Source: Verrucomicrobiaceae bacterium
Lineage (GTDB): Bacteria; Verrucomicrobiota; Verrucomicrobiia; Verrucomicrobiales; Verrucomicrobiaceae
Assembly (NCBI GenBank): GCA_027487315.1
Contig: JAIYDW010000107.1
Location: 1-64,000, forward strand
Direction: 5' to 3'
Length of the DNA: 64,000 nucleotides
Part shown: one piece after another, positions 1 to 64,000 of the stretch
Numbering within the stretch: the first letter of the stretch is position 1
How the letters are laid out: each line of letters opens with the position of its first letter
Made by a program: the position numbers and the translations under genes
Notes under the pieces: model-generated
The model's input: the letters and a program-made list of their open reading frames with translations, nothing else
Databases searched by the model: none
What the model was told of the DNA's origin: nothing

Positions 1-857
1 ACAGCATTAGGGAGGCACCGCAGAAATGATTCCAGGACTCCAAATTCATCATTTACCGCGATGCGCAGCGCCTGAAACACTCGGCGGACGGAAAGTTCAC
101 GTTCTTCCTCCAAGACGTGTCGCGGCAGGGCGCCACGAACCGTTTCAGCCAAAGCCTTCGTGGTCGTCAGTCCGCCGCTGGCAGCCTTAGTACGAAGATG
201 TCGGGCTAGGGCTCCCGCAAATGGCTCGTCAGCATTTTCGATGAGCAGTAACTCAATCTTTTTCACATCAAGTCGCTGCAGAAGATCCGCCGCCGACTGA
301 CCCTTCTGCGGATTCATACGCATATCCAGGGGGCCGGAAAGCTTGAAGCTGAACCCCCGCGCAGGGTTATCGATCTGCATGGACGAAACACCCAGGTCCG
401 CTAGAACGAAATCAGCTCCGTCATGCCAGCCAATGGCTTTGACAGCATCAACGATCCCCGCAAAATTCGCTCTTCGCGAAACAAACGAATCTTCATCAAA
501 GCCCATTTGACGGAGCCGTTCTGTGGTCTTTGGCAACTCAATGGGGTCTTGGTCCATACCCAATAGACGCCCTCCCGGTTGGACTCCCGCCAGCAACCGT
601 GACGCATGCCCGCCATACCCAAGCGTGGCATCGACTCCACGCTCACCCGGCTGCGGGGCCAGCACTGTGAGGATCTCCTCGACCATGATCGGGACATGCT
701 GGCCAGCTGGCGTCTTTCCGCTGGCTCGGACTTTAGCGACGGTTTCCGAGTACTTTTCCGGATCCAACTCCTTGTACTTCTGCTCGAACTGACGCGGATG
801 CGTGCCCCGGTAGCGAGCGCGGCGCGGCGGGCGCGGGGCAGGGGATTCGTCGGCCAT
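1..857 (-). CDS. rsmH: 16S rRNA m4C1402 methyltransferase RsmH (3' end outside window)
   Basis: Predicted SAM-dependent methyltransferase that makes N4-methylcytidine 1402 in the 16S rRNA P site. The reading frame is open from the ATG at 857 to the left edge, so at least 285 residues are present and the C-terminus is cut off. Visible family motifs are HVPIMVEE (about 54-61), the SAM-binding stretch DATLGYGGHAS (76-86), the acidic MDQDP (101-105) and ADLGVSSMQIDNPARGFSF (from about 152). The first 50 residues are a basic, proline-rich extension absent from most RsmH proteins. The start overlaps the stop of the upstream pyrophosphohydrolase gene in a TGATG arrangement, which indicates translational coupling. 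The usual mraZ/ftsL/ftsI neighbours would lie beyond the left edge and cannot be seen. Confidence 0.93.
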   Translation of the reverse strand, partial: MADESPAPRPPRRARYRGTHPRQFEQKYKELDPEKYSETVAKVRASGKTPAGQHVPIMVEEILTVLAPQPGERGVDATLGYGGHASRLLAGVQPGGRLLGMDQDPIELPKTTERLRQMGFDEDSFVSRRANFAGIVDAVKAIGWHDGADFVLADLGVSSMQIDNPARGFSFKLSGPLDMRMNPQKGQSAADLLQRLDVKKIELLLIENADEPFAGALARHLRTKAASGGLTTTKALAETVRGALPRHVLEEERELSVRRVFQALRIAVNDEFGVLESFLRCLPNA

Positions 858-1201
858 CACAGTTCGTTGTATTTGGCGTTTGAGCCGCGCGCTTTTTCGA
901 CCGGATAACGTACCTCGTTGCGCGCAAGCTTTGCCAGCATCGCGTCCTCCAATGAAATGCCCAGATTATGAGCCAGCTCAAACAGGAGGATGGCGACGTC
1001 GGCGATTTCGTTTTCGATCTCAGGCTTCTTAGCCTCGGCGATCTGCTCCGCTTGTTCGGGAGACTTCCATACGAACGGTTGCATCAGCTCCCCAGCCTCC
1101 GCCGCGATGGCCACCACAAGGTCTTTGGGATTGTGAAAAATCATCCAGTCCCGGGCGTCGCGAAACGCGCAAATCCGCGCGGTGATCTCATCAATGCTCA
1201 T
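857..1201 (-). CDS. MazG-like nucleotide pyrophosphohydrolase
   Basis: Small (114 aa) all-alpha NTP pyrophosphohydrolase of the MazG/RS21-C6 type, expected to hydrolyse non-canonical or excess (d)NTPs to monophosphates in the cytosol. The metal-binding signature is clear: EAGE (E35, E38) followed by EIAD (E65, D68), giving the E-x-x-E / E-x-x-D pattern of the superfamily. Length matches single-domain dCTPase-like members rather than the two-domain E. coli MazG. It is the first gene before rsmH on this strand and its TGA overlaps the rsmH ATG by one base, so the two are probably co-translated. Substrate preference cannot be read from the sequence. Confidence 0.85.
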   Translation of the reverse strand: MSIDEITARICAFRDARDWMIFHNPKDLVVAIAAEAGELMQPFVWKSPEQAEQIAEAKKPEIENEIADVAILLFELAHNLGISLEDAMLAKLARNEVRYPVEKARGSNAKYNEL

Positions 1202-1255
1202 ATCGCAAAGATGGGACCCGTATTGCCAACGGGCAAGCGAACGATTCAGGTTTGG

Positions 1256-2530
1256 CTAGGAGACCTTGGGTTCCCACCCTTCGCGATAACTCCGAGACCA
1301 CGAGGCTCTCGCCGCTTCGTTGTCACCGCTGATTTTCTTCGTCGCCGCATCGAACAAAACCGTGCTCTGAGTGCGCCAGGCAATATTGCCCAAATGACAG
1401 AGCAGGGTGCTTTTTTGCCCCTCCTCAATTTCGGAATTGAGCGACGAACCACTGCGGATGGCATCAACGAAATTTTGGAAATGCGCCACATCGCTGGTCG
1501 TGCCTTTTTGGGTCTCAACCTCAACGCCTTTGAGGTCATACAAGGTGTAGTCGTCCCGGCTGCCAATGACGAGGCTGCCACCTTCGCCGTAGATCGTCAC
1601 GAACGGACTCTTGTCTTGCGGACGCGGGTGGCAGGAACTGCCGTCCCAAAGCGCTCCGCTATCGCCGAAATCATAGCCGGCGATAATGGTATCCGGCGTC
1701 TCCTGGGTATCATCGAAGTGGTAGCGGCCCCCAGTGCAAGTCACCTTGACCGGATAATCAGCACCGAGCCCCCAACGAACGAGGTCCAGTCCGTGCGGAC
1801 CATTGTTGGCCAGTTCGCCTCCACCCCAGTGCCAGAGCCAATGCCAGTCGTAGTGAAGATACTTGGACACATCATCTCGAAGCGGCGCAGGCCCTTGCCA
1901 GAGATCCAGATCCACCTGCGCCGCCGGCTTCTGACCGCCCTGGCCTATGGCGGTCCGCTTGTTGTTGTAGAACGAACGCGCAAACGTGCGCTTGCCAATA
2001 ACGCCTTCTTCCAACCGCTGCATCGCCTCACGCACCATCGCATAGCTCCGCCGCTGATTGCCCATTTGCACTCGGCGGTCATGCTTGCGTGCTGCCTCGA
2101 CCATCAGTTCGGCCTCGCGCGGGTTGTGGCTGCCCGGTTTTTCAACGTAAACATGCTTGCCCGCATTACAGGCCAGGATGGTTGCGGGAGCATGCCAGTG
2201 GTTGGGCAATGCGAATGACATCGCATCCACATTTTTGTCCTCCAAAATCTTCCTAAAGTCCGTCGCCGTCTTGGGTGCCTTGCCTGATTTATCCTGAACC
2301 ATCGCCAGACCCTTTGACAAACGCGACTCATCGACCTCGCATAAGTAGGCAATCTCGACATTCTTTGTGTTTAGAAGCGCCGCTACGTGTCCCATTCCAC
2401 GACCTAGTCCAACGACAGCGACTCTCACCCGATCATTGGCACCGTCGGCTGCACGAAGACGAGGGGTCGATGAAAAGGCCGTGCCAGCGCTCAGCACGAC
2501 CGATTTTTGAAGAAGTTGGCGTCGGTTCAT
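1256..2530 (-). CDS. Tat-exported Gfo/Idh/MocA family oxidoreductase
   Basis: NAD(P)-dependent sugar or inositol dehydrogenase-like protein of 424 aa. The ATG at 2530 places a twin-arginine signal (MNRRQLLQKSVVLSAG) at the N-terminus, followed by the Rossmann motif VAVVGLGRGMG (about 37-47) and the conserved VEKP lysine motif of the family. Upstream in-frame starts would run into the divergent gene's 5' region and lack a signal, so 2530 is preferred. Secreted Gfo/Idh proteins are highly expanded in Verrucomicrobiota and Planctomycetes, and most lack a known substrate. It is transcribed away from the beta-propeller gene at 2629, leaving a shared 98-bp promoter region. A role in carbohydrate oxidation in the periplasm is inference. 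Confidence 0.88.
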   Translation of the reverse strand: MNRRQLLQKSVVLSAGTAFSSTPRLRAADGANDRVRVAVVGLGRGMGHVAALLNTKNVEIAYLCEVDESRLSKGLAMVQDKSGKAPKTATDFRKILEDKNVDAMSFALPNHWHAPATILACNAGKHVYVEKPGSHNPREAELMVEAARKHDRRVQMGNQRRSYAMVREAMQRLEEGVIGKRTFARSFYNNKRTAIGQGGQKPAAQVDLDLWQGPAPLRDDVSKYLHYDWHWLWHWGGGELANNGPHGLDLVRWGLGADYPVKVTCTGGRYHFDDTQETPDTIIAGYDFGDSGALWDGSSCHPRPQDKSPFVTIYGEGGSLVIGSRDDYTLYDLKGVEVETQKGTTSDVAHFQNFVDAIRSGSSLNSEIEEGQKSTLLCHLGNIAWRTQSTVLFDAATKKISGDNEAARASWSRSYREGWEPKVS

Positions 2531-2628
2531 CCCGTACCAATCGCATATCAGACACAACGTCTTGCACCGCTTCGACGATACAACACCTTGCGGGACAGCG
2601 TTTGCTTTGCTCCACTGCCTTCTCCGCC

Positions 2629-3942
2629 ATGCGCTTACCATCGTTTCTCCCGCTCCTCCTCCTGGCCATCGGTCAGCTCTCTGCTCAAACGCCCGTCACC
2701 ACACCGCTTTTCTGGCCTGACAAAAATGGACCAACCCTGAACGGTGCGGTCTCGGAGGCGGATGCTGCGAAACTCCCAGTGGAATGGAATGCGGCCTCCG
2801 GCAAAAACATCGTCTGGCGTCTTCCCTTGGAGAATGAAGGGCATTCCACCCCGGTCATCGGAGGGGACTTGATTTGGTTTACCTCCGCCACCAAGGACGG
2901 CAAAAAGCAATGGGTGCACGGGGTGAACCGCCACACAGGCAAGATGGTTCACGACATTCTGCTTTTTGAAAACGCAAACCCCGAGGAGCTCGGTAATCCC
3001 CTCAACAACTACGCCGCGCCGTCTTGCGTCTTGGACGAGAACTCAGTTTATGCCCACTTTGGCACCTACGGCACTGCCCGCCTCAACGCCGCTACGGGCG
3101 AAAAAATCTGGGAGCGTCGCGACATCAACGCGCGCCACTTCCGCGGCCCGGGTTCTTCGCCGCTGCTCTATGAAAACCTGATCGTCCTGACCTTCGACGG
3201 CATCGACCAACAGTATGTGACTGCCCTGGAAAAAGACACTGGCAAGACAGTCTGGAAAACCGCGCGCACCACCGATTACGGAGACCTTGATGCCGAAGGC
3301 AAACCCACCCGGGATGGCGACATGCGCAAGGCCTACCACACACCCATTGTCTTCAACATCGCCGGCTCTCCCCAGCTCATTTCAATCGGCTCCCGCTCCG
3401 CCTTTGGCTACGATCCGGCCACAGGCAAAGAACTTTGGAACGTTCCCCATGGCGGCTTCAATGCGGCAGTGCGACCCATGCAACTGGGTGATATGATCTT
3501 CATCAATACGGGAGCCGAACGCGCCCACCTCCTCGGCATCCGGACCGATGCAAACATGAAAGGCAACATCGCCTCCACACACACGGTTTGGAATCACGAA
3601 AAACGGAACTCCAGCGAGGCCTGCGCAGTCATTCGAGACGGAAAAATCTTCCAAATCACTCGCGGAGGAATCCTAACCGTCATCGACGCAAAGACTGGTG
3701 CCGAGGTGGCCGAAGGTCGTCTCGCTGGACAGCACCTGCCTTCGCCCATCCTCTCCGGAGACAAGCTCTACTTCAGCAACGACCGTGGTGTCACCTTTAT
3801 CGTTAGCGCGGACGAAAAGCTGCAAACCCTGCATGAAAACGAAATCGGCGAACCCTTCAGCGCAGGACCCGCTGTCGCCGAGGGTTCGCTCTACTTGCGC
3901 AGTAAGGCCGCGCTTTATCGCATCGAGACAAAACAAGAATAG
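2629..3942 (+). CDS. Secreted PQQ-like beta-propeller repeat protein
   Basis: Exported protein of 437 aa with an N-terminal signal peptide (MRLPSFLPLLLLAIGQLSAQ) and then repeated beta-propeller blades. Recurrent motifs such as NRHTGKMV, NAATGEKIWE, EKDTGKTVW, DPATGKELW and DAKTGAEV are the tryptophan-docking type blades seen in PQQ dehydrogenases and BamB-like proteins. Nothing else of a quinoprotein dehydrogenase is visible, so it is more likely a non-catalytic propeller of the outer-membrane-like protein class common in Planctomycetes/Verrucomicrobiota. The ATG at 2629 was chosen because the signal peptide begins there; longer in-frame starts overlap the divergent Gfo/Idh gene. Confidence 0.85.
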   Translation: MRLPSFLPLLLLAIGQLSAQTPVTTPLFWPDKNGPTLNGAVSEADAAKLPVEWNAASGKNIVWRLPLENEGHSTPVIGGDLIWFTSATKDGKKQWVHGVNRHTGKMVHDILLFENANPEELGNPLNNYAAPSCVLDENSVYAHFGTYGTARLNAATGEKIWERRDINARHFRGPGSSPLLYENLIVLTFDGIDQQYVTALEKDTGKTVWKTARTTDYGDLDAEGKPTRDGDMRKAYHTPIVFNIAGSPQLISIGSRSAFGYDPATGKELWNVPHGGFNAAVRPMQLGDMIFINTGAERAHLLGIRTDANMKGNIASTHTVWNHEKRNSSEACAVIRDGKIFQITRGGILTVIDAKTGAEVAEGRLAGQHLPSPILSGDKLYFSNDRGVTFIVSADEKLQTLHENEIGEPFSAGPAVAEGSLYLRSKAALYRIETKQE

Positions 3943-3981
3943 TCGCCGCGGACCGGCAAGCGGGAAACCCTACGGAGCCAA

Positions 3982-4001
3982 TGCTGGATGTAGTTCCAGC
4001 A
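3982..4001. terminator. Hairpin between convergent genes
   Basis: A 7-bp inverted repeat (TGCTGGA at 3982-3988 and TCCAGCA at 3995-4001, 6-base loop) lies in the 137-bp gap between the convergent beta-propeller and pyruvyl-transferase-like genes. It has no U-tract, so a role as a simple transcription terminator is only suggested by its position. Confidence 0.35.
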
Positions 4002-4079
4002 CCAACCCCTCACCAGTTTAGGCTGGGCCGTTCTTCGAAACTTTTGTCCCGTTGCCGGGCAGCGAGGTGTCAAGGTGCT

Positions 4080-5348
4080 TCAAGTCACGCCCAAAACACC
4101 CTTCACATGCTTCATCGAGCCTGCGAAGCACTCATGCACATACTCCATGGCCTTTTTTACCTTCGCTTGGGCAGCGGGATAGTCCGCATCAATTGCGAAC
4201 AATGTCTCCGCCATCTTTTCGACAGGTGTCTCGTCCATCTCCAGCAGCCATTCGGGCAGGCCGATGTCTTGAAACATCCAACACTTCGGTGAATGAAACT
4301 CCGAGTAAGTGTGAATGATCGGCGTGCCGTTCGCGAGCGCGATGATGGGCGAATGCGGCTCGTGGCAAACAATGGTGTGCGCCCTAGCAAAGACGGAAGC
4401 AGCCTCATCCGCGTTCCAAAAGTACTCAAGATTCACAACATGCTTCTGGATCTCCGGTGCCAACGGATCGTGAATGAGCCGCTTGTTGTGTCCCATCTCC
4501 TTGATCGTTTCCGGCGCGATGAGTACCTTATGACCAGTCTTTTCCACCCAAAGCGTCACCAGTTCGCGATACTTCGCCGCACGGCGCTCGTCATCGGCAA
4601 TTTGCTCCGGCGTGGGATGCAGTGGATTGAGCTTTGGCGTGCGCGTGTCATCCACGCCAGGCAATTTGGCAGTGTTGGTGCGCAATTGGATGGTGATGAA
4701 CTTCCTATCCTCCAGGCCGAGCTTCTTCATCGTGGCAAGTCCGCGCACGTCATCGCGCACATCGATGCCGAAGCAGCCATCCGGGCCAAACTGAAGCGCG
4801 GCGGCCTTGATACCGGCGCCTTGGAGAATTTTGAGCGTCTTCCTCTCACGGGTGTAGATGAAGGAGGCTCCATTCAGCAAGGCAATGCGCTCCTTCGCAC
4901 CCTCGCCTTCGACCATGCTGGGAAAATACGACTGACCAAACAAGCCATATGGCTTGCCTATCTTCTGACAGAATTGCATGAAAGTGATGTCCTGCCCCAT
5001 GCCAGAGTTGCGAATGAAGAAGTCGCATGCTTTGACCGCCTCCTGCAGCTCGCGATCCTTTTCCCCGTCTTTGAAAAGATTGCCCTGCAAAATCTCCACC
5101 TTCGGAAAACGTGCCTTGATCATCGCCGTGACTCGTTCGTCCAGTTTCATCGCCCATAGCACGATTTTCACCTCCGGAAGATGCTCCTCAATCACCCGCA
5201 GCGTCCCAGGCGTATGACCAATGTCGCCAATGTTCACCGTGTCCCATGCGGATTGCAGGACAATCGTCTTTGGCTTGCCATCAGCAGCAAAAACAGAACC
5301 ACCAAGCGCGGCAGTAAGAGATGTGATAAAGTGACGGCGCGTGTTCAT
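4080..5348 (-). CDS. Tat-exported polysaccharide pyruvyl transferase family protein
   Basis: Protein of 422 aa related to the polysaccharide pyruvyl transferase/CsaB fold. After a twin-arginine-like leader (MNTRRHFITSLTAALGGSVF) come family features: SAWDTVNIGDIG near residue 33, RNSGMGQD, an ITIQLRTN strand, a CHEPHSPIIALANG segment and a closing GVLG motif. Canonical enzymes are cytoplasmic and use phosphoenolpyruvate, so a signal sequence is unexpected; secreted homologues in this phylum may not be pyruvyl transferases. The start at 5348 gives the Tat leader; the longer frame (from 5417) would overlap the permease gene. It is the last gene of the minus-strand operon that contains the ABC importer. 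Confidence 0.72.
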   Translation of the reverse strand: MNTRRHFITSLTAALGGSVFAADGKPKTIVLQSAWDTVNIGDIGHTPGTLRVIEEHLPEVKIVLWAMKLDERVTAMIKARFPKVEILQGNLFKDGEKDRELQEAVKACDFFIRNSGMGQDITFMQFCQKIGKPYGLFGQSYFPSMVEGEGAKERIALLNGASFIYTRERKTLKILQGAGIKAAALQFGPDGCFGIDVRDDVRGLATMKKLGLEDRKFITIQLRTNTAKLPGVDDTRTPKLNPLHPTPEQIADDERRAAKYRELVTLWVEKTGHKVLIAPETIKEMGHNKRLIHDPLAPEIQKHVVNLEYFWNADEAASVFARAHTIVCHEPHSPIIALANGTPIIHTYSEFHSPKCWMFQDIGLPEWLLEMDETPVEKMAETLFAIDADYPAAQAKVKKAMEYVHECFAGSMKHVKGVLGVT

Positions 5349-5409
5349 GATGGGTAGGTCCAGACAAAAGGCAGGATCTTCGCCTGTTTGGACACAAATG
5401 AGATTTTCC

Positions 5410-6174
5410 TCATCCATTCAGACCCCAGCGACGATGCAAAAAGCGCTCCCACGGCGAAAAGAGCACCTTGTCCGCGAGCAAGCCAATGACAACGATGACG
5501 ATCATGACCGCAGCCACTTGGTCCATCGCATTCAACTCGCGACCAAAGTGAAGCAGATGCCCGAGACCATACCCGGTGAGCAGTGTCACGTAAATCTCCG
5601 CTGCCATCAATGAGCGCCAAGCAAACGCCCAACCCTGTTTCATGCCACTGATCACATAAGGCATTGAAGCCGGTAGGATCACGTGTCGAAGGGTGTGAAA
5701 CCCGGAACTGCCCATCGTAAGTGCAGCGCGCGTGTAAATCGGAGGTAGATTGCGCACGCCATTGTCCACGCTGATCAACACGGACCACAGGGTGCCCATG
5801 ATCACGACAAAGAGCATGGCACTTTCACTTTGCCCGAACCAGATCAACGCAAGCGGCACCCAACAAACACTCGGCAACGTTTGCAAACCCAGCGCCAAAA
5901 CTCCGAGCGTGTCGTTCAGCGTCTGGCTGCGCGCCGTCATCAAACCCAGTGGCAAACCGATCAGACACCCAATCAGATACCCGGCCAAGAGACGCTTGAT
6001 GGTCACCCAGGAGGCACTGAGGAGACTGCCATCCTGTAGCGCAACTCCCAAATACTCTCCAACTGCACCTGGTCCCGGCAATAACACAGGCGACCAGATG
6101 CCTGTCTTCACCAGCAGGTGCCAAATGAGAATCAGTGAAGCGAAAAATGTGAGCGCGATAAAGAAGCGTTTCAT
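5410..6174 (-). CDS. ABC transporter permease, nitrate/sulfonate/taurine (SsuC/NrtB) type
   Basis: Inner-membrane permease of 254 aa with about six transmembrane helices, the first at residues 4-22 and the last around 218-236. The cytoplasmic EAA-like loop (AALTMGSSGFHTLRHVILPA) contacts the ATPase. Overall pattern, including LLPGPGAVGEYL near the N-terminus and LPSVCWVPLALIWFG in the middle, matches SsuC/TauC/NrtB permeases. The gene starts 6 bp after the ATPase stop and belongs with the ATPase and the lipoprotein binding subunit. The true substrate (nitrate, alkanesulfonate, thiamine precursor or other) cannot be decided from this gene. Confidence 0.9.
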   Translation of the reverse strand: MKRFFIALTFFASLILIWHLLVKTGIWSPVLLPGPGAVGEYLGVALQDGSLLSASWVTIKRLLAGYLIGCLIGLPLGLMTARSQTLNDTLGVLALGLQTLPSVCWVPLALIWFGQSESAMLFVVIMGTLWSVLISVDNGVRNLPPIYTRAALTMGSSGFHTLRHVILPASMPYVISGMKQGWAFAWRSLMAAEIYVTLLTGYGLGHLLHFGRELNAMDQVAAVMIVIVVIGLLADKVLFSPWERFLHRRWGLNG

Positions 6175-6180
6175 GATGGT

Positions 6181-6978
6181 CTATTCGGCAGACTGAACAC
6201 GGGTGTGACCTTTGAGTGCGCGAGTGATTTCACCCGCCAGTCCAGCCAACGCAGGATCGTTGATGTCCCGGGGACGCGGCAGGTCCACCACGAATTGCTC
6301 GCGGATGCGACCTGGATTGGGGGAAAAAAGTATCACTCGGTTTCCCAGACACACAGCCTCCCGCACATTGTGAGTGACAAACAGTACCGTCCGTTGGCGC
6401 GCTTGATTGATGCGTTGAATGTCCGCATACAACTGCTCCCGCGTCATTGCATCAAGAGCGGCAAAAGGTTCGTCCATGAGCAAGACACGCGGATTCGGAG
6501 CCAATGCCCTGGCCAACGCCACGCGCTGGCGCATCCCCCCGGAAAGCTCGTGAATGCTTGCACGCATCACGCGCTCCAATCCAACCAGCTTGAGATAATA
6601 ATGGGCCACCTCCACACGCTCCTTGTCATTGAGACCCGGCTTGAGTTTGAGCCCAAATATCACATTACCAAGCACATCCAACCAAGGAAACAGGGCATGC
6701 TCTTGAAACATCACCATTCGCTGAGAACCCGGCCCCGTGACGCGCTTCCCGTCCATCATCACCGATCCGGTATCGGGTGCCTCAAGCCCAGCCACTAAGT
6801 TCAGCAGGGTCGATTTTCCGCACCCGCTTGGTCCTACCAGGCAAACAAACTCGCCCTCATCAACCGTGAGCGTCGCCGACTCCAGCGCCGGAACTTTGCC
6901 GCGTTTGGAGGTGAAAGATTTGGACACACCGTCGATGTGTAGCTTAGCAGGTGGAGTGTTGAGTTCGTCTTGCATCAA
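6181..6978 (-). CDS. ABC transporter ATP-binding protein, nitrate/sulfonate type
   Basis: ATPase subunit of 265 aa with all motifs for ATP hydrolysis: Walker A GPSGCGKST (49-57), Q-loop in MFQEHALFPW, signature LSGGMRQR, Walker B VLLMDEPF with the D-loop SAALD-like AALDAMT, and the switch histidine in FVTHNVREA. This matches the SsuB/TauB/NrtD group. It lies between the binding protein (15 bp upstream) and the permease (6 bp downstream). The start at 6978 is one of two adjacent ATGs, so the N-terminus could be one residue shorter. Confidence 0.93.
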   Translation of the reverse strand: MMQDELNTPPAKLHIDGVSKSFTSKRGKVPALESATLTVDEGEFVCLVGPSGCGKSTLLNLVAGLEAPDTGSVMMDGKRVTGPGSQRMVMFQEHALFPWLDVLGNVIFGLKLKPGLNDKERVEVAHYYLKLVGLERVMRASIHELSGGMRQRVALARALAPNPRVLLMDEPFAALDAMTREQLYADIQRINQARQRTVLFVTHNVREAVCLGNRVILFSPNPGRIREQFVVDLPRPRDINDPALAGLAGEITRALKGHTRVQSAE

Positions 6979-6993
6979 AAAAGAAGCGGGGGT

Positions 6994-7968
6994 TCAGAGT
7001 GAAGCTGTTGGCTGCTTCCAATACAGGTTGTCCAAAGGCGGGGCCGAACGCAGAAATCCAGCCGCTTGAGCATCCGCCAACAGCTTGCGCATCGCCGCCG
7101 GATCGACCTCGTCGGTTAGCGTCACACGTCGCAAGGCGCGGTCCAAAAGCTCAAGGCTAGGAGCTTTGGTGGTCAGCGCTTCAAGCTCTTGCCGCATGAG
7201 CTCTTTGGCTTCATCCGCATGCGATCGAATCCATCCCGTCAGATCTTGATGGGCCTTGACCAATCGACCCGCAAGCGCCGCATGCCTCTCAACAAAACCC
7301 GCCCGACCAGCCAACAAGGTCACAGGAGTCTCGGAATCCTCCAAAAACACCTTGGCGCTTTGTTCCATCTCCAATCGACTCGCCCAAGGCTCAGTCGTCC
7401 AGACGGCATCCAATTCGCTCTTTGCAAACAGTGCCAATTGATCTGCATTCTTGGTTGGAATGACATACACCTCATGCTCCGTCATCGACACGGCAAACCC
7501 CTGCTCTCGCAGCCACGCTCGCGCCTGCACATCCTGCGTGTTGCCCAACTGCGGCGTGGCCAGCCTCTTGCCGCGAAAGTCAGCAGCCTTTGCGATACCC
7601 GACCCAGCACGCACCAGCAATGCAGCGCCCCCATTTGCCGCCCCCGATAGCACCCGCATCTCACGCCCATCACTGCGCACGAACGCATTGATCAAAGGAC
7701 TTGGCCCCACGTAGGCAGCATCCAAGGAGCGGGCAAAAAACGCCTCCGCCACACTCGGTCCCGCATTGTAAACAAACCAACGCACCTCCATCCCCAACCG
7801 CTCCTCAAACCAGCCTTTCCCTTGCCTCGTCATCTGATGGGCAACCAACGCTTGGACATGGGTCAAATTCGGAAAATGCCCCAAGCGCAAGACACCCTCC
7901 ATCTCCCCACTCGACGGACGACAAGCGGGTAAGGCAGAAGCGAGGGCAACAAAACGACGGCGATTCAT
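6994..7968 (-). CDS. ABC transporter substrate-binding lipoprotein (SsuA/NrtA-like)
   Basis: Periplasmic binding subunit of 324 aa. The ATG at 7968 gives a leader MNRRRFVALASALPAC with both a twin-arginine-like RRRF and a lipobox (LPAC), so it is probably a lipoprotein. The body shows the ligand-binding fold of the NMT1/SsuA group: RLGHFPNLTHVQALVA, YVGPSPLINAFV, GKRLATPQLGNTQDVQARAWL and a late DAVWTTEPWASRLE. GNTQD(V) resembles aliphatic-sulfonate and nitrate binders. A TTG four codons upstream would extend the frame but is less attractive. It follows the porin gene by 8 bp, suggesting coordinated outer- and inner-membrane uptake of the same solute. Confidence 0.87.
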   Translation of the reverse strand: MNRRRFVALASALPACRPSSGEMEGVLRLGHFPNLTHVQALVAHQMTRQGKGWFEERLGMEVRWFVYNAGPSVAEAFFARSLDAAYVGPSPLINAFVRSDGREMRVLSGAANGGAALLVRAGSGIAKAADFRGKRLATPQLGNTQDVQARAWLREQGFAVSMTEHEVYVIPTKNADQLALFAKSELDAVWTTEPWASRLEMEQSAKVFLEDSETPVTLLAGRAGFVERHAALAGRLVKAHQDLTGWIRSHADEAKELMRQELEALTTKAPSLELLDRALRRVTLTDEVDPAAMRKLLADAQAAGFLRSAPPLDNLYWKQPTASL

Positions 7969-7976
7969 GACAAAAT

Positions 7977-9398
7977 TCAAAAGGCGTTCACAGTGACTTC
8001 CAGATACGCAAAATCGGTGTCGCCAGGTCGAATGGTGTTGCGCACAAAGTCACCTGGGAAAAAATGCGCATACCCCAGAATCACCTCCATCTTCGAAGTG
8101 GCCTGCCATCGAAAACGAACATCAAACTCATGCCCAACAAAGCGCCCATTGCTTCCCGTCGGGTCCCGCAAGGAGTCCAAAAGATAACGATCCGTCGCAC
8201 TATCTAGCCAATACCAACTGTGTCCGAGATCAAACCGGAACTTCTCATGCGGCGCCATCTCCAGCCGCAACTTGGGAGTGCGGATGTTTTCAAACACAAT
8301 GTAGTCGTTCGCTGACCAGGGCCGGGCAAATCCAAAGAATCGCTCAAAGCGATTGTCCGTGCCGTCATTAGGATCCGCATCGCCCGTGGCTTGACCATAA
8401 AAAACACTGAGCCGAGGCTTCCAAGGAAGCTTCCAGCGATAGCCCACTTCAGCAGTTGCAGCCCACGCCGCCACATCGAGCGAGCCGTTGTACCCAAACT
8501 GGTAGATGCCATTCAAATCAAAATCGAAACCCGTATCACCGAACCGTCCATACGCCCGCATCCCCGGCGAATGCACCACCCGCCCGCCCGACACCTCGGA
8601 ATCTGTGAACGCCAAATAAAAAGGCTCCAACGTCATCACGTCAGACCAACCACGCCAATGCCCAATCGCGGCCCAAACCCATTGACCCTCCACAGGTCGA
8701 TCCCACTCATACAGCAACCGCTGCAAAGGCTGCACAGCCAGCAAATCCACACTCCACTCATTCGCCTCTTGCCCGACCGCCGCCTGAAAACCAAGAAACG
8801 TGTTCGCCGTGTTGCGCCATTGGTTGTTACCCAAAAGACGCCGGTCGAGAAATTCGAAGTTGTGAATCCCGTATCGCAAACTCAGCGGCCGCTCGTTCCC
8901 CAGCGCATCACGGCCAAACAAATCATCAAAGTACAACTCCGCATAAAGCCGAATCACCTCGAATTCATTGATGTCCCGATTGTCCTTCCCAAAATTCCCG
9001 TTGTAGCGCCGGGAGTCCTGCATCTCGAAAGCAAACCTAAAGGGATCGAGCAGATCATGCACCCCCAAATAAAACCGTGTGCGATGCAACAGCGGCTCGT
9101 CCAATCCAGCGATCGGCCGCCGAATATCGTCATCGCGATACTCATATCGAAAGCGATAATCCAGTCCAATGTCCAACCAGTTCCATGGCGAAATCGCATC
9201 CCAGCCAGTGTCACCCGCCGCTCGCGCATACTTGGGCGGATCCGGGTCTCGCCGTGTGCTGTAGCTATCGGCCTCACGATAGAAAATCTTCCTCTCAACC
9301 GGGGTCGTGATTCGACCGACAGACGAAACCGGTTCGCCACCCCAGGAAAGAACCTGAGTCACTGCCAGAAGCAAAAACGTGATTCGCTGGAAGAACAT
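7977..9398 (-). CDS. Alginate-export-type outer membrane porin
   Basis: Protein of 473 aa with a cleavable signal (MFFQRITFLLLAVTQVLSWG) and a beta-barrel-like body: alternating aromatic strands such as LDYRFRYEYRDDD, HRTRFYLGVHD, LRYGIHNFEFLDRRLLGNNQWRNTANTF and a C-terminal strand ending in aromatic F (VTVNAF), typical for outer-membrane insertion. Its D/R-rich strands and RRLLGNNQWRN resemble the alginate-export (AlgE-like) porin family, in which many members are uptake channels for small solutes. It is encoded immediately ahead of the binding protein of the ABC importer. Start 9398 is chosen for the signal peptide; a longer frame to 9449 would add a non-signal leader. Confidence 0.8.
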   Translation of the reverse strand: MFFQRITFLLLAVTQVLSWGGEPVSSVGRITTPVERKIFYREADSYSTRRDPDPPKYARAAGDTGWDAISPWNWLDIGLDYRFRYEYRDDDIRRPIAGLDEPLLHRTRFYLGVHDLLDPFRFAFEMQDSRRYNGNFGKDNRDINEFEVIRLYAELYFDDLFGRDALGNERPLSLRYGIHNFEFLDRRLLGNNQWRNTANTFLGFQAAVGQEANEWSVDLLAVQPLQRLLYEWDRPVEGQWVWAAIGHWRGWSDVMTLEPFYLAFTDSEVSGGRVVHSPGMRAYGRFGDTGFDFDLNGIYQFGYNGSLDVAAWAATAEVGYRWKLPWKPRLSVFYGQATGDADPNDGTDNRFERFFGFARPWSANDYIVFENIRTPKLRLEMAPHEKFRFDLGHSWYWLDSATDRYLLDSLRDPTGSNGRFVGHEFDVRFRWQATSKMEVILGYAHFFPGDFVRNTIRPGDTDFAYLEVTVNAF

Positions 9399-9452
9399 GC
9401 GGGTGAAGGAAAGGCGGTATGGGTCCAAGACTGTCCCCTGAAGAAGCACAGG

Positions 9453-10202
9453 TCAAAGGTTCGCCGCGTAAGCTTGTAACTGCCGATACTCACTCAGCAT
9501 CCGTTTGACCGCCGCCACTGTAGCTTCCACCTGCTGCGCTAAGGGAGCCAAAGCCGGGGTCTCAAAAACGATCTCCAAAGGCCGCTCCCGTTGACTTGGC
9601 GGACCACTCAAAATTCCGGCGTAACCCTCCCGAATGATGCCCTGGTCAGCCGAAAAACCATCAATAATCTCCTGCGGGCAGCACGGCAAATGCTCATGCG
9701 CCGCCGCCAACGCCGGACGCAACAAGTGCTCACTCAACACCGCACCACTCACAAATCCATAACACCCGTCACACTCATCATCCGAATGCAGCGCAATGAT
9801 TCCATCATACCGTTCGGCGGTCAGCTCCCTCTCCAGATAGAGCACCTCAGGCTGGGAGGATCCCGTCCAAAATTCCCGGTTCAAATCCAGTCCGTTCTGG
9901 TTCGACCGAGTGCCCCGGCGATAGCCCGTCGGATTGCAGACAGGGTAAAAATGCAGCTCAAAGTCGCTCAACTCCTCGGGCATCTCCGCCGCCCACCGGG
10001 AGAGTTCCAACGCCGCCAAGACCCCTGCTGGCTCGTCACCATGAATGCCCCCGAAAACTCCGAACTTGTATCCCTGGCCCGCCTTCTGCGGCTTCCGCAC
10101 GATCTTTTGCAACGTGATCCCCTCGTCGGACGCCGCATGAGCTCTCCCTCCGCCGATTCGATCAGCTGGTCGCGTGTCCAGGTTTGAAGCAAAAGCAATC
10201 AC
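9453..10202 (-). CDS. M14-like zinc amidohydrolase, succinylglutamate desuccinylase/aspartoacylase type
   Basis: Predicted zinc-dependent hydrolase of 249 aa. The zinc-binding HGDE motif (in GIHGDEPAG, near residue 54) and the NP-x-G / R-x-x-R-N-x-x-D segment (NPTGYRRGTRSNQNGLDLNR) are hallmarks of the M14 carboxypeptidase and AstE/AspA family; the third zinc histidine is likely in ALHSDDE and the catalytic glutamate in EIVFETP. Starts at a GTG (10202). It is the promoter-proximal gene of the operon with the porin and ABC importer (54-bp gap), so its substrate may be the imported compound or a peptide/amino-acid derivative; this link is inference. Confidence 0.8.
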   Translation of the reverse strand: MIAFASNLDTRPADRIGGGRAHAASDEGITLQKIVRKPQKAGQGYKFGVFGGIHGDEPAGVLAALELSRWAAEMPEELSDFELHFYPVCNPTGYRRGTRSNQNGLDLNREFWTGSSQPEVLYLERELTAERYDGIIALHSDDECDGCYGFVSGAVLSEHLLRPALAAAHEHLPCCPQEIIDGFSADQGIIREGYAGILSGPPSQRERPLEIVFETPALAPLAQQVEATVAAVKRMLSEYRQLQAYAANL

Positions 10203-10329
10203 CCCACAAGGAATAAACTATAATCCCGATAGATCAAGTAGGTTTTTGGTTTCGTATGTCTCTAATCAACTAAATCCGCCTTTTCCTTGGCCTCCAGACT
10301 TTCCTTCCTATCCTCCGCCTCCCTCGCCC

Positions 10330-11397
10330 ATGTCTTTGAAACTTCGCCTCAATACCGCCACCGCCACCCAAGTCGTCCTCGCCAAGATCGGCAACCCCCA
10401 GCGCGATGAGCCCCTGCAAACCTCTCGCCACGTGTTCGACATCGCCGAATCCGATCAGGAAGCCCTTACCGCCCTGTTTTTGAAACCCTTCAAGAACCTC
10501 ATCGGCCATCGCTTTGTCCACTACACCTCTCTCGACAAACAAGAGATGTACCGCTGCGCCAAAACCGTTTTCGCCGACCCCGACAAGCTCCTGCCAGTCG
10601 GCATTGAAATCGCTCAACGCCTCTACGCCAAATCCAACCACCCCAACATCAAAGCCGGTGACCTCTGCATCGCCTTCCTCAAAGAAGTGCACATTGAAGG
10701 CGAACTCGTCAGCGGCCTCTGCATTCTCAAATCCGACAGCGTCGTGCCCTTCTTGAGCATCACCACCCACGAAGGCGACCTGCACCTCTCCACCCAACAA
10801 GGCATTCAGCCTGAGAAGATCGACAAAGGCTGCCTCATCCTCGATTACAAAGCCGAACAAGGTTACTACGTCCTCAACTTCGACCGCAGTGGTGGCGACA
10901 CCAAATTCTGGGTGCGCGAGTTCCTCAGCGTCGAAGCCGTGCCCGACGCCGCTTTCCTCACCAACGCCTACGCCAAAATGGCCGTGTCATTCCTGGAAGA
11001 ACAAAAGCCAGCGGAAGACACGCCCCCATGGGACACCTGCAACGCCGCACGCGAGGCACTCGAATACTTCGAAGAGCGGGACCAATTCGATCTCAATGAA
11101 TTCGAAAAAGAAGTGCTCAAAACCCCCGAAGCCGCCGCAGCCTTCGAAGAACACCGAGCCCGCATCGCCGAAGAGCAGGGACAAACCCTCGACACCAGCT
11201 TCGAGATCTCAAAAAAGGACGTCACCAAAGCCAAGAAACGCATCGGTGCCGTGCTCAAGCTCGACACCGGCGTAGAGATCCACGTCAAGTCCACCCTCTC
11301 CACCGAATACGACCCCGTCCTCGAACGCGGTTACGACGACACCAAAGGCATGAAGTTCGTGAAGGTCTATTACAAAGAGCAACTCTCCGCGAGCTGA
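10330..11397 (+). CDS. Nucleoid-associated protein NdpA/YejK-like
   Basis: Cytosolic protein of 355 aa resembling the 37-kDa nucleoid-associated protein family (YejK/NdpA). Features: an N-terminal strand with RHVFDIAESDQEALTALFLKPFKNL, central CILKSDSVVPFLSI and GCLILDYKAEQGYYVLNFDRSGGDTKFWVREFL, and a C-terminal part with LKLDTGVEIHV. The ATG at 10330 opens the conserved region; a longer in-frame extension is proline-rich and probably non-coding. The gene is divergent from the M14-like operon and convergent with the sigma-factor gene (2 bp apart), so it is likely monocistronic. Function in chromosome organisation is known for relatives, not shown here. Confidence 0.78.
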   Translation: MSLKLRLNTATATQVVLAKIGNPQRDEPLQTSRHVFDIAESDQEALTALFLKPFKNLIGHRFVHYTSLDKQEMYRCAKTVFADPDKLLPVGIEIAQRLYAKSNHPNIKAGDLCIAFLKEVHIEGELVSGLCILKSDSVVPFLSITTHEGDLHLSTQQGIQPEKIDKGCLILDYKAEQGYYVLNFDRSGGDTKFWVREFLSVEAVPDAAFLTNAYAKMAVSFLEEQKPAEDTPPWDTCNAAREALEYFEERDQFDLNEFEKEVLKTPEAAAAFEEHRARIAEEQGQTLDTSFEISKKDVTKAKKRIGAVLKLDTGVEIHVKSTLSTEYDPVLERGYDDTKGMKFVKVYYKEQLSAS

Positions 11398-11398
11398 C

Positions 11399-12118
11399 TC
11401 AGCCTAGCCGCAAAGCCGCGCGCAAACTCTCCAGTTCCTCCTCCACCGCCTCCGGCCCACTCACGGTCTGCGCGATCTCCGCGCGCACCGCCGCCCGAAA
11501 CCGCTGCCGCAGCCGGTGAATCGCCACCTTCACCGCCGCCTCGCTCAGACCCAACTGACCTGCGGCGACGGCTTGTGGTTGCTCATCCGCCTCCGTCGTC
11601 AGCCACGGCTTCAGCACCGCAAAGTGCTCGGCCTTGCCCTCGTCCCCGAGCGCCTTTTCCAGGTTCACCAAAGCCCGCGCCAGCAGCGTCACCGCCCACT
11701 CCCGATCAAACGCCGCATCCGGCGCCATCGCCTTGGCATCCTCCACCTGCAACCCCGGCTCCGTGTCCGTGCCACCACTTTGCAGCGAAACCTGCTCACA
11801 GCCACCCCCTCGCTTCAAAGCCCCCACCCGCTCTCGCTGATCCGCCGCAAACCGCTTCACCGCCGCCAGCAGGTAACTGCGAAACCGCCCCTGCAATGGA
11901 TCCGCCCCCTCCATCGCCCCGCCCTCCAGCAACCGCGCAAAAAAATCATGCGCCAACTCTCGCGCCACATCCTCCTCCCGCCCATCCCGCCGCAAAAACA
12001 CCACCACCGGCGCATAATAAGCCGCGCACAACTCACTCAACGCCGCCCGCCCCTCCGCATCACCACCCCGTGACCGCGCCACCAGCGTCCACCGCGTGTC
12101 ATGGAAGGAGGAAGTCAT
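11399..12118 (-). CDS. ECF-like RNA polymerase sigma factor
   Basis: Sigma-70 family protein of 239 aa. The opening DTRWTLVARSRGGDAEGRAAL and YYAPVVVFLRRDG (region 2) and the C-terminal helix-turn-helix region 4 (VAAGQLGLSEAAVKVAIHRLRQRF) match the ECF-like sigma factors expanded in Planctomycetes and Verrucomicrobiota. No regulatory extension is obvious beyond a long linker (about 100-150). Its ATG overlaps the TGA of the upstream kinase gene by 4 bases (ATGA), so kinase and sigma factor are almost certainly co-translated. A kinase that modulates the sigma factor is the obvious hypothesis. Confidence 0.87.
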   Translation of the reverse strand: MTSSFHDTRWTLVARSRGGDAEGRAALSELCAAYYAPVVVFLRRDGREEDVARELAHDFFARLLEGGAMEGADPLQGRFRSYLLAAVKRFAADQRERVGALKRGGGCEQVSLQSGGTDTEPGLQVEDAKAMAPDAAFDREWAVTLLARALVNLEKALGDEGKAEHFAVLKPWLTTEADEQPQAVAAGQLGLSEAAVKVAIHRLRQRFRAAVRAEIAQTVSGPEAVEEELESLRAALRLG

Positions 12119-14472
12119 GGTTTCATTTTATCCGGAGTGAAGTGCGAAAACCACAGCTTCCCGATCACCTTGTCCCAGTCCACAAAGAACTCTTCAGCGA
12201 CCCCGCCGCGCTTCAGCAGCAAGCCCTTGTCCTCCCGCTTCACCACGCGGCCAACGTAAGGGTATCCGCTTTCATGCTCAAAGACCACGAGGTCATTCGG
12301 CTCGAAACCCGTGTCGAGCTTGGAGGCGATCCAGTGACTGCCTTGCGTCACCGCCACCTCAGCACGTCCGGCCATTCGATACATCTCCAAAATGAATCCC
12401 TTGATGAAGAACGCCAGGACTAGGGCGGTCAACGCTTGCCCCGCATACTTGACCCAGCGCGAAGGTTTCGTCGCTGGCCCCTCCACCGGATGATGGCGCA
12501 GCCAAAACACCACCGAGACCACGACCGCCGCCACCGCCGTCAAAGTCAACGCCAGCGCTGCCCACGCGTAATCGTCCTGATGGCGCGGCAGTTGGTAGAA
12601 CCCCGCGACCCCTGCGGCAAGCACCGGAACCGACCACGCACACAGCTTTTTCCCCAAATACGCATTCGCCTCATACCAGCGCTCATCGCGGAGGGTGGTG
12701 GAGGCCAAGCGCAAACCAAAACGTGACTGCCTCGGAACCAGCCGCAGCCAAAAGGGCAGCCCGGCACCGAACAAGACGAGTCCGAGAAGCGTCACAAGAA
12801 GCGTAACCGGTGTTCCCATCGACACCGCCACCCGCCCTGTCGCCAGTGTCAGCACCATCCACCCAATCAAAAGGCCCACCGCCGTGACCGCTGGCACCAG
12901 CCAGAACACGCTCGGTGCCTTCTTCTCGGGAGCCTCCTCACCCGCCTCAATCGCTAGCTGCATGCGCGCCCAATAATGCACCACCCAGGTCAATCCACCC
13001 AGCGGCAGAAAACTCATCGTGCACAAAAAACCAATCCAGTTCCAGTTCGCCGATGCCTGCAGGGAGGCTAGCCAGCGCGTCAGCGGCGGCATCTGCTGCA
13101 GACTTTTAACCACTTCCGCTGCATTGACACGCCCGCCGAACCCTCGATGTGCCATGACCTCTCCGCCCACTCCAAACCAGCCGATCGCCAGCCCCCCGAT
13201 GGCATGATAGCCCATCGCCAAGCCTCCAACCGACAGCGCTCCGATGCTAAGCCCCCCTAGCGCGAACAACAACCCCAGCGCCGCGCCACCCATCGAAATC
13301 AAACCCACTGCCAGTCCCCCAATCGCCACCACCCCTGAAGCCATCCCGCCACAAGCAAACACTCCATGCGCTCTCCCTCCGATGGCCACAACGCCGCGGG
13401 CCTTGTCGCCGAAAGCAAACACCCCCCGTGCTTCCCGCACTCTCCCCGTCGCCGGATCCCGCCCATGCACCACATGCAGCAACGGCATCCCCCAAAGCCT
13501 GCGTTTCGACTGATATTCAAAAGACTCTTGATAGCGATGATGCAGCCGCTGTCCGCCAATACTCCCCGCCCCCGCCACCTGCGTCTTGAACTCCTCCGCA
13601 CTCTGCTGCCGCCGCGCCCGCTCCTTCTCCAGCGCCCGGAACACGATCTCATCCATGTTCCCCCCCACCGCCGCCAGCTCCGACGGCGCCGCAAACCGCC
13701 CCAACGGCAGCTCTCCCGTCAGCATCTCATAAAACACCACGCCCAAGCTGTAGATGTCCGCGCGATGATCCACACTCGCCGGCTTCTCGATCTGCTCCGG
13801 CGCCATGTAAGGTGCCGTGCCCAGCTTCGCCCCACTCTGCGTCAGCAGCATCGCCCCCTCCACATCTTCGCCCAAAATCTTCGCGATCCCAAAGTCCGCG
13901 ATTTTGATGCCTCCCTTCGCATCCAACAGGATGTTCTCCGGCTTGATGTCCCGATGCAGCACGCCCTGACCGTGCGCGAATTGCAAGGCATCGCAGATAG
14001 CCGGGATCACCTGCAGCGCCTGCTCCGGCGTGAACCGTCCCGCCCGCATCGCCTGCCGCAGATTCACCCCATCCACGTGCTCCATGATCAGAAACCAAAA
14101 ACCGCCGCGCTCGCCAAAATCGTGCACCGTCACGATGTGCGGATGCGTCAACCGCGCCAGCACCTGCCCCTCCCGCGTGAACCGCTCCGCAAAGCCCGGC
14201 AGCGCCGCCAGCGACTTCGGCAGCACCTTCAGCGCCACCACCCGATTCAGCCGCGGCTGCTGCGCCCGAAACACCGCACTCATCCCGCCGCGCCCGATCA
14301 GCTCCAGAACCTCCAAATCCGCAAACGCCGCCGCCACCTCCTCCAAGCTGGGCAAATCCGGCCGCATTTGCAACGCCGTGTCCGCCTCTGCCGGTCCCTC
14401 CGCCGCCAGGTCGAGCAAATACTCCGGGTTCAGTCCGTGCAGGGGGTCAGATGCTGATGAAGACGATGTCAT
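12115..14472 (-). CDS. Membrane Ser/Thr protein kinase with Gly-rich repeats and S26-like C-terminal domain
   Basis: Protein of 785 aa with at least three parts. Residues about 54-320 form a Hanks-type kinase with GRGGMSAVF glycine loop, ALKVL lysine, HRDIKPENIL catalytic loop, DFGIAK and APEQ, so it should be active. Residues about 355-450 hold many short repeats with a GG(x)A(x)G or AIGG pattern (GVVAIGG, GVFACGG, LISMGG). After about six membrane helices the C-terminal 90 residues (FIKGFILEMYRM... GYPYVGRVVKRE... GKLWFSHF) recall the beta-sheet fold of S26 signal peptidase, but a catalytic SM/K pair is not obvious, so it is probably non-enzymatic. The ATG at 14472 is preferred; upstream codons are divergent promoter. 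The gene precedes the sigma factor with a 4-base overlap. Confidence 0.85.
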   Translation of the reverse strand: MTSSSSASDPLHGLNPEYLLDLAAEGPAEADTALQMRPDLPSLEEVAAAFADLEVLELIGRGGMSAVFRAQQPRLNRVVALKVLPKSLAALPGFAERFTREGQVLARLTHPHIVTVHDFGERGGFWFLIMEHVDGVNLRQAMRAGRFTPEQALQVIPAICDALQFAHGQGVLHRDIKPENILLDAKGGIKIADFGIAKILGEDVEGAMLLTQSGAKLGTAPYMAPEQIEKPASVDHRADIYSLGVVFYEMLTGELPLGRFAAPSELAAVGGNMDEIVFRALEKERARRQQSAEEFKTQVAGAGSIGGQRLHHRYQESFEYQSKRRLWGMPLLHVVHGRDPATGRVREARGVFAFGDKARGVVAIGGRAHGVFACGGMASGVVAIGGLAVGLISMGGAALGLLFALGGLSIGALSVGGLAMGYHAIGGLAIGWFGVGGEVMAHRGFGGRVNAAEVVKSLQQMPPLTRWLASLQASANWNWIGFLCTMSFLPLGGLTWVVHYWARMQLAIEAGEEAPEKKAPSVFWLVPAVTAVGLLIGWMVLTLATGRVAVSMGTPVTLLVTLLGLVLFGAGLPFWLRLVPRQSRFGLRLASTTLRDERWYEANAYLGKKLCAWSVPVLAAGVAGFYQLPRHQDDYAWAALALTLTAVAAVVVSVVFWLRHHPVEGPATKPSRWVKYAGQALTALVLAFFIKGFILEMYRMAGRAEVAVTQGSHWIASKLDTGFEPNDLVVFEHESGYPYVGRVVKREDKGLLLKRGGVAEEFFVDWDKVIGKLWFSHFTPDKMKP

Positions 14473-14609
14473 GGTACCTGCTCCCTGGGGATTCCGCCGC
14501 CCAAGGTTACTCGGAAAATCGTCATTGCCGAAAAAAATGACGCATCTCCCACCGACTCCGCTGGCATTCCCCGTTGCTCGCCAGCGTATCCCCTTCAAAG
14601 TCCCTCATT

Positions 14610-16250
14610 ATGCCAACCCCCGCTTTCCACTACCAGCCCCTCCTCGAACTCGGCACCGACGACACCGAATACCGCCTGCTGACGAAGGAACACGTCCGCG
14701 TCGAAAAGATCGGCGACAAAGAGCTGCTCGCCGTCGATCCCGAGGCGCTCACGCTGCTGGCGAACCAGGCCTTCCACGACATCAATTTCTTCCTGCGGCC
14801 GAAGCACCTCAAGCAGGTCGCCGCCATCCTCGATGACCCCGAGGCGAGCGAAAACGACCGCATGGTCGCCCTCACGATGCTCAAGAATGCCGACGTGGCC
14901 TCCGCAGGCCTGTTGCCGTTTTGTCAGGACACCGGCACCGCCATCATCATGGGCAAAAAAGGCCAGCAGGTCTGGACCGGCGGCGGCGACGAGGCCGCGC
15001 TCTCAAAGGGCGTCTATCTCGCCTACACGGAGAACAACCTGCGCTACTCGCAAAACGCCGCGCTGAACATGTTCGACGAAAAGAACACCGGCACCAACCT
15101 GCCCGCGCAGCTCGATTTGTATGCCACCGATGGCGATGCGTATAAATTCCTCTTCATCGCCAAAGGCGGCGGCTCGGCGAACAAAGCCTTCCTCTACCAA
15201 GAGACCCGCGCCGTGCTCAATCCGAAGAGCATCGTGAAGTTCCTCAGCGATAAAATGACCTCGCTCGGCACCGCCGCGTGCCCGCCTTACCATCTGACCT
15301 TCGTCATCGGCGGCACCTCGGCCGAATCGACGATGAAACACGTCAAACTCGCCTCCACGAAGTATTACGACGGCCTGCCCACCACCGGCAATGAGCACGG
15401 CTGCGCCTTCCGCGATGTCGAACTCGAAGCGCAAATGCTCCAAGCAGCCCGCGAGTGCGGCATCGGCGCCCAGTTTGGCGGCAAATACTTCGCACTCGAT
15501 GTCCGCGTCATCCGCCTGCCGCGTCACGGCGCCTCTTTGCCCATCGGCATCGGCGTTTCCTGTTCCGCCGACCGCCAGGCGAAGGGCAAGATCACGCGTG
15601 ACGGCGTCTTCATCGAGAAGCTCGAGACCAACCCGCTGCAATACATCCCCGAAGATCTGCGCCACCGCAAAGACACCAACGCCGTCCGCATCGACACGAA
15701 CCGCCCCATGGCCGAGATCCGCGCCGAGCTCAGCAAGTATCCCACCACCACGCGCCTCCTCATCAACGGCCCCATCATCGTCGCCCGCGACATCGCGCAC
15801 GCGAAGCTCAAAGAGATGCTCGATGCCGGCAAGCCGCTGCCCGATTACTTCAAAAATCACCCCGTCTATTACGCCGGCCCCGCCAAAACGCCCGCCGGCA
15901 TGCCCAGCGGCAGCTTTGGCCCCACCACGGCAGGACGCATGGACAGCTACGTCGATCTTTTCCAAAGCCACGGCGGCAGCATGATCATGATCGCCAAAGG
16001 CAATCGCGGCCAGCAAGTCACCGACGCCTGCAAGAAACACGGCGGCTTCTACCTCGGCAGCATCGGCGGCCCGGCCGCCATCCTCGCGAAAGAGAACATC
16101 AAGAAAGTCGAAGTCGTCGAGTTCCCCGAACTCGGCATGGAAGCCATCTGGAAGATCGAAGTCGAAGACTTCCCCGCGTTCATCTTGATCGACGACAAGG
16201 GGAACGACTTCTTCCAAACCGTTGGGCCGGGGTGTTCGGTGAAACATTGA
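14610..16250 (+). CDS. Fumarate hydratase, class I (iron-sulfur)
   Basis: Class I fumarase of 546 aa, converting fumarate to malate in the TCA cycle through an oxygen-sensitive 4Fe-4S cluster. The three cluster cysteines fall at C105 (FCQDTG), C224 (TAACPP) and C318 (GVSCSAD), the same positions as in E. coli FumA/FumB. Other conserved stretches are [22 protein letters not shown] and the C-terminal [16 protein letters not shown]. The start at 14610 is chosen because [10 protein letters not shown] aligns with the family N-terminus; an ATG-less 12-codon extension upstream is less likely. It is divergent from the kinase gene, 137 bp away. Confidence 0.93.
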
Positions 16251-16257
16251 GTCTAAC

Positions 16258-16490
16258 GAGCCGGAGGCTCGAAAGATGTTAGCCGGTGGTGAAACCACCG
16301 GAAACGAACCGCCCCAGACGGCCAGCGCCCCGGCAGGGGCGCGAGAAGCGTCCGAATGCTCACCGGCGATGTTGCCCGCCAGACCCCGCGTGCCCTTCTC
16401 GCGCCCTTCCAGGGCGCGATTCGTGTTTCGTGGACGCTGTCCGGTGGTTGCACCACCGGTTAATTTCTTGCGTGCCTTCGGCACGGGCAC
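16258..16490. repeat. Symmetric cluster of six small hairpins (REP-like) upstream of IS200-like transposase
   Basis: Three palindromes on each side are arranged in mirror order around about 16370: GAGCCGGAGGCTC (16258-16270) opposite GTGCCTTCGGCAC (16472-16484); CCGGTGGTGAAACCACCGG (16283-16301) opposite CCGGTGGTTGCACCACCGG (16441-16459); GCGCCCCGGCAGGGGCGC (16325-16342) opposite a GCGCCCTTCCAGGGCGCG hairpin (16401-16418), the latter pair flanked by GAGAAG and CTTCTC. This fills the 285-bp gap between the fumarase and transposase genes. The arrangement resembles paired REPs or the subterminal hairpins recognised by Y1 transposases. Confidence 0.75.
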
Positions 16491-16535
16491 CGAATTCGTG
16501 ATTGCCATCTTTCCTCGGAACTGAAACCCTCCCGC

Positions 16536-16982
16536 ATGGCCTCGACGCATCTCTCGTTGCACTACCATCTCGTGTTCAGCACGAAAAACCGGGAACCCTG
16601 GCTCTCGCCGACACATCGGCAACGCGTTCACGAATACATCGGCGGCATCATCCGAAACATGAATGGCGTGGCGCATGCGGTGGGCGGCACGGGCGATCAC
16701 CTCCACATCGCCGCCGGTCTGCGGGCAACACATTGCCTCGCCGACGTGATGCGAGAGGTGAAGAGCGAGTCCTCACGCTGGATCCACGAGGAACTGCGTC
16801 TGGCCGGCTTTGCTTGGCAGGAAGGCTACGGTGCCTTCACCTTCGCTGCGCCGGATCTTGAGGCGGTACGTGCGTATGTCTTGAACCAGGAAGAGCATCA
16901 CCGGATGAAAACCTTCCAGGAAGAATACGTGTCGATGCTCAAACGCGGCATGGTGGTGTATGAGGAGCGGTTTTTGTGGTAG
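16536..16982 (+). CDS. IS200/IS605-type (Y1, HUH) transposase
   Basis: Single-strand transposase of 148 aa, the full length of TnpA/RAYT proteins. The HUH motif is HLH in GTGDHLHIAAGL, the conserved KSESSRWIHEE helix is present, and the nucleophilic tyrosine is expected in the AYVLNQEEHHR helix. No accessory TnpB gene is present. It sits 46 bp after a mirror-image hairpin cluster, which may be its recognition substrate, and its 3' end abuts the next gene. It appears intact, but whether it still transposes or only services the REP-like hairpins (as RAYTs do) is unknown. Confidence 0.88.
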   Translation: MASTHLSLHYHLVFSTKNREPWLSPTHRQRVHEYIGGIIRNMNGVAHAVGGTGDHLHIAAGLRATHCLADVMREVKSESSRWIHEELRLAGFAWQEGYGAFTFAAPDLEAVRAYVLNQEEHHRMKTFQEEYVSMLKRGMVVYEERFLW

Positions 16983-17049
16983 CAGGTATTTCGTAAAGCT
17001 CCTCGCTACCTTATTGACCGCGAGCAATGCCTCATGGCATAAAGCGCAG

Positions 17050-18825
17050 GTGATCTCACACCTTTTTCCCCTTCTACTCCTGCTTGAGGGCTGTGATCGC
17101 TCTGCCGAGGTGGATCCTGCTGGGACAACTCTGATCCGCTCGGCCTTGCCTGCAATTCAGGCTTATCATCGCGAGGAGGCCAAAAGCGGGGCCATCCTTC
17201 GAGTGGTGTACTTTCACCCGGCAGATCGTGATCCACTGCCCGGCTATGCCGAGCGGCTCGACCGGGCCATGGCCGATGTCAGTGCCTTCTATCGTGACGG
17301 ACTGCGGCGCTTCGGATACGAAAGCGACGGCATTCCCTACGAGATGAAGGACGGACGCCTTCACTTGCATGTCGTGCGCGGCAAAAAGCCCGCCAGCGGC
17401 TACAGCTATGCCAGTGGGGACGAAATCGAACGCGAAATCCAGACGGCGCTCGGCTTCTCCCGAAAGTACGTCCTCGCCATCCATGCGCTTTGCCATCGCG
17501 AGGCCGACGGGCGCTATGTTTTCGATGCGCCCTACTACGGCTACGCCGGACGCGGACAGGGCTTTTGCCATGCTGCGGACTGCGAGCTGCTCGATCCGGC
17601 CTTGCTTGGCGACGCTACACCGATGGTCATCACGGAGCACTACAACCCACGCTGGGAAATGACCGTGGGACAGTTCAACTCGAAATATCTCGGCGGCATC
17701 GCGCATGAGCTGGGCCATGCTCTCGGCCTCTTTCACGAGAAAGGCACCATCGAGGAGCCTTCCGCCACCGCCTCGCTGATGAGCAACGGCAATCTCCACT
17801 ACCGCGAGCACCTGAACGGCGACAAACGCTCGTCCTACCTGTCACGCACCGCCGCGCTCTCGCTCCTTTCGCACCCGCTGCTCACAGGCACGGACCGAGA
17901 GCGATGGAGTGATCCGCAGGCCGAGTTCGTGGACTTGAAGCTCGAAGCCGACGGCCCGGCATTGCGGGTGCGTGGGCAGGTCAAAGCCGGCATTCCCGCT
18001 TATGCCGTCGTCGCCTATGCATGGACGATGCAGGGCGATGAGCACTTTGCCCGCCCCTATTTCGTCGTGCTCGGCAAGGACGGCCGCTTTGAAATTGAAG
18101 TGTCCGATTTGATGAAGACACACGCCTATGCGCTGCGGCTGGTGAGCTTTCACGTCAATGGAGCACGCCATGTGATCAATCGCGACTTCGGCCACGATGC
18201 GAGCGGTCATCCCGTCGTACCCTGGGTGGTGCGTGAGGCTGAAAGTGCCGTTATCCAGCAGCAGCCCGATGCCGAATCGCTGCTCACCGATGAAGCCATC
18301 GCCCGCGCTTCGAAAGGAGATCAGCGCCTGCTCCGCATCCTGCGTGAAGTTCTCGATCCACCGCCCCTCATCGACCTCGCCACCACGGATCAGAACAGCG
18401 CCTATCTCTCTGATGCCAAGTGGCAAAGCGCGAGCGTTGGCTGGGGCCAGCCCGCACGTAATCACTACCGATTTGATGACCAGATTCAAAATCAGGTCTT
18501 TCTCCAGATCGGCGGTCACATTCATTCGAAGGGGCTCTACGCACACTCGACCTCACGCTACGTCTTCGATCTCGCCGGGCGCTGGAAGCAGTTCGCTGTG
18601 AAGATCGGCCTCCATGACAAGGCTCATACGCAGGGCTCTGCCGTTTTCCGTGTGCTCGGCGATGGCCGCGAGCTGTATCGCTCCCGAGTTTTGCACGCCA
18701 ACAGTCACGAGAAGCCCATCATCAATGTCACGGGCGTCCGCACGCTGGAACTCCTCTGCGAAGGCGCCGAAGGCCACAACCACAACTCTTGGGCCATCTG
18801 GGCCGATCCCGAGCTCAATCGCTAA
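17050..18825 (+). CDS. Metzincin-like zinc metalloprotease lipoprotein with C-terminal NPCBM domain
   Basis: Predicted secreted protein of 591 aa. The zinc site HELGHALGLFH (219-229) is a perfect HExxHxxGxxH metzincin motif, preceded by YLGGIA, so proteolytic activity is likely. The C-terminal 150 residues (from LATTDQNSAYLSDA to ADPELN) match an NPCBM/NEW2 carbohydrate-binding module, including HSKGLYAHSTSRYVFDL. The GTG at 17050 gives a short lipoprotein leader (VISHLFPLLLLLEGC) with lipobox LEGC; an upstream ATG frame overlaps the transposase gene and has no sensible leader. A role in breaking down glycoproteins is plausible but inferred. Confidence 0.8.
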   Translation: MISHLFPLLLLLEGCDRSAEVDPAGTTLIRSALPAIQAYHREEAKSGAILRVVYFHPADRDPLPGYAERLDRAMADVSAFYRDGLRRFGYESDGIPYEMKDGRLHLHVVRGKKPASGYSYASGDEIEREIQTALGFSRKYVLAIHALCHREADGRYVFDAPYYGYAGRGQGFCHAADCELLDPALLGDATPMVITEHYNPRWEMTVGQFNSKYLGGIAHELGHALGLFHEKGTIEEPSATASLMSNGNLHYREHLNGDKRSSYLSRTAALSLLSHPLLTGTDRERWSDPQAEFVDLKLEADGPALRVRGQVKAGIPAYAVVAYAWTMQGDEHFARPYFVVLGKDGRFEIEVSDLMKTHAYALRLVSFHVNGARHVINRDFGHDASGHPVVPWVVREAESAVIQQQPDAESLLTDEAIARASKGDQRLLRILREVLDPPPLIDLATTDQNSAYLSDAKWQSASVGWGQPARNHYRFDDQIQNQVFLQIGGHIHSKGLYAHSTSRYVFDLAGRWKQFAVKIGLHDKAHTQGSAVFRVLGDGRELYRSRVLHANSHEKPIINVTGVRTLELLCEGAEGHNHNSWAIWADPELNR

Positions 18826-18896
18826 ACCCAGTCTGCCACCGCATTGCAGTGAAATGTCCGGTTGATCACTGCCCAGCCTGCGTTTGACTCTATTAC

Positions 18897-19682
18897 ATGC
18901 CTACCCCCATCCGCGTCACCATCTGGAACGAATTCGTTCACGAACGCCAAAACCCCGCCGTCGCACAGATCTACCCTAATGGCATCCACGGTCTGCTGGC
19001 GGAAGCCCTGGGCCACCACGACGATTTCATCATCCGCACCGCCACACTGGATGAGTCAGATCAAGGCCTGCCCCAATCCGTTCTCGACGAAACAGACGTG
19101 CTGCTATGGTGGGGCCACACCGCGCATGACGCGGTGCTGGACGAAACTGTCACACGGGTTCAGCTCCGTGTCCTTGCTGGCATGGGCTTGATCGTCCTTC
19201 ACTCCGGGCATTTCTCGAAAGTCTTCAAACGTCTCATGGGCACCAGCTGTGCCCTTTGCTGGCGGGAAGCTGGCGAGCGAGAGCGCGTCTGGGTGGTCAA
19301 TCCAAGCCATCCCATCACCGCTGGCCTCAGCGACTGCATCGAGATCGAACACTCCGAAATGTACGGAGAACCCTTTGGAATTCCAACACCGGACGAACTG
19401 ATCTTTGTGTCCTGGTTCCAAGGTGGCGAGGTCTTCCGTAGCGGCGCCACATGGACACGCGGCAGCGGTCGCATCTTCTACTTCAGCCCCGGTCATGAAG
19501 TGTATCCCATCTACCATCACCCGGATGTGCAGCGCGTGATCGCCAACGGCATTCGCTGGGCCCAGCCCCATGAAGGAAGCCAAATCTCGCCCCGCCCTGT
19601 TCCCATCGAACAAGCACGGGAACACATCGTTGCGCAAGGCGGCACAGTGCATCTAGCCGATGGCCAATTGAAAAGGCCATAG
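18897..19682 (+). CDS. ThuA-like domain protein
   Basis: Protein of 261 aa of the ThuA (trehalose utilization) family, a class I glutamine-amidotransferase-like fold. Typical features are the N-terminal RVTIWNEF strand, [34 protein letters not shown], and the ending [21 protein letters not shown]. No signal peptide is visible, so it is probably cytosolic. ThuA genes commonly accompany Gfo/Idh dehydrogenases in this phylum. Its neighbours here are the metzincin lipoprotein (71 bp upstream) and convergent Cys-rich genes. No specific substrate can be assigned. Confidence 0.88.
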
Positions 19683-19756
19683 TTCACAAAAAAGCGCCGC
19701 CACCCGGTTCACGGATGACGACGCTGTGGCTACTTGCTGAATCTCAGAAGTTTGGG

Positions 19757-19942
19757 TTACTTCTTGGCGCAGCAGGTCTTACAGGCTTCGGCTCCTTTGC
19801 AGCATTCAGCGCACTTGTCCTTGCAGCAGGTCGCGCATGCAGAAGCACCGCTTTTGCAGCAGCTCATCCCACCGGAGGCAGTTGAGCAGGAGGACAAGGT
19901 GCCCATGACAGTCAGAGCAAGAATAGAGAGAATCGTTTTCAT
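19757..19942 (-). CDS. Very small cysteine-rich lipoprotein
   Basis: Predicted lipoprotein of 61 aa with leader MKTILSILALTVMGTLSSC and a lipobox LSSC. The mature part of about 43 residues has 12 cysteines counting the lipid-anchored one, many in CC pairs (SCCK, TCCK, ECCK, TCCA) separated by lysine, alanine and acidic residues. This could bind metal (copper or zinc) or form a disulfide knot; I do not recognise the family. It is the second gene of a likely operon with the secreted protein at 20106-20471. The start at 19942 is supported by the leader; longer frames add a non-signal prefix. Confidence 0.72.
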   Translation of the reverse strand: MKTILSILALTVMGTLSSCSTASGGMSCCKSGASACATCCKDKCAECCKGAEACKTCCAKK

Positions 19943-20105
19943 GATGTTTGTTTCGTAAATGAAGTTTTCGTTTTGTTTGATAGCACATGCCAATCTGCAT
20001 TCGTAGCACGACCGAACCCGGCAGCTTTGGCGGGGATCAAGCTCGATCACGCTCCCTTTCGACGGGACCTTCGCGGCATCGTCCTCAAACGACACCTCGC
20101 AATGC

Positions 20106-20471
20106 TCAACAGAGCAGGGCTCGATGCTTCAAATACCATCGCGGCGGCCCCCCACTTCGCACTACCACCCGAAAGCGCTCCGCAAATGGCCTCCTCAAAC
20201 CAGCCATCATCACTGGGCCCGCAAGAGTTTCGGGAAGAATAGCAAACGAGCTTCCAGGCCCTGCCGGCTTGATCGCCTTCGGAGCCAAATCTCTTTGAAT
20301 CAACTCGCGCGTGCAAAGGCAACCATCGTCATCCGCCGTGTTTGACGAGTCCGCAGCCTGACACATCGGGCAACCAACTTCCGCCTCCGCCATCACCCGA
20401 TGCCATCCGCAACAACAAAGCGGGACAGCCAGGAAAAGGCTGAGCAAAACGGCGAACCAGCGAGGTGTCAT
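20106..20471 (-). CDS. Cys-rich secreted protein, unrecognised
   Basis: Hypothetical protein of 121 aa. The start at 20471 places a hydrophobic leader MTPRWFAVLLSLFLAVPLCCC at the N-terminus. Further cysteines follow (VGCPMCQAAD, GCLCTREL), so the exported region has CxxC and CxC motifs that could bind a metal or form disulfides. The rest is basic and lacks a recognisable domain. It is 163 bp upstream of, and on the same strand as, the small Cys-rich lipoprotein, suggesting a joint role such as metal handling. The 3' half has no family match that I know. Confidence 0.55.
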   Translation of the reverse strand: MTPRWFAVLLSLFLAVPLCCCGWHRVMAEAEVGCPMCQAADSSNTADDDGCLCTRELIQRDLAPKAIKPAGPGSSFAILPETLAGPVMMAGLRRPFAERFRVVVRSGGPPRWYLKHRALLC

Positions 20472-20567
20472 CGTACGATGAGATACTCCAGGCAGAAGAA
20501 TATTCAATCTTTCTTCCACCCGGACCAAGAAACCGTGGCCACGTCCGGACCCATGCCCCTCGCTGAA

Positions 20568-21647
20568 TCACACCCCACCTAGGCGCTGCAGCTGATACTT
20601 CGCCTCAATCTCTTGCACCCAATCGACATTCTCCAGATACCACCGCACACTGCGCCGCAACCCCGTTTCAAAAGTCTCCAGCGGTGCCCATCCCAATTCC
20701 CTCTCGATCTTCGAGCAGTCAATCGCATAGCGCCGATCATGTCCCGGCCGATCCTTCACATACGTGATCAAGTCCTCCGCCCGGCGGTTCAAATCCGGCC
20801 GTTCCGCATTCACCGCATTGATGATGGCATGAACCACATCAATGTTCTTCATCTCGCACTTGCCCCCGATGTTGTACGTCTCACCAACCTCCCCCTTGGC
20901 CATCGCCAGCGCTAGGCCTCGACAATGGTCTTCCACATAGAGCCAGTCCCGCACATTGCTGCCATCACCATACACTGGCAAAGACTCACCCCGAAGCACC
21001 TTCTGAATCATCAGCGGCATCAACTTCTCCGGAAACTGAAATGGACCATAGTTGTTCGAACAATTCGTCGTCACCACGGGCAAATGAAAGGTGTGCAGGT
21101 AAGCCCGCGCCAAATGATCACTGCCAGCCTTGCTCGCCGAATAGGGACTGTTCGGCGCATAGGGCGTCGTCTCGCTGAAAGCCGGATCCGTCGCAGAAAG
21201 CGAACCAAAAACCTCATCTGTGGACACATGCAAAAACCTGAAATCATCCCGCCCAACCGCCAACCGACCCTGATGATGCGCCTTTGCCGCCTCCAGCAAC
21301 CTGAACGTTCCCACAAAATTCGTCATGATGAACTCTTCCGGTCCATCAATGCTCCGGTCCACATGGGACTCCGCCGCCAAATGCATCACCGCATTGATAT
21401 CATGCTCGGCCAAAAGTTGACCCACCAAATCACGATCCAGGATGTCCCCCTTCACAAACACATGCCTCGAGTCACCGGTCAGCGCGGTAAGATTCGAAAG
21501 ATTTCCCGCATAGGTCAATTTGTCCAGATTCACCACCTTCTCGACAGTAATACCAAGATCCTCACCCGCCGCCCCCAAAAGGTAGTGCACAAGATTGGAA
21601 CCAATAAAGCCGGCGCCGCCGGTGACGAGAATGCGTTTGTTGGACAT
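20568..21647 (-). CDS. rfbB: dTDP-glucose 4,6-dehydratase
   Basis: Short-chain-dehydrogenase-type enzyme of 359 aa converting dTDP-glucose to dTDP-4-keto-6-deoxyglucose, an early step to dTDP-rhamnose and related sugars. NAD+-binding [10 protein letters not shown] is near residue 8, catalytic [11 protein letters not shown] holds the Asp-Glu pair, and [11 protein letters not shown] supplies the Tyr-Lys. The C-terminal [14 protein letters not shown] and [13 protein letters not shown] are typical for RmlB. The ATG at 21647 is used because it begins the conserved [11 protein letters not shown]. It is divergent from the GDP-fucose synthase gene; no rmlA/C/D genes are visible nearby. Confidence 0.95.
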
Positions 21648-21742
21648 GAAAACAGGATGGCCCACAGACTAAAGCGATGAACGAAAGGCGGCAACGCCTT
21701 TTCCAGATGCAAGTCAGAGGCTTCCTGCTACATCTCCTCTGC

Positions 21743-22702
21743 ATGCGACTCTCCGAAGCTCAATCCATTTTCATCGCAGGCCACCGAGGCATGGTCGGTG
21801 GTGCCCTGATTCGCGCCATCACAGCCCGCCACCCTGAGGTAAAGCTCCACACCGCCTCTCGTCAGGAACTGGACCTGCTTTCCCAGGCAGCCGTGAACGC
21901 CTTCATCGCCAACACTCGCCCGGATGCCATGGTGATTGCCGCCGCCAAAGTCGGTGGCATCCACGCCAATAGCACCTACCCCGCAGACTTCATTTATGAG
22001 AACCTCATGATTGCCGCCAACCTGGTTCATGCGGCCTTCGAATACGGCGTCAAAAGGGTACTCTTCCTCGGCAGCTCCTGCATCTACCCGCGTGAAGCCC
22101 CCCAGCCAATGCCCGAAGACTGCCTTCTCACCAGTCCCCTCGAATCCACCAATGAAGCCTACGCCATCGCCAAAATCGCCGGCCTCAAGCTCTGCCAACA
22201 CTACCGCAAGCAACACGGCGTTCTCTTCCATTCCGCCATGCCCACCAATCTCTATGGCCCAGGCGACAACTACCATGCCGAAAACTCTCACGTCATTCCC
22301 GCTCTCCTAAGACGCTTCCATGAAGCCAAACAAGAGGGCAGGGAAGAGGTCGTCGTTTGGGGCACAGGCTCTCCCCGGCGCGAATTCCTCCACGTCGATG
22401 ACCTCGCCGCAGGCTGCCTCCACCTCATGGAGTCCAACGATCCCCCCGACTGGATCAACCTCGGCTGCGGCCACGACGTCTCCATCCGCGAACTCGCCGA
22501 ACTCGTCAAAACCACCGTCGGCTATCAGGGCAATCTGTCCTTCGACACCTCCAAACCCGATGGCACCCCCCGCAAACTCCTCGATGTCGCGAAAATGAAC
22601 GCCCTCGGCTGGAAGGCTCAAATCCCACTCGCTACCGGACTCGCCGAAGCCTATTCCGACTTTAAATCCTCCCTCGAAAGCCACACCGCTCGTTGCGTGT
22701 GA
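21743..22702 (+). CDS. fcl: GDP-L-fucose synthase
   Basis: Extended SDR of 319 aa (usual length about 320) that epimerises and reduces GDP-4-keto-6-deoxymannose to GDP-L-fucose. The NADPH site GHRGMVGGA is near residue 13, the catalytic serine lies in GSSCIYP, and the Tyr-Lys pair is in [15 protein letters not shown] and [11 protein letters not shown] are typical of Fcl/WcaG. The partner GDP-mannose 4,6-dehydratase is not in the window. The start at 21743 ([16 protein letters not shown]) matches family N-termini. Together with rfbB this suggests deoxysugar supply for a surface polysaccharide. Confidence 0.92.
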
Positions 22703-22709
22703 TTCAACC

Positions 22710-24845
22710 TCAATTCACGAGGCCCATCTGCCACAGAATGAAGGCGGCCTCCTCAGCATTCTCCCGCAAATGATCGTAGCGTCCCGACTTGCCGCCATGC
22801 CCGGCATCCATGTTGATCTTCAATAACAGCAAATTGTCGTCTGTCTTCAACGCCCGCAATTTGGCGACCATCTTCGCCGGTTCCCAGTAAGTCACTCGCG
22901 GATCGTTCAATCCCCCAGTCACCAGCATCGGCGGATACGCCTGCGCCGTGATGTTGTCGTAGGGACTGTAGCTGCGAATCAATTCAAACGCCGCCTTGTC
23001 GATGATCGGGTTCCCCCATTCCGGCCACTCTCCCGGCGTTAAAGGCAGTGAATCATCCAGCATGGTGTTCAACACATCGACAAAAGGCACATGCGCCACC
23101 ACCGCACCAAAAAGCGCCGGCGCTTGATTGACGACCGCCCCCATCAACTCCCCTCCCGCTGAACCTCCCGATGCCGTCAGCCGACCCTCAGCCACATACC
23201 CGGCCTTGATCAGCCCCCTGGCCACATCCACAAAATCATTGAACGTATTGGTTCGCTTCGTCAGCTTTCCATCCAGATACCACTGGTATCCCAGATCATC
23301 TCCACCGCGAATGTGCGCAATGGCATACGCAAAACCACGATCCACCAACGACAATCGATTCGCACTAAACCCCGGAGGTGTCGCCAGGCCATACGCCCCA
23401 TAGCTATACAGATGCAGTGGTTGGCTCCCATCCTTCTTGAAGCCCTTCTGATACAAAATCGAAACCGGCACCTGCACCCCATCACGAGCCGTGATGTAAA
23501 GGCGCTCCGTCTCATACCGGCTCGCATCGTAGCCCGAGGGAATCTCCTGCACCTTCAAAGACTCCAGCCGCTTCTCCCCCACATGATAATCATACACCGT
23601 CAATGGCGTCACCATCGACTCATACTCAATGCGTAACTTGCTCACCTCGTATTCCGGATTCTCATCCAACTCCGTCGCATAACTGCTCTCCGGGAACCTG
23701 ATCCGATCCACCTTGAGCACATCCGCATAGTCACGAATCTCAATCTGATCTAACCCATCAATGCGCCCTTCGATCACATAGAAATCTTTGAATAAAACCA
23801 GGCTCGTTAGGTAATGCCGATCCGATCCAGCAATCAATGTCTCCCACTCCGCAGGCTTCTCCAGAGAGGCCTTGGCGACACGAAAGTTAACATGCTCATC
23901 GTTGGTCAAAACAAACAATTGCCCATCACGCACATCGACCACGTAATTGCGCCCCACTTGACGCGGACTGATCAAAATCGGCTCCGCCAAAGGATTGCTC
24001 GTCGGCACCAACCGAATCTCACTCGTCACCTGATCCCCGGTTCCAATGATAATCCAATCCCGCTGTGCACTTAGATCGACATCCACACTGAAGCCAATAT
24101 CACGCTCCTTATACAATCGCTTGGCCTTCTTGGGATCCTCTCCCAACCGATGGTAATGCACGTTGTCCACACGCCAGTTCTTGTTCGCGATACCATAAAC
24201 AAACCCCTTGCTGTCAGCCGCCCAAACAATGCTCGAAAGAGTCCCGGGAATGATGTCCGGCAATTCCTCGCCCGTCTCCAAATCCCGCACATGAATCGTA
24301 AATCGCTCCGACCCATTGTCGTCATAAGCATAAGCCATCAGCCGCCCATCCGGACTCACCGACAATTCATGGAGTTGAAAGTAATCCTTGCCCTCTGCCA
24401 GTCGATTCTCATCCAAAATCAATTGGTCCGCACCCCCACCCACCGGACGCCGATAGTGCCGCCGATACTGCGTGCCCGAGTCAAACTTCTCCCAATAAAC
24501 CCAGGCCCCGTCCTTCTGCGGAACACTGCTTTCATCTTCCTGCACCCGACCCTTCATCTCCTGAAACACCGTCTCCACCAAGTCCTTCTGCGGAGCCATC
24601 TGCGCCTCGAAATACGCGTTCTCAGCCTTCAAATACGACAGCACATCCGGGTCATCGACTTCAGGATAATCGTCATCCTTCAGCCAATGCCACGGATCCT
24701 CCAGCGTGATGCCATGATACTCGGCGTGATGGGGGCGTTTCTCGGCGACAGGGGGTAGGGTGGGCATGAGGGCAGGGCATTCGACCGCGACCAGAGATCC
24801 AAAAACCATCACCCACTTGGAAACCAAAACAAACGGCGGATTCAT
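22710..24845 (-). CDS. S9 family prolyl oligopeptidase, protease II-like
   Basis: Serine oligopeptidase of 711 aa, similar to PtrB/oligopeptidase B. The N-terminal propeller begins PHHAEYHGITLEDPWHWLKD, and the C-terminal alpha/beta hydrolase has the nucleophile in GGSAGGEL, the Asp in GGLNDPRVTYWEP and the His in NMDAGHGGKSGRYD. It cleaves small peptides after basic residues or proline, depending on the subgroup. The start at 24845 gives a hydrophobic segment (MNPPFVLVSKWVMVFGSLVAV), so export is possible although most relatives are cytosolic or periplasmic. The gene is convergent with fcl, with 7 bp between the stops. Confidence 0.92.
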   Translation of the reverse strand: MNPPFVLVSKWVMVFGSLVAVECPALMPTLPPVAEKRPHHAEYHGITLEDPWHWLKDDDYPEVDDPDVLSYLKAENAYFEAQMAPQKDLVETVFQEMKGRVQEDESSVPQKDGAWVYWEKFDSGTQYRRHYRRPVGGGADQLILDENRLAEGKDYFQLHELSVSPDGRLMAYAYDDNGSERFTIHVRDLETGEELPDIIPGTLSSIVWAADSKGFVYGIANKNWRVDNVHYHRLGEDPKKAKRLYKERDIGFSVDVDLSAQRDWIIIGTGDQVTSEIRLVPTSNPLAEPILISPRQVGRNYVVDVRDGQLFVLTNDEHVNFRVAKASLEKPAEWETLIAGSDRHYLTSLVLFKDFYVIEGRIDGLDQIEIRDYADVLKVDRIRFPESSYATELDENPEYEVSKLRIEYESMVTPLTVYDYHVGEKRLESLKVQEIPSGYDASRYETERLYITARDGVQVPVSILYQKGFKKDGSQPLHLYSYGAYGLATPPGFSANRLSLVDRGFAYAIAHIRGGDDLGYQWYLDGKLTKRTNTFNDFVDVARGLIKAGYVAEGRLTASGGSAGGELMGAVVNQAPALFGAVVAHVPFVDVLNTMLDDSLPLTPGEWPEWGNPIIDKAAFELIRSYSPYDNITAQAYPPMLVTGGLNDPRVTYWEPAKMVAKLRALKTDDNLLLLKINMDAGHGGKSGRYDHLRENAEEAAFILWQMGLVN

Positions 24846-24931
24846 AGTGTCGTTTCCCCATCGCGGAGCAAGCAGCCCATACAATCGGAAGTCGATAGGC
24901 ACAACTCCTCTAAAGCGTCCCTCCAGTCACC

Positions 24932-26179
24932 TCAGCGTTGGGTCTCCTCCACCAACTCATGGACTTTCTTGACGATCCGCTCCTCCACATCCTCCGCCCA
25001 CCCCGCCTGCGCCTCGTAACCCCCTTCCTTCAACACCCGAAGACTCGGCACATACCCGGTGTAATCATTGGAATACCCCACCACCCAGGTCGCCGAGTCC
25101 TTGCTAAGCTCTCTCTTTAAGCGAATCGAGTAATCTATGGTCGTCTCGCTCCCAAGAGCCACCACCGTCAATGCTTCTCCAAACCTCGCCACCTGAACAG
25201 GATACAAATGCGGTGCTCGCTTTTTCTCTGGTGCGTAATCCAGGGATATCTTCTCATACGCCGCTCGAATCCGACCTCCCACCACCCTCTTCGGCACCTG
25301 CATCGCCACTTCAACCGCATTCGATAAACTTCGCCCATGCATCTTCGCCAAATCAAGAGCCGTCAATCCCGGCACCACCCCACCTCGGCGAGGATACGGA
25401 TTCTGATCGCCACTGCAGCCGTTCATGAAAAGAGCCACAAACCCTGGCCGATTTTCCTGAAGATACTCTTGGGCATAGCCTGCATAGTCGCCGCAATACT
25501 GAAACTCACCCAGACACGTGTTGTGGCAGGCATAACCAAACAGCACCGCTCGCGCTTGTCCTTCAGGTGAAACCACCTGAAGCACCGGAACCTCATGATC
25601 CACTGGCCCATCCGGGTTCGGACTGTTTTGATATCCCGTCGGAGAGGGCAAACGCCGATTCATCGCAAACCCACACCTGGAGCGACTCCATGAAACCGCC
25701 GCTGGCTTCAAATCCGTAATGGCATCGCCAATGACTTTCATCATTCGCTCCTCCAAAAACGCCGTGTATTCCTGGGCCTCCTTTTCCCGTCCTTTCTCCA
25801 CCCGATACTCAGGTCCGCTGTGCGTGTGAGAGGCATTGAGCAAAATCGACTCCGGAGGCAACCCATACGCCTTCTGAACCTTCTCCTCCATTCGCATTCG
25901 AAGACTCGGCAAAATCCCAATCAAATCCAGCGTCACAAACACAAACCTTTTGCCCGCCACATCCTCCAAAGCCAACGCCTTCGCATACAACTCTTGCACC
26001 TTACCCTCCGCGGGCTTTTCCCGCGACGCATACCCCGCCATCCACATATTCATCGCCGGCGTTATGATCTGTTGCGCTACCCCGGCTTTGAGCGGGGCAG
26101 GGGAGTCCTCCGGCTGCGCCACACTCAACGCCCCAGCGACTAGACCCAATGCCGCAATCAAAGGAAACAGGATTCTCAT
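24932..26179 (-). CDS. Secreted neutral/alkaline ceramidase N-terminal domain protein
   Basis: Exported protein of 415 aa with signal MRILFPLIAALGLVAGALSVA. The body follows the N-terminal domain of neutral ceramidases: VAQQIITP, MAGY, LNASHTHSGPE (likely zinc-binding), FGYACHNTC and FMNGCSGDQNP. Lipid amidohydrolase activity is not certain since the C-terminal Ig-like domain of true ceramidases is absent and many environmental homologues have unknown substrates. It lies upstream of the S9 peptidase on the same strand with 86 bp between them. It follows mnmG by 48 bp, also on the same strand. Confidence 0.87.
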   Translation of the reverse strand: MRILFPLIAALGLVAGALSVAQPEDSPAPLKAGVAQQIITPAMNMWMAGYASREKPAEGKVQELYAKALALEDVAGKRFVFVTLDLIGILPSLRMRMEEKVQKAYGLPPESILLNASHTHSGPEYRVEKGREKEAQEYTAFLEERMMKVIGDAITDLKPAAVSWSRSRCGFAMNRRLPSPTGYQNSPNPDGPVDHEVPVLQVVSPEGQARAVLFGYACHNTCLGEFQYCGDYAGYAQEYLQENRPGFVALFMNGCSGDQNPYPRRGGVVPGLTALDLAKMHGRSLSNAVEVAMQVPKRVVGGRIRAAYEKISLDYAPEKKRAPHLYPVQVARFGEALTVVALGSETTIDYSIRLKRELSKDSATWVVGYSNDYTGYVPSLRVLKEGGYEAQAGWAEDVEERIVKKVHELVEETQR

Positions 26180-26227
26180 TCAAATGCTACGCCACCCAAA
26201 TCAGCGTCTTGCCAAACAGGCGAACTC

Positions 26228-28132
26228 TCAATTCGAAACATCAGCCGATTGGGAATTCACCCCCTTGCGAAGCACGATGCCCAACAAAGCGATGTCCGCA
26301 GGAGTCACCCCCTGAACCCGGGCTGCTTGACCCAGGGTCGCCGGTCGAATTTGGCCCAACTTGATTTGCGCTTCTCGCTTCAATCCGATCACCTGGCCAT
26401 AATCGAGTGATGCCGGAATCATCTTGTCTTCCATCCGCGCCGTCCGCTCAACCATCACCTCCTGTCGAGTAATGTAACCCTCGTACTTCAAATCGTTCTC
26501 AAGCAAACTCCAAATCTCATCCGGGAACCGTTCTTTCACCGTCTGCGGCAACTGCGAAAAAACATTCTCCGGCCGCCGCATCCATTTCTCAATCCGCGCT
26601 CCCTCAAGGTTCTCCTGGTGCACAAACGCGTTGGCGTCCTTCAGCATCTGAGCCTTGGCCTTCGTGTGAGCCAACCGATATCCGTCAACCAAACCATGTA
26701 CCGCCGCCTTTTCCGTCAGCCTCAAATCGCAATTGTCCTGCCTCAACAAAAGACGGAACTCAGCCCGACTGGTAAAGAGCCGATAGGGCTCAATCGTCCC
26801 CTTCGTGACCAGATCGTCCACCATCACCGCCAAATAAGCTTCTCCCCGATTCAGCAAAAATGGCGGCCTGCCAGCCACTTTCAAAGCCGCATTCGCCCCG
26901 GCAATCAATCCCTGACCCGCCGCCTCCTCATAACCGGACGTGCCATTGATCTGCCCCGCAAAGTAAAGTCCAGACACCCGCTTGGTCTCGAGAGTCGAAT
27001 GCAACTGGGTCGGTGGACAGTAATCATACTCCACTGCGTAACCCGGCCGAATGATCTCCGCCTTCTCCAGCCCCTCAATCGATCGAATGAAATCAATCTG
27101 AACCTCAAAGGGCAGGGAAGTCGACACCCCGTTGACGTAGTACTCCTGAGTGTGCAGACCCTCCGGCTCAAGAAAAACCTGGTGCCGCTCCTTCTCCGCA
27201 AAGCGCACCACCTTGTCCTCGATCGATGGACAATAGCGCGGCCCCACCCCCTCAATTCGACCACAATACATCGGCGATTTGTCCAAATTCGCCCGAATCA
27301 CCTCATGGGTCTTCGAGTTCGTATAGGTCACCCAACAGGGCAATTGTTCCACGTGGAACTTATTTTGGTCCCAATGATTCAGCGTGAACAAGGACTTTTC
27401 CTCCTCTAGCACCCCACTCAAATAGGAAAACCGCGGCGGCGGGTCATCCCCAGGCTGCGCCTCACACTTGGTGAAATCAATCGACCGCCCATTGATCCGG
27501 CACGGCGTGCCGGTCTTGAATCGCTTCACCTCAAACCCCAAGTGCAACAAACTGTCCGACAACGTCGAAATACTGTCCCCCATCCGCCCACCCGATTGGT
27601 TCTGCAAACCCACATGAAGCAACCCCCGCATGAACGTTCCCGAGGAAACCACCACCGATCGAGCCAGATAAATGACCCCCAAACTCGTTCGCACCCCCAT
27701 CACCCGATCCTCCCCATCCACCAAAATCTCCGCCACATTCCCCTGATGCATGTCCAAATTCACCTGGTTCTCCAGCAACCACTTCATCCGAAACTGATAC
27801 GCCTTCTTGTCGCACTGCGCCCGAGGCGCCTGAACCGAGGGTCCCTTTCGGGCATTCAACATCCGAAACTGAATCCCCGTCGCATCCGTGTTCAATCCCA
27901 TCACCCCTCCCAGCGCATCAATCTCACGCACCACATTGCCCTTGGCTAACCCACCAATCGCCGGATTGCAGGACATCTGACTCACCGTGTCCAAGTTCTG
28001 AGTCAATATCGCCGTCTGAGCCCCCAACCTCGCGGCCGCCATCGCCGCCTCAACCCCCGCATGTCCCGCCCCGCAAACCAGTACGTCATACGTCTTGGGA
28101 AAGGTAAAAAGAGCGGCCGGAAGGGTGGACAT
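26228..28132 (-). CDS. mnmG: tRNA uridine-34 5-carboxymethylaminomethyl modification enzyme MnmG
   Basis: FAD-dependent enzyme of 634 aa (typical GidA length about 630), which with MnmE installs the cmnm5 group on wobble U34 of certain tRNAs. FAD-binding motif [19 protein letters not shown] is near residue 18, [10 protein letters not shown] and the family ELDALGG-like [10 protein letters not shown] follow; [21 protein letters not shown] and the C-terminal VEGTTG-like linker region are conserved. The gene contains an imperfect parS-like palindrome (27345-27360) and a perfect one lies upstream. gidA is frequently origin-proximal, which fits. MnmE is not in the window. Confidence 0.96.
27345..27360. 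promoter_or_regulatory. parS-like centromere site inside mnmG
   Basis: TGTTCCACGTGGAACT matches the 16-bp parS-type palindrome TGTTCCACGTGGAACA in 15 of 16 positions. It lies inside the mnmG coding sequence. ParB-family proteins bind such sites, which are typically clustered near oriC. No parA/parB genes are in the window. Confidence 0.62.
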
Positions 28133-28187
28133 GGGGGCAGAATACTACACCGTCCAGCAACCATTTCATCCTCGAAAAAGGACCCGT

Positions 28188-28203
28188 TGTTCCACGTGGA
28201 ACA
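28188..28203. promoter_or_regulatory. parS-like centromere site in mnmG/pdhA intergenic region
   Basis: A perfect 16-bp palindrome TGTTCCACGTGGAACA lies in the 173-bp gap between the divergent mnmG and pdhA genes, 843 bp from a near-identical site inside mnmG. This is the C/G variant of the widely conserved parS consensus (TGTTTCACGTGAAACA). Confidence 0.72.
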
Positions 28204-28305
28204 AATCAATCCGACCCGTCCTCCTTTTCACCAACAAACCCCTGAACCCCCACCCAGCGCTTGCTTCCCCGCCAAAGCTGGCTAGGTTGAGTCTCCTTTC
28301 ACATC

Positions 28306-29391
28306 ATGGCCAAAGCGACATCCTCCGCCCCTCCTGCTGGCAGCCACGCCGCCGCTCCCATCAATCAGTCACTCACCCCCGATGACAAAATCGGACTCTA
28401 CCGATTGATGAGCCGCATCCGGAGATTCGAACAAGTTTCTCTCCAACACTACCAGGGCGGCAAGATGGCCGGCTTCCTCCACCTCTACATCGGCCAAGAA
28501 TCCGTCGCCGTCGGCACCATCTCCCTCCTCGGCGAAAACGACCACGTCATCACCGCCTATCGCGACCACGCCCACGCTCTCGCCGTCGGCATGGGTATGG
28601 ACGAGTGCATGGCCGAACTCTTCGGAAAAGCCACCGGCTGCTCGAAAGGGAAGGGCGGTTCGATGCACTATTTCGAACCCTCCAAAAACTACTGGGGCGG
28701 CCACGGCATCGTCGCCGGCCAGACCCCCCTCGGCCTCGGTCTCGCCTACGGCCTCAAATTCAAAAAACTCAAAGGCGCCGCTCTCTGCTACCTTGGCGAC
28801 GGGGCCGTCAACCAAGGCGCCTTCCACGAGTCCCTCAATCTCGCCGCACTCTGGAGCCTCCCCGTCATCTACATCATCGAAAACAACGGCTACTCCATGG
28901 GCACCAGCCAAAGCCGCTCTTCAGCCTATCCTTCCTGCCTCGCCGAACGCGCCGCAGGCTACGATATGGATTGGGAACTTTTCTCCGGCGAAGATATCTA
29001 CGAAGTTCGCGCCCGAACCCAAGTGGCCATCGAACGCGCCCATACGCTTTCCCGCCCAGCCGTTCTCGAAATCGCCACCTACCGCTGGGAAGGCCACTCC
29101 GTCGCCGACGCCAACAAAGAAAAATACCGCACCAAGGAAGAAGTCGAACGCTTCAAAAATGAGCACGACCCCATCCAACGCTGGAGACGCGTCCTCATTG
29201 AAGAAGGCATCGCCTCTGAGGAAGACTTGAAAAAAATCGACAAGGAAGCCCAAAAAGAAGCCGAAGCTTCCGGCGACTTTGCCAAAGCCAGTCCCTATCC
29301 CACTCCCGAATCCATCTTCGAAGACGTTTACTGGGAAGTCGACAACAAGACCGACGCCGGCCAAACAGGACGCCACTTCTTCAACGATTGA
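28306..29391 (+). CDS. pdhA: Pyruvate dehydrogenase E1 component, alpha subunit
   Basis: Alpha subunit of the heterotetrameric E1 (361 aa), which decarboxylates pyruvate with thiamine diphosphate and transfers acetyl to E2 lipoate. The thiamine-binding motif GDGAVNQGAFHESLNLAALW and the phosphorylation-loop region YRWEGHSVAD are present, along with RIRRFEQVSLQHYQGGKMAGFLHL at the N-terminus. The gene heads a three-gene operon with pdhB (57 bp downstream) and pdhC. E3 (lipoamide dehydrogenase) is not in the window. The start is divergent from mnmG; the 173-bp gap carries a parS-like site. Confidence 0.95.
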   Translation: MAKATSSAPPAGSHAAAPINQSLTPDDKIGLYRLMSRIRRFEQVSLQHYQGGKMAGFLHLYIGQESVAVGTISLLGENDHVITAYRDHAHALAVGMGMDECMAELFGKATGCSKGKGGSMHYFEPSKNYWGGHGIVAGQTPLGLGLAYGLKFKKLKGAALCYLGDGAVNQGAFHESLNLAALWSLPVIYIIENNGYSMGTSQSRSSAYPSCLAERAAGYDMDWELFSGEDIYEVRARTQVAIERAHTLSRPAVLEIATYRWEGHSVADANKEKYRTKEEVERFKNEHDPIQRWRRVLIEEGIASEEDLKKIDKEAQKEAEASGDFAKASPYPTPESIFEDVYWEVDNKTDAGQTGRHFFND

Positions 29392-29448
29392 TTGGCCCAA
29401 CCTCACCGCACCCAACCCCCTCTTTCCTGATTCTTTCCCCCTCCTGAT

Positions 29449-30444
<996 letters not shown>

Positions 30445-30485
30445 CATCCACCCCCTTTCGCCCTAACTTAGCCTAACACGAGCTT

Positions 30486-31787
30486 ATGCCGAAGATCATC
30501 GAAATGCCCAAACTAAGTGACACCATGACCGAGGGAACCCTCGCCAAATGGATTGTCAAAGAAGGTGACACCGTCACCACCGGCAAGCCTATCGCCGATG
30601 TCGAAACCGATAAGGCCACCATGGAAATGACCTCCTTCTTTGAGGGCACTCTCCACAAGCTCCTCGTCAAAGTCGGAGAAAAAATTCCCCTCGGTGCTGC
30701 CATGGCTGTCGTCCTCGAAGACGGCGAAGAAGCCCCCGCCAACCTCGACGAACTCATCGCCAAGGCCAATGCCGCCGCCGCACCTGCCGCCGAAACCAAA
30801 ACAGGCGATACCAAGGCCGATACCCCTCAGCGCGCCACTTCTAGTCTCCTCCCCAAAGCTCCTTCTGCCAGCCGCCGCCCCGCCGCCCGTTCCTCCAGCA
30901 ACGTCCGCGTCAAAGCGTCTCCTCTCGCACGCAAAGTCGCCGACGAACTCGGCGTCGATCTCTCTCGTGTCGATGGCACCGGACCTGGCGGACGCATCGT
31001 TCGCGCCGACGTCGAATCCGCTCCCAAAGGCGGCAGCGGGGCAGGGGGCAAGTCCGCTCCCGCCACCCCCACCATTCGTCCTGTCGTCGGTCCAGAAGAC
31101 GAACGCGTGCCGACCTCGACCATGCGCAACATCATCGCCGAGCGCCTGCTCGCTTCGAAAACGCAGATCCCGCACTTCTATCTGCAGATCGACATCGATG
31201 CCGAACCTCTCATGGACTTCCGCAGCCAACTCAATGCCACAGCGGAGAAAAACGGCGGCAACAAATACACCTTCAACGACTTCATCCTCAAGGCCGTCAT
31301 CCGCGCCGCCGGAACAGTTCCCGCCATCAATGCGGCTTGGGATGGTGACGCCATCGTCAAATACAAATCCGTTGGCCTCAGTGTCGCCATCGCGGTCGAA
31401 GACGGCCTCGTCACTCCCGTCATCAAACAAGCCGAGAAAAAGACCCTTCTGGAAATCAGCGAGGCCGTCAAAGACATGGCCTCCCGCGCCAAAAATAAGA
31501 GACTTACTCCAGACGAATTCGCTGGCGGCACCATCACCGTTTCTAATCTTGGTGCTTACGGAATTGACCAGTTCTCTGCGATCATCAATCCGCCCCAAGC
31601 CGCCATCCTCTCCATCGGCTCCATCCGCAATACCCCCGTCGTCGATAGCAAAGGCGCCATCGTCGCAGGCAAACGCATGTGGCTCGGCCTCAGCGGAGAC
31701 CATCGTGTCGTTGACGGCGCTGTCGCTGCCACCTTCCTCGCGGAAATGAAAAAGCTCCTCGAGAATCCGGCCCTGATGCTTCTCTAG
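30486..31787 (+). CDS. pdhC: Dihydrolipoamide acetyltransferase, E2 of pyruvate dehydrogenase
   Basis: E2 core enzyme of 433 aa. Domain order: one lipoyl domain (residues about 2-77) with the lipoylated lysine in VETDKATMEMTS, a Pro/Ala-rich linker, a peripheral-subunit-binding domain (ASPLARKVADELGVDLSRV, near 145-180), and the catalytic chloramphenicol-acetyltransferase-like domain ending in the active-site HRVVDGAVAATFL. A single lipoyl domain is the shorter form found in many bacteria. The gene ends 2 bp before a 190-bp fold-back element that separates it from a convergent SDR gene. Confidence 0.94.
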   Translation: MPKIIEMPKLSDTMTEGTLAKWIVKEGDTVTTGKPIADVETDKATMEMTSFFEGTLHKLLVKVGEKIPLGAAMAVVLEDGEEAPANLDELIAKANAAAAPAAETKTGDTKADTPQRATSSLLPKAPSASRRPAARSSSNVRVKASPLARKVADELGVDLSRVDGTGPGGRIVRADVESAPKGGSGAGGKSAPATPTIRPVVGPEDERVPTSTMRNIIAERLLASKTQIPHFYLQIDIDAEPLMDFRSQLNATAEKNGGNKYTFNDFILKAVIRAAGTVPAINAAWDGDAIVKYKSVGLSVAIAVEDGLVTPVIKQAEKKTLLEISEAVKDMASRAKNKRLTPDEFAGGTITVSNLGAYGIDQFSAIINPPQAAILSIGSIRNTPVVDSKGAIVAGKRMWLGLSGDHRVVDGAVAATFLAEMKKLLENPALMLL

Positions 31788-31789
31788 CC

Positions 31790-31979
31790 AGCTTTAGCCT
31801 GGATGATTCATGAACTTCGTTGCGAAAACGCTGGAAAGCCCGCGGCTGCCAGGCGGGCGCAGTTTTGAAATGCTGAGTGCATTGGTCCATGCTCGATGCC
31901 TTTCAAAACAAGCCCAACGCCGCAGACATGGGCTTTCCAGCGTTTGCAGTAGAAGGCTCATGAATCATTCAGGTTAGCT
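31790..31979. repeat. 190-bp imperfect fold-back element between convergent genes
   Basis: The two halves of this stretch are reverse complements over most of their length. Exactly matching blocks include ATGATTCATGA (31804-31814 against TCATGAATCAT at 31958-31968), AACGCTGGAAAGCCC (31827-31841, against GGGCTTTCCAGCGTT at 31930-31944) and GTTTTGAAA (31862-31870 against TTTCAAAAC at 31900-31908). The apex is at about 31885. The outer end overlaps the stop codon of the SDR gene (31974), and the left end starts 2 bp after the pdhC stop. It may be a MITE-like insertion or a two-way terminator. No second copy was seen in this window. Confidence 0.8.
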
Positions 31980-32645
31980 CCATCGCCCCACCCGGCTATC
32001 AAGTTGAAAAACTTGACCGCTCACATGCTGCATCGTGTCCAGCATCACGATGAATCGTGCCGCATCTTCCACCGTGTTAAACCGCCCCAACGCATGCCTC
32101 GACTCCAATTCCGCCCGGCGCTCCGCATCCCTCAATAGAGCCGCCGTCATTCTCGTCTCAAGCAATCCCGGCAGCACGCAGTTGGACCTCACGTTCCGTG
32201 CCCCATATTCCAGCGCTATCGACTTCGTCAGCCCTATCATCCCGGCCTTCGCCGCCGCATAATTGGCCTGCCCAAACGTCCCCTGAATCGCTGCAAAAGA
32301 GCCCAACTGAATCAGGTGTCCCCCACGCTGTCGACTCATCAACTTCAGCGCCTCGCGCGCACAACGAAAAGCCCCTGTTAGGCTAACATCCACTACCCCC
32401 TCAAACTGCTCAACCGTCATCTTCACCACCGACCCATCATCAATAACCCCCGCCTGATTCACCACCAAGTCCACCCGCTCAAGACTCGCAAAAAAAGCCT
32501 TCACCGCATCACTATCTCTCACATCCATTACATCCCGACCCGGCGCATGCACCACCCAGCTTTCCGCCAACAAACCCCGAGCCACCGCCTGCGCTAGCGT
32601 CCCTTCGCCCCCCGTGATAACGGCCACCTTGCTCATCTTCTTCAT
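31974..32645 (-). CDS. SDR-family oxidoreductase, FabG-like
   Basis: Short-chain dehydrogenase of 223 aa. It has the nucleotide-binding motif TGGEGTLAQAVARGL, VVNQAG, catalytic serine in GSFAAIQG and the YAAAKAG Tyr-Lys motif; the C-terminal region ends soon after the last strand, as in small SDRs. ATG 32645 overlaps the stop of the upstream PLD gene (ATGA) and is preferred over the ATG three codons later. It is downstream of an FKBP-type isomerase and the phospholipase D-like gene, so a three-gene operon is likely. The substrate cannot be inferred; a 3-oxoacyl reductase role is one option. Confidence 0.85.
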   Translation of the reverse strand: MKKMSKVAVITGGEGTLAQAVARGLLAESWVVHAPGRDVMDVRDSDAVKAFFASLERVDLVVNQAGVIDDGSVVKMTVEQFEGVVDVSLTGAFRCAREALKLMSRQRGGHLIQLGSFAAIQGTFGQANYAAAKAGMIGLTKSIALEYGARNVRSNCVLPGLLETRMTAALLRDAERRAELESRHALGRFNTVEDAARFIVMLDTMQHVSGQVFQLDSRVGRWS

Positions 32646-33169
32646 GCGATGGGATCCGGACAAACCTCCCGCCGCTGACACTTCACACAGTGGTCACCCA
32701 AGTAAAACGCATCCAGAAAAGTCATCAATTCCCTAATCGTCTCGCGATCCTCCGTCACCACCCCCGCTTCAAAGTTCCGCCGATGCGGACTCTTCGCCCC
32801 CATCCCCGCACCGGTTAGATTGGCCGAACCCACATACGCTTTCCTCCCATCCGCAATCACACACTTCATGTGCATGCGCGGACAAAGGATCCGCTCAAAT
32901 CCCTCCGCCTCCACCAACTCAGGAAACCGGTCAAAATCCTCCCGAAATCTCGGCCCCGGCTCCTTCGCATGCACCAACCGAATCTCCACCCCCTCCCGCA
33001 ACTTGTCCGCCAGCACCTTCAAAAACGGCACAAAATCATTTCCATCCTCAATGTAAAGATCCTTGATGTCCGCCGTCACAATCCACAGCAACCGACGCGC
33101 TTCCATCACCAGCTCTTTGAGCACCAACTGGTAAGTCGCTTCGTTCAGAACAAGACGCGTCTGGGACAT
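32642..33169 (-). CDS. Phospholipase D-like (single HKD motif) protein
   Basis: Protein of 175 aa with a single HKD-like motif: HMKCVIADGRKAYVGSANLTGAGM (near residue 119) has the canonical H-x-K-x4-D plus GSANLT. Single-HKD proteins usually dimerise to form the active site, as in the Nuc endonuclease and some phosphatidyltransferases. It has no signal peptide. A C-terminal tail CVKCQRREVCPDPIA carries several cysteines. It is flanked by an FKBP isomerase and an SDR in a short operon. Nucleic acid or phospholipid as substrate is not determinable. Confidence 0.8.
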   Translation of the reverse strand: MSQTRLVLNEATYQLVLKELVMEARRLLWIVTADIKDLYIEDGNDFVPFLKVLADKLREGVEIRLVHAKEPGPRFREDFDRFPELVEAEGFERILCPRMHMKCVIADGRKAYVGSANLTGAGMGAKSPHRRNFEAGVVTEDRETIRELMTFLDAFYLGDHCVKCQRREVCPDPIA

Positions 33170-33219
33170 CAAACCCCATCCTGCACCATTTGCTCCCCTC
33201 CGCAAAGCCCGAAGCTCTC

Positions 33220-33621
33220 TCAATCGGCAAACACCTTGAACAACTCCACTTCAAAAATCAGCGTCTCATTCGGACCAATGTCCATGCCCGCCCCGCGCGC
33301 CCCATACGCCAATTCCGAAGGAATAAAGAAACGCGTCTTCCCACCTTCCTTCATCAATTGCACTCCCTCGGTCCATCCCTTGATCACCCGATTCAGCGGA
33401 AACTCAATCGTCTGAAACCGCGAATACGAACTGTCAAACTCCACCCCGTTGAGCAGCGTGCCCCGATAGTGCACCTCAACCGTATCTGTCGCCTTCGGAC
33501 TCTTCCCTGAACCCTCTTCCAGCACAAGGTATTGAAGTCCACTCGGTGTTGTCACAACACCTTCTTTGGAACCATTTTCAGCGAGAAAGGCACGACCGGC
33601 TTCGAGAGCAGCTTGAGACAT
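33220..33621 (-). CDS. FKBP-type peptidyl-prolyl cis-trans isomerase
   Basis: Small FKBP of 133 aa. Family motifs are GLQYLVLEEGSGKSP, VEVHYRGTLLNGVEFDSSYSR, FPLNRVIKGWTEGVQLM and KTRFFIPSELAYGARGAG, with the aromatic pocket residues intact, so catalysis is expected. The start at 33621 (MSQAALEAGRAF) gives a helix before the FKBP domain as in FklB-like enzymes; there is no signal peptide, so it probably acts in the cytosol. It precedes the PLD-like gene by 50 bp. Confidence 0.93.
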   Translation of the reverse strand: MSQAALEAGRAFLAENGSKEGVVTTPSGLQYLVLEEGSGKSPKATDTVEVHYRGTLLNGVEFDSSYSRFQTIEFPLNRVIKGWTEGVQLMKEGGKTRFFIPSELAYGARGAGMDIGPNETLIFEVELFKVFAD

Positions 33622-33777
33622 AGAATAGGGAAGGGGAGAGCAGTTAAATTCGGGAGCGCAGGAGATGCCTGCAAACGCGTCCCCTCGCAACCCTCTTTTT
33701 AGCCTTCCTTCACCGCATGCTCAGCCCGCCGAAGTCGCATTGGCCCTTTCCAAACCCTCGTCGATGATCAAAAGGAA

Positions 33778-34599
33778 ATGAAACGCCGAACGTTCCATCA
33801 GTTCCTCGCCACCCAAGCAGCGCTTACCACCGCAGCCTCCGGCGAACCACTTTTGAATCGTCTCTTCAACCCAAAAGAACCCATGAAAACCGCGACCCAT
33901 CCCCTCACCGTCCGCCGCTCTGCTGAACGTGGCCACGCCGACCATGGCTGGCTCAAATCCCATCACTCCTTCTCCTTCGCCGACTACTACGACCCCGCTC
34001 ACATGGGCTTCCGCAGCCTTCGCGTCATCAACGAAGACCACATCGCTTCCGGCGGCGGTTTCCCCACCCACCCGCACCGCGACATGGAAATCTTCTCCTA
34101 CGTCGTCAAGGGTGCCCTCCAGCACAAAGACAGCCTCGGCAACGGCCGCATCCTCCAGCCCGGCCAAATCCAACTCATGAGCGCCGGCAAAGGCGTCCTC
34201 CATAGCGAGTTCAATCCCTCCCCAGACGTCACCACTCACATGCTGCAAATCTGGATCCAACCTCGCGAACGCAACCTCGTCCCCAGCTACACCGAGTGGC
34301 ATCCCGACACCGCCAGCGAAGCCGCACCCAAAGTGCTCGTCATCTCCAGCGACGGCCGCGACCGCTCCGCCACCATCCAGCAAGACGCCGACGTCTACCG
34401 CGTCCGCCTCTCCAAAAACGAATCCATCTCCCACCACCTCCGCAACGGCCGCGGCCTCTGGTTCCAACTCATCAAAGGCAACGTGACCATCGGCGACACC
34501 ACCCTGACCCCTGGCGACGCCATCAGCACCGAAACCGCCGCCACCCTCTCCTTCACCGCCACCACCGACGCCGAAGGCCTCCTTTTCGATCTAGGCTAA
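33778..34599 (+). CDS. Pirin-family protein
   Basis: Bicupin of 273 aa. The N-terminal cupin holds HPHRDMEIFSYVVKGAL and MSAGKGVLHSEFN with the metal-binding histidines and glutamate of the pirin/YhhW family; known members have quercetinase or regulatory activities. The first 35 residues (MKRRTFHQFLATQAAL...) look like a twin-arginine leader, unusual for pirins; an alternative ATG at 33883 (MKTATHPLTVRR) would give the ordinary length of 238 aa. It is divergent from the FKBP gene and convergent with the sialidase gene. Confidence 0.87.
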   Translation: MKRRTFHQFLATQAALTTAASGEPLLNRLFNPKEPMKTATHPLTVRRSAERGHADHGWLKSHHSFSFADYYDPAHMGFRSLRVINEDHIASGGGFPTHPHRDMEIFSYVVKGALQHKDSLGNGRILQPGQIQLMSAGKGVLHSEFNPSPDVTTHMLQIWIQPRERNLVPSYTEWHPDTASEAAPKVLVISSDGRDRSATIQQDADVYRVRLSKNESISHHLRNGRGLWFQLIKGNVTIGDTTLTPGDAISTETAATLSFTATTDAEGLLFDLG

Positions 34600-34640
34600 T
34601 GCCACACCATCATCAGACTCCGCGACATGTCCCGTTAGGT

Positions 34641-35804
34641 TCATCTCGCGGGCTCTGAAGTGCTCCCGATCCGCCACCGCGCCTGACGCAGCACTGCATT
34701 CTGCCCTTTCTTCAACGCCTCAAACCACACCGTCAAAAGTGACCCGTCACTCAGTTCAACCGTGCTCGGATAACCCAAATCCCCCCAACTGCCATCGCCC
34801 GAAATCGTCATCGGCGCGCTCCAAGTTTGGCCATTGTCCGCGCTGAGCCGGGCTTGATTCCCATAAGGCTTGCGACGGTGACCATACGACATCAACAAAC
34901 GGCCATCCGACAGCCGCAGCAGATGAGAGGGAAGTCCCCAGACCCCAATCGAATGTGGCACGCTCCATGTTCTCCCTCCATCTCGCGATTCAGTCTGTAG
35001 GGTCTCTCCCTTATTGTTAACGTTATGATTTCGAATCTGCGCAATGAGCGTCCCATCACCTGCTTCCACCGCATGCGCCTCATGATAATCACTCGCCACC
35101 GTGTCCCCGGGGCGACCAGGAATCTCAGCCAGCATCTGCCACGTCAACCCGTCATCTTTCGACTCAGCAACCCCGATCCTCTTTTCAGCAGTCCAAAGTT
35201 GCTTCCCGACATAAAGCAATCGGCCATCCGCCAGTTGAATCGGCCCATGCGGACTGTTCACCCGTGTCGGAATGCGCGCAGACCAGGAGATACCGCCATC
35301 CGTGGATCGTAGCGACCACTCACCCAGCTCCTTTTTCCTCTCCTTCGCCGTCAACCAATCACGCTCCGCCTTCCACCGACGCACTTTCTCCGGCTCCCAG
35401 TCCGCCATCTTCTCAGGTGACGACATCAAACGCCCCTCGTAAGCCAGTGAGGAAAAGGTCGTCACAATCAGCGTCCCCTTGGCAGTCTCCAGAATTCCCG
35501 CATCCCGATCATCGAGCGGCCCGTCATGCAGCACTCGCGGAAACGTCCAGGTCTCTCCTCCGTCGTTCGACTTCATCGCATGAACCTGTCCAAAAGGACA
35601 CACATGCGCCTCACGCCCACCCGACCACGTCACCCAAAGCTCACCATTCGAGCGCCGCACCACCGTCGGCCAGCCCGCATAAAACTCGGGTTGCTGGGAA
35701 ATGACTCGCAAGTCAGCCACCTCAGCCGTAGGCGCACCACCGCCGAAGACCCATGGAGAGATAACAGTTAGCAAGGCAGCGCCAATAAAAGCGCGCTGGT
35801 ACAT
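34641..35804 (-). CDS. Secreted sialidase/neuraminidase-like BNR-repeat protein
   Basis: Exported protein of 387 aa with a signal (MYQRAFIGAALLTVISPWVFG). At least five Asp-box motifs (S-x-D-x-G-x-T-W type) are visible: SNDGGETW, STDGGISW, SKDDGLTW, SRDGGRTW and SADNGQTW, arranged as in a six-bladed sialidase propeller. It should hydrolyse terminal sialic acid or a related nonulosonic acid, but the arginine triad was not traced, so it may be a non-sialidase BNR protein. The start at 35804 gives the leader; a longer frame to 35834 adds a non-signal prefix. Confidence 0.82.
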   Translation of the reverse strand: MYQRAFIGAALLTVISPWVFGGGAPTAEVADLRVISQQPEFYAGWPTVVRRSNGELWVTWSGGREAHVCPFGQVHAMKSNDGGETWTFPRVLHDGPLDDRDAGILETAKGTLIVTTFSSLAYEGRLMSSPEKMADWEPEKVRRWKAERDWLTAKERKKELGEWSLRSTDGGISWSARIPTRVNSPHGPIQLADGRLLYVGKQLWTAEKRIGVAESKDDGLTWQMLAEIPGRPGDTVASDYHEAHAVEAGDGTLIAQIRNHNVNNKGETLQTESRDGGRTWSVPHSIGVWGLPSHLLRLSDGRLLMSYGHRRKPYGNQARLSADNGQTWSAPMTISGDGSWGDLGYPSTVELSDGSLLTVWFEALKKGQNAVLRQARWRIGSTSEPAR

Positions 35805-35873
35805 CGGGATGGAAGCTGTGACGTCGGACACCAAACACCAACGCCCTCACCAGAGAGCATGTTGCTGAATCAC

Positions 35874-36485
35874 TCAGTTCCCCCGCTTCCAAATCACCCA
35901 ACACTCCGGCGGTGCCGCCGTCCGATTCACCGGACGCAAATGCTGCACCTCGAACGCCCTCGCGTCCAGCGTCCCCGCCCACTCCGCAATCCGCACCGCC
36001 TCCTCCGCTCCGCCCTCGTGCCCCGGATACACCGCCACCGTCACCAGCCCCCCTGGCCGCACCCACTCCACCGCCTGCTTCAAGGCCACCATCGTCGTCT
36101 CCGTTTGCGTGATGCACTGCTTATCCGAACCCGGCAAATACCCCAGATTAAACATCACCGCCGCCAGCCTCTCCCTCAACGCTCCAGGCAGCCGAATCGG
36201 CATCGTTTCATGCCCCGCTTGAAACAAACTGAAATCACTCGCCGCCACGCCAGCCTCCAGCAATCGCCTCCCCGCGTTCTCCACCGCAGCCGCCTGCACA
36301 TCAAATCCATACACATGCCCGCCAGGCAAAACCTGCCGACACAAAAACAACGTGTCATGCCCGTTCCCCAGCGTCGCATCCACCACCACATCACCCGGCC
36401 GCAACCGATCCTCCAACAGCAACTGCGACCACCGCACCGCCGACGGCAAACCCCCTGAAGAACTGGCAAGTCGTGGCATCATCAT
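35874..36485 (-). CDS. Class I SAM methyltransferase of the YtqB/MnmM type
   Basis: Methyltransferase of 203 aa resembling YtqB/MnmM, which methylates nm5U34 to mnm5U34 in tRNA. The N-terminal LRPGDVVVDATLGNGHDTLFL and DVQAAAVENAGRRL form the SAM site, and MFNLGYLPGSDK with QTETTMVALKQAVEWVRPGGLVTVAVYPGHEGG matches the family. It begins at an ATG 2 bp after the stop of the FAD oxidoreductase gene; a TTG at 36491 is an alternative. The neighbouring oxidoreductase is of the type that removes the carboxymethyl group from cmnm5U, so the pair could finish the modification begun by MnmG. Confidence 0.82.
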   Translation of the reverse strand: MMMPRLASSSGGLPSAVRWSQLLLEDRLRPGDVVVDATLGNGHDTLFLCRQVLPGGHVYGFDVQAAAVENAGRRLLEAGVAASDFSLFQAGHETMPIRLPGALRERLAAVMFNLGYLPGSDKQCITQTETTMVALKQAVEWVRPGGLVTVAVYPGHEGGAEEAVRIAEWAGTLDARAFEVQHLRPVNRTAAPPECWVIWKRGN

Positions 36486-36487
36486 CG

Positions 36488-37576
36488 TCAAAGGTTGTGC
36501 CTCAAATCCACCTCCACCTCAAGCTCCTTCCCATCCATCCAATGCTCCACCAAATGCCGCGCCGCCCAAGGTGCCCGCAACGCTCCCTTCGACCCTAACC
36601 CATTGAAAAAACCCACCCGCTCATGCGCCGGATGCCTCCCCACCAGCAGCTTCGCCCGCTTCACGATCGGCCGCACCGCCGTCTGCACCTGCAGCCACTC
36701 CACGCCACCCACCACCAGCCCATCCACCCGCTCCCGCAGCCTCGCCAACTTCTCAGGGCTCCCCTCATGCGGAAACCTCGCATCAAACTCCGGCTCATAC
36801 GTCGGCCCCAATCTCACCTCCCCATCCCCCCTCGGCAACACCCAGCACCCACTGCTGTTCACCACGCGCTCCTCACCCGCCAACTGCGACGCCCGCGCCT
36901 GAATGATGCTCCCTCTCGCCGACTGGAACGGCACCCAGTCAAACCACGGATGCCGCACCGCCTCCCAACCCTGACAAAAGATCACCGCCCCAAACACCTC
37001 GCCCTCCCACCTAACTCCCACCCCCACCTCATCAACCACAGCATCTCCTCTTACCTCCCCCATCCGCCAACAACCCCGCTCCTCAAAAAACCGCCGACTC
37101 GCCCGCAAATACACCTCCGCATCCAGATACCCCCCACCACTTTGCTCAAAGCCCCCATGCCTCACGCAAAACTGCCGCTCATCCAGTAACCCAACATCCG
37201 CCCCATCCCCCCAGTCCACCCGCACCACCTGCCGCGCCAACACCGGATCCTCCATCCGCCTCCGAAACAAAGCCCGCGCCGCCTCATCCCGAAACAACCG
37301 CACCTGTTTCAACGGAAAATAGACCCTCTCTCCCACCCTCTGCTCCACCCCCTCATAAAACGCCACCGCCTCATCCCGCTGCGACTCAAACCGCCAGTTC
37401 AAATTCAACCGCATCCCCGTGATCGGCGTTACCAGCCCCGCCGCGATCTTCGAACACGTCACCGCCTCATCTCGATCCACCACCACAAACGGCACCCCAC
37501 GCTCCCATAGCCGCCACGCCAGCGCCGTCCCCGCCAGACCCTGACCCACAATCAAAACTCGCTCCTCCGCCCGCAT
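36488..37576 (-). CDS. FAD-dependent oxidoreductase (DadA/MnmC-oxidase-like)
   Basis: Flavoprotein of 362 aa with the dinucleotide-binding motif [17 protein letters not shown] at residue 7, the [12 protein letters not shown] segment and a C-terminal [17 protein letters not shown] that completes the FAD site. It belongs to the DAO family containing MnmC's oxidase domain, thiO and the recently described cmnm5U-processing enzymes. Being immediately before an MnmM-like methyltransferase, a tRNA cmnm5U to nm5U oxidase role is plausible; an amino-acid oxidase is the alternative. The start is the ATG at 37576, 81 bp from the divergent SPOUT methyltransferase gene. Confidence 0.8.
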
Positions 37577-37657
37577 CGCCCTCCCTATGCCGGAACTCCG
37601 CAGAGAAATCAACCACCCACCTTGCAGTCCCCCCACTTCCCGTCTTTCTTAGCCCTC

Positions 37658-38218
37658 ATGCGCCCCGCCCGCCCCAACCGCCACAGCCAACCCTCCACCC
37701 CTGGCAAATCCCAGGTCAACGTCTACGACGAGTCCGACCTCGACGCCCTCCTCCAGGCCCGGCCCAACCCCATCGTCCTCGTCCTCGACTGCATCCAGGA
37801 CCCCCATAACCTCGGCGCCTGCCTCCGCACCGCCGATGCCGCCGGCGTCGCTGCCGTTATCCTCCCCAAAGACAAATCCGCTCCCGTCACCGAAACCGTC
37901 CTCCGCGTTTCCTGCGGCGGTGCCGAAAACGTCCCCATCGTCCGCGTCACCAACCTCGCCCGCGCCATGGACAAACTCAAAGAACTCGGCGTCTGGCTCG
38001 TCGGCACCGCTGATGAAGCCACCCAGTCCATCTACCAGATCGATCTCAAAGGCCCCATCGGCATTGTCATGGGCGCCGAAGGCACCGGCATGCGCCGCCT
38101 CACCAGCGAACACTGCGACTTCCTCGCCCAAATCCCCATGGCCGGCAAAGTCGAATGCCTCAACGTCTCCGTCGCCACCGGCGTCTGCCTCTTCGAAGCC
38201 GTCCGCCAACGCCAATAA
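37658..38218 (+). CDS. SPOUT-type RNA 2'-O-ribose methyltransferase, TrmH/RlmB family
   Basis: Protein of 186 aa with only the catalytic SPOUT domain. Motif 1 [22 protein letters not shown], motif 2 [15 protein letters not shown] and motif 3 [20 protein letters not shown] are all intact, including the Asn-Leu-Gly and the SxNVS loop that makes the trefoil knot. The N-terminal substrate-binding domain of RlmB is missing, and the 40-residue N-terminus is basic. It could be 23S rRNA Gm2251 methyltransferase or a tRNA enzyme. It is convergent with the isomerase-like gene. Confidence 0.9.
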
Positions 38219-38220
38219 AA

Positions 38221-38242
38221 GTGTCGCAAGCCGCCAGCTTGC
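38221..38242. repeat. Hairpin shared with the wza/yicC junction
   Basis: GCAAGC (38226-38231) and GCTTGC (38237-38242) form a 6-bp stem in the sequence GTGTCGCAAGCCGCCAGCTT just after a gene stop. A closely related hairpin (GTGGAGCAAGCCGCTGGCTT) occurs at 44759-44784, also at the end of convergent genes, so this may be a repeated small palindrome. Confidence 0.55.
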
Positions 38243-38274
38243 CCGCCTGCATTCTTTTGGTCGGCAGCGCAGTC

Positions 38275-39141
38275 CTACTTCCCAGCCGGCACAAACGCCT
38301 TCACGAACTCCAGGCACTTCGTGATGTCCCCCACGCTGTTCTCCCAGTTGTACTCATACTCGGTGTGCACCGGCCCATAGAACCCGCCCTCAACGAACGC
38401 ATTCAAAATCGCCGTCACATCGGACACCCCCGTCCCATAAGGCACATCATGCGCCTTCGGATTGCCCTTCTCATTCAGATCCTTCAAGTGGCTGTCAAAA
38501 ATCCGCCCCTTCAAAATCCGCACACACTCCACCGGATCCAATCCTGACCTTACCCAGTGCCCCGTGTCCGCACACGCCCCCATCCGCGCATCCCGATCCT
38601 TCACCAGCCCCAGCACATAATTCGGGTCCCAAAACAGATAAGACCGATCCAACGGCTTCCGCGGGTGATTGTGAATCGCAATCTTGATGTCGAACTCCTT
38701 CACCAGCGCCTCAATCTGGTCCATCGCCGCCACATCCGGCTCCGTCGTCAGAATCCCGATCCCCATCGTCTTCGCAAAAGCAAACACCTTCCGGTTCTCC
38801 ACGTCATCCTTGCCCAGCCTCACCACCCCATACGCCACCGCCGTCACCCCCTCCTTCGCCAGCTTAGCCTTCACCGCCGCAATCACCTCCTCCGGTGACT
38901 CATGGTTAAACACCACATCCGCCTGCTCAGCGGACAACTTCTGCTTCGGATAAAACTCAATCGTCTTCCCTCCCGCCTGCGCCGTTTTCTCGATCGCCTC
39001 CATCACACTGAACATCCGAAAGCTATAAGCCTGACACCCCGCATAAAACACCCCCACTTTCGCCGACTCCGGAATCTCCGCCCCGCTCAACCCATTCAAA
39101 CACAAACCCAACGACAAAAACAGACTCAATAATTTTTTCAT
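38275..39141 (-). CDS. Secreted sugar phosphate isomerase/epimerase-like TIM barrel
   Basis: Exported protein of 288 aa with a leader MKKLLSLFLSLGLCLNGLSG and an AP-endonuclease-2/xylose-isomerase-like TIM barrel. Recognisable parts: IEFYPKQKLSAEQ, IHNHPRKPLDRSY, DTGHWVRSGLDPVECVRILKGRIFDSHLKDL, GTGVSDVTAILNAF and GPVHTEYEYNWENS, with several metal-coordinating Glu/His/Asp. Tat/Sec-exported barrels of this type are abundant in Verrucomicrobiota and Planctomycetes, with unknown substrates. It is divergent from a small lipoprotein gene. It probably acts on a sugar in the periplasm. Confidence 0.87.
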   Translation of the reverse strand: MKKLLSLFLSLGLCLNGLSGAEIPESAKVGVFYAGCQAYSFRMFSVMEAIEKTAQAGGKTIEFYPKQKLSAEQADVVFNHESPEEVIAAVKAKLAKEGVTAVAYGVVRLGKDDVENRKVFAFAKTMGIGILTTEPDVAAMDQIEALVKEFDIKIAIHNHPRKPLDRSYLFWDPNYVLGLVKDRDARMGACADTGHWVRSGLDPVECVRILKGRIFDSHLKDLNEKGNPKAHDVPYGTGVSDVTAILNAFVEGGFYGPVHTEYEYNWENSVGDITKCLEFVKAFVPAGK

Positions 39142-39254
39142 GACATCAAAGACTCAAACCCGAAACAACGGACCCAGAACAAAACACCTCCCGCAACCTC
39201 CTCTTTCACCGAAAGTCACCTCATCAGTGACGTTCCATCAATACCCACACTACC

Positions 39255-39521
39255 ATGCCACCCACGCTCGTCCCTCTTCTCCTGTTGGTCAGCAACACCC
39301 TCTCCCTCACCAGCTGCATGAGCTGGGCCATGCGCTGGAAAATCCCTCCCCCCACAGTCGGCGATCACATTGGCGCCGCCGCTCTAGACGTCCTCACCTT
39401 ACCCATCCAAGCCATCGCCATCCCCACCAGCTTCGCACTCGACCATCACTCCCAGTCAAAAAAATCATCTCCCGAGCCCATCCCCACCACCAAAAAACCA
39501 TCTCCCAAAGACGAACTCTGA
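39255..39521 (+). CDS. Small predicted lipoprotein
   Basis: Protein of 88 aa with a leader MPPTLVPLLLLVSNTLSLTSC carrying a lipobox (LTSC) and a mature part that includes WKIPPPTVGDHIGAAALDVLTLPIQAIAIPTSFALDHH, resembling the short YceK/YidQ-like lipoprotein family (all have a central DxxTLPIQ-type helix). Function unknown. It stands alone between the divergent isomerase-like gene and tRNA-Gly. Confidence 0.55.
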   Translation: MPPTLVPLLLLVSNTLSLTSCMSWAMRWKIPPPTVGDHIGAAALDVLTLPIQAIAIPTSFALDHHSQSKKSSPEPIPTTKKPSPKDEL

Positions 39522-39781
39522 TCGACCGCTTCCAACGATGGCCTCCACCCCAACCACCAAAATCACCATAATCCAAGCCCACGCCTCCACCGCATTTCCC
39601 AAATCAACCGCTTGCGCCAAAACAAATTTTGGTTATAAAGGCGAGGTCGCCAATTGAAGGTTTCCTCCTCTAAATGGTCAGCACTCCAAGAAAGCTTGGA
39701 ATTCTGAAAATTAGATAAATTCTTTCAATTCTAAAAAATATCTTGCAGTCCGGTTATTTTTGACGATACTTTGTTTCTATT
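39522..39781. other. AT-rich non-coding stretch upstream of tRNA-Gly
   Basis: 260 bp without an obvious gene. It is clearly richer in A and T than the flanking genes, with runs such as AAACAAATTTTGG and AAATTAGATAAATTCTTTC, and with GAATTC/GAATTCT repeats near 39697. It probably contains the promoter of tRNA-Gly, but no canonical -35/-10 pair could be fixed by eye. Confidence 0.5.
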
Positions 39782-39855
39782 GCGGGTATAGCTCAATGGT
39801 AGAGCTCTAGCCTTCCAAGCTAGCTACGAGGGTTCGATTCCCTCTACCCGCTCCA
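39782..39855 (+). tRNA. tRNA-Gly (anticodon UCC)
   Basis: Complete cloverleaf: acceptor GCGGGTA pairs with TACCCGC, D arm GCTC...GAGC, anticodon stem CTAGC/GCTAG with loop CTTCCAA, giving anticodon TCC (Gly), and T arm AGGGTTCGATTCCCT. The CCA end is encoded. Confidence 0.95.
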
Positions 39856-39900
39856 GAAATAGAAAAGTATCTGTCAAAACTTCAGCAACCTCACTGCAAT

Positions 39901-40551
39901 ATGAAAGCGCTCCTTCCCTTTTCCGCACCACGTCTTCTGGTGCCTCTGGCGTTCTTCGGTTCCGCGCTCCTCGCCTCTGCCGCTCCCAAATGCGACGATA
40001 TCTCCAACGATGTTCGCAAGGCCATTTCCAGTGACCCCGCTAAAACCCTCATGATCGTCGAAGACGCCCTCGTCATCAGTGAGGCATGCGCCTGCGAAAT
40101 CGTCCGCGCCGCCATCGAAGCTTCCAAAGCCGACGAAGCCCTGAAGCAGCAAATCGTCCAGACGGCTCTCGCTGTGGCCCCCAAAATGGCCCCCATGATC
40201 ACCGAATGCGCTGGCATGCAGGGCAACATCCCCGTCCCCGTCGCTGCTACCCCAGCCGTCGCCGAAGACGCTCAAGTCACCTACTCCGGCAAAAGCGGCA
40301 AAGACGCCAAGTCCGTCCTCCCTGTCATGCCTCCTCCACCCGTCGAGGACGTCGAAGAGTTCACCTACATCCCCCGCGACATCCGCGGCATTTACCTCAT
40401 CGCACCCGGCGGCGTTGGCGTGATCGGACAACGCACCACCGAAGAAATCTGCGAAGACGACAAGGACGACCATGACAGTGATAAGGACAAGCCCAAGCCC
40501 CCTCATCGCCGCATCATCAGCCCCATCTCCAAGTCCGTCGCCACCAACTGA
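39901..40551 (+). CDS. Secreted protein of unknown function
   Basis: Exported protein of 216 aa (signal MKALLPFSAPRLLVPLAFFGSALLASA). The body is alpha-helical, acidic and has cysteines near KCDDIS and EACACEI that could pair; the C-terminus is very charged (EDDKDDHDSDKDKPKPPHRR). No domain is recognised. It is the first gene of the plus-strand cluster with the porin, the tyrosine autokinase and the export protein, with 57 bp before the porin gene, and might be a periplasmic accessory of the polysaccharide machinery. Confidence 0.7.
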   Translation: MKALLPFSAPRLLVPLAFFGSALLASAAPKCDDISNDVRKAISSDPAKTLMIVEDALVISEACACEIVRAAIEASKADEALKQQIVQTALAVAPKMAPMITECAGMQGNIPVPVAATPAVAEDAQVTYSGKSGKDAKSVLPVMPPPPVEDVEEFTYIPRDIRGIYLIAPGGVGVIGQRTTEEICEDDKDDHDSDKDKPKPPHRRIISPISKSVATN

Positions 40552-40607
40552 TTTCGCCCTCCCACCGAACCCGGTCGCCCTTCAATCTTTCCACCCGCTC
40601 ACCCATC

Positions 40608-41807
40608 ATGCGCCTTACGACCACATCCCTCCTGGCTGGCTCGCTACTCCTGTTGGGCAGCACCTCAGCCTCCGCACAAGGCCTCCTCGCCGTCCAACGC
40701 GCTGCGGATTTCTCCCGCGCTGAGCCCGTCACCTGGTCCATCGGAGTCAACGGTGGTTACGACAGCCTGAAGTATGGCGAAAGCAATGAGTTCTACCCCG
40801 ACATCGAATCCTTCTTCATCCAGGGCGGCGTAGGCGCCACCTACACCAAAGTCGATCGCCGCACCCCCTGGAGCTTCGATATCGACGGCGGCATCATCAA
40901 CTACCTCGACGACGCCCCCCGCAACGACGACACTTTCTACAGCGCCCGCGCTGCCTTCAACATCGCTCACGAAATCTCCGAGCGCCTGAAAATCAGCAAC
41001 AACGCCTTCGGCACCTACGAAGTCGAGCCTAACACCGCCATGGGCGCTTCCACGACCCTCTGGAACGGCCAATACTTCTACGGCTACGAAAACTTCAACC
41101 TCAGCTACGCCTGGTCCCGCCGCATCACCACTACCACTTCCTACACCATCGACTCTATCCGCTACCAGGATGACTTCGTCTCCCAGTCGGAAGACCGCCT
41201 CTCCCAGCTCGTCGCCCAACAAGTCTCCTACGCCCTCACTCCCCGCACCAGCCTCACCGCTGAGTATCGCTACCGCATGGTCAACTTCCTCAATCGCTCG
41301 GATGTCGACTACCGCTCCCACTACATCCTCGCCGGCATCGACCACGCCTGGAGCCAGCGCCTCTCCGCCTCCGTCCGTGGTGGTGTTGAAATGTTCAGCT
41401 CAGACCGCACCGACAGCACCGCCCCCTACGGCGAGTTCGCCCTCGACTACGCAGTCGCCCGCACCACCTCCATCCGCTGGTTCAGCGCCCTCGGCTTTGA
41501 CGGCACGGAAATCCAGAACTTCGATTCCCGCTACTCCTTCCGCACCGGCATCAATGCCACCCACCAAGTCGATCGCCGCCTCACCCTCAATGGCGGCCTC
41601 TCCTACGTCTACAGCGACTTCGACGGCGGCGACATCAGCCCCAGCATCACCGAAAACTCCATCCTCGCCTCCGCTGGTTTGAGCTACCTCCTCTGGTCCA
41701 ACATCAGCATGAACGCCCAATACTCCTACACCATCTTGGACTCCGAAGACCCCACCCGCGACTTCGATCGCAACCGGGTTTCCCTCGGCATGAGCGCCTC
41801 CTTCTAA
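40608..41807 (+). CDS. Putative outer-membrane beta-barrel porin (BBP2-like)
   Basis: Exported protein of 399 aa with a signal MRLTTTSLLAGSLLLLGSTSASA, followed by many amphipathic beta strands rich in aromatic residues (FFIQGGVGATYTKVD, FYSARAAFNIAHE, NLSYAWSRRITTTTSYTID, VSYALTPRTSLTAEYRYR). It ends with a terminal phenylalanine, as for outer-membrane proteins. It resembles the putative beta-barrel porin-2 family seen beside exopolysaccharide genes and may help secrete the polymer assembled with the neighbouring Wza/Wzc-like proteins. The final strand is followed 142 bp later by the autokinase gene. Confidence 0.8.
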   Translation: MRLTTTSLLAGSLLLLGSTSASAQGLLAVQRAADFSRAEPVTWSIGVNGGYDSLKYGESNEFYPDIESFFIQGGVGATYTKVDRRTPWSFDIDGGIINYLDDAPRNDDTFYSARAAFNIAHEISERLKISNNAFGTYEVEPNTAMGASTTLWNGQYFYGYENFNLSYAWSRRITTTTSYTIDSIRYQDDFVSQSEDRLSQLVAQQVSYALTPRTSLTAEYRYRMVNFLNRSDVDYRSHYILAGIDHAWSQRLSASVRGGVEMFSSDRTDSTAPYGEFALDYAVARTTSIRWFSALGFDGTEIQNFDSRYSFRTGINATHQVDRRLTLNGGLSYVYSDFDGGDISPSITENSILASAGLSYLLWSNISMNAQYSYTILDSEDPTRDFDRNRVSLGMSASF

Positions 41808-41949
41808 ACTGCCCCCTCGCATACGAACAGCCTCCCTCCAGAACTCCTTCTCAAACCCCAGCGGTCTTGCTCCACGCAACGCCGCTGGTTTCTTTGCAAC
41901 CACAAAGCTTAACTTTCCTTAACCAATCAAGCCTCCCCTCTAAGACGCC

Positions 41950-44160
41950 ATGAACGCCCTCGGAAACGACTCCACTCGACAAGGCCTCGACACCTGGCAA
42001 GTCCTCCGCAATCGCTTCGGCCTCATCTTCTCCTGCCTCATCCTCGTCTTCGCCGTCTCCCTCATCGTCACCTACATCATGCCGCGCAAATACCGCGGCC
42101 GCGTCGAAATGCGCATCGAACGCCGTGACGTCAAAATCGACGTCTTCGACGAAGGCCGCTCCTTCGACTCCATGGTCATGTCCGAACAATGGATGAAGAC
42201 CGAAATCGACACCATCACCAAAGCCGAAACCCTCTACCCCGTCGTCGACGCCCTCGAACTCCAAAAACACTGGAACGCACCCACCCGCCAAATCGCACTG
42301 CGCCGCCTCCAAGCCAATCTCGATACCCAGGCCGCCCTCCGCTCCGACCTCGTCACCATCGAATACTACGACGAAGACGCCGCCCGCGCCGCCGAAGTCG
42401 CCAACGCCGTCGCCGACAGCTACATGGCCAAACGCATCAGCATCGACCGCAAACAAAAAGAAGAAGCTCTCACCGCCATCAAAAAACAAATCGCCGAGCA
42501 GGAAGCCCTCGCCAGCTCCGCCCGCGAACGCAAACTCGCCGCCCAACGCGCCGCCGGCATCGTCGGCGACATCAGCAGCAGCGGCACCTTCTCCAATCGC
42601 CCTGGCTACGAAATCACCACACCCGAGCAGCAACTCGAAATCACCCGCCAAAACGAAATGGTGAAACTCAATCGGGAGATCCAGGCCCTCGAAGCCGAAA
42701 TGCAGGGCCTCACCAAACTCACCACCGACCAAATCGCCCAGCAAGCCTCCGCCCTCCAGCTCCAAAATCCCACCCTCGCCTCCCTTCAATCCCAACTCAA
42801 TCAAAACACCGTCCGCCTCCAGGGCCTCCTCCAGTCCGGCCTCGGTGGCAAACACCCCACCGTCCTCGCCGAACGCGCTCAAGTCGAACAAAACACCAAA
42901 CTCATCGTCGAAACTGTCCAGGGTCACATCGCCGGCCTCCAAAACAAACTCGCCGCCGCGAATGACCAAAAAGCCGGTCTCCAAAAATTCAACGATACCT
43001 CCAAAACCGACGCCCTCGACCAGCAGGCCGGCATGAGCGACTACGTTGCCGCCTCCCGCGAACTCGAAGACCTCGAACGTCTCCTCCTCCAGCAAAAAGG
43101 CCGCTACGCCGAGGAAAAATCCGCCCTCGAACTCGTCAAAAGCCCCGCCACCATCTTCGCCAAAGCCGAAATCGAACCCAAACCCGCCAAGCCCAACACC
43201 ATGTTGAACCTCGCCCTCGGCGGCTTCCTCGGTCTCATGCTCGGCGTCGGCCTCGCCTTCGGCCTCGAGTCCCTCGACACCACCGTCCGCTCCCTCGACG
43301 ACGTCGAACGCTACCTCGGCGTCCCCGTCCTCGCCGTCATCCCCCGCGACGTCGGCGTCCTCCACCGCACCAGCGGCTTCACCCCCGACGCCGAAGCCTA
43401 CCGCATCCTCCGCACCAACCTCGAATTCAATCGCAAAAACCCCAACGCCAACTGCATCACCGTCGTCTCAGGCGGCGCCGGTGAAGGCAAATCCACCACC
43501 CTCACCAACCTCGCCTTCGTCTGCGCCCAGGGCGGTTACAACGTCCTCCTCATCGACGCCGACCTTCGCCGCCCCCGCCTCCACACCCTCTTCGACGTCT
43601 CCAACCAAAAAGGTCTCACCAACTACCTCGCCACCCAGATCCCCCTCGAAGAAGTCGTCATCCAAACCCCCGTCGAAAACCTCTACTTCCTCCCCAGCGG
43701 TCTCCTCCCCGCCGACAGCGCCGGCATCCTCAACTCCCAGCGCATGTCCGAACTCATCGAAGATGTCAAAGCCCGCTTCGACCTCGTCCTCATCGACTCC
43801 CCACCCATCCTCGGCGTCAGCGACGCCTCCGTCCTCGTCAATGAAGCCGACCTCACCATCATCGTTGTCCAACATCGCAAACTCCCGCGCCAAATGTTGT
43901 TGCGCGTGAAACAAGCCATCGAAAACGTCGGCGGCACTGTCCTCGGCGTCGTCCTCAACAACGTCGACACCCGCACCGACTCCCAATACCAATACTACAC
44001 CAGCTACTACACCTACTACACCCCCACCAACGCCTCCGGCCCCTCCGGCGCCAGCAACAAACCCCGCAAAAAACGCCAGTCCAAAATCGAAACCGCCGCT
44101 GTCGACACCACCGCCAAAGTCGAACCCAAACCCGCCGCCCTCGACGCTGACCTCTTCTAA
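41950..44160 (+). CDS. Exopolysaccharide tyrosine autokinase (Wzc/BY-kinase)
   Basis: Membrane protein of 736 aa that controls chain length and export of polysaccharide. Domain order: Wzz-like N-terminus with a first membrane helix (FGLIFSCLILVFAVSLIVTYIM), a long periplasmic coiled coil to about 400, a second helix (LALGGFLGLMLGVGLAF), then an AAA-type kinase with Walker A GGAGEGKST, A' LLIDADLRRP and Walker B VLIDSPP. A tail with seven tyrosines (SQYQYYTSYYTYYT) is the autophosphorylation site, in the C-terminal 70 residues. The outer-membrane partner follows 18 bp downstream. Confidence 0.93.
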   Translation: MNALGNDSTRQGLDTWQVLRNRFGLIFSCLILVFAVSLIVTYIMPRKYRGRVEMRIERRDVKIDVFDEGRSFDSMVMSEQWMKTEIDTITKAETLYPVVDALELQKHWNAPTRQIALRRLQANLDTQAALRSDLVTIEYYDEDAARAAEVANAVADSYMAKRISIDRKQKEEALTAIKKQIAEQEALASSARERKLAAQRAAGIVGDISSSGTFSNRPGYEITTPEQQLEITRQNEMVKLNREIQALEAEMQGLTKLTTDQIAQQASALQLQNPTLASLQSQLNQNTVRLQGLLQSGLGGKHPTVLAERAQVEQNTKLIVETVQGHIAGLQNKLAAANDQKAGLQKFNDTSKTDALDQQAGMSDYVAASRELEDLERLLLQQKGRYAEEKSALELVKSPATIFAKAEIEPKPAKPNTMLNLALGGFLGLMLGVGLAFGLESLDTTVRSLDDVERYLGVPVLAVIPRDVGVLHRTSGFTPDAEAYRILRTNLEFNRKNPNANCITVVSGGAGEGKSTTLTNLAFVCAQGGYNVLLIDADLRRPRLHTLFDVSNQKGLTNYLATQIPLEEVVIQTPVENLYFLPSGLLPADSAGILNSQRMSELIEDVKARFDLVLIDSPPILGVSDASVLVNEADLTIIVVQHRKLPRQMLLRVKQAIENVGGTVLGVVLNNVDTRTDSQYQYYTSYYTYYTPTNASGPSGASNKPRKKRQSKIETAAVDTTAKVEPKPAALDADLF

Positions 44161-44178
44161 CCCTCATCCTATCCGACC

Positions 44179-44754
44179 ATGAAAACCCTCCTCCACCTCA
44201 TCGTCCTCCTCACCCTTTCAGCGAACTCCCTGCTCGCCCAAAACTCCGAAATCCCCCTCACCCCGGGCGACCGCATCAGCCTCACCATCGGCGGCGTCCC
44301 CCCGGAGGAAGTCCCCCAAATCTCCAAAGTCTACACCGTCAGCGACTCCGGCACCATCAACCTCCTCCACATCCAGGAGGTCCGCGCCGCCGGCCTCAAA
44401 CCCTCCGCCCTTCAGCGCGCCATCGAATCCGCCTACAAATCCCAGGAAATCTACACCAACCCCACCGTCACCGTCTCCATCGACTCCATCGTCGGTGACA
44501 CCGGCCGCCAAGTCTACGTCTCCGGCGTCGTCCAACCCGGACCCAAACCCTACAAACCCGGCATCACCGCCTACCAAGTCATCATGGCCGGCGGCGGCCC
44601 CACCCCCTACGCCAGCCTGAAGAAAACCCGCATCGTCCGCACCAACCCCGATGGCACCCGCAAAACCATCCCCGCCGACCTCAGCAAATACTCCAGCAAC
44701 CCCAGCGTCGACATCTCCCTCCAACCCGAAGACCAAGTCATCGTCCCCGAGTAA
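44179..44754 (+). CDS. Polysaccharide export protein (Wza-like)
   Basis: Exported protein of 191 aa with signal MKTLLHLIVLLTLSANSLLAQ. It has one poly-export domain (LTPGDRISLTIGGVPPEEVPQISKVYTVSDSGTINL) and one SLBB-like domain (VYVSGVVQPGPKPYKPGITAYQVIMAGGG). This is shorter than E. coli Wza (about 380 aa), since only the first SLBB repeat seems to be present and no lipobox is visible. It follows the autokinase by 18 bp. No glycosyltransferase or flippase is adjacent, so this is an export module without its assembly genes. Confidence 0.88.
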   Translation: MKTLLHLIVLLTLSANSLLAQNSEIPLTPGDRISLTIGGVPPEEVPQISKVYTVSDSGTINLLHIQEVRAAGLKPSALQRAIESAYKSQEIYTNPTVTVSIDSIVGDTGRQVYVSGVVQPGPKPYKPGITAYQVIMAGGGPTPYASLKKTRIVRTNPDGTRKTIPADLSKYSSNPSVDISLQPEDQVIVPE

Positions 44755-44758
44755 CCCC

Positions 44759-44784
44759 GTGGAGCAAGCCGCTGGCTTGCCTCC
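44759..44784. repeat. Hairpin shared with the RlmB-like/TIM-barrel junction
   Basis: The arms GGAGCAAGCC (44761-44770) and GGCTTGCCTCC (44774-44784) form an imperfect stem of about 10 bp around GCT in a 41-bp gap between convergent genes. It strongly resembles 38221-38242 (GTGTCGCAAGCCGC and following), so it may be a REP or bidirectional terminator. Confidence 0.55.
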
Positions 44785-44795
44785 CGCTCCCACCG

Positions 44796-45683
44796 TCACT
44801 CCACATTCTGAATCTGCTCCCGGATCTTCTCCAGCTCCGTCTTCGCCGCCACCACCAGGTGCGCCAGCGCCGCATCATTCGCCTTCGCACCCATTGTGTT
44901 GAACTCCCGGAAAAACTCCTGCGACAGGAAATCCAAACTCCGCCCCACCGCCTCCCCACTGTCCATCCCAGCGCGAAACTGCTTCAAGTGACTCGCCGCC
45001 CGCGCCAGTTCCTCTGAGATATCGCAGCGATCCGCATACAGCGCGATCTCCTTCACCAGCCGCTCGTCCTCCAGCGGCAGCTCCATGCCCGCATCCGCCA
45101 GCCGCTGCCGCAGCGCTGCCCGATGCTGCACCACCACCTGCGGCGCCAAAACCGTGATCTCCCCCAGCAACCGCTCAATCTCCGCCAACCGCCCCAGCAG
45201 CTCCTCCTTCAAGTTTGCCCCCTCCACCTCACGCATCGCGATCAAGTTCGTCAGCGCCTCCTCAAACGCCGCCTGCAACGGCTCCATGTCAAAAGCCTCC
45301 ACGTCCTCAGCCGTCCCCTGCACCATCACCCCCGGCAACCTCAGCAGCTCCGCCATCGCCAACTCCCCAGGCACGCCCAGCTTCGCCCCCAGCACCCGCG
45401 CCTGCTCCACGTAAGCCGCCGCCACCTCCGCATTCATCTGCACCGCCAACGCGCCCGCACCCACCACACTCTCCACCAAACGCGCCTGCACCTGCACCCG
45501 TCCCCGCGAAACCCGCTTCTGCACCTGCTGCCTCAGCACCGGCTCAATCTCCGCCGCAGGCACCTCCCTCGGCAAAGAAATCACCACCTCCAACTGCTTC
45601 CGGTTCACCGACGCACACTCCACCAACCAACTGCGCCCACCAGCCACAGCCTCACCCCGCCCAAATCCCGTCATGCTTCGCAT
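44796..45683 (-). CDS. YicC/YloC-type endoribonuclease
   Basis: Protein of 295 aa. It opens with MRSMTGFGRGE and SVNRKQLEVVISLPRE and ends with FLSQEFFREFNTMGAKANDAALAHLVVAAKTELEKIREQIQNVE, a conserved C-terminal domain of the YicC family, whose members are RNases involved in RNA turnover. The start at 45683 is used because MRSMTGFG is the usual N-terminus, preceded by a second possible ATG at 45686. It is convergent with the Wza-like gene. The enzyme is cytosolic. Confidence 0.93.
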   Translation of the reverse strand: MRSMTGFGRGEAVAGGRSWLVECASVNRKQLEVVISLPREVPAAEIEPVLRQQVQKRVSRGRVQVQARLVESVVGAGALAVQMNAEVAAAYVEQARVLGAKLGVPGELAMAELLRLPGVMVQGTAEDVEAFDMEPLQAAFEEALTNLIAMREVEGANLKEELLGRLAEIERLLGEITVLAPQVVVQHRAALRQRLADAGMELPLEDERLVKEIALYADRCDISEELARAASHLKQFRAGMDSGEAVGRSLDFLSQEFFREFNTMGAKANDAALAHLVVAAKTELEKIREQIQNVE

Positions 45684-45829
45684 CATCCCCACCCATGTTC
45701 CAAAAAGCCCCGCCTGCCAACCAAAGAAACCCACTCACGCGGTATGACCGGAGCACAACCACGCTCAATCTCAGGGCACCCACTCCACTCGTTCGACAGC
45801 ATAAGGCGACTCGGCTAGCAGTAAATGCC

Positions 45830-46477
45830 ATGCCCCCTCCCGAAACGCCTCTCCATCTCCCGGTCCGCCTCAAACGCGAAACCGATCTCAATTCCCAACT
45901 CGGCTGCACAGCAGCCCTCTCTGTCCTGCTACTCGCTGTGGCAACCTTCGCCTGTTGGGCGGGCACAAGCCCAGGCAAAAATCAATGGGTCGCCTGGGCT
46001 GTCGGCGGAGCTTTCGGTCTCTTTGGTCTTCTCTGCCTCATTTCCTACGTTCGCCAACGCCTCGCCTCCGGCATCCCGGAAACCATCGTCGAACTGTCAG
46101 TCGAGCCCCTGAAACCCGGACACAAAGCCAAACTCTGCCTGCTTCAGCGCGGCCCGGCCAACCTCAAATCCCTCAGCGCCCAGCTCCTCTGCCTCCAGCG
46201 AACCACCGTCCCCATTCCCAACGCTCCCGCCGGACGCCCCAGCACTCGCCTGGAGCAGCGAACCCTTCACCAGGAAACCTTGATCAAAGCCACGCACCTC
46301 CGTGTCGTAACCGGAGACCAATGGATGGAGACACTCGAATTCTCCCTGCCTTCCAACGCACCCGTCACATCCATCCAGGGCAACGTCGAAGTCCTCTGGA
46401 AAATCGAAGTCTGGGGCACCGGCCACGGCCTGGCCACCTTCATGCACCCCTTCGTCGTCCAGGTCCTCGCCGAATGA
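45830..46477 (+). CDS. Membrane protein of unknown function
   Basis: Protein of 215 aa with two N-terminal membrane helices, LGCTAALSVLLLAVATFACWAG and WVAWAVGGAFGLFGLLCLISYV, and then a cytosolic or periplasmic beta-rich domain (VELSVEPLKPGHKAKLCL, VTGDQWMETLEFSLPSNAPVTSIQGNVEVLWKIEVW). The long in-frame extension upstream of 45830 overlaps the yicC coding strand and is rejected. No family was recognised; the C-terminal pattern recalls a small Ig-like or arrestin-like beta sandwich. It is divergent from yicC. Confidence 0.65.
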   Translation: MPPPETPLHLPVRLKRETDLNSQLGCTAALSVLLLAVATFACWAGTSPGKNQWVAWAVGGAFGLFGLLCLISYVRQRLASGIPETIVELSVEPLKPGHKAKLCLLQRGPANLKSLSAQLLCLQRTTVPIPNAPAGRPSTRLEQRTLHQETLIKATHLRVVTGDQWMETLEFSLPSNAPVTSIQGNVEVLWKIEVWGTGHGLATFMHPFVVQVLAE

Positions 46478-46491
46478 CCAGCACCCCTCCG

Positions 46492-47604
46492 TCAACTCAC
46501 CCGCCCCACCCCCGCCTGCTTCAAAGCAGCCCGCACCATCAGCACCTCCCCCACATTCTCCCCCGTCAGCAACCCCACCAGACGCCCCGTCAGCGGATCC
46601 ACCACCGGCACCGCCGGACACGACATCTCACGCAACACTCGCAACGCCTCCCCCAGCGGCATCAAAGGCGCCACCTTCTCCGCGCACACCTCCATCACCT
46701 CCCGCGCCAAATGCTCGGGCCCATGATCCGCCAGTGCCGCAATCAATCGCGTCCGGCTCACCATTCCCTGCATCCCTCCCGCCTCATCCAGCACCGGAAA
46801 ATCCTGCTGCGTCCCCGCCAGCAAATGATTCACCGCTACCCGCAGCTCCGCATCCGCTGCCAGCGCATGAAACTCCACCATCATCGCATCCCGCACCACC
46901 AGGGACCGCGTCGCCTCCTCCTGCGTCACCACCGACGCCTCCTGACCCGCCGCCACAAAAATGAAGAACGCGATCAGCAATAGAAACGGCTGAAACGTCC
47001 CCGACAGCAGCATCACCACCACCACCAGCGCCGCAATCCCCTGACCCATCGTCGCCGCCCACCGCGTCGCCTTCTCATAATCCGTCACCATCGCCAGCAG
47101 CGCCCGCAAAATCCGACCCCCATCCATCGGAAACGCCGGCACCAAATTGAACACCACCATGAAGATGTTCCACATCATCAAATGCTGCCAAAACCCGCCG
47201 CTCTGGTGGAACGCGTAGTTCGCGTCAAACCGCACCCGCAACCCCAGCACAATCGCGATCCCCGCCGCGATCGCCACATTCACCATCGGCCCCGCCAGCG
47301 CTACCACAAACTCATGCAGCGGCGTCCGCGGCATCCGCTCCAGCCTCGCCACCCCCCCAATCGGCAACAGCGTGATGTCTGGCGTTTTGATCCCATACAT
47401 CCGCGCCGCAAACACATGCCCAAACTCATGCAGCAGCACGCAAAAGAACATCGCGCACACCAGCACCACCGCAGCCAGCCCGCCATCCGCTCCCTGACCC
47501 CCTCCCGTCCCTTGCACCGCCACAAACAGCAGCAGCAAAAAGAACGTCAAATGCACCCGCACCTCAGTTCCAGCGATCGTAGCCAGCCGAAAAGACCATT
47601 TCAT
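46492..47604 (-). CDS. Site-2 protease (M50) with C-terminal CBS domains
   Basis: Intramembrane metalloprotease of 370 aa. Membrane helices carry the zinc motif HEFGH in CVLLHEFGHVFAARMYGI and the second site MDGGRILRAL (the NPDG-type, here AFPMDGG). After the six-helix core two CBS domains follow (RDAMMVEFHALAADAELRVAV... and PLMPLGEALRVLREMSCPAVPV...), as in the SpoIVFB-like M50B subgroup that senses adenosine nucleotides. The start at 47604 (ATG) is preferred over a GTG two codons upstream. The gene lies 82 bp downstream of clpP on the same strand. Confidence 0.9.
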   Translation of the reverse strand: MKWSFRLATIAGTEVRVHLTFFLLLLFVAVQGTGGGQGADGGLAAVVLVCAMFFCVLLHEFGHVFAARMYGIKTPDITLLPIGGVARLERMPRTPLHEFVVALAGPMVNVAIAAGIAIVLGLRVRFDANYAFHQSGGFWQHLMMWNIFMVVFNLVPAFPMDGGRILRALLAMVTDYEKATRWAATMGQGIAALVVVVMLLSGTFQPFLLLIAFFIFVAAGQEASVVTQEEATRSLVVRDAMMVEFHALAADAELRVAVNHLLAGTQQDFPVLDEAGGMQGMVSRTRLIAALADHGPEHLAREVMEVCAEKVAPLMPLGEALRVLREMSCPAVPVVDPLTGRLVGLLTGENVGEVLMVRAALKQAGVGRVS

Positions 47605-47624
47605 ACCCACCCATACGCAACGAA

Positions 47625-47644
47625 GCCGGGTTTAGCAACCCGGC
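47625..47644 (-). terminator. Hairpin after clpP
   Basis: GCCGGGTT (47625-47632) and AACCCGGC (47637-47644) form an 8-bp perfect stem with a 4-base loop, between the clpP stop and the site-2 protease start on the minus strand. It lacks a clear U-tract, so Rho-independent termination is uncertain. Confidence 0.4.
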
Positions 47645-47685
47645 CCCGCCTCCCATCGCTCAATCGATGGCTAAATCAAAACGGC

Positions 47686-48375
47686 TCAGCTCTTCGACGC
47701 CGCAGCCAAAGCCGCCGCAGCCGCTTCCGTCTCACGCCGACTCTCCAGCACCTTGTCCACCAACCCATAAGACGCCGCCTCAGCCGCGCTCATGTAATTG
47801 TCCCGATCCGAATCCCGCTCGATCTGCTCCGTCGTCTTGCCCGTGTGATGCGCCAAAATCCGGTTCAACCGGCGCTTCAGCTTGTACATGAAATCCACCG
47901 TCCGCTCCACATCCGACGCAGTCCCACGTGCCCCACCCGACACTTGGTGAATCATGATGTCCGAGTTCGGCAACGCAAACCGCTTGCCATGCGTCCCCGC
48001 GGACAAAAGCACCGCACCCATGCTCGCCGCGATCCCAATGCAATACGTGTTCACATCACAGGTCACAAACTGCATCGTATCATAAATCGCCAACCCCGCC
48101 GTCACCGAACCCCCGGGGCTGTTGATGTACATGTGAATGTCCTTCTTCGGATCCTGCATCTGCAAAAACAACAACTGCGCAATGATGATGTTCGCCACCT
48201 GATCATCCACAGGCGTGCCCAGGAACACGATCCGGTCCTTCAGCAGGCGCGAGTAAATGTCATAGGCCCGCTCAACACGGCCCTCACTCTCGATCACGGT
48301 CGGAATCACGTAGCCGGATGGACCAGCATAAGGAGGAGTAACAAGAGACGGATAATCAGAGAAAGGAGGATTCAT
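47686..48375 (-). CDS. clpP: ATP-dependent Clp protease proteolytic subunit
   Basis: Serine peptidase of 229 aa forming the tetradecameric Clp core. Catalytic serine is in [11 protein letters not shown], histidine in [11 protein letters not shown], and aspartate in [31 protein letters not shown] and [19 protein letters not shown] are characteristic. The start at 48375 is preferred since a 25-codon upstream extension (to 48450) reads as promoter or spacer. ClpX and trigger factor are not adjacent. The C-terminus has an alanine-rich tail typical of extra length. Confidence 0.96.
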
Positions 48376-48738
48376 AATGCGTGCAATGAACGAGCGGTGA
48401 AAGCCCTTGTCAATCGAACTGCGAAACCGTTGCAATTCCCCATTCAACAAAGCTCAACCCACTCAGGTTATTCATTCATCTCTACGTCTCCAAAAGCCTC
48501 TCAAAACCAAAGTTCTTCGCAGACTCATTAATCAGAGATGAGAATGGCAGGCCATAAAGTACCGTATTAAGTGCTGTGAATAACTGCCAAAACCGTGTTC
48601 CTCCCGTCACAATCGGACGTTCCACGTGACGGTCCTGTGGCAATAGATCGTGCCTAACCTGTGAAGTCTCACCGACAAGTCGCACTTCTGCGATCCTGTT
48701 CAGATTTGAGAAAAGAGTCGCCACACCCTATTCACAAG
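48376..48738. other. 363-bp intergenic region with DnaA-box-like motifs
   Basis: Non-coding gap between clpP and rnc. It contains TGTGAATAA (48576-48584), CTATTCACA (48728-48736, one mismatch to TTATNCACA) and, overlapping the rnc stop, the perfect DnaA box TTATCCACA (48739-48747). A half-site CGTTCCACGTG (48618-48628) resembles parS, and TTATTCATT (48469-48477) is a weaker box. An 80-codon minus-strand frame (48482-48724) crosses it but looks spurious. It may also hold the clpP promoter. I do not claim it is the replication origin. Confidence 0.5.
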
Positions 48739-49422
48739 TTATCCACAGTCTAATTTCGCTTCCCAAGCCACTCCCGCTGCCACCGCTTCCGCCTCTTTTT
48801 TCGATCGTCCCACCCCCCGACCCAGCACCCGCCCATTCCACCGCACCTCCACCACAAACGACCGATCATGATCCGGCCCTGAACTCTCCAGCACATGGTA
48901 CGTCGGAGCTTCCCGATTCAGTGATTGCAACTTCTCCTGCAGTCTTCCCTTCGGATTTTGATCCTCCGGCTGCGCCTGCAACAAAGCCAAATCCGGCTCA
49001 AACAATCGCTTCACCAGCTCCTGGCACGCCGCCATCCCCCCATCCAAATAAACCGCCCCCGTGATCGCCTCAAACGCATCCGCCAAAATCGAATCCCGAT
49101 CCCGCCCCCCATTCGCCTCTTCCCCACGATCCATCTTCAAAAACGCCCCCAACCCCATCCTCCGCGCCATGTTCGCCAGCGCCAGTGTCGATACCAGTCT
49201 CGACCGCCCCTTGCTCAGCGTCCCCTCATCCGCTCCTGACCACAGCCGAAACAGCACCTCAGACAAAGTCAATTGCAGCACCGCATCCCCCAAAAACTCC
49301 AACCGCTGATTCGATGGCACCTCATGCTTCAGCTTCTTCGCCAGACTCGCATGCGTCAGCGCCTCCTCCAGAAGCCTCGCATTGGAAAAGGTGTATCCGA
49401 TCAGCGACTCCAATGACGGCAT
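48739..49422 (-). CDS. rnc: Ribonuclease III
   Basis: Double-strand-specific endoribonuclease of 227 aa (typical length about 226-230), processing rRNA and structured RNA. The signature is NQRLEFLGDAVLQL, with the catalytic glutamate and aspartates in ADAFEAITGAVYLDGG, followed by a dsRNA-binding domain ending KEAEAVAAGVAWEAKL. The ATG at 49422 (MPSLESLIGYTF) is preferred; a GTG four codons earlier is possible. The stop codon overlaps the DnaA box TTATCCACA. clpP lies downstream on the same strand, separated by 363 bp. Confidence 0.95.
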   Translation of the reverse strand: MPSLESLIGYTFSNARLLEEALTHASLAKKLKHEVPSNQRLEFLGDAVLQLTLSEVLFRLWSGADEGTLSKGRSRLVSTLALANMARRMGLGAFLKMDRGEEANGGRDRDSILADAFEAITGAVYLDGGMAACQELVKRLFEPDLALLQAQPEDQNPKGRLQEKLQSLNREAPTYHVLESSGPDHDRSFVVEVRWNGRVLGRGVGRSKKEAEAVAAGVAWEAKLDCG

Positions 49423-49469
49423 AGTTTCAATCACGCTGGCAGCTCACTCAACACCGGAAAAACCAAAGA

Positions 49470-49546
49470 TGGGGTGATCGACGGGGCTCGAACCCGCGAC
49501 AACCGGTACCACAAACCGGGGCTCTACCAACTGAGCTACGACCACC
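49470..49546 (-). tRNA. tRNA-His (anticodon GUG)
   Basis: Minus-strand cloverleaf with acceptor GTGGTCG / CGATCAC, an extra 5' G (-1) facing the discriminator C as required for His-tRNA, D arm GCTC/GAGC, anticodon loop TTGTGGT giving GTG, T arm GCGGGTTCGAGCCCCG and an encoded CCA. Confidence 0.93.
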
Positions 49547-49674
49547 ATCTTGGGAAAGGGGAGAAACTAATAATCGCAAATCCCAACCGCGCCAGTGAAA
49601 AAAGAGCCCCTTCAAAGGCAACAAGTTTCCACAGCAAGGTTGAGAAACCGCCCTCCGAAACGTATCGTTCTCGT

Positions 49675-50826
49675 ATGAAAGCCGTCCTCCTCGCCGCTCT
49701 GCTGGTCTCACCCCTCGTTTGCACCTGCTCCGCTTTCGCCCAAACCCGCGGCCAGCAACCGGAGCAACTCACCCCCGAACAGCAAGCCGAACAGGAACGC
49801 CAACTGCGCGCCTTTGCCGATCGTGGCGACGCCGATGCTCAATTCGAACTCGGCCTCCGCTTCCTCACCGGCGAAGGCTTCAAGAAGGACGACAAAAAAG
49901 GCGTCGAATGGTTGGAGAAAGCCGCCAAAACCGGCCACCTCCGCGCCATGTACGTCTACGGCAGCCTCTTCGAAGACGGCGTCACCTTGGAGAAGGATGT
50001 GCCCAAAGCCGTCGAATGGTATCAAAAAGCTGCCGACGGCGGTTTCGTCATGGCCCAGCACTCCGTCGCCGTCGCCTACGAACTCGGACAAGGTGTGGAA
50101 AAGAATGTGAAAAAAGCCGCTGAATGGTTCGAGAAAGCCGCCTCCCAAAACTACCCGCCCTCCATGGCCGCGCTCGGCTCCAAACTCGAAAAAGGCGATG
50201 GCGTACCCAAGGACACCGCCCGCGCCGCCCTTCTCTTCTTCAAAGCCTCCAAACAAGAATTCGAACCCGCCATGGCCCGCATGGCCCACATGTACTACAC
50301 CGGCACCGGCGTCCCTCTGGATTACCGCCGCTCCTTCGGTTGGTACCAACGCGCCGCCCGCACCGGCGACGCCTGGTCCGCCAACGACCTCGCCTGGTTC
50401 CTTTCCACCTGTCCTGACGAATCCCTTCACAATGGCGAGCAAGCCGTCCTCATCGCCAAAGAAGCCCTCAAAATCCTTGCTGAATCCGGCAGCGAAGAAC
50501 GCCATGAAATGATCGACACCGTCGCCGCCGCCCACGCTCGCAACGGCGAATACGGCGAAGCCGTTCTCTGGCAGCAAAAAGCCATCTCCCTCCTCGCCGA
50601 AGACAAAGACGTCACCCCCGAACAACGCGAGAGCCTCAAACAAGAATTCGAAACCCGCCTCAAACTCTACCGCAAACAAAGCCCCTATACCGAGCCCGAA
50701 GCCGAAGGCGAAAAAGACGCCCAACCCCTCCCACAGGACACCATCCTCCAGGACGAAGGCATCCCCGAAGGCCCACCCCCCAGCAAAAAAGCCCCCGGCA
50801 AAAAACCCCGCGGCACCGTGGTCTGA
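49675..50826 (+). CDS. Secreted Sel1-repeat (tetratricopeptide-like) protein
   Basis: Exported protein of 383 aa (signal MKAVLLAALLVSPLVCTCSAFA). Several Sel1-like repeats are visible with the pattern LG...Y..G.GV.KD..KAV.WY.KAA: KGVEWLEKAAKTGHLRAMYVYG, KAVEWYQKAADGGFVMAQHS, KKAAEWFEKAASQNYPPSMAALG, RSFGWYQRAARTGDAWSAND. The C-terminus is charged and Pro/Lys-rich (PPPSKKAPGKKPRG). Such repeats mediate protein-protein contacts in the envelope; no specific partner is visible. Confidence 0.9.
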   Translation: MKAVLLAALLVSPLVCTCSAFAQTRGQQPEQLTPEQQAEQERQLRAFADRGDADAQFELGLRFLTGEGFKKDDKKGVEWLEKAAKTGHLRAMYVYGSLFEDGVTLEKDVPKAVEWYQKAADGGFVMAQHSVAVAYELGQGVEKNVKKAAEWFEKAASQNYPPSMAALGSKLEKGDGVPKDTARAALLFFKASKQEFEPAMARMAHMYYTGTGVPLDYRRSFGWYQRAARTGDAWSANDLAWFLSTCPDESLHNGEQAVLIAKEALKILAESGSEERHEMIDTVAAAHARNGEYGEAVLWQQKAISLLAEDKDVTPEQRESLKQEFETRLKLYRKQSPYTEPEAEGEKDAQPLPQDTILQDEGIPEGPPPSKKAPGKKPRGTVV

Positions 50827-50920
50827 TCCAGCTTGGCCTGAATAGCCCACTAAGACTTCGCGTCAGAGTCTCCACCATCGCTCCCTGGCTGCGCACTTGT
50901 GTTTGCACCCAGAATGCGGC

Positions 50921-53464
50921 ATGGCTCTATCGCTCAGCATGAACGCCTCGCCGGACTCCGCCTCCATCTTCCCCCCGACACCCAACAGTGTCCCATTGGC
51001 GGTGCGGCCTGCAGGCAAATTCTTCAACCTGGCCGATGATTCAACCTGGTGGATGAACGGCATCACCTACGGTCCCTTTCCTCCCAATCCCGCCGGCGAA
51101 CCCTTCCCCGAAACCGAACGCCTGGAGTCCGATCTGCGCATGATCGCCACCCTCGGCTTCAATACCCTCCGCATCTACTCACCGCCCACCCCCACCCTCC
51201 GCAGCGCCGCCCAAAAAAACGGCCTTCGCCTCCTCGTCACTTTGACCTGGACCGATCACGTCGACTTCCTCTCCGACGGCTCCCAAGTCGCCGCCATCCT
51301 CGACACCATCACCAAACAAGCCTGCGATCTCGCCGGAGATCCCACCATCGCCGCCATCCTCGTCGGCAATGAAATCGACAAAGGCCTCGTCCGCTGGATG
51401 GGACCCCGCCGTGTCCAACACTTCCTCGAACGCCTCATCGCCACCGTGCGCCGCGCCGCGCCCGGCATCCCCTGCGGCTACGCCACCTATCCCTCCACCG
51501 GCTACCTCATGCCGCGCACCGCCGACTTCTTCGCGGTGAACATCTACCTCGAAGATCCCGCCGCCCTCTCCGCCTACCTCCACGGCCTGCAAAACCTCGC
51601 TGGCAACAAGCCCCTCCTGATCACCGAGTTCGGTCTCGACGTCAAAACCCACGGTGTCGAAAAACAAGCCGAAGTCATGCGCTGGCAGCGCCAAGTCGCT
51701 CTCGATGCCGGCACCGCCGGCAGCATCTGGTTCGCCTTCACCGACGAATGGTACCGCGGTGGCCGACTCGTCACCGACTGGCAATTCGGCATCGTCGCCG
51801 CCGGACGCCAACCCCGCCCCGTTTGCGCCCTCCTCGCCAACGTGCCGCGCCGCCTCGATCCTCCCATCGATTCCCTCTCCATCTCCGTCATCGTCTGCAC
51901 CCGCAACGGCTCCAAAACCCTCCCCGCCTGCCTGGAGTCCATCAAACGCCTGCGCTACCTCAAATTCGAAGTCCTCGTCATCGATGACGGCTCCACCGAT
52001 GCCGTCCCGGACATCATCAAAGCCTACCCCACCGTGCGCGCCTTCCGTCAGGAACCCGCAGGCCTCAGCGCCGCGCGCAACCTCGGCATGAAGGAGGCCC
52101 GCGGCACCTTGCTCGCCTACACCGACGACGACTGCATGGTTCACCCCGACTGGTTGATCCATCTCGCCCGCGCCTTCACCTGCGATGAAAAAGTCGTCGC
52201 CGCCGGCGGTCCCAACATCCCTCCGCCCCCTCGCAACGGCACCGAATCCGTCGTCGCCGCCGCACCCGGTTCACCCGCCCACGTCCTCCTCAACGACACC
52301 GAGGCCGAACACCTCCCCGGCTGCAACCTCGCCATTCGCAAAACCGCCCTCGAAGCCATCGGCGGCTTCCGTCCCGTCTTCACCACCGCCGGCGACGACG
52401 TCGACATCTGTTGGCGCCTCCGCGAAGCCGGCGGCACCCTCAAATACGTCCCCGGTGCTATGGTCTGGCACCACCGCCGCTTCACCGTCAGCGCCTACTT
52501 GCGCCAGCAGCGCGGTTATGGCCGCGCCGAATCCCTGCTCATGAAAGAGCACCCCGCACGCTTCGGTCCGTTCGGCGGCGCTCGCTGGCGCGGTTGCATC
52601 TACGGCGACTCCCTTCCCGTCAACGACCCCGCTGAAGGCGCCGTCTACTTTGGCCCTTTCGGCAACGCTCCCTTCCAGGGCATCTACCGCCAAGCCACCG
52701 GCTACCTGGTCGAGTGGGCTTCCGGATTGCTCTGGCCCGCCCTCGCCGTCGTCGCCTGCTGCTTCCGCCAGTTCGAAATCGCCACCGCCATCGCCCTGCT
52801 CGCGCTGGTTGCCGCCGCCGTCCGCCTGTATCGCCTGCCACCTCCCCCCTTCACCTTGAGCTGGCTTCAAGAGTCGCTCTTGCTCGCCCTCTGCTTCGTA
52901 CAACCCCTCGTTCGCGAAGCCGCCCGCGTCTGGGGCATGATCCGCCTCGGCGCTCGTCCCGGCGGAGCCCCCACTCAGGTCGAACATCCTCTCCCCCCAC
53001 CGCCGCCGCAAAAATGGGCCCTCCCCATCAGCGAACTCGAATTCTGGAGCGACTCCAGCGCCGACCGCCACCTCTGGCTGCCCGCTCTCCAAACCGAACT
53101 CCAAACCCTCAAACTCGCCGCCCGCCGCGACGACGGCTGGCGCCGCTTCGACTTCGAAGCCTATCCCAAAGCCGAGATCTCGCCTGCCGTCTTGAGCGTC
53201 ACCGAATACCACGGCGGAGCCCGCTGTTTGACCCGCGTCCGACTCCTCCTCCGTTTCACCCCCGGTCTCCTCATCGCCATCCTCATGCTCCTCGCCTTGG
53301 AGACCGCGCTCTACTTCAACCCGCGACCCCGCCTCCACCTCCTCGGCCTCGGCAGCCTCATCACCACCGCCAGCCTCCTCGTCATCATCCCACCCCTTCT
53401 TCTGCGCCCCCTCCGCCGCGCCGCCCTCTCCGCCGCCACTCGCGCTGGCCTCAAACGCGTTTGA
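50921..53464 (+). CDS. Glycoside hydrolase-like / family 2 glycosyltransferase fusion, membrane protein
   Basis: Bifunctional-looking protein of 847 aa. Residues about 30-300 resemble a clan GH-A (beta/alpha)8 glycosidase with acid/base E151 in GNEID and nucleophile E236 in TEFG. Residues about 322-550 are a GT2 glycosyltransferase: VIVCTRNGSKTLPACLES, VIDDGSTD, YTDDDCMVHPDW and GDDVDICWRLREAGG. Then two membrane helices (SGLLWPALAVVACCF, IALLALVAAAVRLY) and further hydrophobic regions near the C-terminus. The nearest start is 50921 (MALS...) or 50939 (MNAS...); the frame extends further upstream only by a TTG. It lies 95 bp after the Sel1 gene and may couple synthesis and trimming or cyclisation of a glucan. 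Confidence 0.83.
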   Translation: MALSLSMNASPDSASIFPPTPNSVPLAVRPAGKFFNLADDSTWWMNGITYGPFPPNPAGEPFPETERLESDLRMIATLGFNTLRIYSPPTPTLRSAAQKNGLRLLVTLTWTDHVDFLSDGSQVAAILDTITKQACDLAGDPTIAAILVGNEIDKGLVRWMGPRRVQHFLERLIATVRRAAPGIPCGYATYPSTGYLMPRTADFFAVNIYLEDPAALSAYLHGLQNLAGNKPLLITEFGLDVKTHGVEKQAEVMRWQRQVALDAGTAGSIWFAFTDEWYRGGRLVTDWQFGIVAAGRQPRPVCALLANVPRRLDPPIDSLSISVIVCTRNGSKTLPACLESIKRLRYLKFEVLVIDDGSTDAVPDIIKAYPTVRAFRQEPAGLSAARNLGMKEARGTLLAYTDDDCMVHPDWLIHLARAFTCDEKVVAAGGPNIPPPPRNGTESVVAAAPGSPAHVLLNDTEAEHLPGCNLAIRKTALEAIGGFRPVFTTAGDDVDICWRLREAGGTLKYVPGAMVWHHRRFTVSAYLRQQRGYGRAESLLMKEHPARFGPFGGARWRGCIYGDSLPVNDPAEGAVYFGPFGNAPFQGIYRQATGYLVEWASGLLWPALAVVACCFRQFEIATAIALLALVAAAVRLYRLPPPPFTLSWLQESLLLALCFVQPLVREAARVWGMIRLGARPGGAPTQVEHPLPPPPPQKWALPISELEFWSDSSADRHLWLPALQTELQTLKLAARRDDGWRRFDFEAYPKAEISPAVLSVTEYHGGARCLTRVRLLLRFTPGLLIAILMLLALETALYFNPRPRLHLLGLGSLITTASLLVIIPPLLLRPLRRAALSAATRAGLKRV

Positions 53465-53473
53465 TCCCTCTTC

Positions 53474-53854
53474 ATGATGAACCCCTCCGCCATCATCCGG
53501 CTCCTTCTCCTCTGCCTCCTGCTCGCCCCTCTCGCCTGCAACCGCGAACCCATCGAAGCCTCTTACGACGACCTCGTCTGGAAGAACGATCTCTACCTCC
53601 TCGGCGGCAACCCCTTCACCGGCACCGCCCGCGCCCTGCATCCCAACGGCAAACCCAAAGCCGAATACCCCTTCGTCGAAGGCCGCTTCCACGGCATCGT
53701 CCGCGAGTGGTGGGAAAACGGCCAGCAATCCGTCGAAACCCACTTCGAAAACGGCCAACGCCACGGCAGCAACCGCTACTGGAACCCCGAAGGCAAACTC
53801 ACCAAAGAACAAATCTACGACCACGACAAGTCCATCAGCGAGAAGCACTATTAG
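53474..53854 (+). CDS. MORN-repeat (YwqK-like) lipoprotein
   Basis: Predicted lipoprotein of 126 aa: leader MMNPSAIIRLLLLCLLLAPLAC with lipobox (LAC). The body contains MORN-type repeats (GTARALHPNGKPKAEYPF, GIVREWWENGQQSVETHF, GSNRYWNPEGKLTKEQIY) of the kind named YwqK or antitoxin-like in databases. Ends YDHDKSISEKHY. The last 100-120 bases of this gene reappear in damaged form twice downstream (54676-54735, 55233-55348), which marks this locus as recombinationally active. There is no toxin gene beside it. Confidence 0.82.
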   Translation: MMNPSAIIRLLLLCLLLAPLACNREPIEASYDDLVWKNDLYLLGGNPFTGTARALHPNGKPKAEYPFVEGRFHGIVREWWENGQQSVETHFENGQRHGSNRYWNPEGKLTKEQIYDHDKSISEKHY

Positions 53855-53902
53855 ACCGGTTCTCGAAAAGAGTGTCATTGGGATCCGGCGAGCGCTGCGG
53901 TC
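53854..53902 (+). repeat. Spacer direct repeat, copy A
   Basis: Starts GACCGGTTCTCGAAAAGAGT, right at the MORN gene stop, and continues to ..GCGGTCTC. Copy B at 56797-56845 matches with five substitutions over about 49 bases. A weaker relative is at 54613-54654. The two strong copies bracket a 2.9-kb accessory patch. Confidence 0.75.
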
Positions 53903-54074
53903 TCAATGAGCGGCTAACGCAACCTGCCAGGCACTTTTACTCGCCAGCGGAGGATTTTCGAGCATTCTCCATTGGCTGGCAGTTGGCCTGCACGCCGTCC
54001 TCACGCCTTTGCCGGCATGCTCGTGCAGGACCAAAACAACAACTGAACGACTTCGTTTCATCCCTCTCCGAATC

Positions 54075-54590
54075 ATGGGCATCCAGGAAAAAGTAAAACA
54101 CGAACTCAAGGCGGTAATCTTGGTGACACTGTTCTTCGCCGCATGGCTGGGAGTCCTGACGGGCCTCAAGGTGCTCATTCTTGAGGACTATCAGATTCGT
54201 TTCGGCAGTATCTCAGCGGTGCTGATCGGCGCGTTGATCCTCGCGAAGGTCGTACTGATCTTGGAACACGTTTCGCTGGGCGGGTGGCTTCGGAAGCAAC
54301 CCGTTTTGGTCGACGTGATCCTGCGCACCCTCCTCTATGCGCTCGGAACATTGGTGGTCCTTTTGTTGGAAAAGGCTTTCGAATCGCGGCATGAGCGTGG
54401 CGGAGTTGGCCCCGCCCTCATGAAAGTTTTCCAACACCGTGACATCCCGCACATTTGGGCGAACACCATTTGCGTGACGGGAGCCTTGCTTTTCTACAAC
54501 CTGCTCTCCGCACTCAACCGCTACCTCGGAACGGGCGGGCTGGCCCGCGTTTTCCTAAACCCTCAAAAAGAAGATGCGCGCATCGACTAA
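54075..54590 (+). CDS. Integral membrane protein of unknown function
   Basis: Hypothetical protein of 171 aa with about four hydrophobic helices: AVILVTLFFAAWLGVLTGL, SISAVLIGALILAKVVLIL, VILRTLLYALGTLVVLLLE and ITVTGALLFY-like ICVTGALLFYNLL. It is opened by the ATG at 54075 (MGIQEKVKHELKAV). Function cannot be named. It lies in the accessory patch between the MORN gene and a damaged MORN copy. Its codon choice has more G- and T-ending codons than the conserved genes just upstream, which fits with acquisition. Confidence 0.72.
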   Translation: MGIQEKVKHELKAVILVTLFFAAWLGVLTGLKVLILEDYQIRFGSISAVLIGALILAKVVLILEHVSLGGWLRKQPVLVDVILRTLLYALGTLVVLLLEKAFESRHERGGVGPALMKVFQHRDIPHIWANTICVTGALLFYNLLSALNRYLGTGGLARVFLNPQKEDARID

Positions 54591-54675
54591 AACCAGCCCT
54601 CCTAGCCAGCGAGACCGCTTCCCGAAAAAATGGCCCTTTTGATCAAGCGGCTCCATTCGCAAGGAAGATTTCAAA

Positions 54676-54735
54676 AGCAAACGCATCAAAGAACAATTCT
54701 ACGACCACGACAAATCCATCAGCGAGAAGCACAAT
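54676..54735 (+). pseudogene. Degraded 3' end of MORN lipoprotein gene, copy 2
   Basis: The segment GCAAACGCATCAAAGAACAA and onwards to CCATCAGCGAGAAGCAC strongly resembles the last ~55 bases of the MORN gene (positions 53797-53850 region), including TCTACGACCACGACAAATCC. The stop is lost and no complete reading frame exists. It lies about 0.9 kb after the intact gene. Confidence 0.8.
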
Positions 54736-54763
54736 CAAAAAAGTTGCCCTATATTTTTGTTCC

Positions 54764-55183
54764 ATGAGCACACCGAACGACGAACTCCAGTATCCTATTG
54801 CCGTCAGTCTTTATGACAGCGAGATTGACCGTCTGTACACCCGCCAGAGTCTCTATGTTGGTTTTCAGCTTGCCGCCATAGCTGGGTTTATCGCTTCTCT
54901 GGACAAGCTCACCGCACAACCCGTCGTCATGCGCATTGCCATCGGTTTGATGATCGTTCTGGCCATCATCACCACACTGGTGACCCTCCGCGGGCTGCAT
55001 TCTCACCAAACGCTGCTCAAGGTCATCGCCACTTTGGAGGCCCGTTCAGGTGGACGGCTCGACTTGCTGAATCTCGGTCGATTGCATTCACGAACGCCCA
55101 TTCACCTCAATTATTATTACGCCATGACCATGAACCTTGCTCTTGTTGCTACTTGGGTTTTGCTGCTAGTCACCCAAAGCTGA
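54764..55183 (+). CDS. Small membrane protein of unknown function
   Basis: Protein of 139 aa with three hydrophobic helices: FQLAAIAGFIASL, IAIGLMIVLAIITTLVTL and LNYYYAMTMNLALVATWVLLLV. It starts with the ATG at 54764 just after a degraded MORN fragment. The N-terminus (MSTPNDELQYPIAVSLYDSEIDRLYTRQ) is soluble and acidic. No homologue is recognised. It is sandwiched between two damaged MORN-gene 3' ends. Confidence 0.68.
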   Translation: MSTPNDELQYPIAVSLYDSEIDRLYTRQSLYVGFQLAAIAGFIASLDKLTAQPVVMRIAIGLMIVLAIITTLVTLRGLHSHQTLLKVIATLEARSGGRLDLLNLGRLHSRTPIHLNYYYAMTMNLALVATWVLLLVTQS

Positions 55184-55232
55184 TTTTGCGTTTCGATGGG
55201 TTAAACGAGCGGCTTCTCATTGCATCGTCAAT

Positions 55233-55348
55233 GAGTGGTAGGGAAACGGCCAGCGCCACGGCAACAAACACTACCATAACCTGAAGGCAAACTCACCAGA
55301 AAACAAGTCTACGACCACGACAGATCCATCAGTGAAAAGCACCAGTAA
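55233..55348 (+). pseudogene. Degraded 3' end of MORN lipoprotein gene, copy 3
   Basis: Read from GAGTGGTAGGGAAACGGCCA to AAAGCACCAGTAA, this resembles the last ~145 bases of the MORN gene (from GAGTGGTGGGAAAACGGCCA at 53706), but about 45 bases corresponding to part of one MORN repeat are missing and point changes abolish the frame. It retains AAGTCTACGACCACGACAGA and the stop-like end. Confidence 0.8.
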
Positions 55349-55428
55349 GCCCCTAAAGTCATAACCAATGAACAAAGGAACTTGTGGCGCGGGAAACAAG
55401 AGGTGAGTGATGGCGGCAACTCCGAGCC

Positions 55429-56772
55429 ATGAAACGCACCCTCTCTCTGCTGCTTGCCACAGTCACCCTGACCTGCGCTCAAGACCGCGCTGCATTGGAA
55501 GAGCAACTCCGTTCTGCCATCCAAGAACAAAATGGCGCGCTTGATGAAATGCGCTGTCTTAGTGGTGGCGTGCAGGACAACCCCCTGGAAACCAGGGAGG
55601 AGCATCTTTAACACGCTCATTTTCGCAACGGTCTGGAGGTCGTCACGGAGGTGCATCGTGAAGATGGTGCCTTCTCGCAAAAAACCTACCACATCAAGGA
55701 TGGGAACGTTTTTGCCATGCTCTTGGAAGCAAGGCAGCCTTGCCCCGATCCCGCCCAACATCGTGTCACTTTCACCGGTTACGGTTTCCACCAAGGCAGG
55801 CTCGTTTCCTGGAGTGTCAGTTCTCTTCGAATCGGTGCCGACGCTGAGCCCGACGAAAAACTTTTGGCCGAAGGTGAGCATGACCTTCCCATTCCACCTG
55901 GATTCGACGCGATGCAGAAATCCCTCAGTCGCCGGGCCTTCGACATCGCCCGGAACTTGCATCCGGCAGTGGCTGGCCACAGCTTGGCGGACTTCGTCGA
56001 CGTTGGGCCACCGGGTGAAAAGCCCTTCGTAGCCACCACAGATTGGATGCCGGGTCCAGAGACGTTGACGATTCCGATCCGTGTCTGGGACTTCGATTCC
56101 CCTGAATTATTGAGCTCGGATGGGCGTTTAGGGATTTCTTGGGGCTATGCAAAAGGCCCCGTGGACTGGTCCAATTTAAAGAATCCCGAAGACACCTCCG
56201 TCGGCTTCTCAGCCATTCACAATGAGAGCCGCCTGACGGACGCCCAAAATGATTATGACACATTCCTTCGCAATGTCGCCACCGGAGAAATTCTCGGCGC
56301 TCTGAAAGTCGGCCATCGCGGGAATTGCGCACGCTACAATCATCGTGAAATCGTTCCCTATTGGTCCCCTTCCCAAAAGGTGATCATCGTGCGGGAGACA
56401 GATCGCAACTGGGATGAAACAGTCCGCATCTGCTGGCTCAACGAGCAGAGTCAGATCAGCATCAATCAGGATCTCCTTGGCCCGCTGGGAGATGCCGTTC
56501 TCGCCAAGGTCCACAAATCCAAGCACCCTGCCGCAGAAAACGCAGTGAATCAGGAAAACCTCCCCATCGCCATACGCGGAGTCGACATCGACGATGACGG
56601 TACCTTCCAAGCCAAAGTCACAGGCGACAACACCCGCCAAAATCCCCACTGGGGACCTTCCGATTTCTTTGAAGCCGTGGTGAGTGGCAAAATCACCGCC
56701 GCAAAGTCAGGTCCGTCTGCCAACGTCATGGTGGAAAGCATCCAACTAGCTCCCCCGGTGGAAGCACCGTGA
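55429..56772 (+). pseudogene. Exported protein gene interrupted by an in-frame stop
   Basis: The frame starts MKRTLSLLLATVTLTCAQ (signal peptide) and runs to a TAA at 55609-55611, then continues in the same frame as HAHFRNGLEVVTEVHREDGAF and further to a TGA at 56770-56772. Residues after the stop read as a normal protein (PIRVWDFDSPELLSSD, HRGNCARYNHREIVPYWSPSQ), so a nonsense mutation or sequencing error in a roughly 447-aa secreted gene is the simplest explanation. Alternatively, translation may restart at 55651. No family is recognised. It is in the accessory patch. Confidence 0.6.
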
Positions 56773-57188
56773 GGTGTGGGAAGAAATGAGCGACTTGACC
56801 GGTTCTCGAAAAGATTGTCATTTTGATCCGGCGAGCGCAGCGGCCTCGGTGGCAAGGAAGTCGCGCAGCCCGCTATTCAATCAATAGCGGGCAAGCGGCC
56901 GACGCCGCCAATGAGGCCGCTCCGCCGCTGGGCAAGGTGACAAGCGTTTCGAGAGTCGGTCTAAGTTGACCTCAATATCATCCGCGCAGTTGGAGAAGTC
57001 GGGTATCATACCTATGGCGTAGGACTTTCGTCGGAGGGCAGGGGCTTCGAGAACCCAAACACCGTTCGTCCACGAATCCTCAGCTCCGTTATCGACACAG
57101 AGGTTGCGGGCTCTGATCCTATCGAGAGCACCGAAGCCGTCAGGGCTAACCCACTTGCCCTCTGACCCTTTTGGCCTACTCGTCTCAC
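56773..57188. other. 416-bp non-coding stretch with hairpins and repeat copy B
   Basis: No convincing gene. It contains the direct-repeat copy B (56797-56845), a perfect hairpin GCCCGCTATT / AATAGCGGGC (56868-56877 with 56883-56892), and a second hairpin of AGCGGCC with GGCCGCT at about 56894-56920. After this there is only ordinary sequence up to the threonine dehydratase-like gene. Confidence 0.65.
56797..56845 (+). repeat. Spacer direct repeat, copy B
   Basis: Starts GACCGGTTCTCGAAAAGATT and ends ..GCGGCCTC; five substitutions from copy A at 53854-53902. Two short GC-rich hairpins follow at once (56868-56892 and 56894-56920). Confidence 0.75.
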
Positions 57189-58154
57189 ATGGACAGTCTG
57201 CCAACCCTTAGCCAAATCGAATCGGCAAAGGCACTCATCCGTCCCTTGATCCGTGAGACCCCCACCTATCGCTGGCCTTTGCTCGAGGCGGGATTCGGTT
57301 GCGAATTGTGGATTAAACACGAAAACCATACCCCCGTCGGCGCCTTCAAGATTCGGGGCGGTCTTGTCTACATGCATGAATTGACGCGCCAGCAGCCTGA
57401 CGTCTCTGGAGTCATCGCCGCCACGACAGGCAATCACGGCCAGTCCATCGCCTTCGCGGCCAAAGCCCATAGTCTCCGCGCGGTCATTGTCGTACCGCAC
57501 GGCAACAATCCCGAAAAAAACCGCGCCATGCGCTCCCTCGGAGCGGAGTTGATTGAGCACGGCCGGGAGTTTCAAGACGCCCTGGAGTTCTCCCGGGAAC
57601 TCGCTGCTCAAGAAGGTCTTCACGCGGTTCCCTCGTTCCACCCCTGGCTCGTACGCGGTGTCGCGACCTACGGGATGGAGCTTTTTCGATCCGTGGCCGA
57701 TATTGATGCAGTCTTCGTTCCCATTGGCCTGGGCTCAGGCTTCTGCGGCGTCGTAGCCGCGCGCGAGGCCCTCGGTCTGAAAACAAAAATCATCGGCCTG
57801 GTGTCCGAACACGCGCCAGCCTACGCCCTGTCCTTTCAGCAACGTCATCCAATCGAGCAACCCAGCACCACCAAAATCGCGGAAGGCGTTGCCTGCAAAA
57901 CACCGAACCCCGAGGCGCTGGCTCAAGTGATATCCAATGCCCATGAAATCGTCACCGTGAATGATAACGAAGCCCTGCTAGCCATGCGCGAAATCCTCCA
58001 GGCAACCCACAATGTCGCCGAAGGCGCCGGCGCACTGGCTTATGCAGCACTTAAAAAGCAACGAGCTCAGTGGCAGAACCATCGAGTCGCCTGCGTGCTC
58101 ACCGGTGGAAACGCCAGCCTTGAGATCCTACAGCACGCCCTCTCCGCCGCATAG
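57189..58154 (+). CDS. Threonine/serine dehydratase-like PLP enzyme
   Basis: Fold-type II PLP enzyme of 321 aa, like the catalytic part of threonine dehydratase and catabolic serine/threonine dehydratases. The Schiff-base lysine lies in VGAFKIRGG, the phosphate-binding loop in GLGSGFCGV, NHGQSIAFAA near residue 85, and the C-terminal TGGNASLE. It lacks the C-terminal ACT domain of the biosynthetic IlvA, so allosteric isoleucine control is not expected. The start at 57189 (MDSLPTLSQIESAK) is used. It probably makes 2-oxobutyrate and ammonia; some close relatives are diaminopropionate or hydroxyaspartate lyases. Confidence 0.86.
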   Translation: MDSLPTLSQIESAKALIRPLIRETPTYRWPLLEAGFGCELWIKHENHTPVGAFKIRGGLVYMHELTRQQPDVSGVIAATTGNHGQSIAFAAKAHSLRAVIVVPHGNNPEKNRAMRSLGAELIEHGREFQDALEFSRELAAQEGLHAVPSFHPWLVRGVATYGMELFRSVADIDAVFVPIGLGSGFCGVVAAREALGLKTKIIGLVSEHAPAYALSFQQRHPIEQPSTTKIAEGVACKTPNPEALAQVISNAHEIVTVNDNEALLAMREILQATHNVAEGAGALAYAALKKQRAQWQNHRVACVLTGGNASLEILQHALSAA

Positions 58155-58399
58155 ATTGTTTTTCACCAACCATGTCTGAAAGGACCGGCGAATGCGGCGG
58201 CTTCATAGGCTGGCAAAGAGCTAGCCGGCAATAAACACACTGGATGAAGAGCAACAGCTCGTCTTCACGTGCAAAGCCCGCAAACTCAACTCAACATTGC
58301 CGCACAGCAAACCTGCAACAGCCCAAAGCGCCTGCCCCAACAAAAACAATTTCTTAGCAGACTTGACGAAAACCACGGCACCCTGCAAAAAAGCGGCGC
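58155..58399. other. Gap before hscC-like gene
   Basis: 245 bp without a gene. Includes a faint relative of the spacer repeat (AAAGGACCGGCGAATGCGGC near 58178) and small imperfect palindromes such as GCTAGCCGGC. No clear promoter elements were found by eye. Confidence 0.4.
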
Positions 58400-60079
58400 A
58401 TGATTGGAATCGATCTTGGAACAACTAACAGCCTCGTGTCCGTCTGTGACGAAAACGGGCCGCGTGTCCTCGCAAACGAGCTTGGCGAGGATTTGACGCC
58501 GTCCGTTGTCGCCGTGGCGGAGGATGGTGCGGTGCTCGTGGGACGCGCGGCAAAGGACCGTCTCATAACGAATCCGGAGGCCGGACAGGCATTCTTCAAA
58601 CGGGATATGGGCACTACTACGACCTACGCCTTCGGCGGGCGTCGGTGGTCGCCGGTGGAATGTTCTGCGGTGGTGCTGCGGGAGATGAAACGCATCGCCG
58701 AGACCCATTTGGGACGTGAAGTGGATAGCGCGGTCATAACAGTGCCCGCCTACTTTCACGACCAGCAGCGTCAGGCCACAGTGAATGCGGCGAGCATCGC
58801 TGGCTTGCGGGTGGAAAGGCTTCTAAATGAGCCGACAGCCGCAGCGCTGGCCTACGAATTCAATCGCGAGGATGATTTGAATACACTGCTCGTCTTTGAC
58901 CTCGGTGGTGGGACCTTTGACGTGACGGTGCTTGAGTGCTTTGATGGCGTTGTCGAAATAAAGGCTTCCTCGGGTGACGGACGGCTCGGCGGGGAGGATT
59001 ATACGGAGGCGCTCATTGCTTGGATGGCGAAAGAACTGGGCCATGCTGCTCCGAAAGACCAGCAGATGCGCTGGCGAAATGTGGTGGAGCATTTGAAACG
59101 CCGCTTCACCACTGAGGAGACAGTGGAAGTGCAGATCGGCGAAAAGAAGGTTCCCATCTCTCGAGCTGATTTCATCGACGCCACGAACCATATCACTATG
59201 CGTCTTTGGCCTGCGGTGCGCCGCGCCCTAAACGATGCTCAGCTCACGCTTAAGCAAATCGACGCGGTGCTGCTCGTGGGCGGTGCAAGCCGAATGCCGG
59301 CAGTGCAGGACATGGTGCGCCATGATCTCGGCACCGAGCCTCAGCGCAGCCTTGATCCAGACCGCGTCGTGGCTCTTGGTGCTGCAGTGCAGCAGGCGCT
59401 GTGCGTAGGTGGCTCTGCGGTGCGCGACATCGTCCTTACGGATGTCTGTCCGCATTCGCTCGGGGTGGAGGTTGCCAAGGCCTTGCTGCCAGGCCATTCG
59501 CAGCCTGGTTATTTCGACCCCATTCTTGATCGTAACACGACCGTGCCAGTCAGCCGCAGCCGAAATTACCGCACCTTGCATCCGCAGCAAGAACAGGTCA
59601 TTCTGAAGGTATTTCAAGGCGAGAGCCGCCTCACGAAGGAAAACCATCTCATCGGTATGATCCGTATCGACGGCCTGAAGAGCGCCCAGGACGATCCCCA
59701 AGGGGGCATGTTCGAGGTGCGCTTCACCTACGACATGAATGGCATCTTAGAGGTCGAGGTCACCATCTCCTCCAATGGCAAAAAACTCACGGAGGTCTTT
59801 GAGCAGCGTCCCGGCACCATGACCCGCGAGCAGATTGCCGAGGCCCTAAAATTGCTGGGATCGTTAAAACAGCATCCACGCGAGTCTCCCGCAAATCGGG
59901 CGCTCATTGAGCGTGCTCACCGCCTATTTACAGAACTCACCGGCCTGCTGCGTGACGCGCTCACGCAGGAACTTGATCAATTTGAAGCCGCGCTCGAATC
60001 GCAGGATCCGAAATTGATCTCCGCCGCTTCCGAGTCGCTCGATGCCTTCATGAAACCCTATTTTGCTGGCGATGACTGA
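58400..60079 (+). CDS. Hsp70-family chaperone, HscC-like
   Basis: Atypical Hsp70 of 559 aa, close to the length of E. coli HscC (556 aa) and shorter than DnaK. The ATPase domain has GIDLGTTNS (3-11), AVITVPAYFHDQQRQAT, LNEPTAAALAYEF, VFDLGGGTFDVTVLE and LLVGGASRMPAVQ; it ends in a reduced substrate-binding region lacking the DnaK lid. The next gene overlaps it by 8 bp and encodes a J-like protein, so it probably has its own co-chaperone and acts apart from DnaK. Codon usage favours G-ending codons more than the flanking genes. Confidence 0.9.
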   Translation: MIGIDLGTTNSLVSVCDENGPRVLANELGEDLTPSVVAVAEDGAVLVGRAAKDRLITNPEAGQAFFKRDMGTTTTYAFGGRRWSPVECSAVVLREMKRIAETHLGREVDSAVITVPAYFHDQQRQATVNAASIAGLRVERLLNEPTAAALAYEFNREDDLNTLLVFDLGGGTFDVTVLECFDGVVEIKASSGDGRLGGEDYTEALIAWMAKELGHAAPKDQQMRWRNVVEHLKRRFTTEETVEVQIGEKKVPISRADFIDATNHITMRLWPAVRRALNDAQLTLKQIDAVLLVGGASRMPAVQDMVRHDLGTEPQRSLDPDRVVALGAAVQQALCVGGSAVRDIVLTDVCPHSLGVEVAKALLPGHSQPGYFDPILDRNTTVPVSRSRNYRTLHPQQEQVILKVFQGESRLTKENHLIGMIRIDGLKSAQDDPQGGMFEVRFTYDMNGILEVEVTISSNGKKLTEVFEQRPGTMTREQIAEALKLLGSLKQHPRESPANRALIERAHRLFTELTGLLRDALTQELDQFEAALESQDPKLISAASESLDAFMKPYFAGDD

Positions 60080-61070
60080 CGATCACTGGAAAGTGCTCGA
60101 ACTCGATGGCAGCACCGCCACGCTAGCCGATGTGAAGCGCAGCTACGCCCGTCTGCTGAAGGTCACGCGCCCCGATCGTGACCCAGAGGGCTTCATGCGC
60201 CTCAGATCGGCTTATGAGGCAGCTCAGGCCATTTTGCGCGGGGATGCTCCGGCTTCTGTGCTGCCAGTCGGGCCTGCCCACAAAGCGGAAGGTTCGCAGC
60301 CCGCGGGGCAGGTGTCCTCGACACCAAGCATCACCACGCTGGTTAGAGACATCCCTCAGGAAGTCAATAATGCTGTCAAAGAATTGCGGAATGCCATCAC
60401 CACTCGTGTACGCCAAAAAGTCCGCCTCGCCTGGGTCACTTACGAGGAAACTGTCGAGAAGCACGACCTCAGCCGTGATAGCCGGTGGCTTGTCTTCATG
60501 GATGTTTTTCAGGGAAACGCCCAGTTACTCGCCGATGCCTGCACCGACGAGTTACTTATCGACCACCTAAAGCATGGAGAAATGCGCCTGCTCCGCCTTG
60601 TTACTGAGGTGTGGAGCAAAACGGGCGATGCAAAGCGGCTCGATGAATTCTGCGTTTCCCTCAACCGCCAGCGCGAACTGGTGAATTCCGAGACTGGAGC
60701 CATGGCACTGGCTGTTACCGCTATCGCCCTAGCCGCGTGGAATCCCGAGCAAGCCAACCGCTTTGTCCAGCGTGCCTTCCCAAAGCTGCCCATCTCCCAG
60801 CGCAGTGAACTTGCCGAACGCATAGACTACGAGTCCCTGCTTGGTCGCCTCGCTGCTCCGCTGCCCCAGCCTTTCAAGATCCCGTGGATCGAAGCTCTCC
60901 GCCTCGGCGATTCCGAGCGCCCTTGGAACGAAATGATCACCCGTGACATGGTCATCGCCGTCCTTCGCCATTGTGGCACTGACTGGCCCGGCTTCCCGGT
61001 CCTTCACGAGCGTCTCAAACCGGCGGCCTGGATGGAGTTGAAGACCTTGGCCGAGTCAATGTTGAGGTAG
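60072..61070 (+). CDS. Divergent J-domain protein paired with the Hsp70
   Basis: Protein of 332 aa. The N-terminal 70 residues resemble a J domain: helix WKVLELDGSTATLADVKRSYARLLK, then RPD (33-35) in place of the canonical HPD, then DPEGFMRLRSAYEAAQAILRG. E. coli DjlB/DjlC, the partners of HscC, show similarly deviant J domains. The rest is an alpha-helical domain without a known match, and contains EVNNAVKELRNAITTRVRQKV. The ATG at 60072 overlaps the hscC stop, indicating coupled translation. Confidence 0.8.
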   Translation: MTDDHWKVLELDGSTATLADVKRSYARLLKVTRPDRDPEGFMRLRSAYEAAQAILRGDAPASVLPVGPAHKAEGSQPAGQVSSTPSITTLVRDIPQEVNNAVKELRNAITTRVRQKVRLAWVTYEETVEKHDLSRDSRWLVFMDVFQGNAQLLADACTDELLIDHLKHGEMRLLRLVTEVWSKTGDAKRLDEFCVSLNRQRELVNSETGAMALAVTAIALAAWNPEQANRFVQRAFPKLPISQRSELAERIDYESLLGRLAAPLPQPFKIPWIEALRLGDSERPWNEMITRDMVIAVLRHCGTDWPGFPVLHERLKPAAWMELKTLAESMLR

Positions 61071-61150
61071 GCTCTAGCATCGGGTTGTAAACATAGTTGG
61101 CCGTTCTCAAGGCCCAAGCTAAGGACGTGCGCGCGCGCTTCGCCGCCAGA

Positions 61151-62110
61151 TCACTCCTCCAGCAGCTTCGCCACCGTCTCTTCCAGGCCACCGCGCGCAT
61201 TGGTGCTCACGACCATGCCCTTCTTGTTCACCAGCCACATCGCCGGAATCGAACTGATGCCATACTTCGTCGAAATCTCGTTCTGCCAGCCTTTGCCATC
61301 AAAATACTGCGGCCACTCCATCCCTTTCTCTTTCACAAACGTCATCAGCTTCTCTTTGTCCTGGTCCAAAGAAATCCCGACGATCTCAAATCCCTTGGGA
61401 TGCAGTTCCTGATAGGCCTTGATCACGTTGGGCAACTCAGCCACACACGGCCCGCACCAGGTCGCCCAGAAATCGATCAGCACCACCTTGCCCTTGAGGC
61501 TGCCCAGATCAAACGCCTTGCCGTCCACCGCCGTGAACTTCAGCTCCAGGGGTTTGTTTTTCAATTCGGCCGCGGCTTGCATGGACTTGACCTTCCCTTC
61601 AACCATCCGGTTCATGGGCTCAGTCGGAAAGTCCTTCAGGTGCGTCTCAGCTTGAGCGATCCAAGCGGCACTGTCGCCTCCAGATTTCTCAACCGTCTCC
61701 AAGGCCATCATCACTCTCATCAAACTGGCTTGTGACTTCGTGGTTGGCTTCGCGTCCTCAGCTTTGAGAATGTCTTCCAAAGTCACCGTCGGTTTTTGAG
61801 GTGCCGGAACGCCCGCCATCTCGCGTGCCCGTTCGACCATCACTTCAAACAGCGCGGCATCCCAACGGGTCGGGTGTTTCGGGGCGGCTTTCACCGCAGT
61901 CGCACAAGCTGTATCAAAACTCGTCAGGCCCGACTTCAGCATCGTGATCGCCTCCTCGCGTGAAGTCGGCTTGGTCTTCGGATTCTTGATCTCTTCAACA
62001 ACCTCACTGACCTTCTGCCACTCAGCATCTCCCTCCAACGCCGACAACGATGAAGAAAAGGCAACGACCAGGGTCGTTACTCCGATAAATAGAAGGCGGT
62101 GCGGGCTCAC
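61151..62110 (-). CDS. TlpA/thioredoxin-like exported redoxin
   Basis: Exported protein of 319 aa. A signal peptide (SPHRLLFIGVTTLVVAFSSSLSA) is followed by an alpha-helical N-terminal region and, from about 185, a TlpA-like thioredoxin fold with the active site WATWCGPC and SSIPAMWLVNKKG. The cis-proline is in SIPAMW. The GTG at 62110 is preferred; a TTG at 62158 just after the sulfatase stop is an alternative and would add 16 residues. The likely role is disulfide reduction or heme maturation in the periplasm. It is immediately downstream of the sulfatase on the same strand. Confidence 0.83.
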   Translation of the reverse strand: MSPHRLLFIGVTTLVVAFSSSLSALEGDAEWQKVSEVVEEIKNPKTKPTSREEAITMLKSGLTSFDTACATAVKAAPKHPTRWDAALFEVMVERAREMAGVPAPQKPTVTLEDILKAEDAKPTTKSQASLMRVMMALETVEKSGGDSAAWIAQAETHLKDFPTEPMNRMVEGKVKSMQAAAELKNKPLELKFTAVDGKAFDLGSLKGKVVLIDFWATWCGPCVAELPNVIKAYQELHPKGFEIVGISLDQDKEKLMTFVKEKGMEWPQYFDGKGWQNEISTKYGISSIPAMWLVNKKGMVVSTNARGGLEETVAKLLEE

Positions 62111-62154
62111 CAACCCATTAAGCGGGTTCCGACAGCCTAGCGCAAGCCAATACC

Positions 62155-63702
62155 TCAAGGCACCTTCGGTTTCACGGGTTGGCGACTGTCGGGGTCCACC
62201 GGATAATGGGCGTGATGTTGCTCGAGCCCCGCCGCCAATGCTGTCATCATTTCCTTTAGCCTCTGAGGTTCGCTGCCCGCCAAATCCGACTGCTCGTAAG
62301 GATCAGCCTTCAAATGATACAACTGATAGTGACTTCCGTTCGAAACCTCGGTCGGGAAGTAATGATAAATCACCTTCCACTCGCCCTGACGCAGCGTGGT
62401 GAAGTAATGGCTCCGGTGTGGAGCGTGCGGGTAGTGCATGAGAAAGGTCTCGTCTCGGCTCGCATCGGGTTTGCCGGTGAGCAGCGTCTGCAAAGGCCTC
62501 CCATCCACCACATGACCAGCCGGTGCTTTCACCTCCGTCAGGGCAAGCACCGTCGGAAACAGGTCCTGTACAGCTGCTTGCTGACCTTGAACGGCCCCAG
62601 CAGGAATCGGCAGCTTCTGTTGAAGGGGATTCGTAGCATCAGGCTTAACCCAGGACACAATAAAGGGTACCCGCATCCCACCTTCATAGTGTGAACCCTT
62701 CTTGCCTCGAAGCGGCGCTGCGCAGGCAACGGCATGCTCATGCCCCAGCGGCGCATCGCTTCCGTTGTCACCCAAAAACAGGATCAACGTTTCATCCGCC
62801 ACCCCAAGCGCCTCCAGGTGATCCATCAAATCTCCCAGTGACTTGTCCATGCCTTCGATGAGCGAGGCAAAAGCCTGCGCCTGCACTGGCTTGCCGCTGT
62901 TTTTGTAGTTGTCCGCGAAACGAGGATCCGAATCAAATGGCGAGTGCACTGCGTAGTGAGCAAAGTTGAGGAAGAACGGCTGCCCGGCTTTGACAGATTC
63001 CGCTACGAGCGCTTTGGCTTCGAGCGTCAGGGCTTCGGTGAGGAAAATGTCCTGGCCATGATACTTGTCCATGCCTGTCACCGCATGACTTCCTGCCGCC
63101 GCCTTTTTCTTTCCATTCTTCGCGCGATCAAAGTTCTGTTTCCCATAGTAACTCCCCGGTGCACCGATCGAACCACCCGCAATGTTCACATCAAATCCAA
63201 GATGGCTTGGGTCGGCTCCGTCAAAAGCCCGCGGAGCGAAGTGCGCCTTACCCACATGAAAGGTGCGATAGCCATTCGCCTTCAACACACTCGGCAGAGT
63301 CACATCACCCTTCTTGAGGCCCTCCCAATTCCAGTCAGGTGGACCATTCGGACCCGCGTTGTTTTGATCCGGATTGATCCAGTTTGTTGTCCCATGTCGC
63401 GCCGTATTTTGACCTGTTTGAATCGCAATGCGTGTCGGTGAACAAACACTCATCGCACAAAATTGATTGAAGCGAATCCCGCGAGCCGCCAGACGCTCCA
63501 TGTTCGGTGTTCGATAAAATTCGTTGAGCGCATGCTTCTTCGGCGCCCCTGATGCGTCCGTGAGAAAGGGCAACGAGGTGTCCATCACACCCATGTCATC
63601 GACCAGAAAGATGACAACGTTGGGCTTCTTAGCATCAAGCGCAAAGCCTTGTAATGTAAGGCACAGAAGCAAACCGATAAGTGTGATGAAGCGAGTAGAC
63701 AT
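62155..63702 (-). CDS. Secreted sulfatase (arylsulfatase type)
   Basis: Sulfatase of 515 aa with a signal MSTRFITLIGLLLCLTLQGFA. The nucleophile motif SVCSPTRIAIQTG is the Cys-type C-x-P-x-R sequence, which requires conversion of Cys to formylglycine by a maturation enzyme not seen here. Metal ligands sit in FLVDDMG, FLGDNGSDAPLGHEHA and NFAHYAVHSPFD. It removes sulfate esters, most likely from algal or host glycans, as for many Verrucomicrobiota. The start at 63702 is at the signal peptide. The downstream redoxin gene is separated by 44 bases if GTG 62110 is its start. Confidence 0.93.
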   Translation of the reverse strand: MSTRFITLIGLLLCLTLQGFALDAKKPNVVIFLVDDMGVMDTSLPFLTDASGAPKKHALNEFYRTPNMERLAARGIRFNQFCAMSVCSPTRIAIQTGQNTARHGTTNWINPDQNNAGPNGPPDWNWEGLKKGDVTLPSVLKANGYRTFHVGKAHFAPRAFDGADPSHLGFDVNIAGGSIGAPGSYYGKQNFDRAKNGKKKAAAGSHAVTGMDKYHGQDIFLTEALTLEAKALVAESVKAGQPFFLNFAHYAVHSPFDSDPRFADNYKNSGKPVQAQAFASLIEGMDKSLGDLMDHLEALGVADETLILFLGDNGSDAPLGHEHAVACAAPLRGKKGSHYEGGMRVPFIVSWVKPDATNPLQQKLPIPAGAVQGQQAAVQDLFPTVLALTEVKAPAGHVVDGRPLQTLLTGKPDASRDETFLMHYPHAPHRSHYFTTLRQGEWKVIYHYFPTEVSNGSHYQLYHLKADPYEQSDLAGSEPQRLKEMMTALAAGLEQHHAHYPVDPDSRQPVKPKVP

Positions 63703-63943
63703 GGCTGTGAATGGCAACGTCAAAACCACGCCAAGATTTCATCAACGATGAAGATCATCACGACCCGAAGCACCTCATGACTCACTCAACAGCGCATCAA
63801 GTCATTCCAAAATGAGTCGCATGGTTACATCACTTTGCACTTGCGTCTTGTTGAAGAGGTTTATAAATCTGTGCTTCCAAACCCCACTAACAAAACACGA
63901 TCAGAAAACATCCCATCGGTCAACAACCAGGACCGAATTACAG

Positions 63944-64000
63944 TATGGCAAAAAACTCCACCACAGGCGGTAACTCCACAGTCAAATACGTTTACAGTTT
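63944..64000 (+). CDS. 5' end of probable pyruvate phosphate dikinase (truncated)
   Basis: Only the first 19 codons are visible: MAKNSTTGGNSTVKYVYSF. The segment KYVYSF followed by the right edge resembles the N-terminus of pyruvate phosphate dikinases (KYVYxFGGG), so this is a tentative call. The upstream 241-bp gap (63703-63943) has no gene. Confidence 0.4.

Follow-up and report, generated by a model that had tools for sequence, protein, structure and literature searches.

A dispersed, palindromic mobile element lies between the convergent pdhC and SDR genes in the stretch of DNA analysed here (the window; 64,000 nucleotides of contig JAIYDW010000107.1 from a Verrucomicrobiaceae bacterium). 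That the element moves by insertion is well supported. On balance we favour its being a non-autonomous miniature element of about 175 bp, palindromic throughout, which would be mobilised in trans by IS1380 transposases and would carry a conserved structured RNA. The hairpin itself is probably a mobile structured RNA that was previously uncatalogued.

The element at the pdhC–SDR junction

The pdhC gene encodes 433 amino acids on the + strand with its stop at 31787, while the SDR gene occupies the - strand with its stop codon at 31974–31976, and a Pfam search confirmed both the acyltransferase (pdhC) and the SDR identities. The sequence-only reading had described the convergent gap as an imperfect inverted repeat with an apex at about 31885 and a right end at the SDR stop, and all of this is borne out. 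Read directly, the sequence contains a 176-bp palindrome, CCTGGATGATTCATGA...TCATGAATCATTCAGG, at 31798–31973 with its centre at about 31885.5; it is flanked on both sides by TTAG (31794–31797 and 31974–31977, both within the span 31790–31979), and the SDR stop codon falls inside the right-hand copy. The palindrome at 31798–31973 was absent from the output of a gapless inverted-repeat finder because mismatches and bulges interrupt its arms. Folded as RNA, 31790–31979 reaches -104.4 kcal/mol against a mean of -60 for 200 dinucleotide shuffles (z -9.9), none of which was as low.

The element is placed on the + strand, which is that of the consensus core motif, and covariance model R1 gives it 123.6 bits on this strand against 62.6 on the other. 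It begins and ends with 16-bp terminal inverted repeats at 31798–31813 (+, of IS1380 type) and 31958–31973 (-). Inside these, an outer internal-loop motif has its left half at 31818–31825 (+; CGTTGCGA here, CGTNGCGAG in the consensus) and its right half, GCAGTAGA, at 31946–31953 (+), both taken from alignments A1 and A2, and an apical hairpin with the consensus GGCGTACT...AGTACGTCGAG occupies 31875–31897 (+; alignment A1 and structure). No open reading frame of 80 or more amino acids overlaps 31798–31973, and no IS1380 transposase is encoded in the element.

Dispersed copies and insertion

The window's own genome (G000) has DNA matches to the element at many places, at identities from 93% downward. 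Full copies were delimited at 14 places there and at 29 in two sister genomes from its genus (G001 and G003). These 43 exclude 12 loci whose copies are partial and an additional weak core in L014; a covariance model found no copies in a further genus member, G002. Across the 38 genomes searched, comprising the window's own and its relatives, five relatives or sister genomes gave a DNA match. Instead of a single copy with an unconserved hairpin, the search for copies that the earlier reading had proposed returned a dispersed family with a conserved core.

For the insertion test, 17 elements present in just one of the genomes had their flanks joined, and the joined sequences were searched for in the sister genomes; 12 of the 17 gave a match across the junction. 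Seven of these 12 are clean empty sites (L003, L027, L040, L055, L056, L066, L069). The window's own copy occupies the same place in both G001 and G003, where it is 97–98% identical, and among the 11 relatives compared at the pdhC–SDR junction one from another genus (G019) has the junction without the element, its pdhC and SDR matches lying 24 bp apart. Orthologous copies are 96–99% identical in 10 of 11 pairs, near or slightly above the identity of their flanks. The MITE-like insertion that the sequence-only reading had listed among its possibilities is accordingly supported by the dispersal of the copies, by sites found empty, by flanks that agree over 4 bp and by ends of IS1380 type.

Several loci show further rearrangement. 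L026 and L032 are orthologous sites with flanks 91–94% identical and elements only 82% identical, as in a replaced or converted copy. L079 (G003:C213:1445-1660) consists of just two fused element ends, as though the palindrome had been deleted, at a site where G001 carries an element (L056) and G000 has none (L078). Tandem arrangements occur as two elements in a row at L060 (G001:C55) and three at G048:C176:26450-27121. A second repeat of 165–169 bp, 88–92% identical, adjoins the right flank of the element at three unrelated places in G001 (L029, L041, L063), and a small palindrome of about 33 bp beside L004 (positions 258–305 of the query), resembling a REP family, is found at dozens of places in G000, G001 and G003.

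Target sites and gene context

The flanks of the elements read YTAR. Identical flanking 4-mers bound all seven copies (CTAG five times, TTAA twice) in G309, a closed, single-contig genome of 2.3 Mb from the same class as the window's organism, and 15 of the 43 copies in the window's genus, where the rest are altered or mosaic. The check for target-site duplications was therefore positive, the window's copy included, with TTAG/TTAG in L001 and its orthologue L021; L022 has TCAG/TTAG. A 2-bp duplication of TA, with which unequal flanks such as CTAG/CTAA are also compatible, was favoured at first and was set back for a 4-bp YTAR duplication because of the seven identical pairs in G309. Many of the 43 genus copies have mosaic flanks, most commonly CTAG paired with CTAA, which a simple 4-bp duplication does not explain.

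By our own codon-usage predictions of gene stops and neighbours, 11 of the 43 genus copies, and 10 of 40 in G048, G041 and G309, lie directly against a predicted gene stop. When an element inserts precisely at a stop codon, as in the SDR gene, the gene probably takes no harm, since the TAA or TAG within YTAR is duplicated and the stop is thereby restored.

A long hairpin at the 3' end of an mRNA can stabilise the message or terminate transcription, and in the window the element fills a convergent junction. The earlier reading had also proposed a terminator working at the RNA level on both strands. We nonetheless consider it very improbable that the element serves convergent genes as a bidirectional terminator or an mRNA 3' stabiliser. 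No terminator-like site (a G+C-rich hairpin followed by a T run) was found in 31600–32200, and the pdhC–SDR junction of G019 exists without the element. Convergent junctions are not favoured, holding only 7 of the 43 and 9 of the 40 copies, with 9 of the 55 gene pairs in the window being convergent. The copies are also not consistently oriented relative to neighbouring genes, with 10 top against 21 bottom relative to facing gene ends in the window's genus and 15 against 16 in G048, G041 and G309 together. The bidirectional terminator was rejected on these grounds.

Relationship to IS1380

The link between the element and IS1380 is good but indirect. The 16-bp end CCTGNATTATTCATGA, with at most one mismatch outside its variable bases, stands at both ends of three IS1380-family transposons of 1.65–1.74 kb (L209, L210, L212) from Nitrospira, Bacteroidetes and Acidobacteria MAGs, and the same 16-bp sequence is found at the left end only of an IS1380 copy in a deltaproteobacterial MAG. 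When ends were compared genome by genome, those of the element had an IS1380 match in G043, G052, G047 and G309, a match at the left end only in G042 and none that was recognised in G045.

The elements of G309 end in CGGCCATTTCTCACAA, unlike those of the window, and the 1.71-kb IS1380 copies of that genome end in C[CG][CG]CCATTTCTCACCA or sequences close to it, with a single base separating one of these ends from that of the element; the G309 transposon ends therefore match the G309 elements and not the window's element. At two of the four IS1380 loci examined in G309 an element lies directly beside the transposon with CTAG in common. Further end variants surround the same interior elsewhere in the phylum, for instance CCCGCATTTCTCACCA in G164 and CCCGGACATCTCACAC in G109. 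Since the IS1380 copies examined carry element-type ends and have no match to the interior of the element, the core hairpin being absent from them, the core is probably unneeded for transposition. Taken together, the ends suggest that IS1380 transposases would move the element in trans.

An autonomous parent in the window's own genome was looked for and discarded: no IS1380 transposase scored above the family cut-off in G000–G003, and G001 gave one weak match. In the phylum sample an IS1380 match occurs in 7 of 22 element-bearing genomes and in 58 of 365 others, a weak co-occurrence (p 0.07). MAGs often lose multi-copy transposons, so neither the absent transposase nor the weak co-occurrence is decisive. 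An origin from IS630/Tc1-mariner elements, suggested by the TA in the flanks, was set aside because the DDE_3 domain (PF13358) had a match in none of the five genomes searched and IS1380 ends fit better.

Distribution across phyla

A cross-genome pattern scan in which both ends had to lie at the correct distance, with the interior left unspecified, gave 103 stretches, of which 80 were retrieved as loci. Sixty-seven of the 80, mostly 173–177 bp long, score at least 80 bits under a covariance model trained on 31 copies, a result that is not an independent test as 28 of the 31 training copies come from the scanned loci. The other 13 (L094, L099, L102, L104, L112, L115, L118, L142, L144, L145, L155, L159, L170) score 66 bits or less; they have IS1380-type ends and a similar length with no core, and look like other miniature elements.

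By the titles of their records, the 67 core-bearing loci fall under about 11 phylum labels, any one of which may be wrong as the loci are from MAGs: Verrucomicrobia and Lentisphaerae, Planctomycetota, Proteobacteria, a Deltaproteobacterium, Binatota, Bacteroidetes, Nitrospira, Krumholzibacteriia, Eisenbacteria, Hydrogenedentota and Acidobacteria. In the phylum sample the element is present in 22 of 387 genomes and 20 of 198 genera. Among the matches listed for one gammaproteobacterial MAG (G048) are at least 70 distinct places of full length; only distinct listed places are used, because the covariance-model match counts may register a single copy on both strands. Plasmids and phages were rejected as carriers for want of matches: blastn gave none in plasmids for the window copy or L130 and none in phages for L098, and the exact pattern had no match in viral contigs. 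A blastn search of E. coli with L126 was likewise negative.

A conserved core with strand-biased change

The core is a hairpin with two asymmetric internal-loop motifs, at which the arms do not match and which are conserved across phyla: an outer motif, CGTNGCGAG opposite CTCGCAGTAGA, and the apical motif described above. The inner hairpin keeps its pairing, both motifs and its length across distant bacteria, while the ends vary. The alignments A1 and A2 comprise 31 and 22 copies selected from among those available. Double compensatory changes are present at 44 of 59 consensus pairs, and the covariation score is 0.563, against 0.194 when shuffled and 0.09–0.12 with partners slid.

Pairs broken by a transition were counted as G.U or A.C, each copy being oriented by the core motif, which was first seen in these same copies. 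Outside the window's subfamily, G.U exceeds A.C by 289 to 88 in 49 copies, 47 of which individually have more G.U and two more A.C. The 49 are what remains of the 80 loci after leaving out 15 without a clear motif (the 13 core-less loci together with L110 and L131, although the covariance model scored these two as core-bearing) and 16 that belong to the window's subfamily (Verrucomicrobiaceae and Lac Pavin Verrucomicrobia MAGs); they still include the Verrucomicrobia loci L153 and L164 and the Lentisphaerae. Within the window's genus the ratio is 54:28 in G000 and 104:71 in G001 and G003. When each change is counted once within subfamilies it is 80:42, and the bias is weaker for changes that a single copy alone shows (47:29, p 0.05). 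Further copies, taken from G048, G041 and G309, gave 32:15, bringing the distinct events to 112:57 (p 3e-5). Strand-wise mutation bias is no explanation, because both of the changes that make G.U are in excess in paired columns (C>T 48 against G>A 26; A>G 32 against T>C 16) and unpaired columns show the opposite trend (C>T 8 against G>A 32).

These counts bear directly on whether the element is just an ordinary IS1380-derived MITE, with its palindrome and compensatory changes arising solely from correction of one arm by the other at the DNA level during replication or repair and with no function as RNA. Such correction in a palindrome would yield double changes without selection, 13 of the 80 loci share the ends and have no core, and many MITEs are known that combine the ends of a transposon with a strong predicted hairpin (PMC10969869; PMC4133298). 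This account is doubtful, although it deserves some weight, because correction should be strand-symmetric and G.U outnumbers A.C on one strand in every group totalled, which disfavours arm-to-arm correction alone. It also sits poorly with the conservation across phyla of asymmetric loop motifs, at positions where one arm differs from the other, and with retention of the core where the ends differ.

These patterns point to selection on one strand in a folded, single-stranded state, with RNA the likeliest form. The G.U bias is most simply read as a mark of RNA, and single-stranded DNA would give the same signature: G.T is a tolerated mismatch in DNA hairpins too, and the core strand might fold, for example at a replication fork, to be recognised by a transposase or some other nuclease, in the manner of IS200/IS605 or integron attC. 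Strand specificity fits such a scheme too. We regard it as unlikely, however, because the core is probably unneeded for transposition and because the insertions leave short repeats like those of DDE transposases, which to our knowledge single-strand transposition systems do not.

Of the structured ncRNA suggested in the sequence-only reading, the conserved core, the covariation and the strand-specific bias can be upheld, and its status as an ncRNA is a prediction from these patterns. In the mechanism that we favour, IS1380 transposases would mobilise the element in trans and insert it at YTAR with a short repeat, and the hairpin would most likely fold in those transcripts that read the core strand. 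As for the function of the core, we infer that the two loop motifs may bind a putative, widespread cellular protein, and that this binding would either let the host tolerate insertions or regulate the spread of the element. More tentatively, though quite possibly, the family may form a class of mobile structured RNA: a conserved hairpin of about 175 nt, ancient or widely transferred, that would spread through unrelated phyla on IS1380-type ends recognised in each host and whose two loop motifs would be read by the putative protein partner.

Comparison with known systems

Rfam 15 gave no match at E<=1 in 31000–33000 of the window and none at E<=0.1 in seven element-bearing loci, and a literature search through MITE reviews and other families, with subscription journals thinly covered, returned no description of this element. 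The interior of a bacterial MITE is usually given little weight, the element being regarded as a decayed transposon. In this family it is the interior that is conserved under many phylum labels and the ends that change with the local transposase, suggesting that the persisting unit is a folded RNA. If this is true, a mobile RNA family not in Rfam 15 is gained, together with a comparative data set that is ready to use, rich in copies from the one gammaproteobacterial MAG, and the question whether RNA structure can sustain a selfish element becomes open to test.

Integron attC sites have RYYYAAC/GTTRRRY core sites and rely on an integrase, whereas the ends of the element read YTAR-CCTG. With IS1380 insertion sequences the element shares 16-bp terminal repeats, which read CCTGNATTATTCATGA or C[CG][CG]CCATTTCTCACC, and insertion at YTAR; a table in PMC4133298 gives two IS1380 elements direct repeats of 4 and 5 bp. 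Unlike them the element is only about 175 bp long, has no transposase and is fully palindromic, and the IS1380 ends examined come without the core hairpin. QMITE2 of Coxiella burnetii, as described in excerpt, resembles it in size (150–190 bp), in its strong hairpin, in a frequent position at gene 3' ends and in a GTAG motif, and is set apart by direct repeats of 7–11 nt and variable sequence, against YTAR here (PMC5896051). REP elements with RAYT transposases (the GTAG and CGTC families) share conserved palindromes, a GTAG tag, G.T pairs and a wide spread, and differ in length, being hairpins of 20–40 bp in the extract consulted (PMC3733652). ERIC, Correia/NEMIS and similar MITEs are likewise short, mostly intergenic, dispersed and non-coding with a strong hairpin, but those described in PMC10969869 are tied to particular taxa, whereas the present core occurs under about 11 phylum labels and its ends vary. 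With a length of about 175 bp, 16-bp inverted ends, no coding capacity, dispersed polymorphic copies, a target duplication and the ends of an autonomous transposon, the element is filed as MITE-type with IS1380 ends, and its conserved, strand-specific core and varying ends exceed the definition of a MITE.

Follow-up and report, generated by a model that had tools for sequence, protein, structure and literature searches.

Serial displacement by host homologous recombination, with core fragments of variable length, has been proposed for the tips of rhs loci (PMC2935791), and homology-facilitated illegitimate recombination as well as transformation-driven merodiploids have been demonstrated in competent laboratory bacteria (PMC3784515). 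One report on E. coli further describes long palindromes as provoking rearrangement (PMC3315005). Here, we set against these systems a locus in a 64-kb stretch of Verrucomicrobiaceae DNA (in the following, the window), in which the 3' end of a YwqK-like MORN gene reappears twice behind the intact gene. A first-pass annotation of the window had taken this arrangement for a possible cassette system, whereas we favour ordinary host recombination as its origin.

Results

An ungapped segment of 68 nt at the end of the intact MORN gene (53786-53853) recurs at 54670-54737 and at 55280-55347, in each case with 85% identity to the intact gene's end. When gaps are allowed, copy 2 aligns over 62 nt at 90% identity (54674-54735; score 100, with a maximum of 34 in 200 shuffles) and copy 3 over about 100 nt at 84% (55244-55342; score 135, with a maximum of 42 in 200 shuffles). 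The reported reappearance of the last 60-150 bp of the gene was hence borne out, and the alignment of the three segments, which had been suggested as a check, places the similarity far above the shuffles and not in the range of a chance match. Since an additional piece of copy 3 at 55209-55254 (80% identical) matches nt 209-253 of the MORN gene, this copy corresponds to roughly the final 170 nt of the gene, less an internal deletion. The initial annotation was right that there are two copies and needs only a small correction, in that both end at the MORN stop codon; their starts differ (at about gene nt 313 and 205). The copy nearer to the intact gene is the less decayed one (90% vs 84%), and the sequences right after the three MORN stop codons have nothing in common. 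A search of the whole genome of this organism returned strong matches to the MORN 3' end (E 1e-17 or better) at this locus only. Most likely, the copies represent dead sequence without a function of their own.

Table 1. Features of the MORN locus and its right anchor (positions within the window). Scores of the 168-bp repeat pieces are to be read against a background of at most 37 within the window.
Feature	Position	Strand	Basis or remark
Intact MORN_2 lipoprotein-like gene (YwqK-like)	53474..53854	+	Pfam MORN_2, E 2.7e-9
Left 55 bp of the 168-bp repeat	53854..53908	+	90% to the full copy over 51 bp; consensus alignment, score 86
Cargo 1, 171-aa multi-pass membrane protein, no family	54075..54590	+	no Pfam match; hydropathy
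Decayed left part of the 168-bp repeat, abutting MORN copy 2	54613..54667	+	consensus alignment, score 53
MORN 3'-end copy 2	54670..54737	+	gene nt about 313-380
Cargo 2, 139-aa membrane protein of the 8xMP family	54764..55183	+	Pfam PF24838, E 1.9e-7
MORN 3'-end copy 3	55209..55347	+	gene nt about 205-381, internal deletion
Cargo 3, gene of an exported protein, interrupted by a single in-frame TAA (55609-55611)	55429..56772	+	halves share one frame
Full-length 168-bp MITE-like hairpin repeat	56797..56964	+	about 40 copies in own genome
Right anchor, PALP-family (threonine-dehydratase-like) gene	57171..58154	+	Pfam PALP; common to both sister species

Few sites are informative, and at these the copies tend to match the state of the sister species G003 and not that of the intact MORN gene. 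Their divergence from G003 amounts to about 7% and 14%, and the synonymous divergence of the two species is about 0.10. Since the copies have diverged to an extent that is similar to or above this inter-species value, the events that displaced them would not be very recent. The initial description of the region as recently assembled can therefore be kept in part: synteny with the sister species agrees with an assembled and variable stretch, whereas the word recent has become doubtful.

As had been noted from the outset, each copy precedes an unrelated short gene, and the three cargo genes (Table 1) are also unrelated to one another. For cargo 1, no homolog was found among 67 other genomes of the family; a homolog with 73% identity lies beside a DUF1254/DUF1214 gene in an order-level relative, where the similarity at the DNA level begins exactly at the ATG of cargo 1, and the relatives found on plasmids are distant only. 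Cargo 2 has no homolog among the same 67 genomes, 387 other genomes of the phylum, plasmids, phages and viral contigs. The third gene had been described as a broken exported protein, and a single in-frame TAA indeed interrupts it, with the homology to proteins of 482-489 aa beginning a few residues past this codon; relatives with 32-34% identity occur in two genomes of the family, where they are located away from the MORN gene. In no relative was MORN seen to be directly followed by cargo 1, 2 or 3, and neither a donor nor an intermediate allele was encountered.

The MORN gene is present as a single ortholog in 63 of the 68 family genomes, which marks it as an ordinary member of the core genome rather than a mobile carrier. 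The intact gene is 97% identical to its ortholog in G003, and a recombinant 3' end was not seen in this comparison. At the codon level, the 3' end is only slightly more conserved (0.76 vs 0.67). The neighbours of MORN across the family form 13 clusters at 34 loci on the downstream side and 10 clusters at 33 loci on the upstream side, and of 496 pairs of loci, 93 share the downstream and 76 the upstream neighbour; the downstream side is about as variable as the upstream side, with no clear sign of a family hotspot. A toxin gene of the YwqJ/YwqK type is absent beside MORN, which is flanked by a glycosyltransferase gene upstream and by genes of membrane proteins downstream, and there was no PADLOC hit. 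An HSP70 gene directly behind MORN at another locus (L087) was considered as a counterpart of the window's HSP70 gene at 58400 and was dropped, as the two are only 37% identical.

The 168-bp repeat listed in Table 1 was overlooked in the first reading. Its three pieces are the only ones that stand out in the 64-kb window, and all of them lie inside the block of cargo genes and MORN copies. The repeat folds as one long hairpin (z -10), is without coding capacity, carries TA on both sides in most of the 30 copies examined and is abundant in the genomes G000, G001 and G003. Judged by its sequence, it looks like a MITE that targets TA, as it is short, non-coding and present in many copies, with terminal inverted repeats and a target duplication. 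The left 55-bp piece starts with the TA that belongs to the MORN stop codon; in G003, a piece of the repeat is found within about 100 bp of the MORN stop. A further remnant was suspected between cargo 2 and copy 3 and was not significant.

Between 45001 and the MORN stop codon, the window is colinear with G003 at about 97% identity, apart from gaps. Beyond that point the two differ, with a piece of the 168-bp repeat, a prepilin-like ORF, an acyltransferase gene and a sigma-factor-like gene behind the MORN gene of G003. On a separate contig of G003, the PALP-family gene is directly followed by a thioredoxin-like and a sulfatase gene. The same arrangement is found in the second sister species, G001, which carries the same acyltransferase (97%) upstream of the PALP gene; the contig of G001 ends inside the upstream gene, so that the MORN status of this species is not readable from it. 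Since MORN is followed by the acyltransferase in G003 and the acyltransferase precedes PALP in G001, the genes probably stood ancestrally in the order MORN - acyltransferase - PALP - thioredoxin-like - sulfatase. In G001 (L111, 10792-14772), the acyltransferase is separated from the PALP gene by an IS200-like (RAYT-type) transposase and has a group II intron reverse transcriptase at its opposite side. From 57127 on, the window is again similar to both sister species (88-92% DNA identity). The interval between MORN and PALP hence contains different genes in each of the three species, together with pieces of MITE, RAYT or group II intron, and in the window it is occupied by cargo 1 to 3 and the MORN copies.

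Two side observations concern the right anchor. An insertion at 58155-61149, bounded precisely by the stop codon of the PALP gene on one side and that of the thioredoxin-like gene on the other, holds a gene pair for an HSP70 (HscC-like) and a J-like protein; in both sister species, unlike in the window, the PALP and thioredoxin-like genes lie side by side. The PALP gene itself (57127-58134) is 92% identical to that of G003 with a dS of 0.26, compared with 97% and a dS of about 0.10 for its neighbours, suggesting that it is an imported allele.

Discussion

From our point of view, it is fairly probable that the stretch between the MORN and PALP anchors represents a variable interval in one Verrucomicrobiaceae genus and that ordinary recombination by the host filled it in this genome, in two or more rounds. 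In each round, incoming DNA consisting of a MORN 3' end and a different downstream gene would pair with the resident MORN gene and, by one-sided homologous recombination or the single crossover of a circle, place its own gene directly behind the intact MORN gene, while the old 3' end would be pushed downstream together with the old neighbour. If this took place twice, cargo 3 would have arrived first, followed by cargo 2 and then by cargo 1. Displacement by host recombination within the shared MORN 3' end would be expected to keep the gene end and the old neighbour, to produce varying starts and to leave the nearer copy fresher, as is observed, and we also count in its favour that the farthest cargo gene, cargo 3, is the broken one. 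Equally suited would be a join with homology on one side and an illegitimate end on the other (compare PMC3784515). The order of events is read from two fragments, since the copies are present in one genome only. Judging from the position of the repeat pieces at the junctions, breaks in the long hairpin MITE beside MORN probably supplied some of the illegitimate ends. One could speculate further that incoming DNA preferentially lands at the MORN 3' end in this genus, where breaks in the adjacent hairpin MITE drive a repeated, recombinase-free capture of single foreign genes behind MORN, but we regard this bolder version as quite unlikely.

The first-pass annotation had instead envisaged an undescribed cassette system based on the MORN gene, i.e., a site-specific system with the MORN 3' end as insertion site. 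It is in line with such a system that the junctions in the window, at both copies and in the sister species G003 all fall at the MORN stop codon. However, such a system should also show copies with a shared start, a recombinase or a folded site, and none of these was found: the copies begin at different gene positions, the MORN 3' end does not fold beyond shuffles (z 1.2, -0.3 and 0.5), there is neither an integrase nor a transposase among the ORFs of the block, and the eight PF00589 genes of the genome all reside off this contig. Integrases were also not found near the MORN genes of relatives, in a search that was weak since several query sequences were in wrong frames. Other genomes in which the same MORN 3' end is repeated had been proposed as a further check, yet none of the 34 other MORN loci, including that of the closest relative, repeats its own 3' end, and the downstream side of MORN is not clearly more variable across the family than the upstream side. 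We therefore consider a site-specific system very unlikely and, as no relative repeats the pattern, see in the locus the local scar of ordinary DNA exchange.

More weight has to be given to a tandem duplication with subsequent decay, in which MORN was duplicated in place, foreign genes later came to lie between the copies and the 5' parts of the surplus copies disappeared. Tandem duplications are frequent in bacteria (PMC3784515), and the copies are indeed decayed, close together and in the same orientation. However, MORN is a single-copy gene in all 63 family genomes that possess it, no 5' part of a second copy remains and, since the sequences after the stop codons share nothing, every insertion would have to have occurred at a stop codon; as such, we hold this explanation to be possible, albeit rather unlikely. 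It would be still less probable that recombination or transposition between the 168-bp hairpin repeats carried the cargo in. Within the 64 kb, pieces of the repeat are confined to three places, on either side of cargo 1 and to the right of cargo 3, but only one of them is of full length. The remaining two both represent the left portion of the repeat with the same orientation, which leaves no bounding pair of intact ends; by itself, this scenario also does not explain the MORN copies. Lastly, the genomes compared are draft assemblies in hundreds of contigs, with 256 contigs for the genome under study, and the breaks lie near a dispersed repeat, as would fit an assembly artefact or a chimeric contig. 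A misjoin by the assembler is hardly to be expected, though, given the divergence of the MORN copies (84-90%) and a left-junction MITE piece that is both short and diverged, and the assemblies of two other species likewise imply that the two anchors are neighbours. We thus regard an artefact as extremely improbable.

If serial displacement by host recombination is the correct explanation, the locus provides a small and clean example of a conserved gene that serves as homology anchor for gene gain, with no dedicated system and with a likely order of events that can still be read. Above all, it illustrates for now that a conspicuous pattern of repeats is not in itself the sign of a cassette system. 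Should more such loci be found at hairpin repeats, they would link MITEs to gene capture in Verrucomicrobiota.

Overall, the locus is relatively ordinary, a small, good example of a type of event that is already known, as a comparison with described systems makes clear. As in rhs loci (PMC2935791), a conserved gene end has been copied downstream in variable length with different DNA after each copy, and, as for the displaced fragments of rhs/CDI loci, which start with conserved core of variable length, the starts of the two copies differ (about nt 313 and nt 205). The initial impression that the region recalls rhs, CDI or polymorphic-toxin sites is hence right in so far as displaced ends are the best-fitting analogy. 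It does not extend to the cargo: the variable part of rhs genes is the C-terminus of the protein itself, whereas here the MORN protein is unchanged and the cargo consists of separate genes and not of C-terminal tips. In addition, rhs arrays recur in many strains, unlike the present one, which occurs in one genome only and in none of the 34 other MORN loci. Of the hallmarks of integron-like arrays, neither a recombinase beside the array (among the block ORFs) nor a folded or fixed boundary site (in the fold test) was found.

The 168-bp hairpin resembles bacterial MITEs and palindromic repeats (PMC3733652) in being non-coding, in having TA at both ends and in its about 40 dispersed copies; it was matched to no named family and is MITE-like by its own sequence only. 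Homology-facilitated illegitimate recombination (PMC3784515) shares with our locus the homology on one side, the illegitimate or repeat-associated join on the other and the partial duplicates left behind, although those cases were observed in competent laboratory bacteria and the present event is inferred from a genome sequence. The locus is also like regions of genomic plasticity between anchors, with a gene content that differs in three species and with remnants of mobile elements, but unlike in the usual regions of this kind, its scars include copies of the 3' end of one of the anchors.
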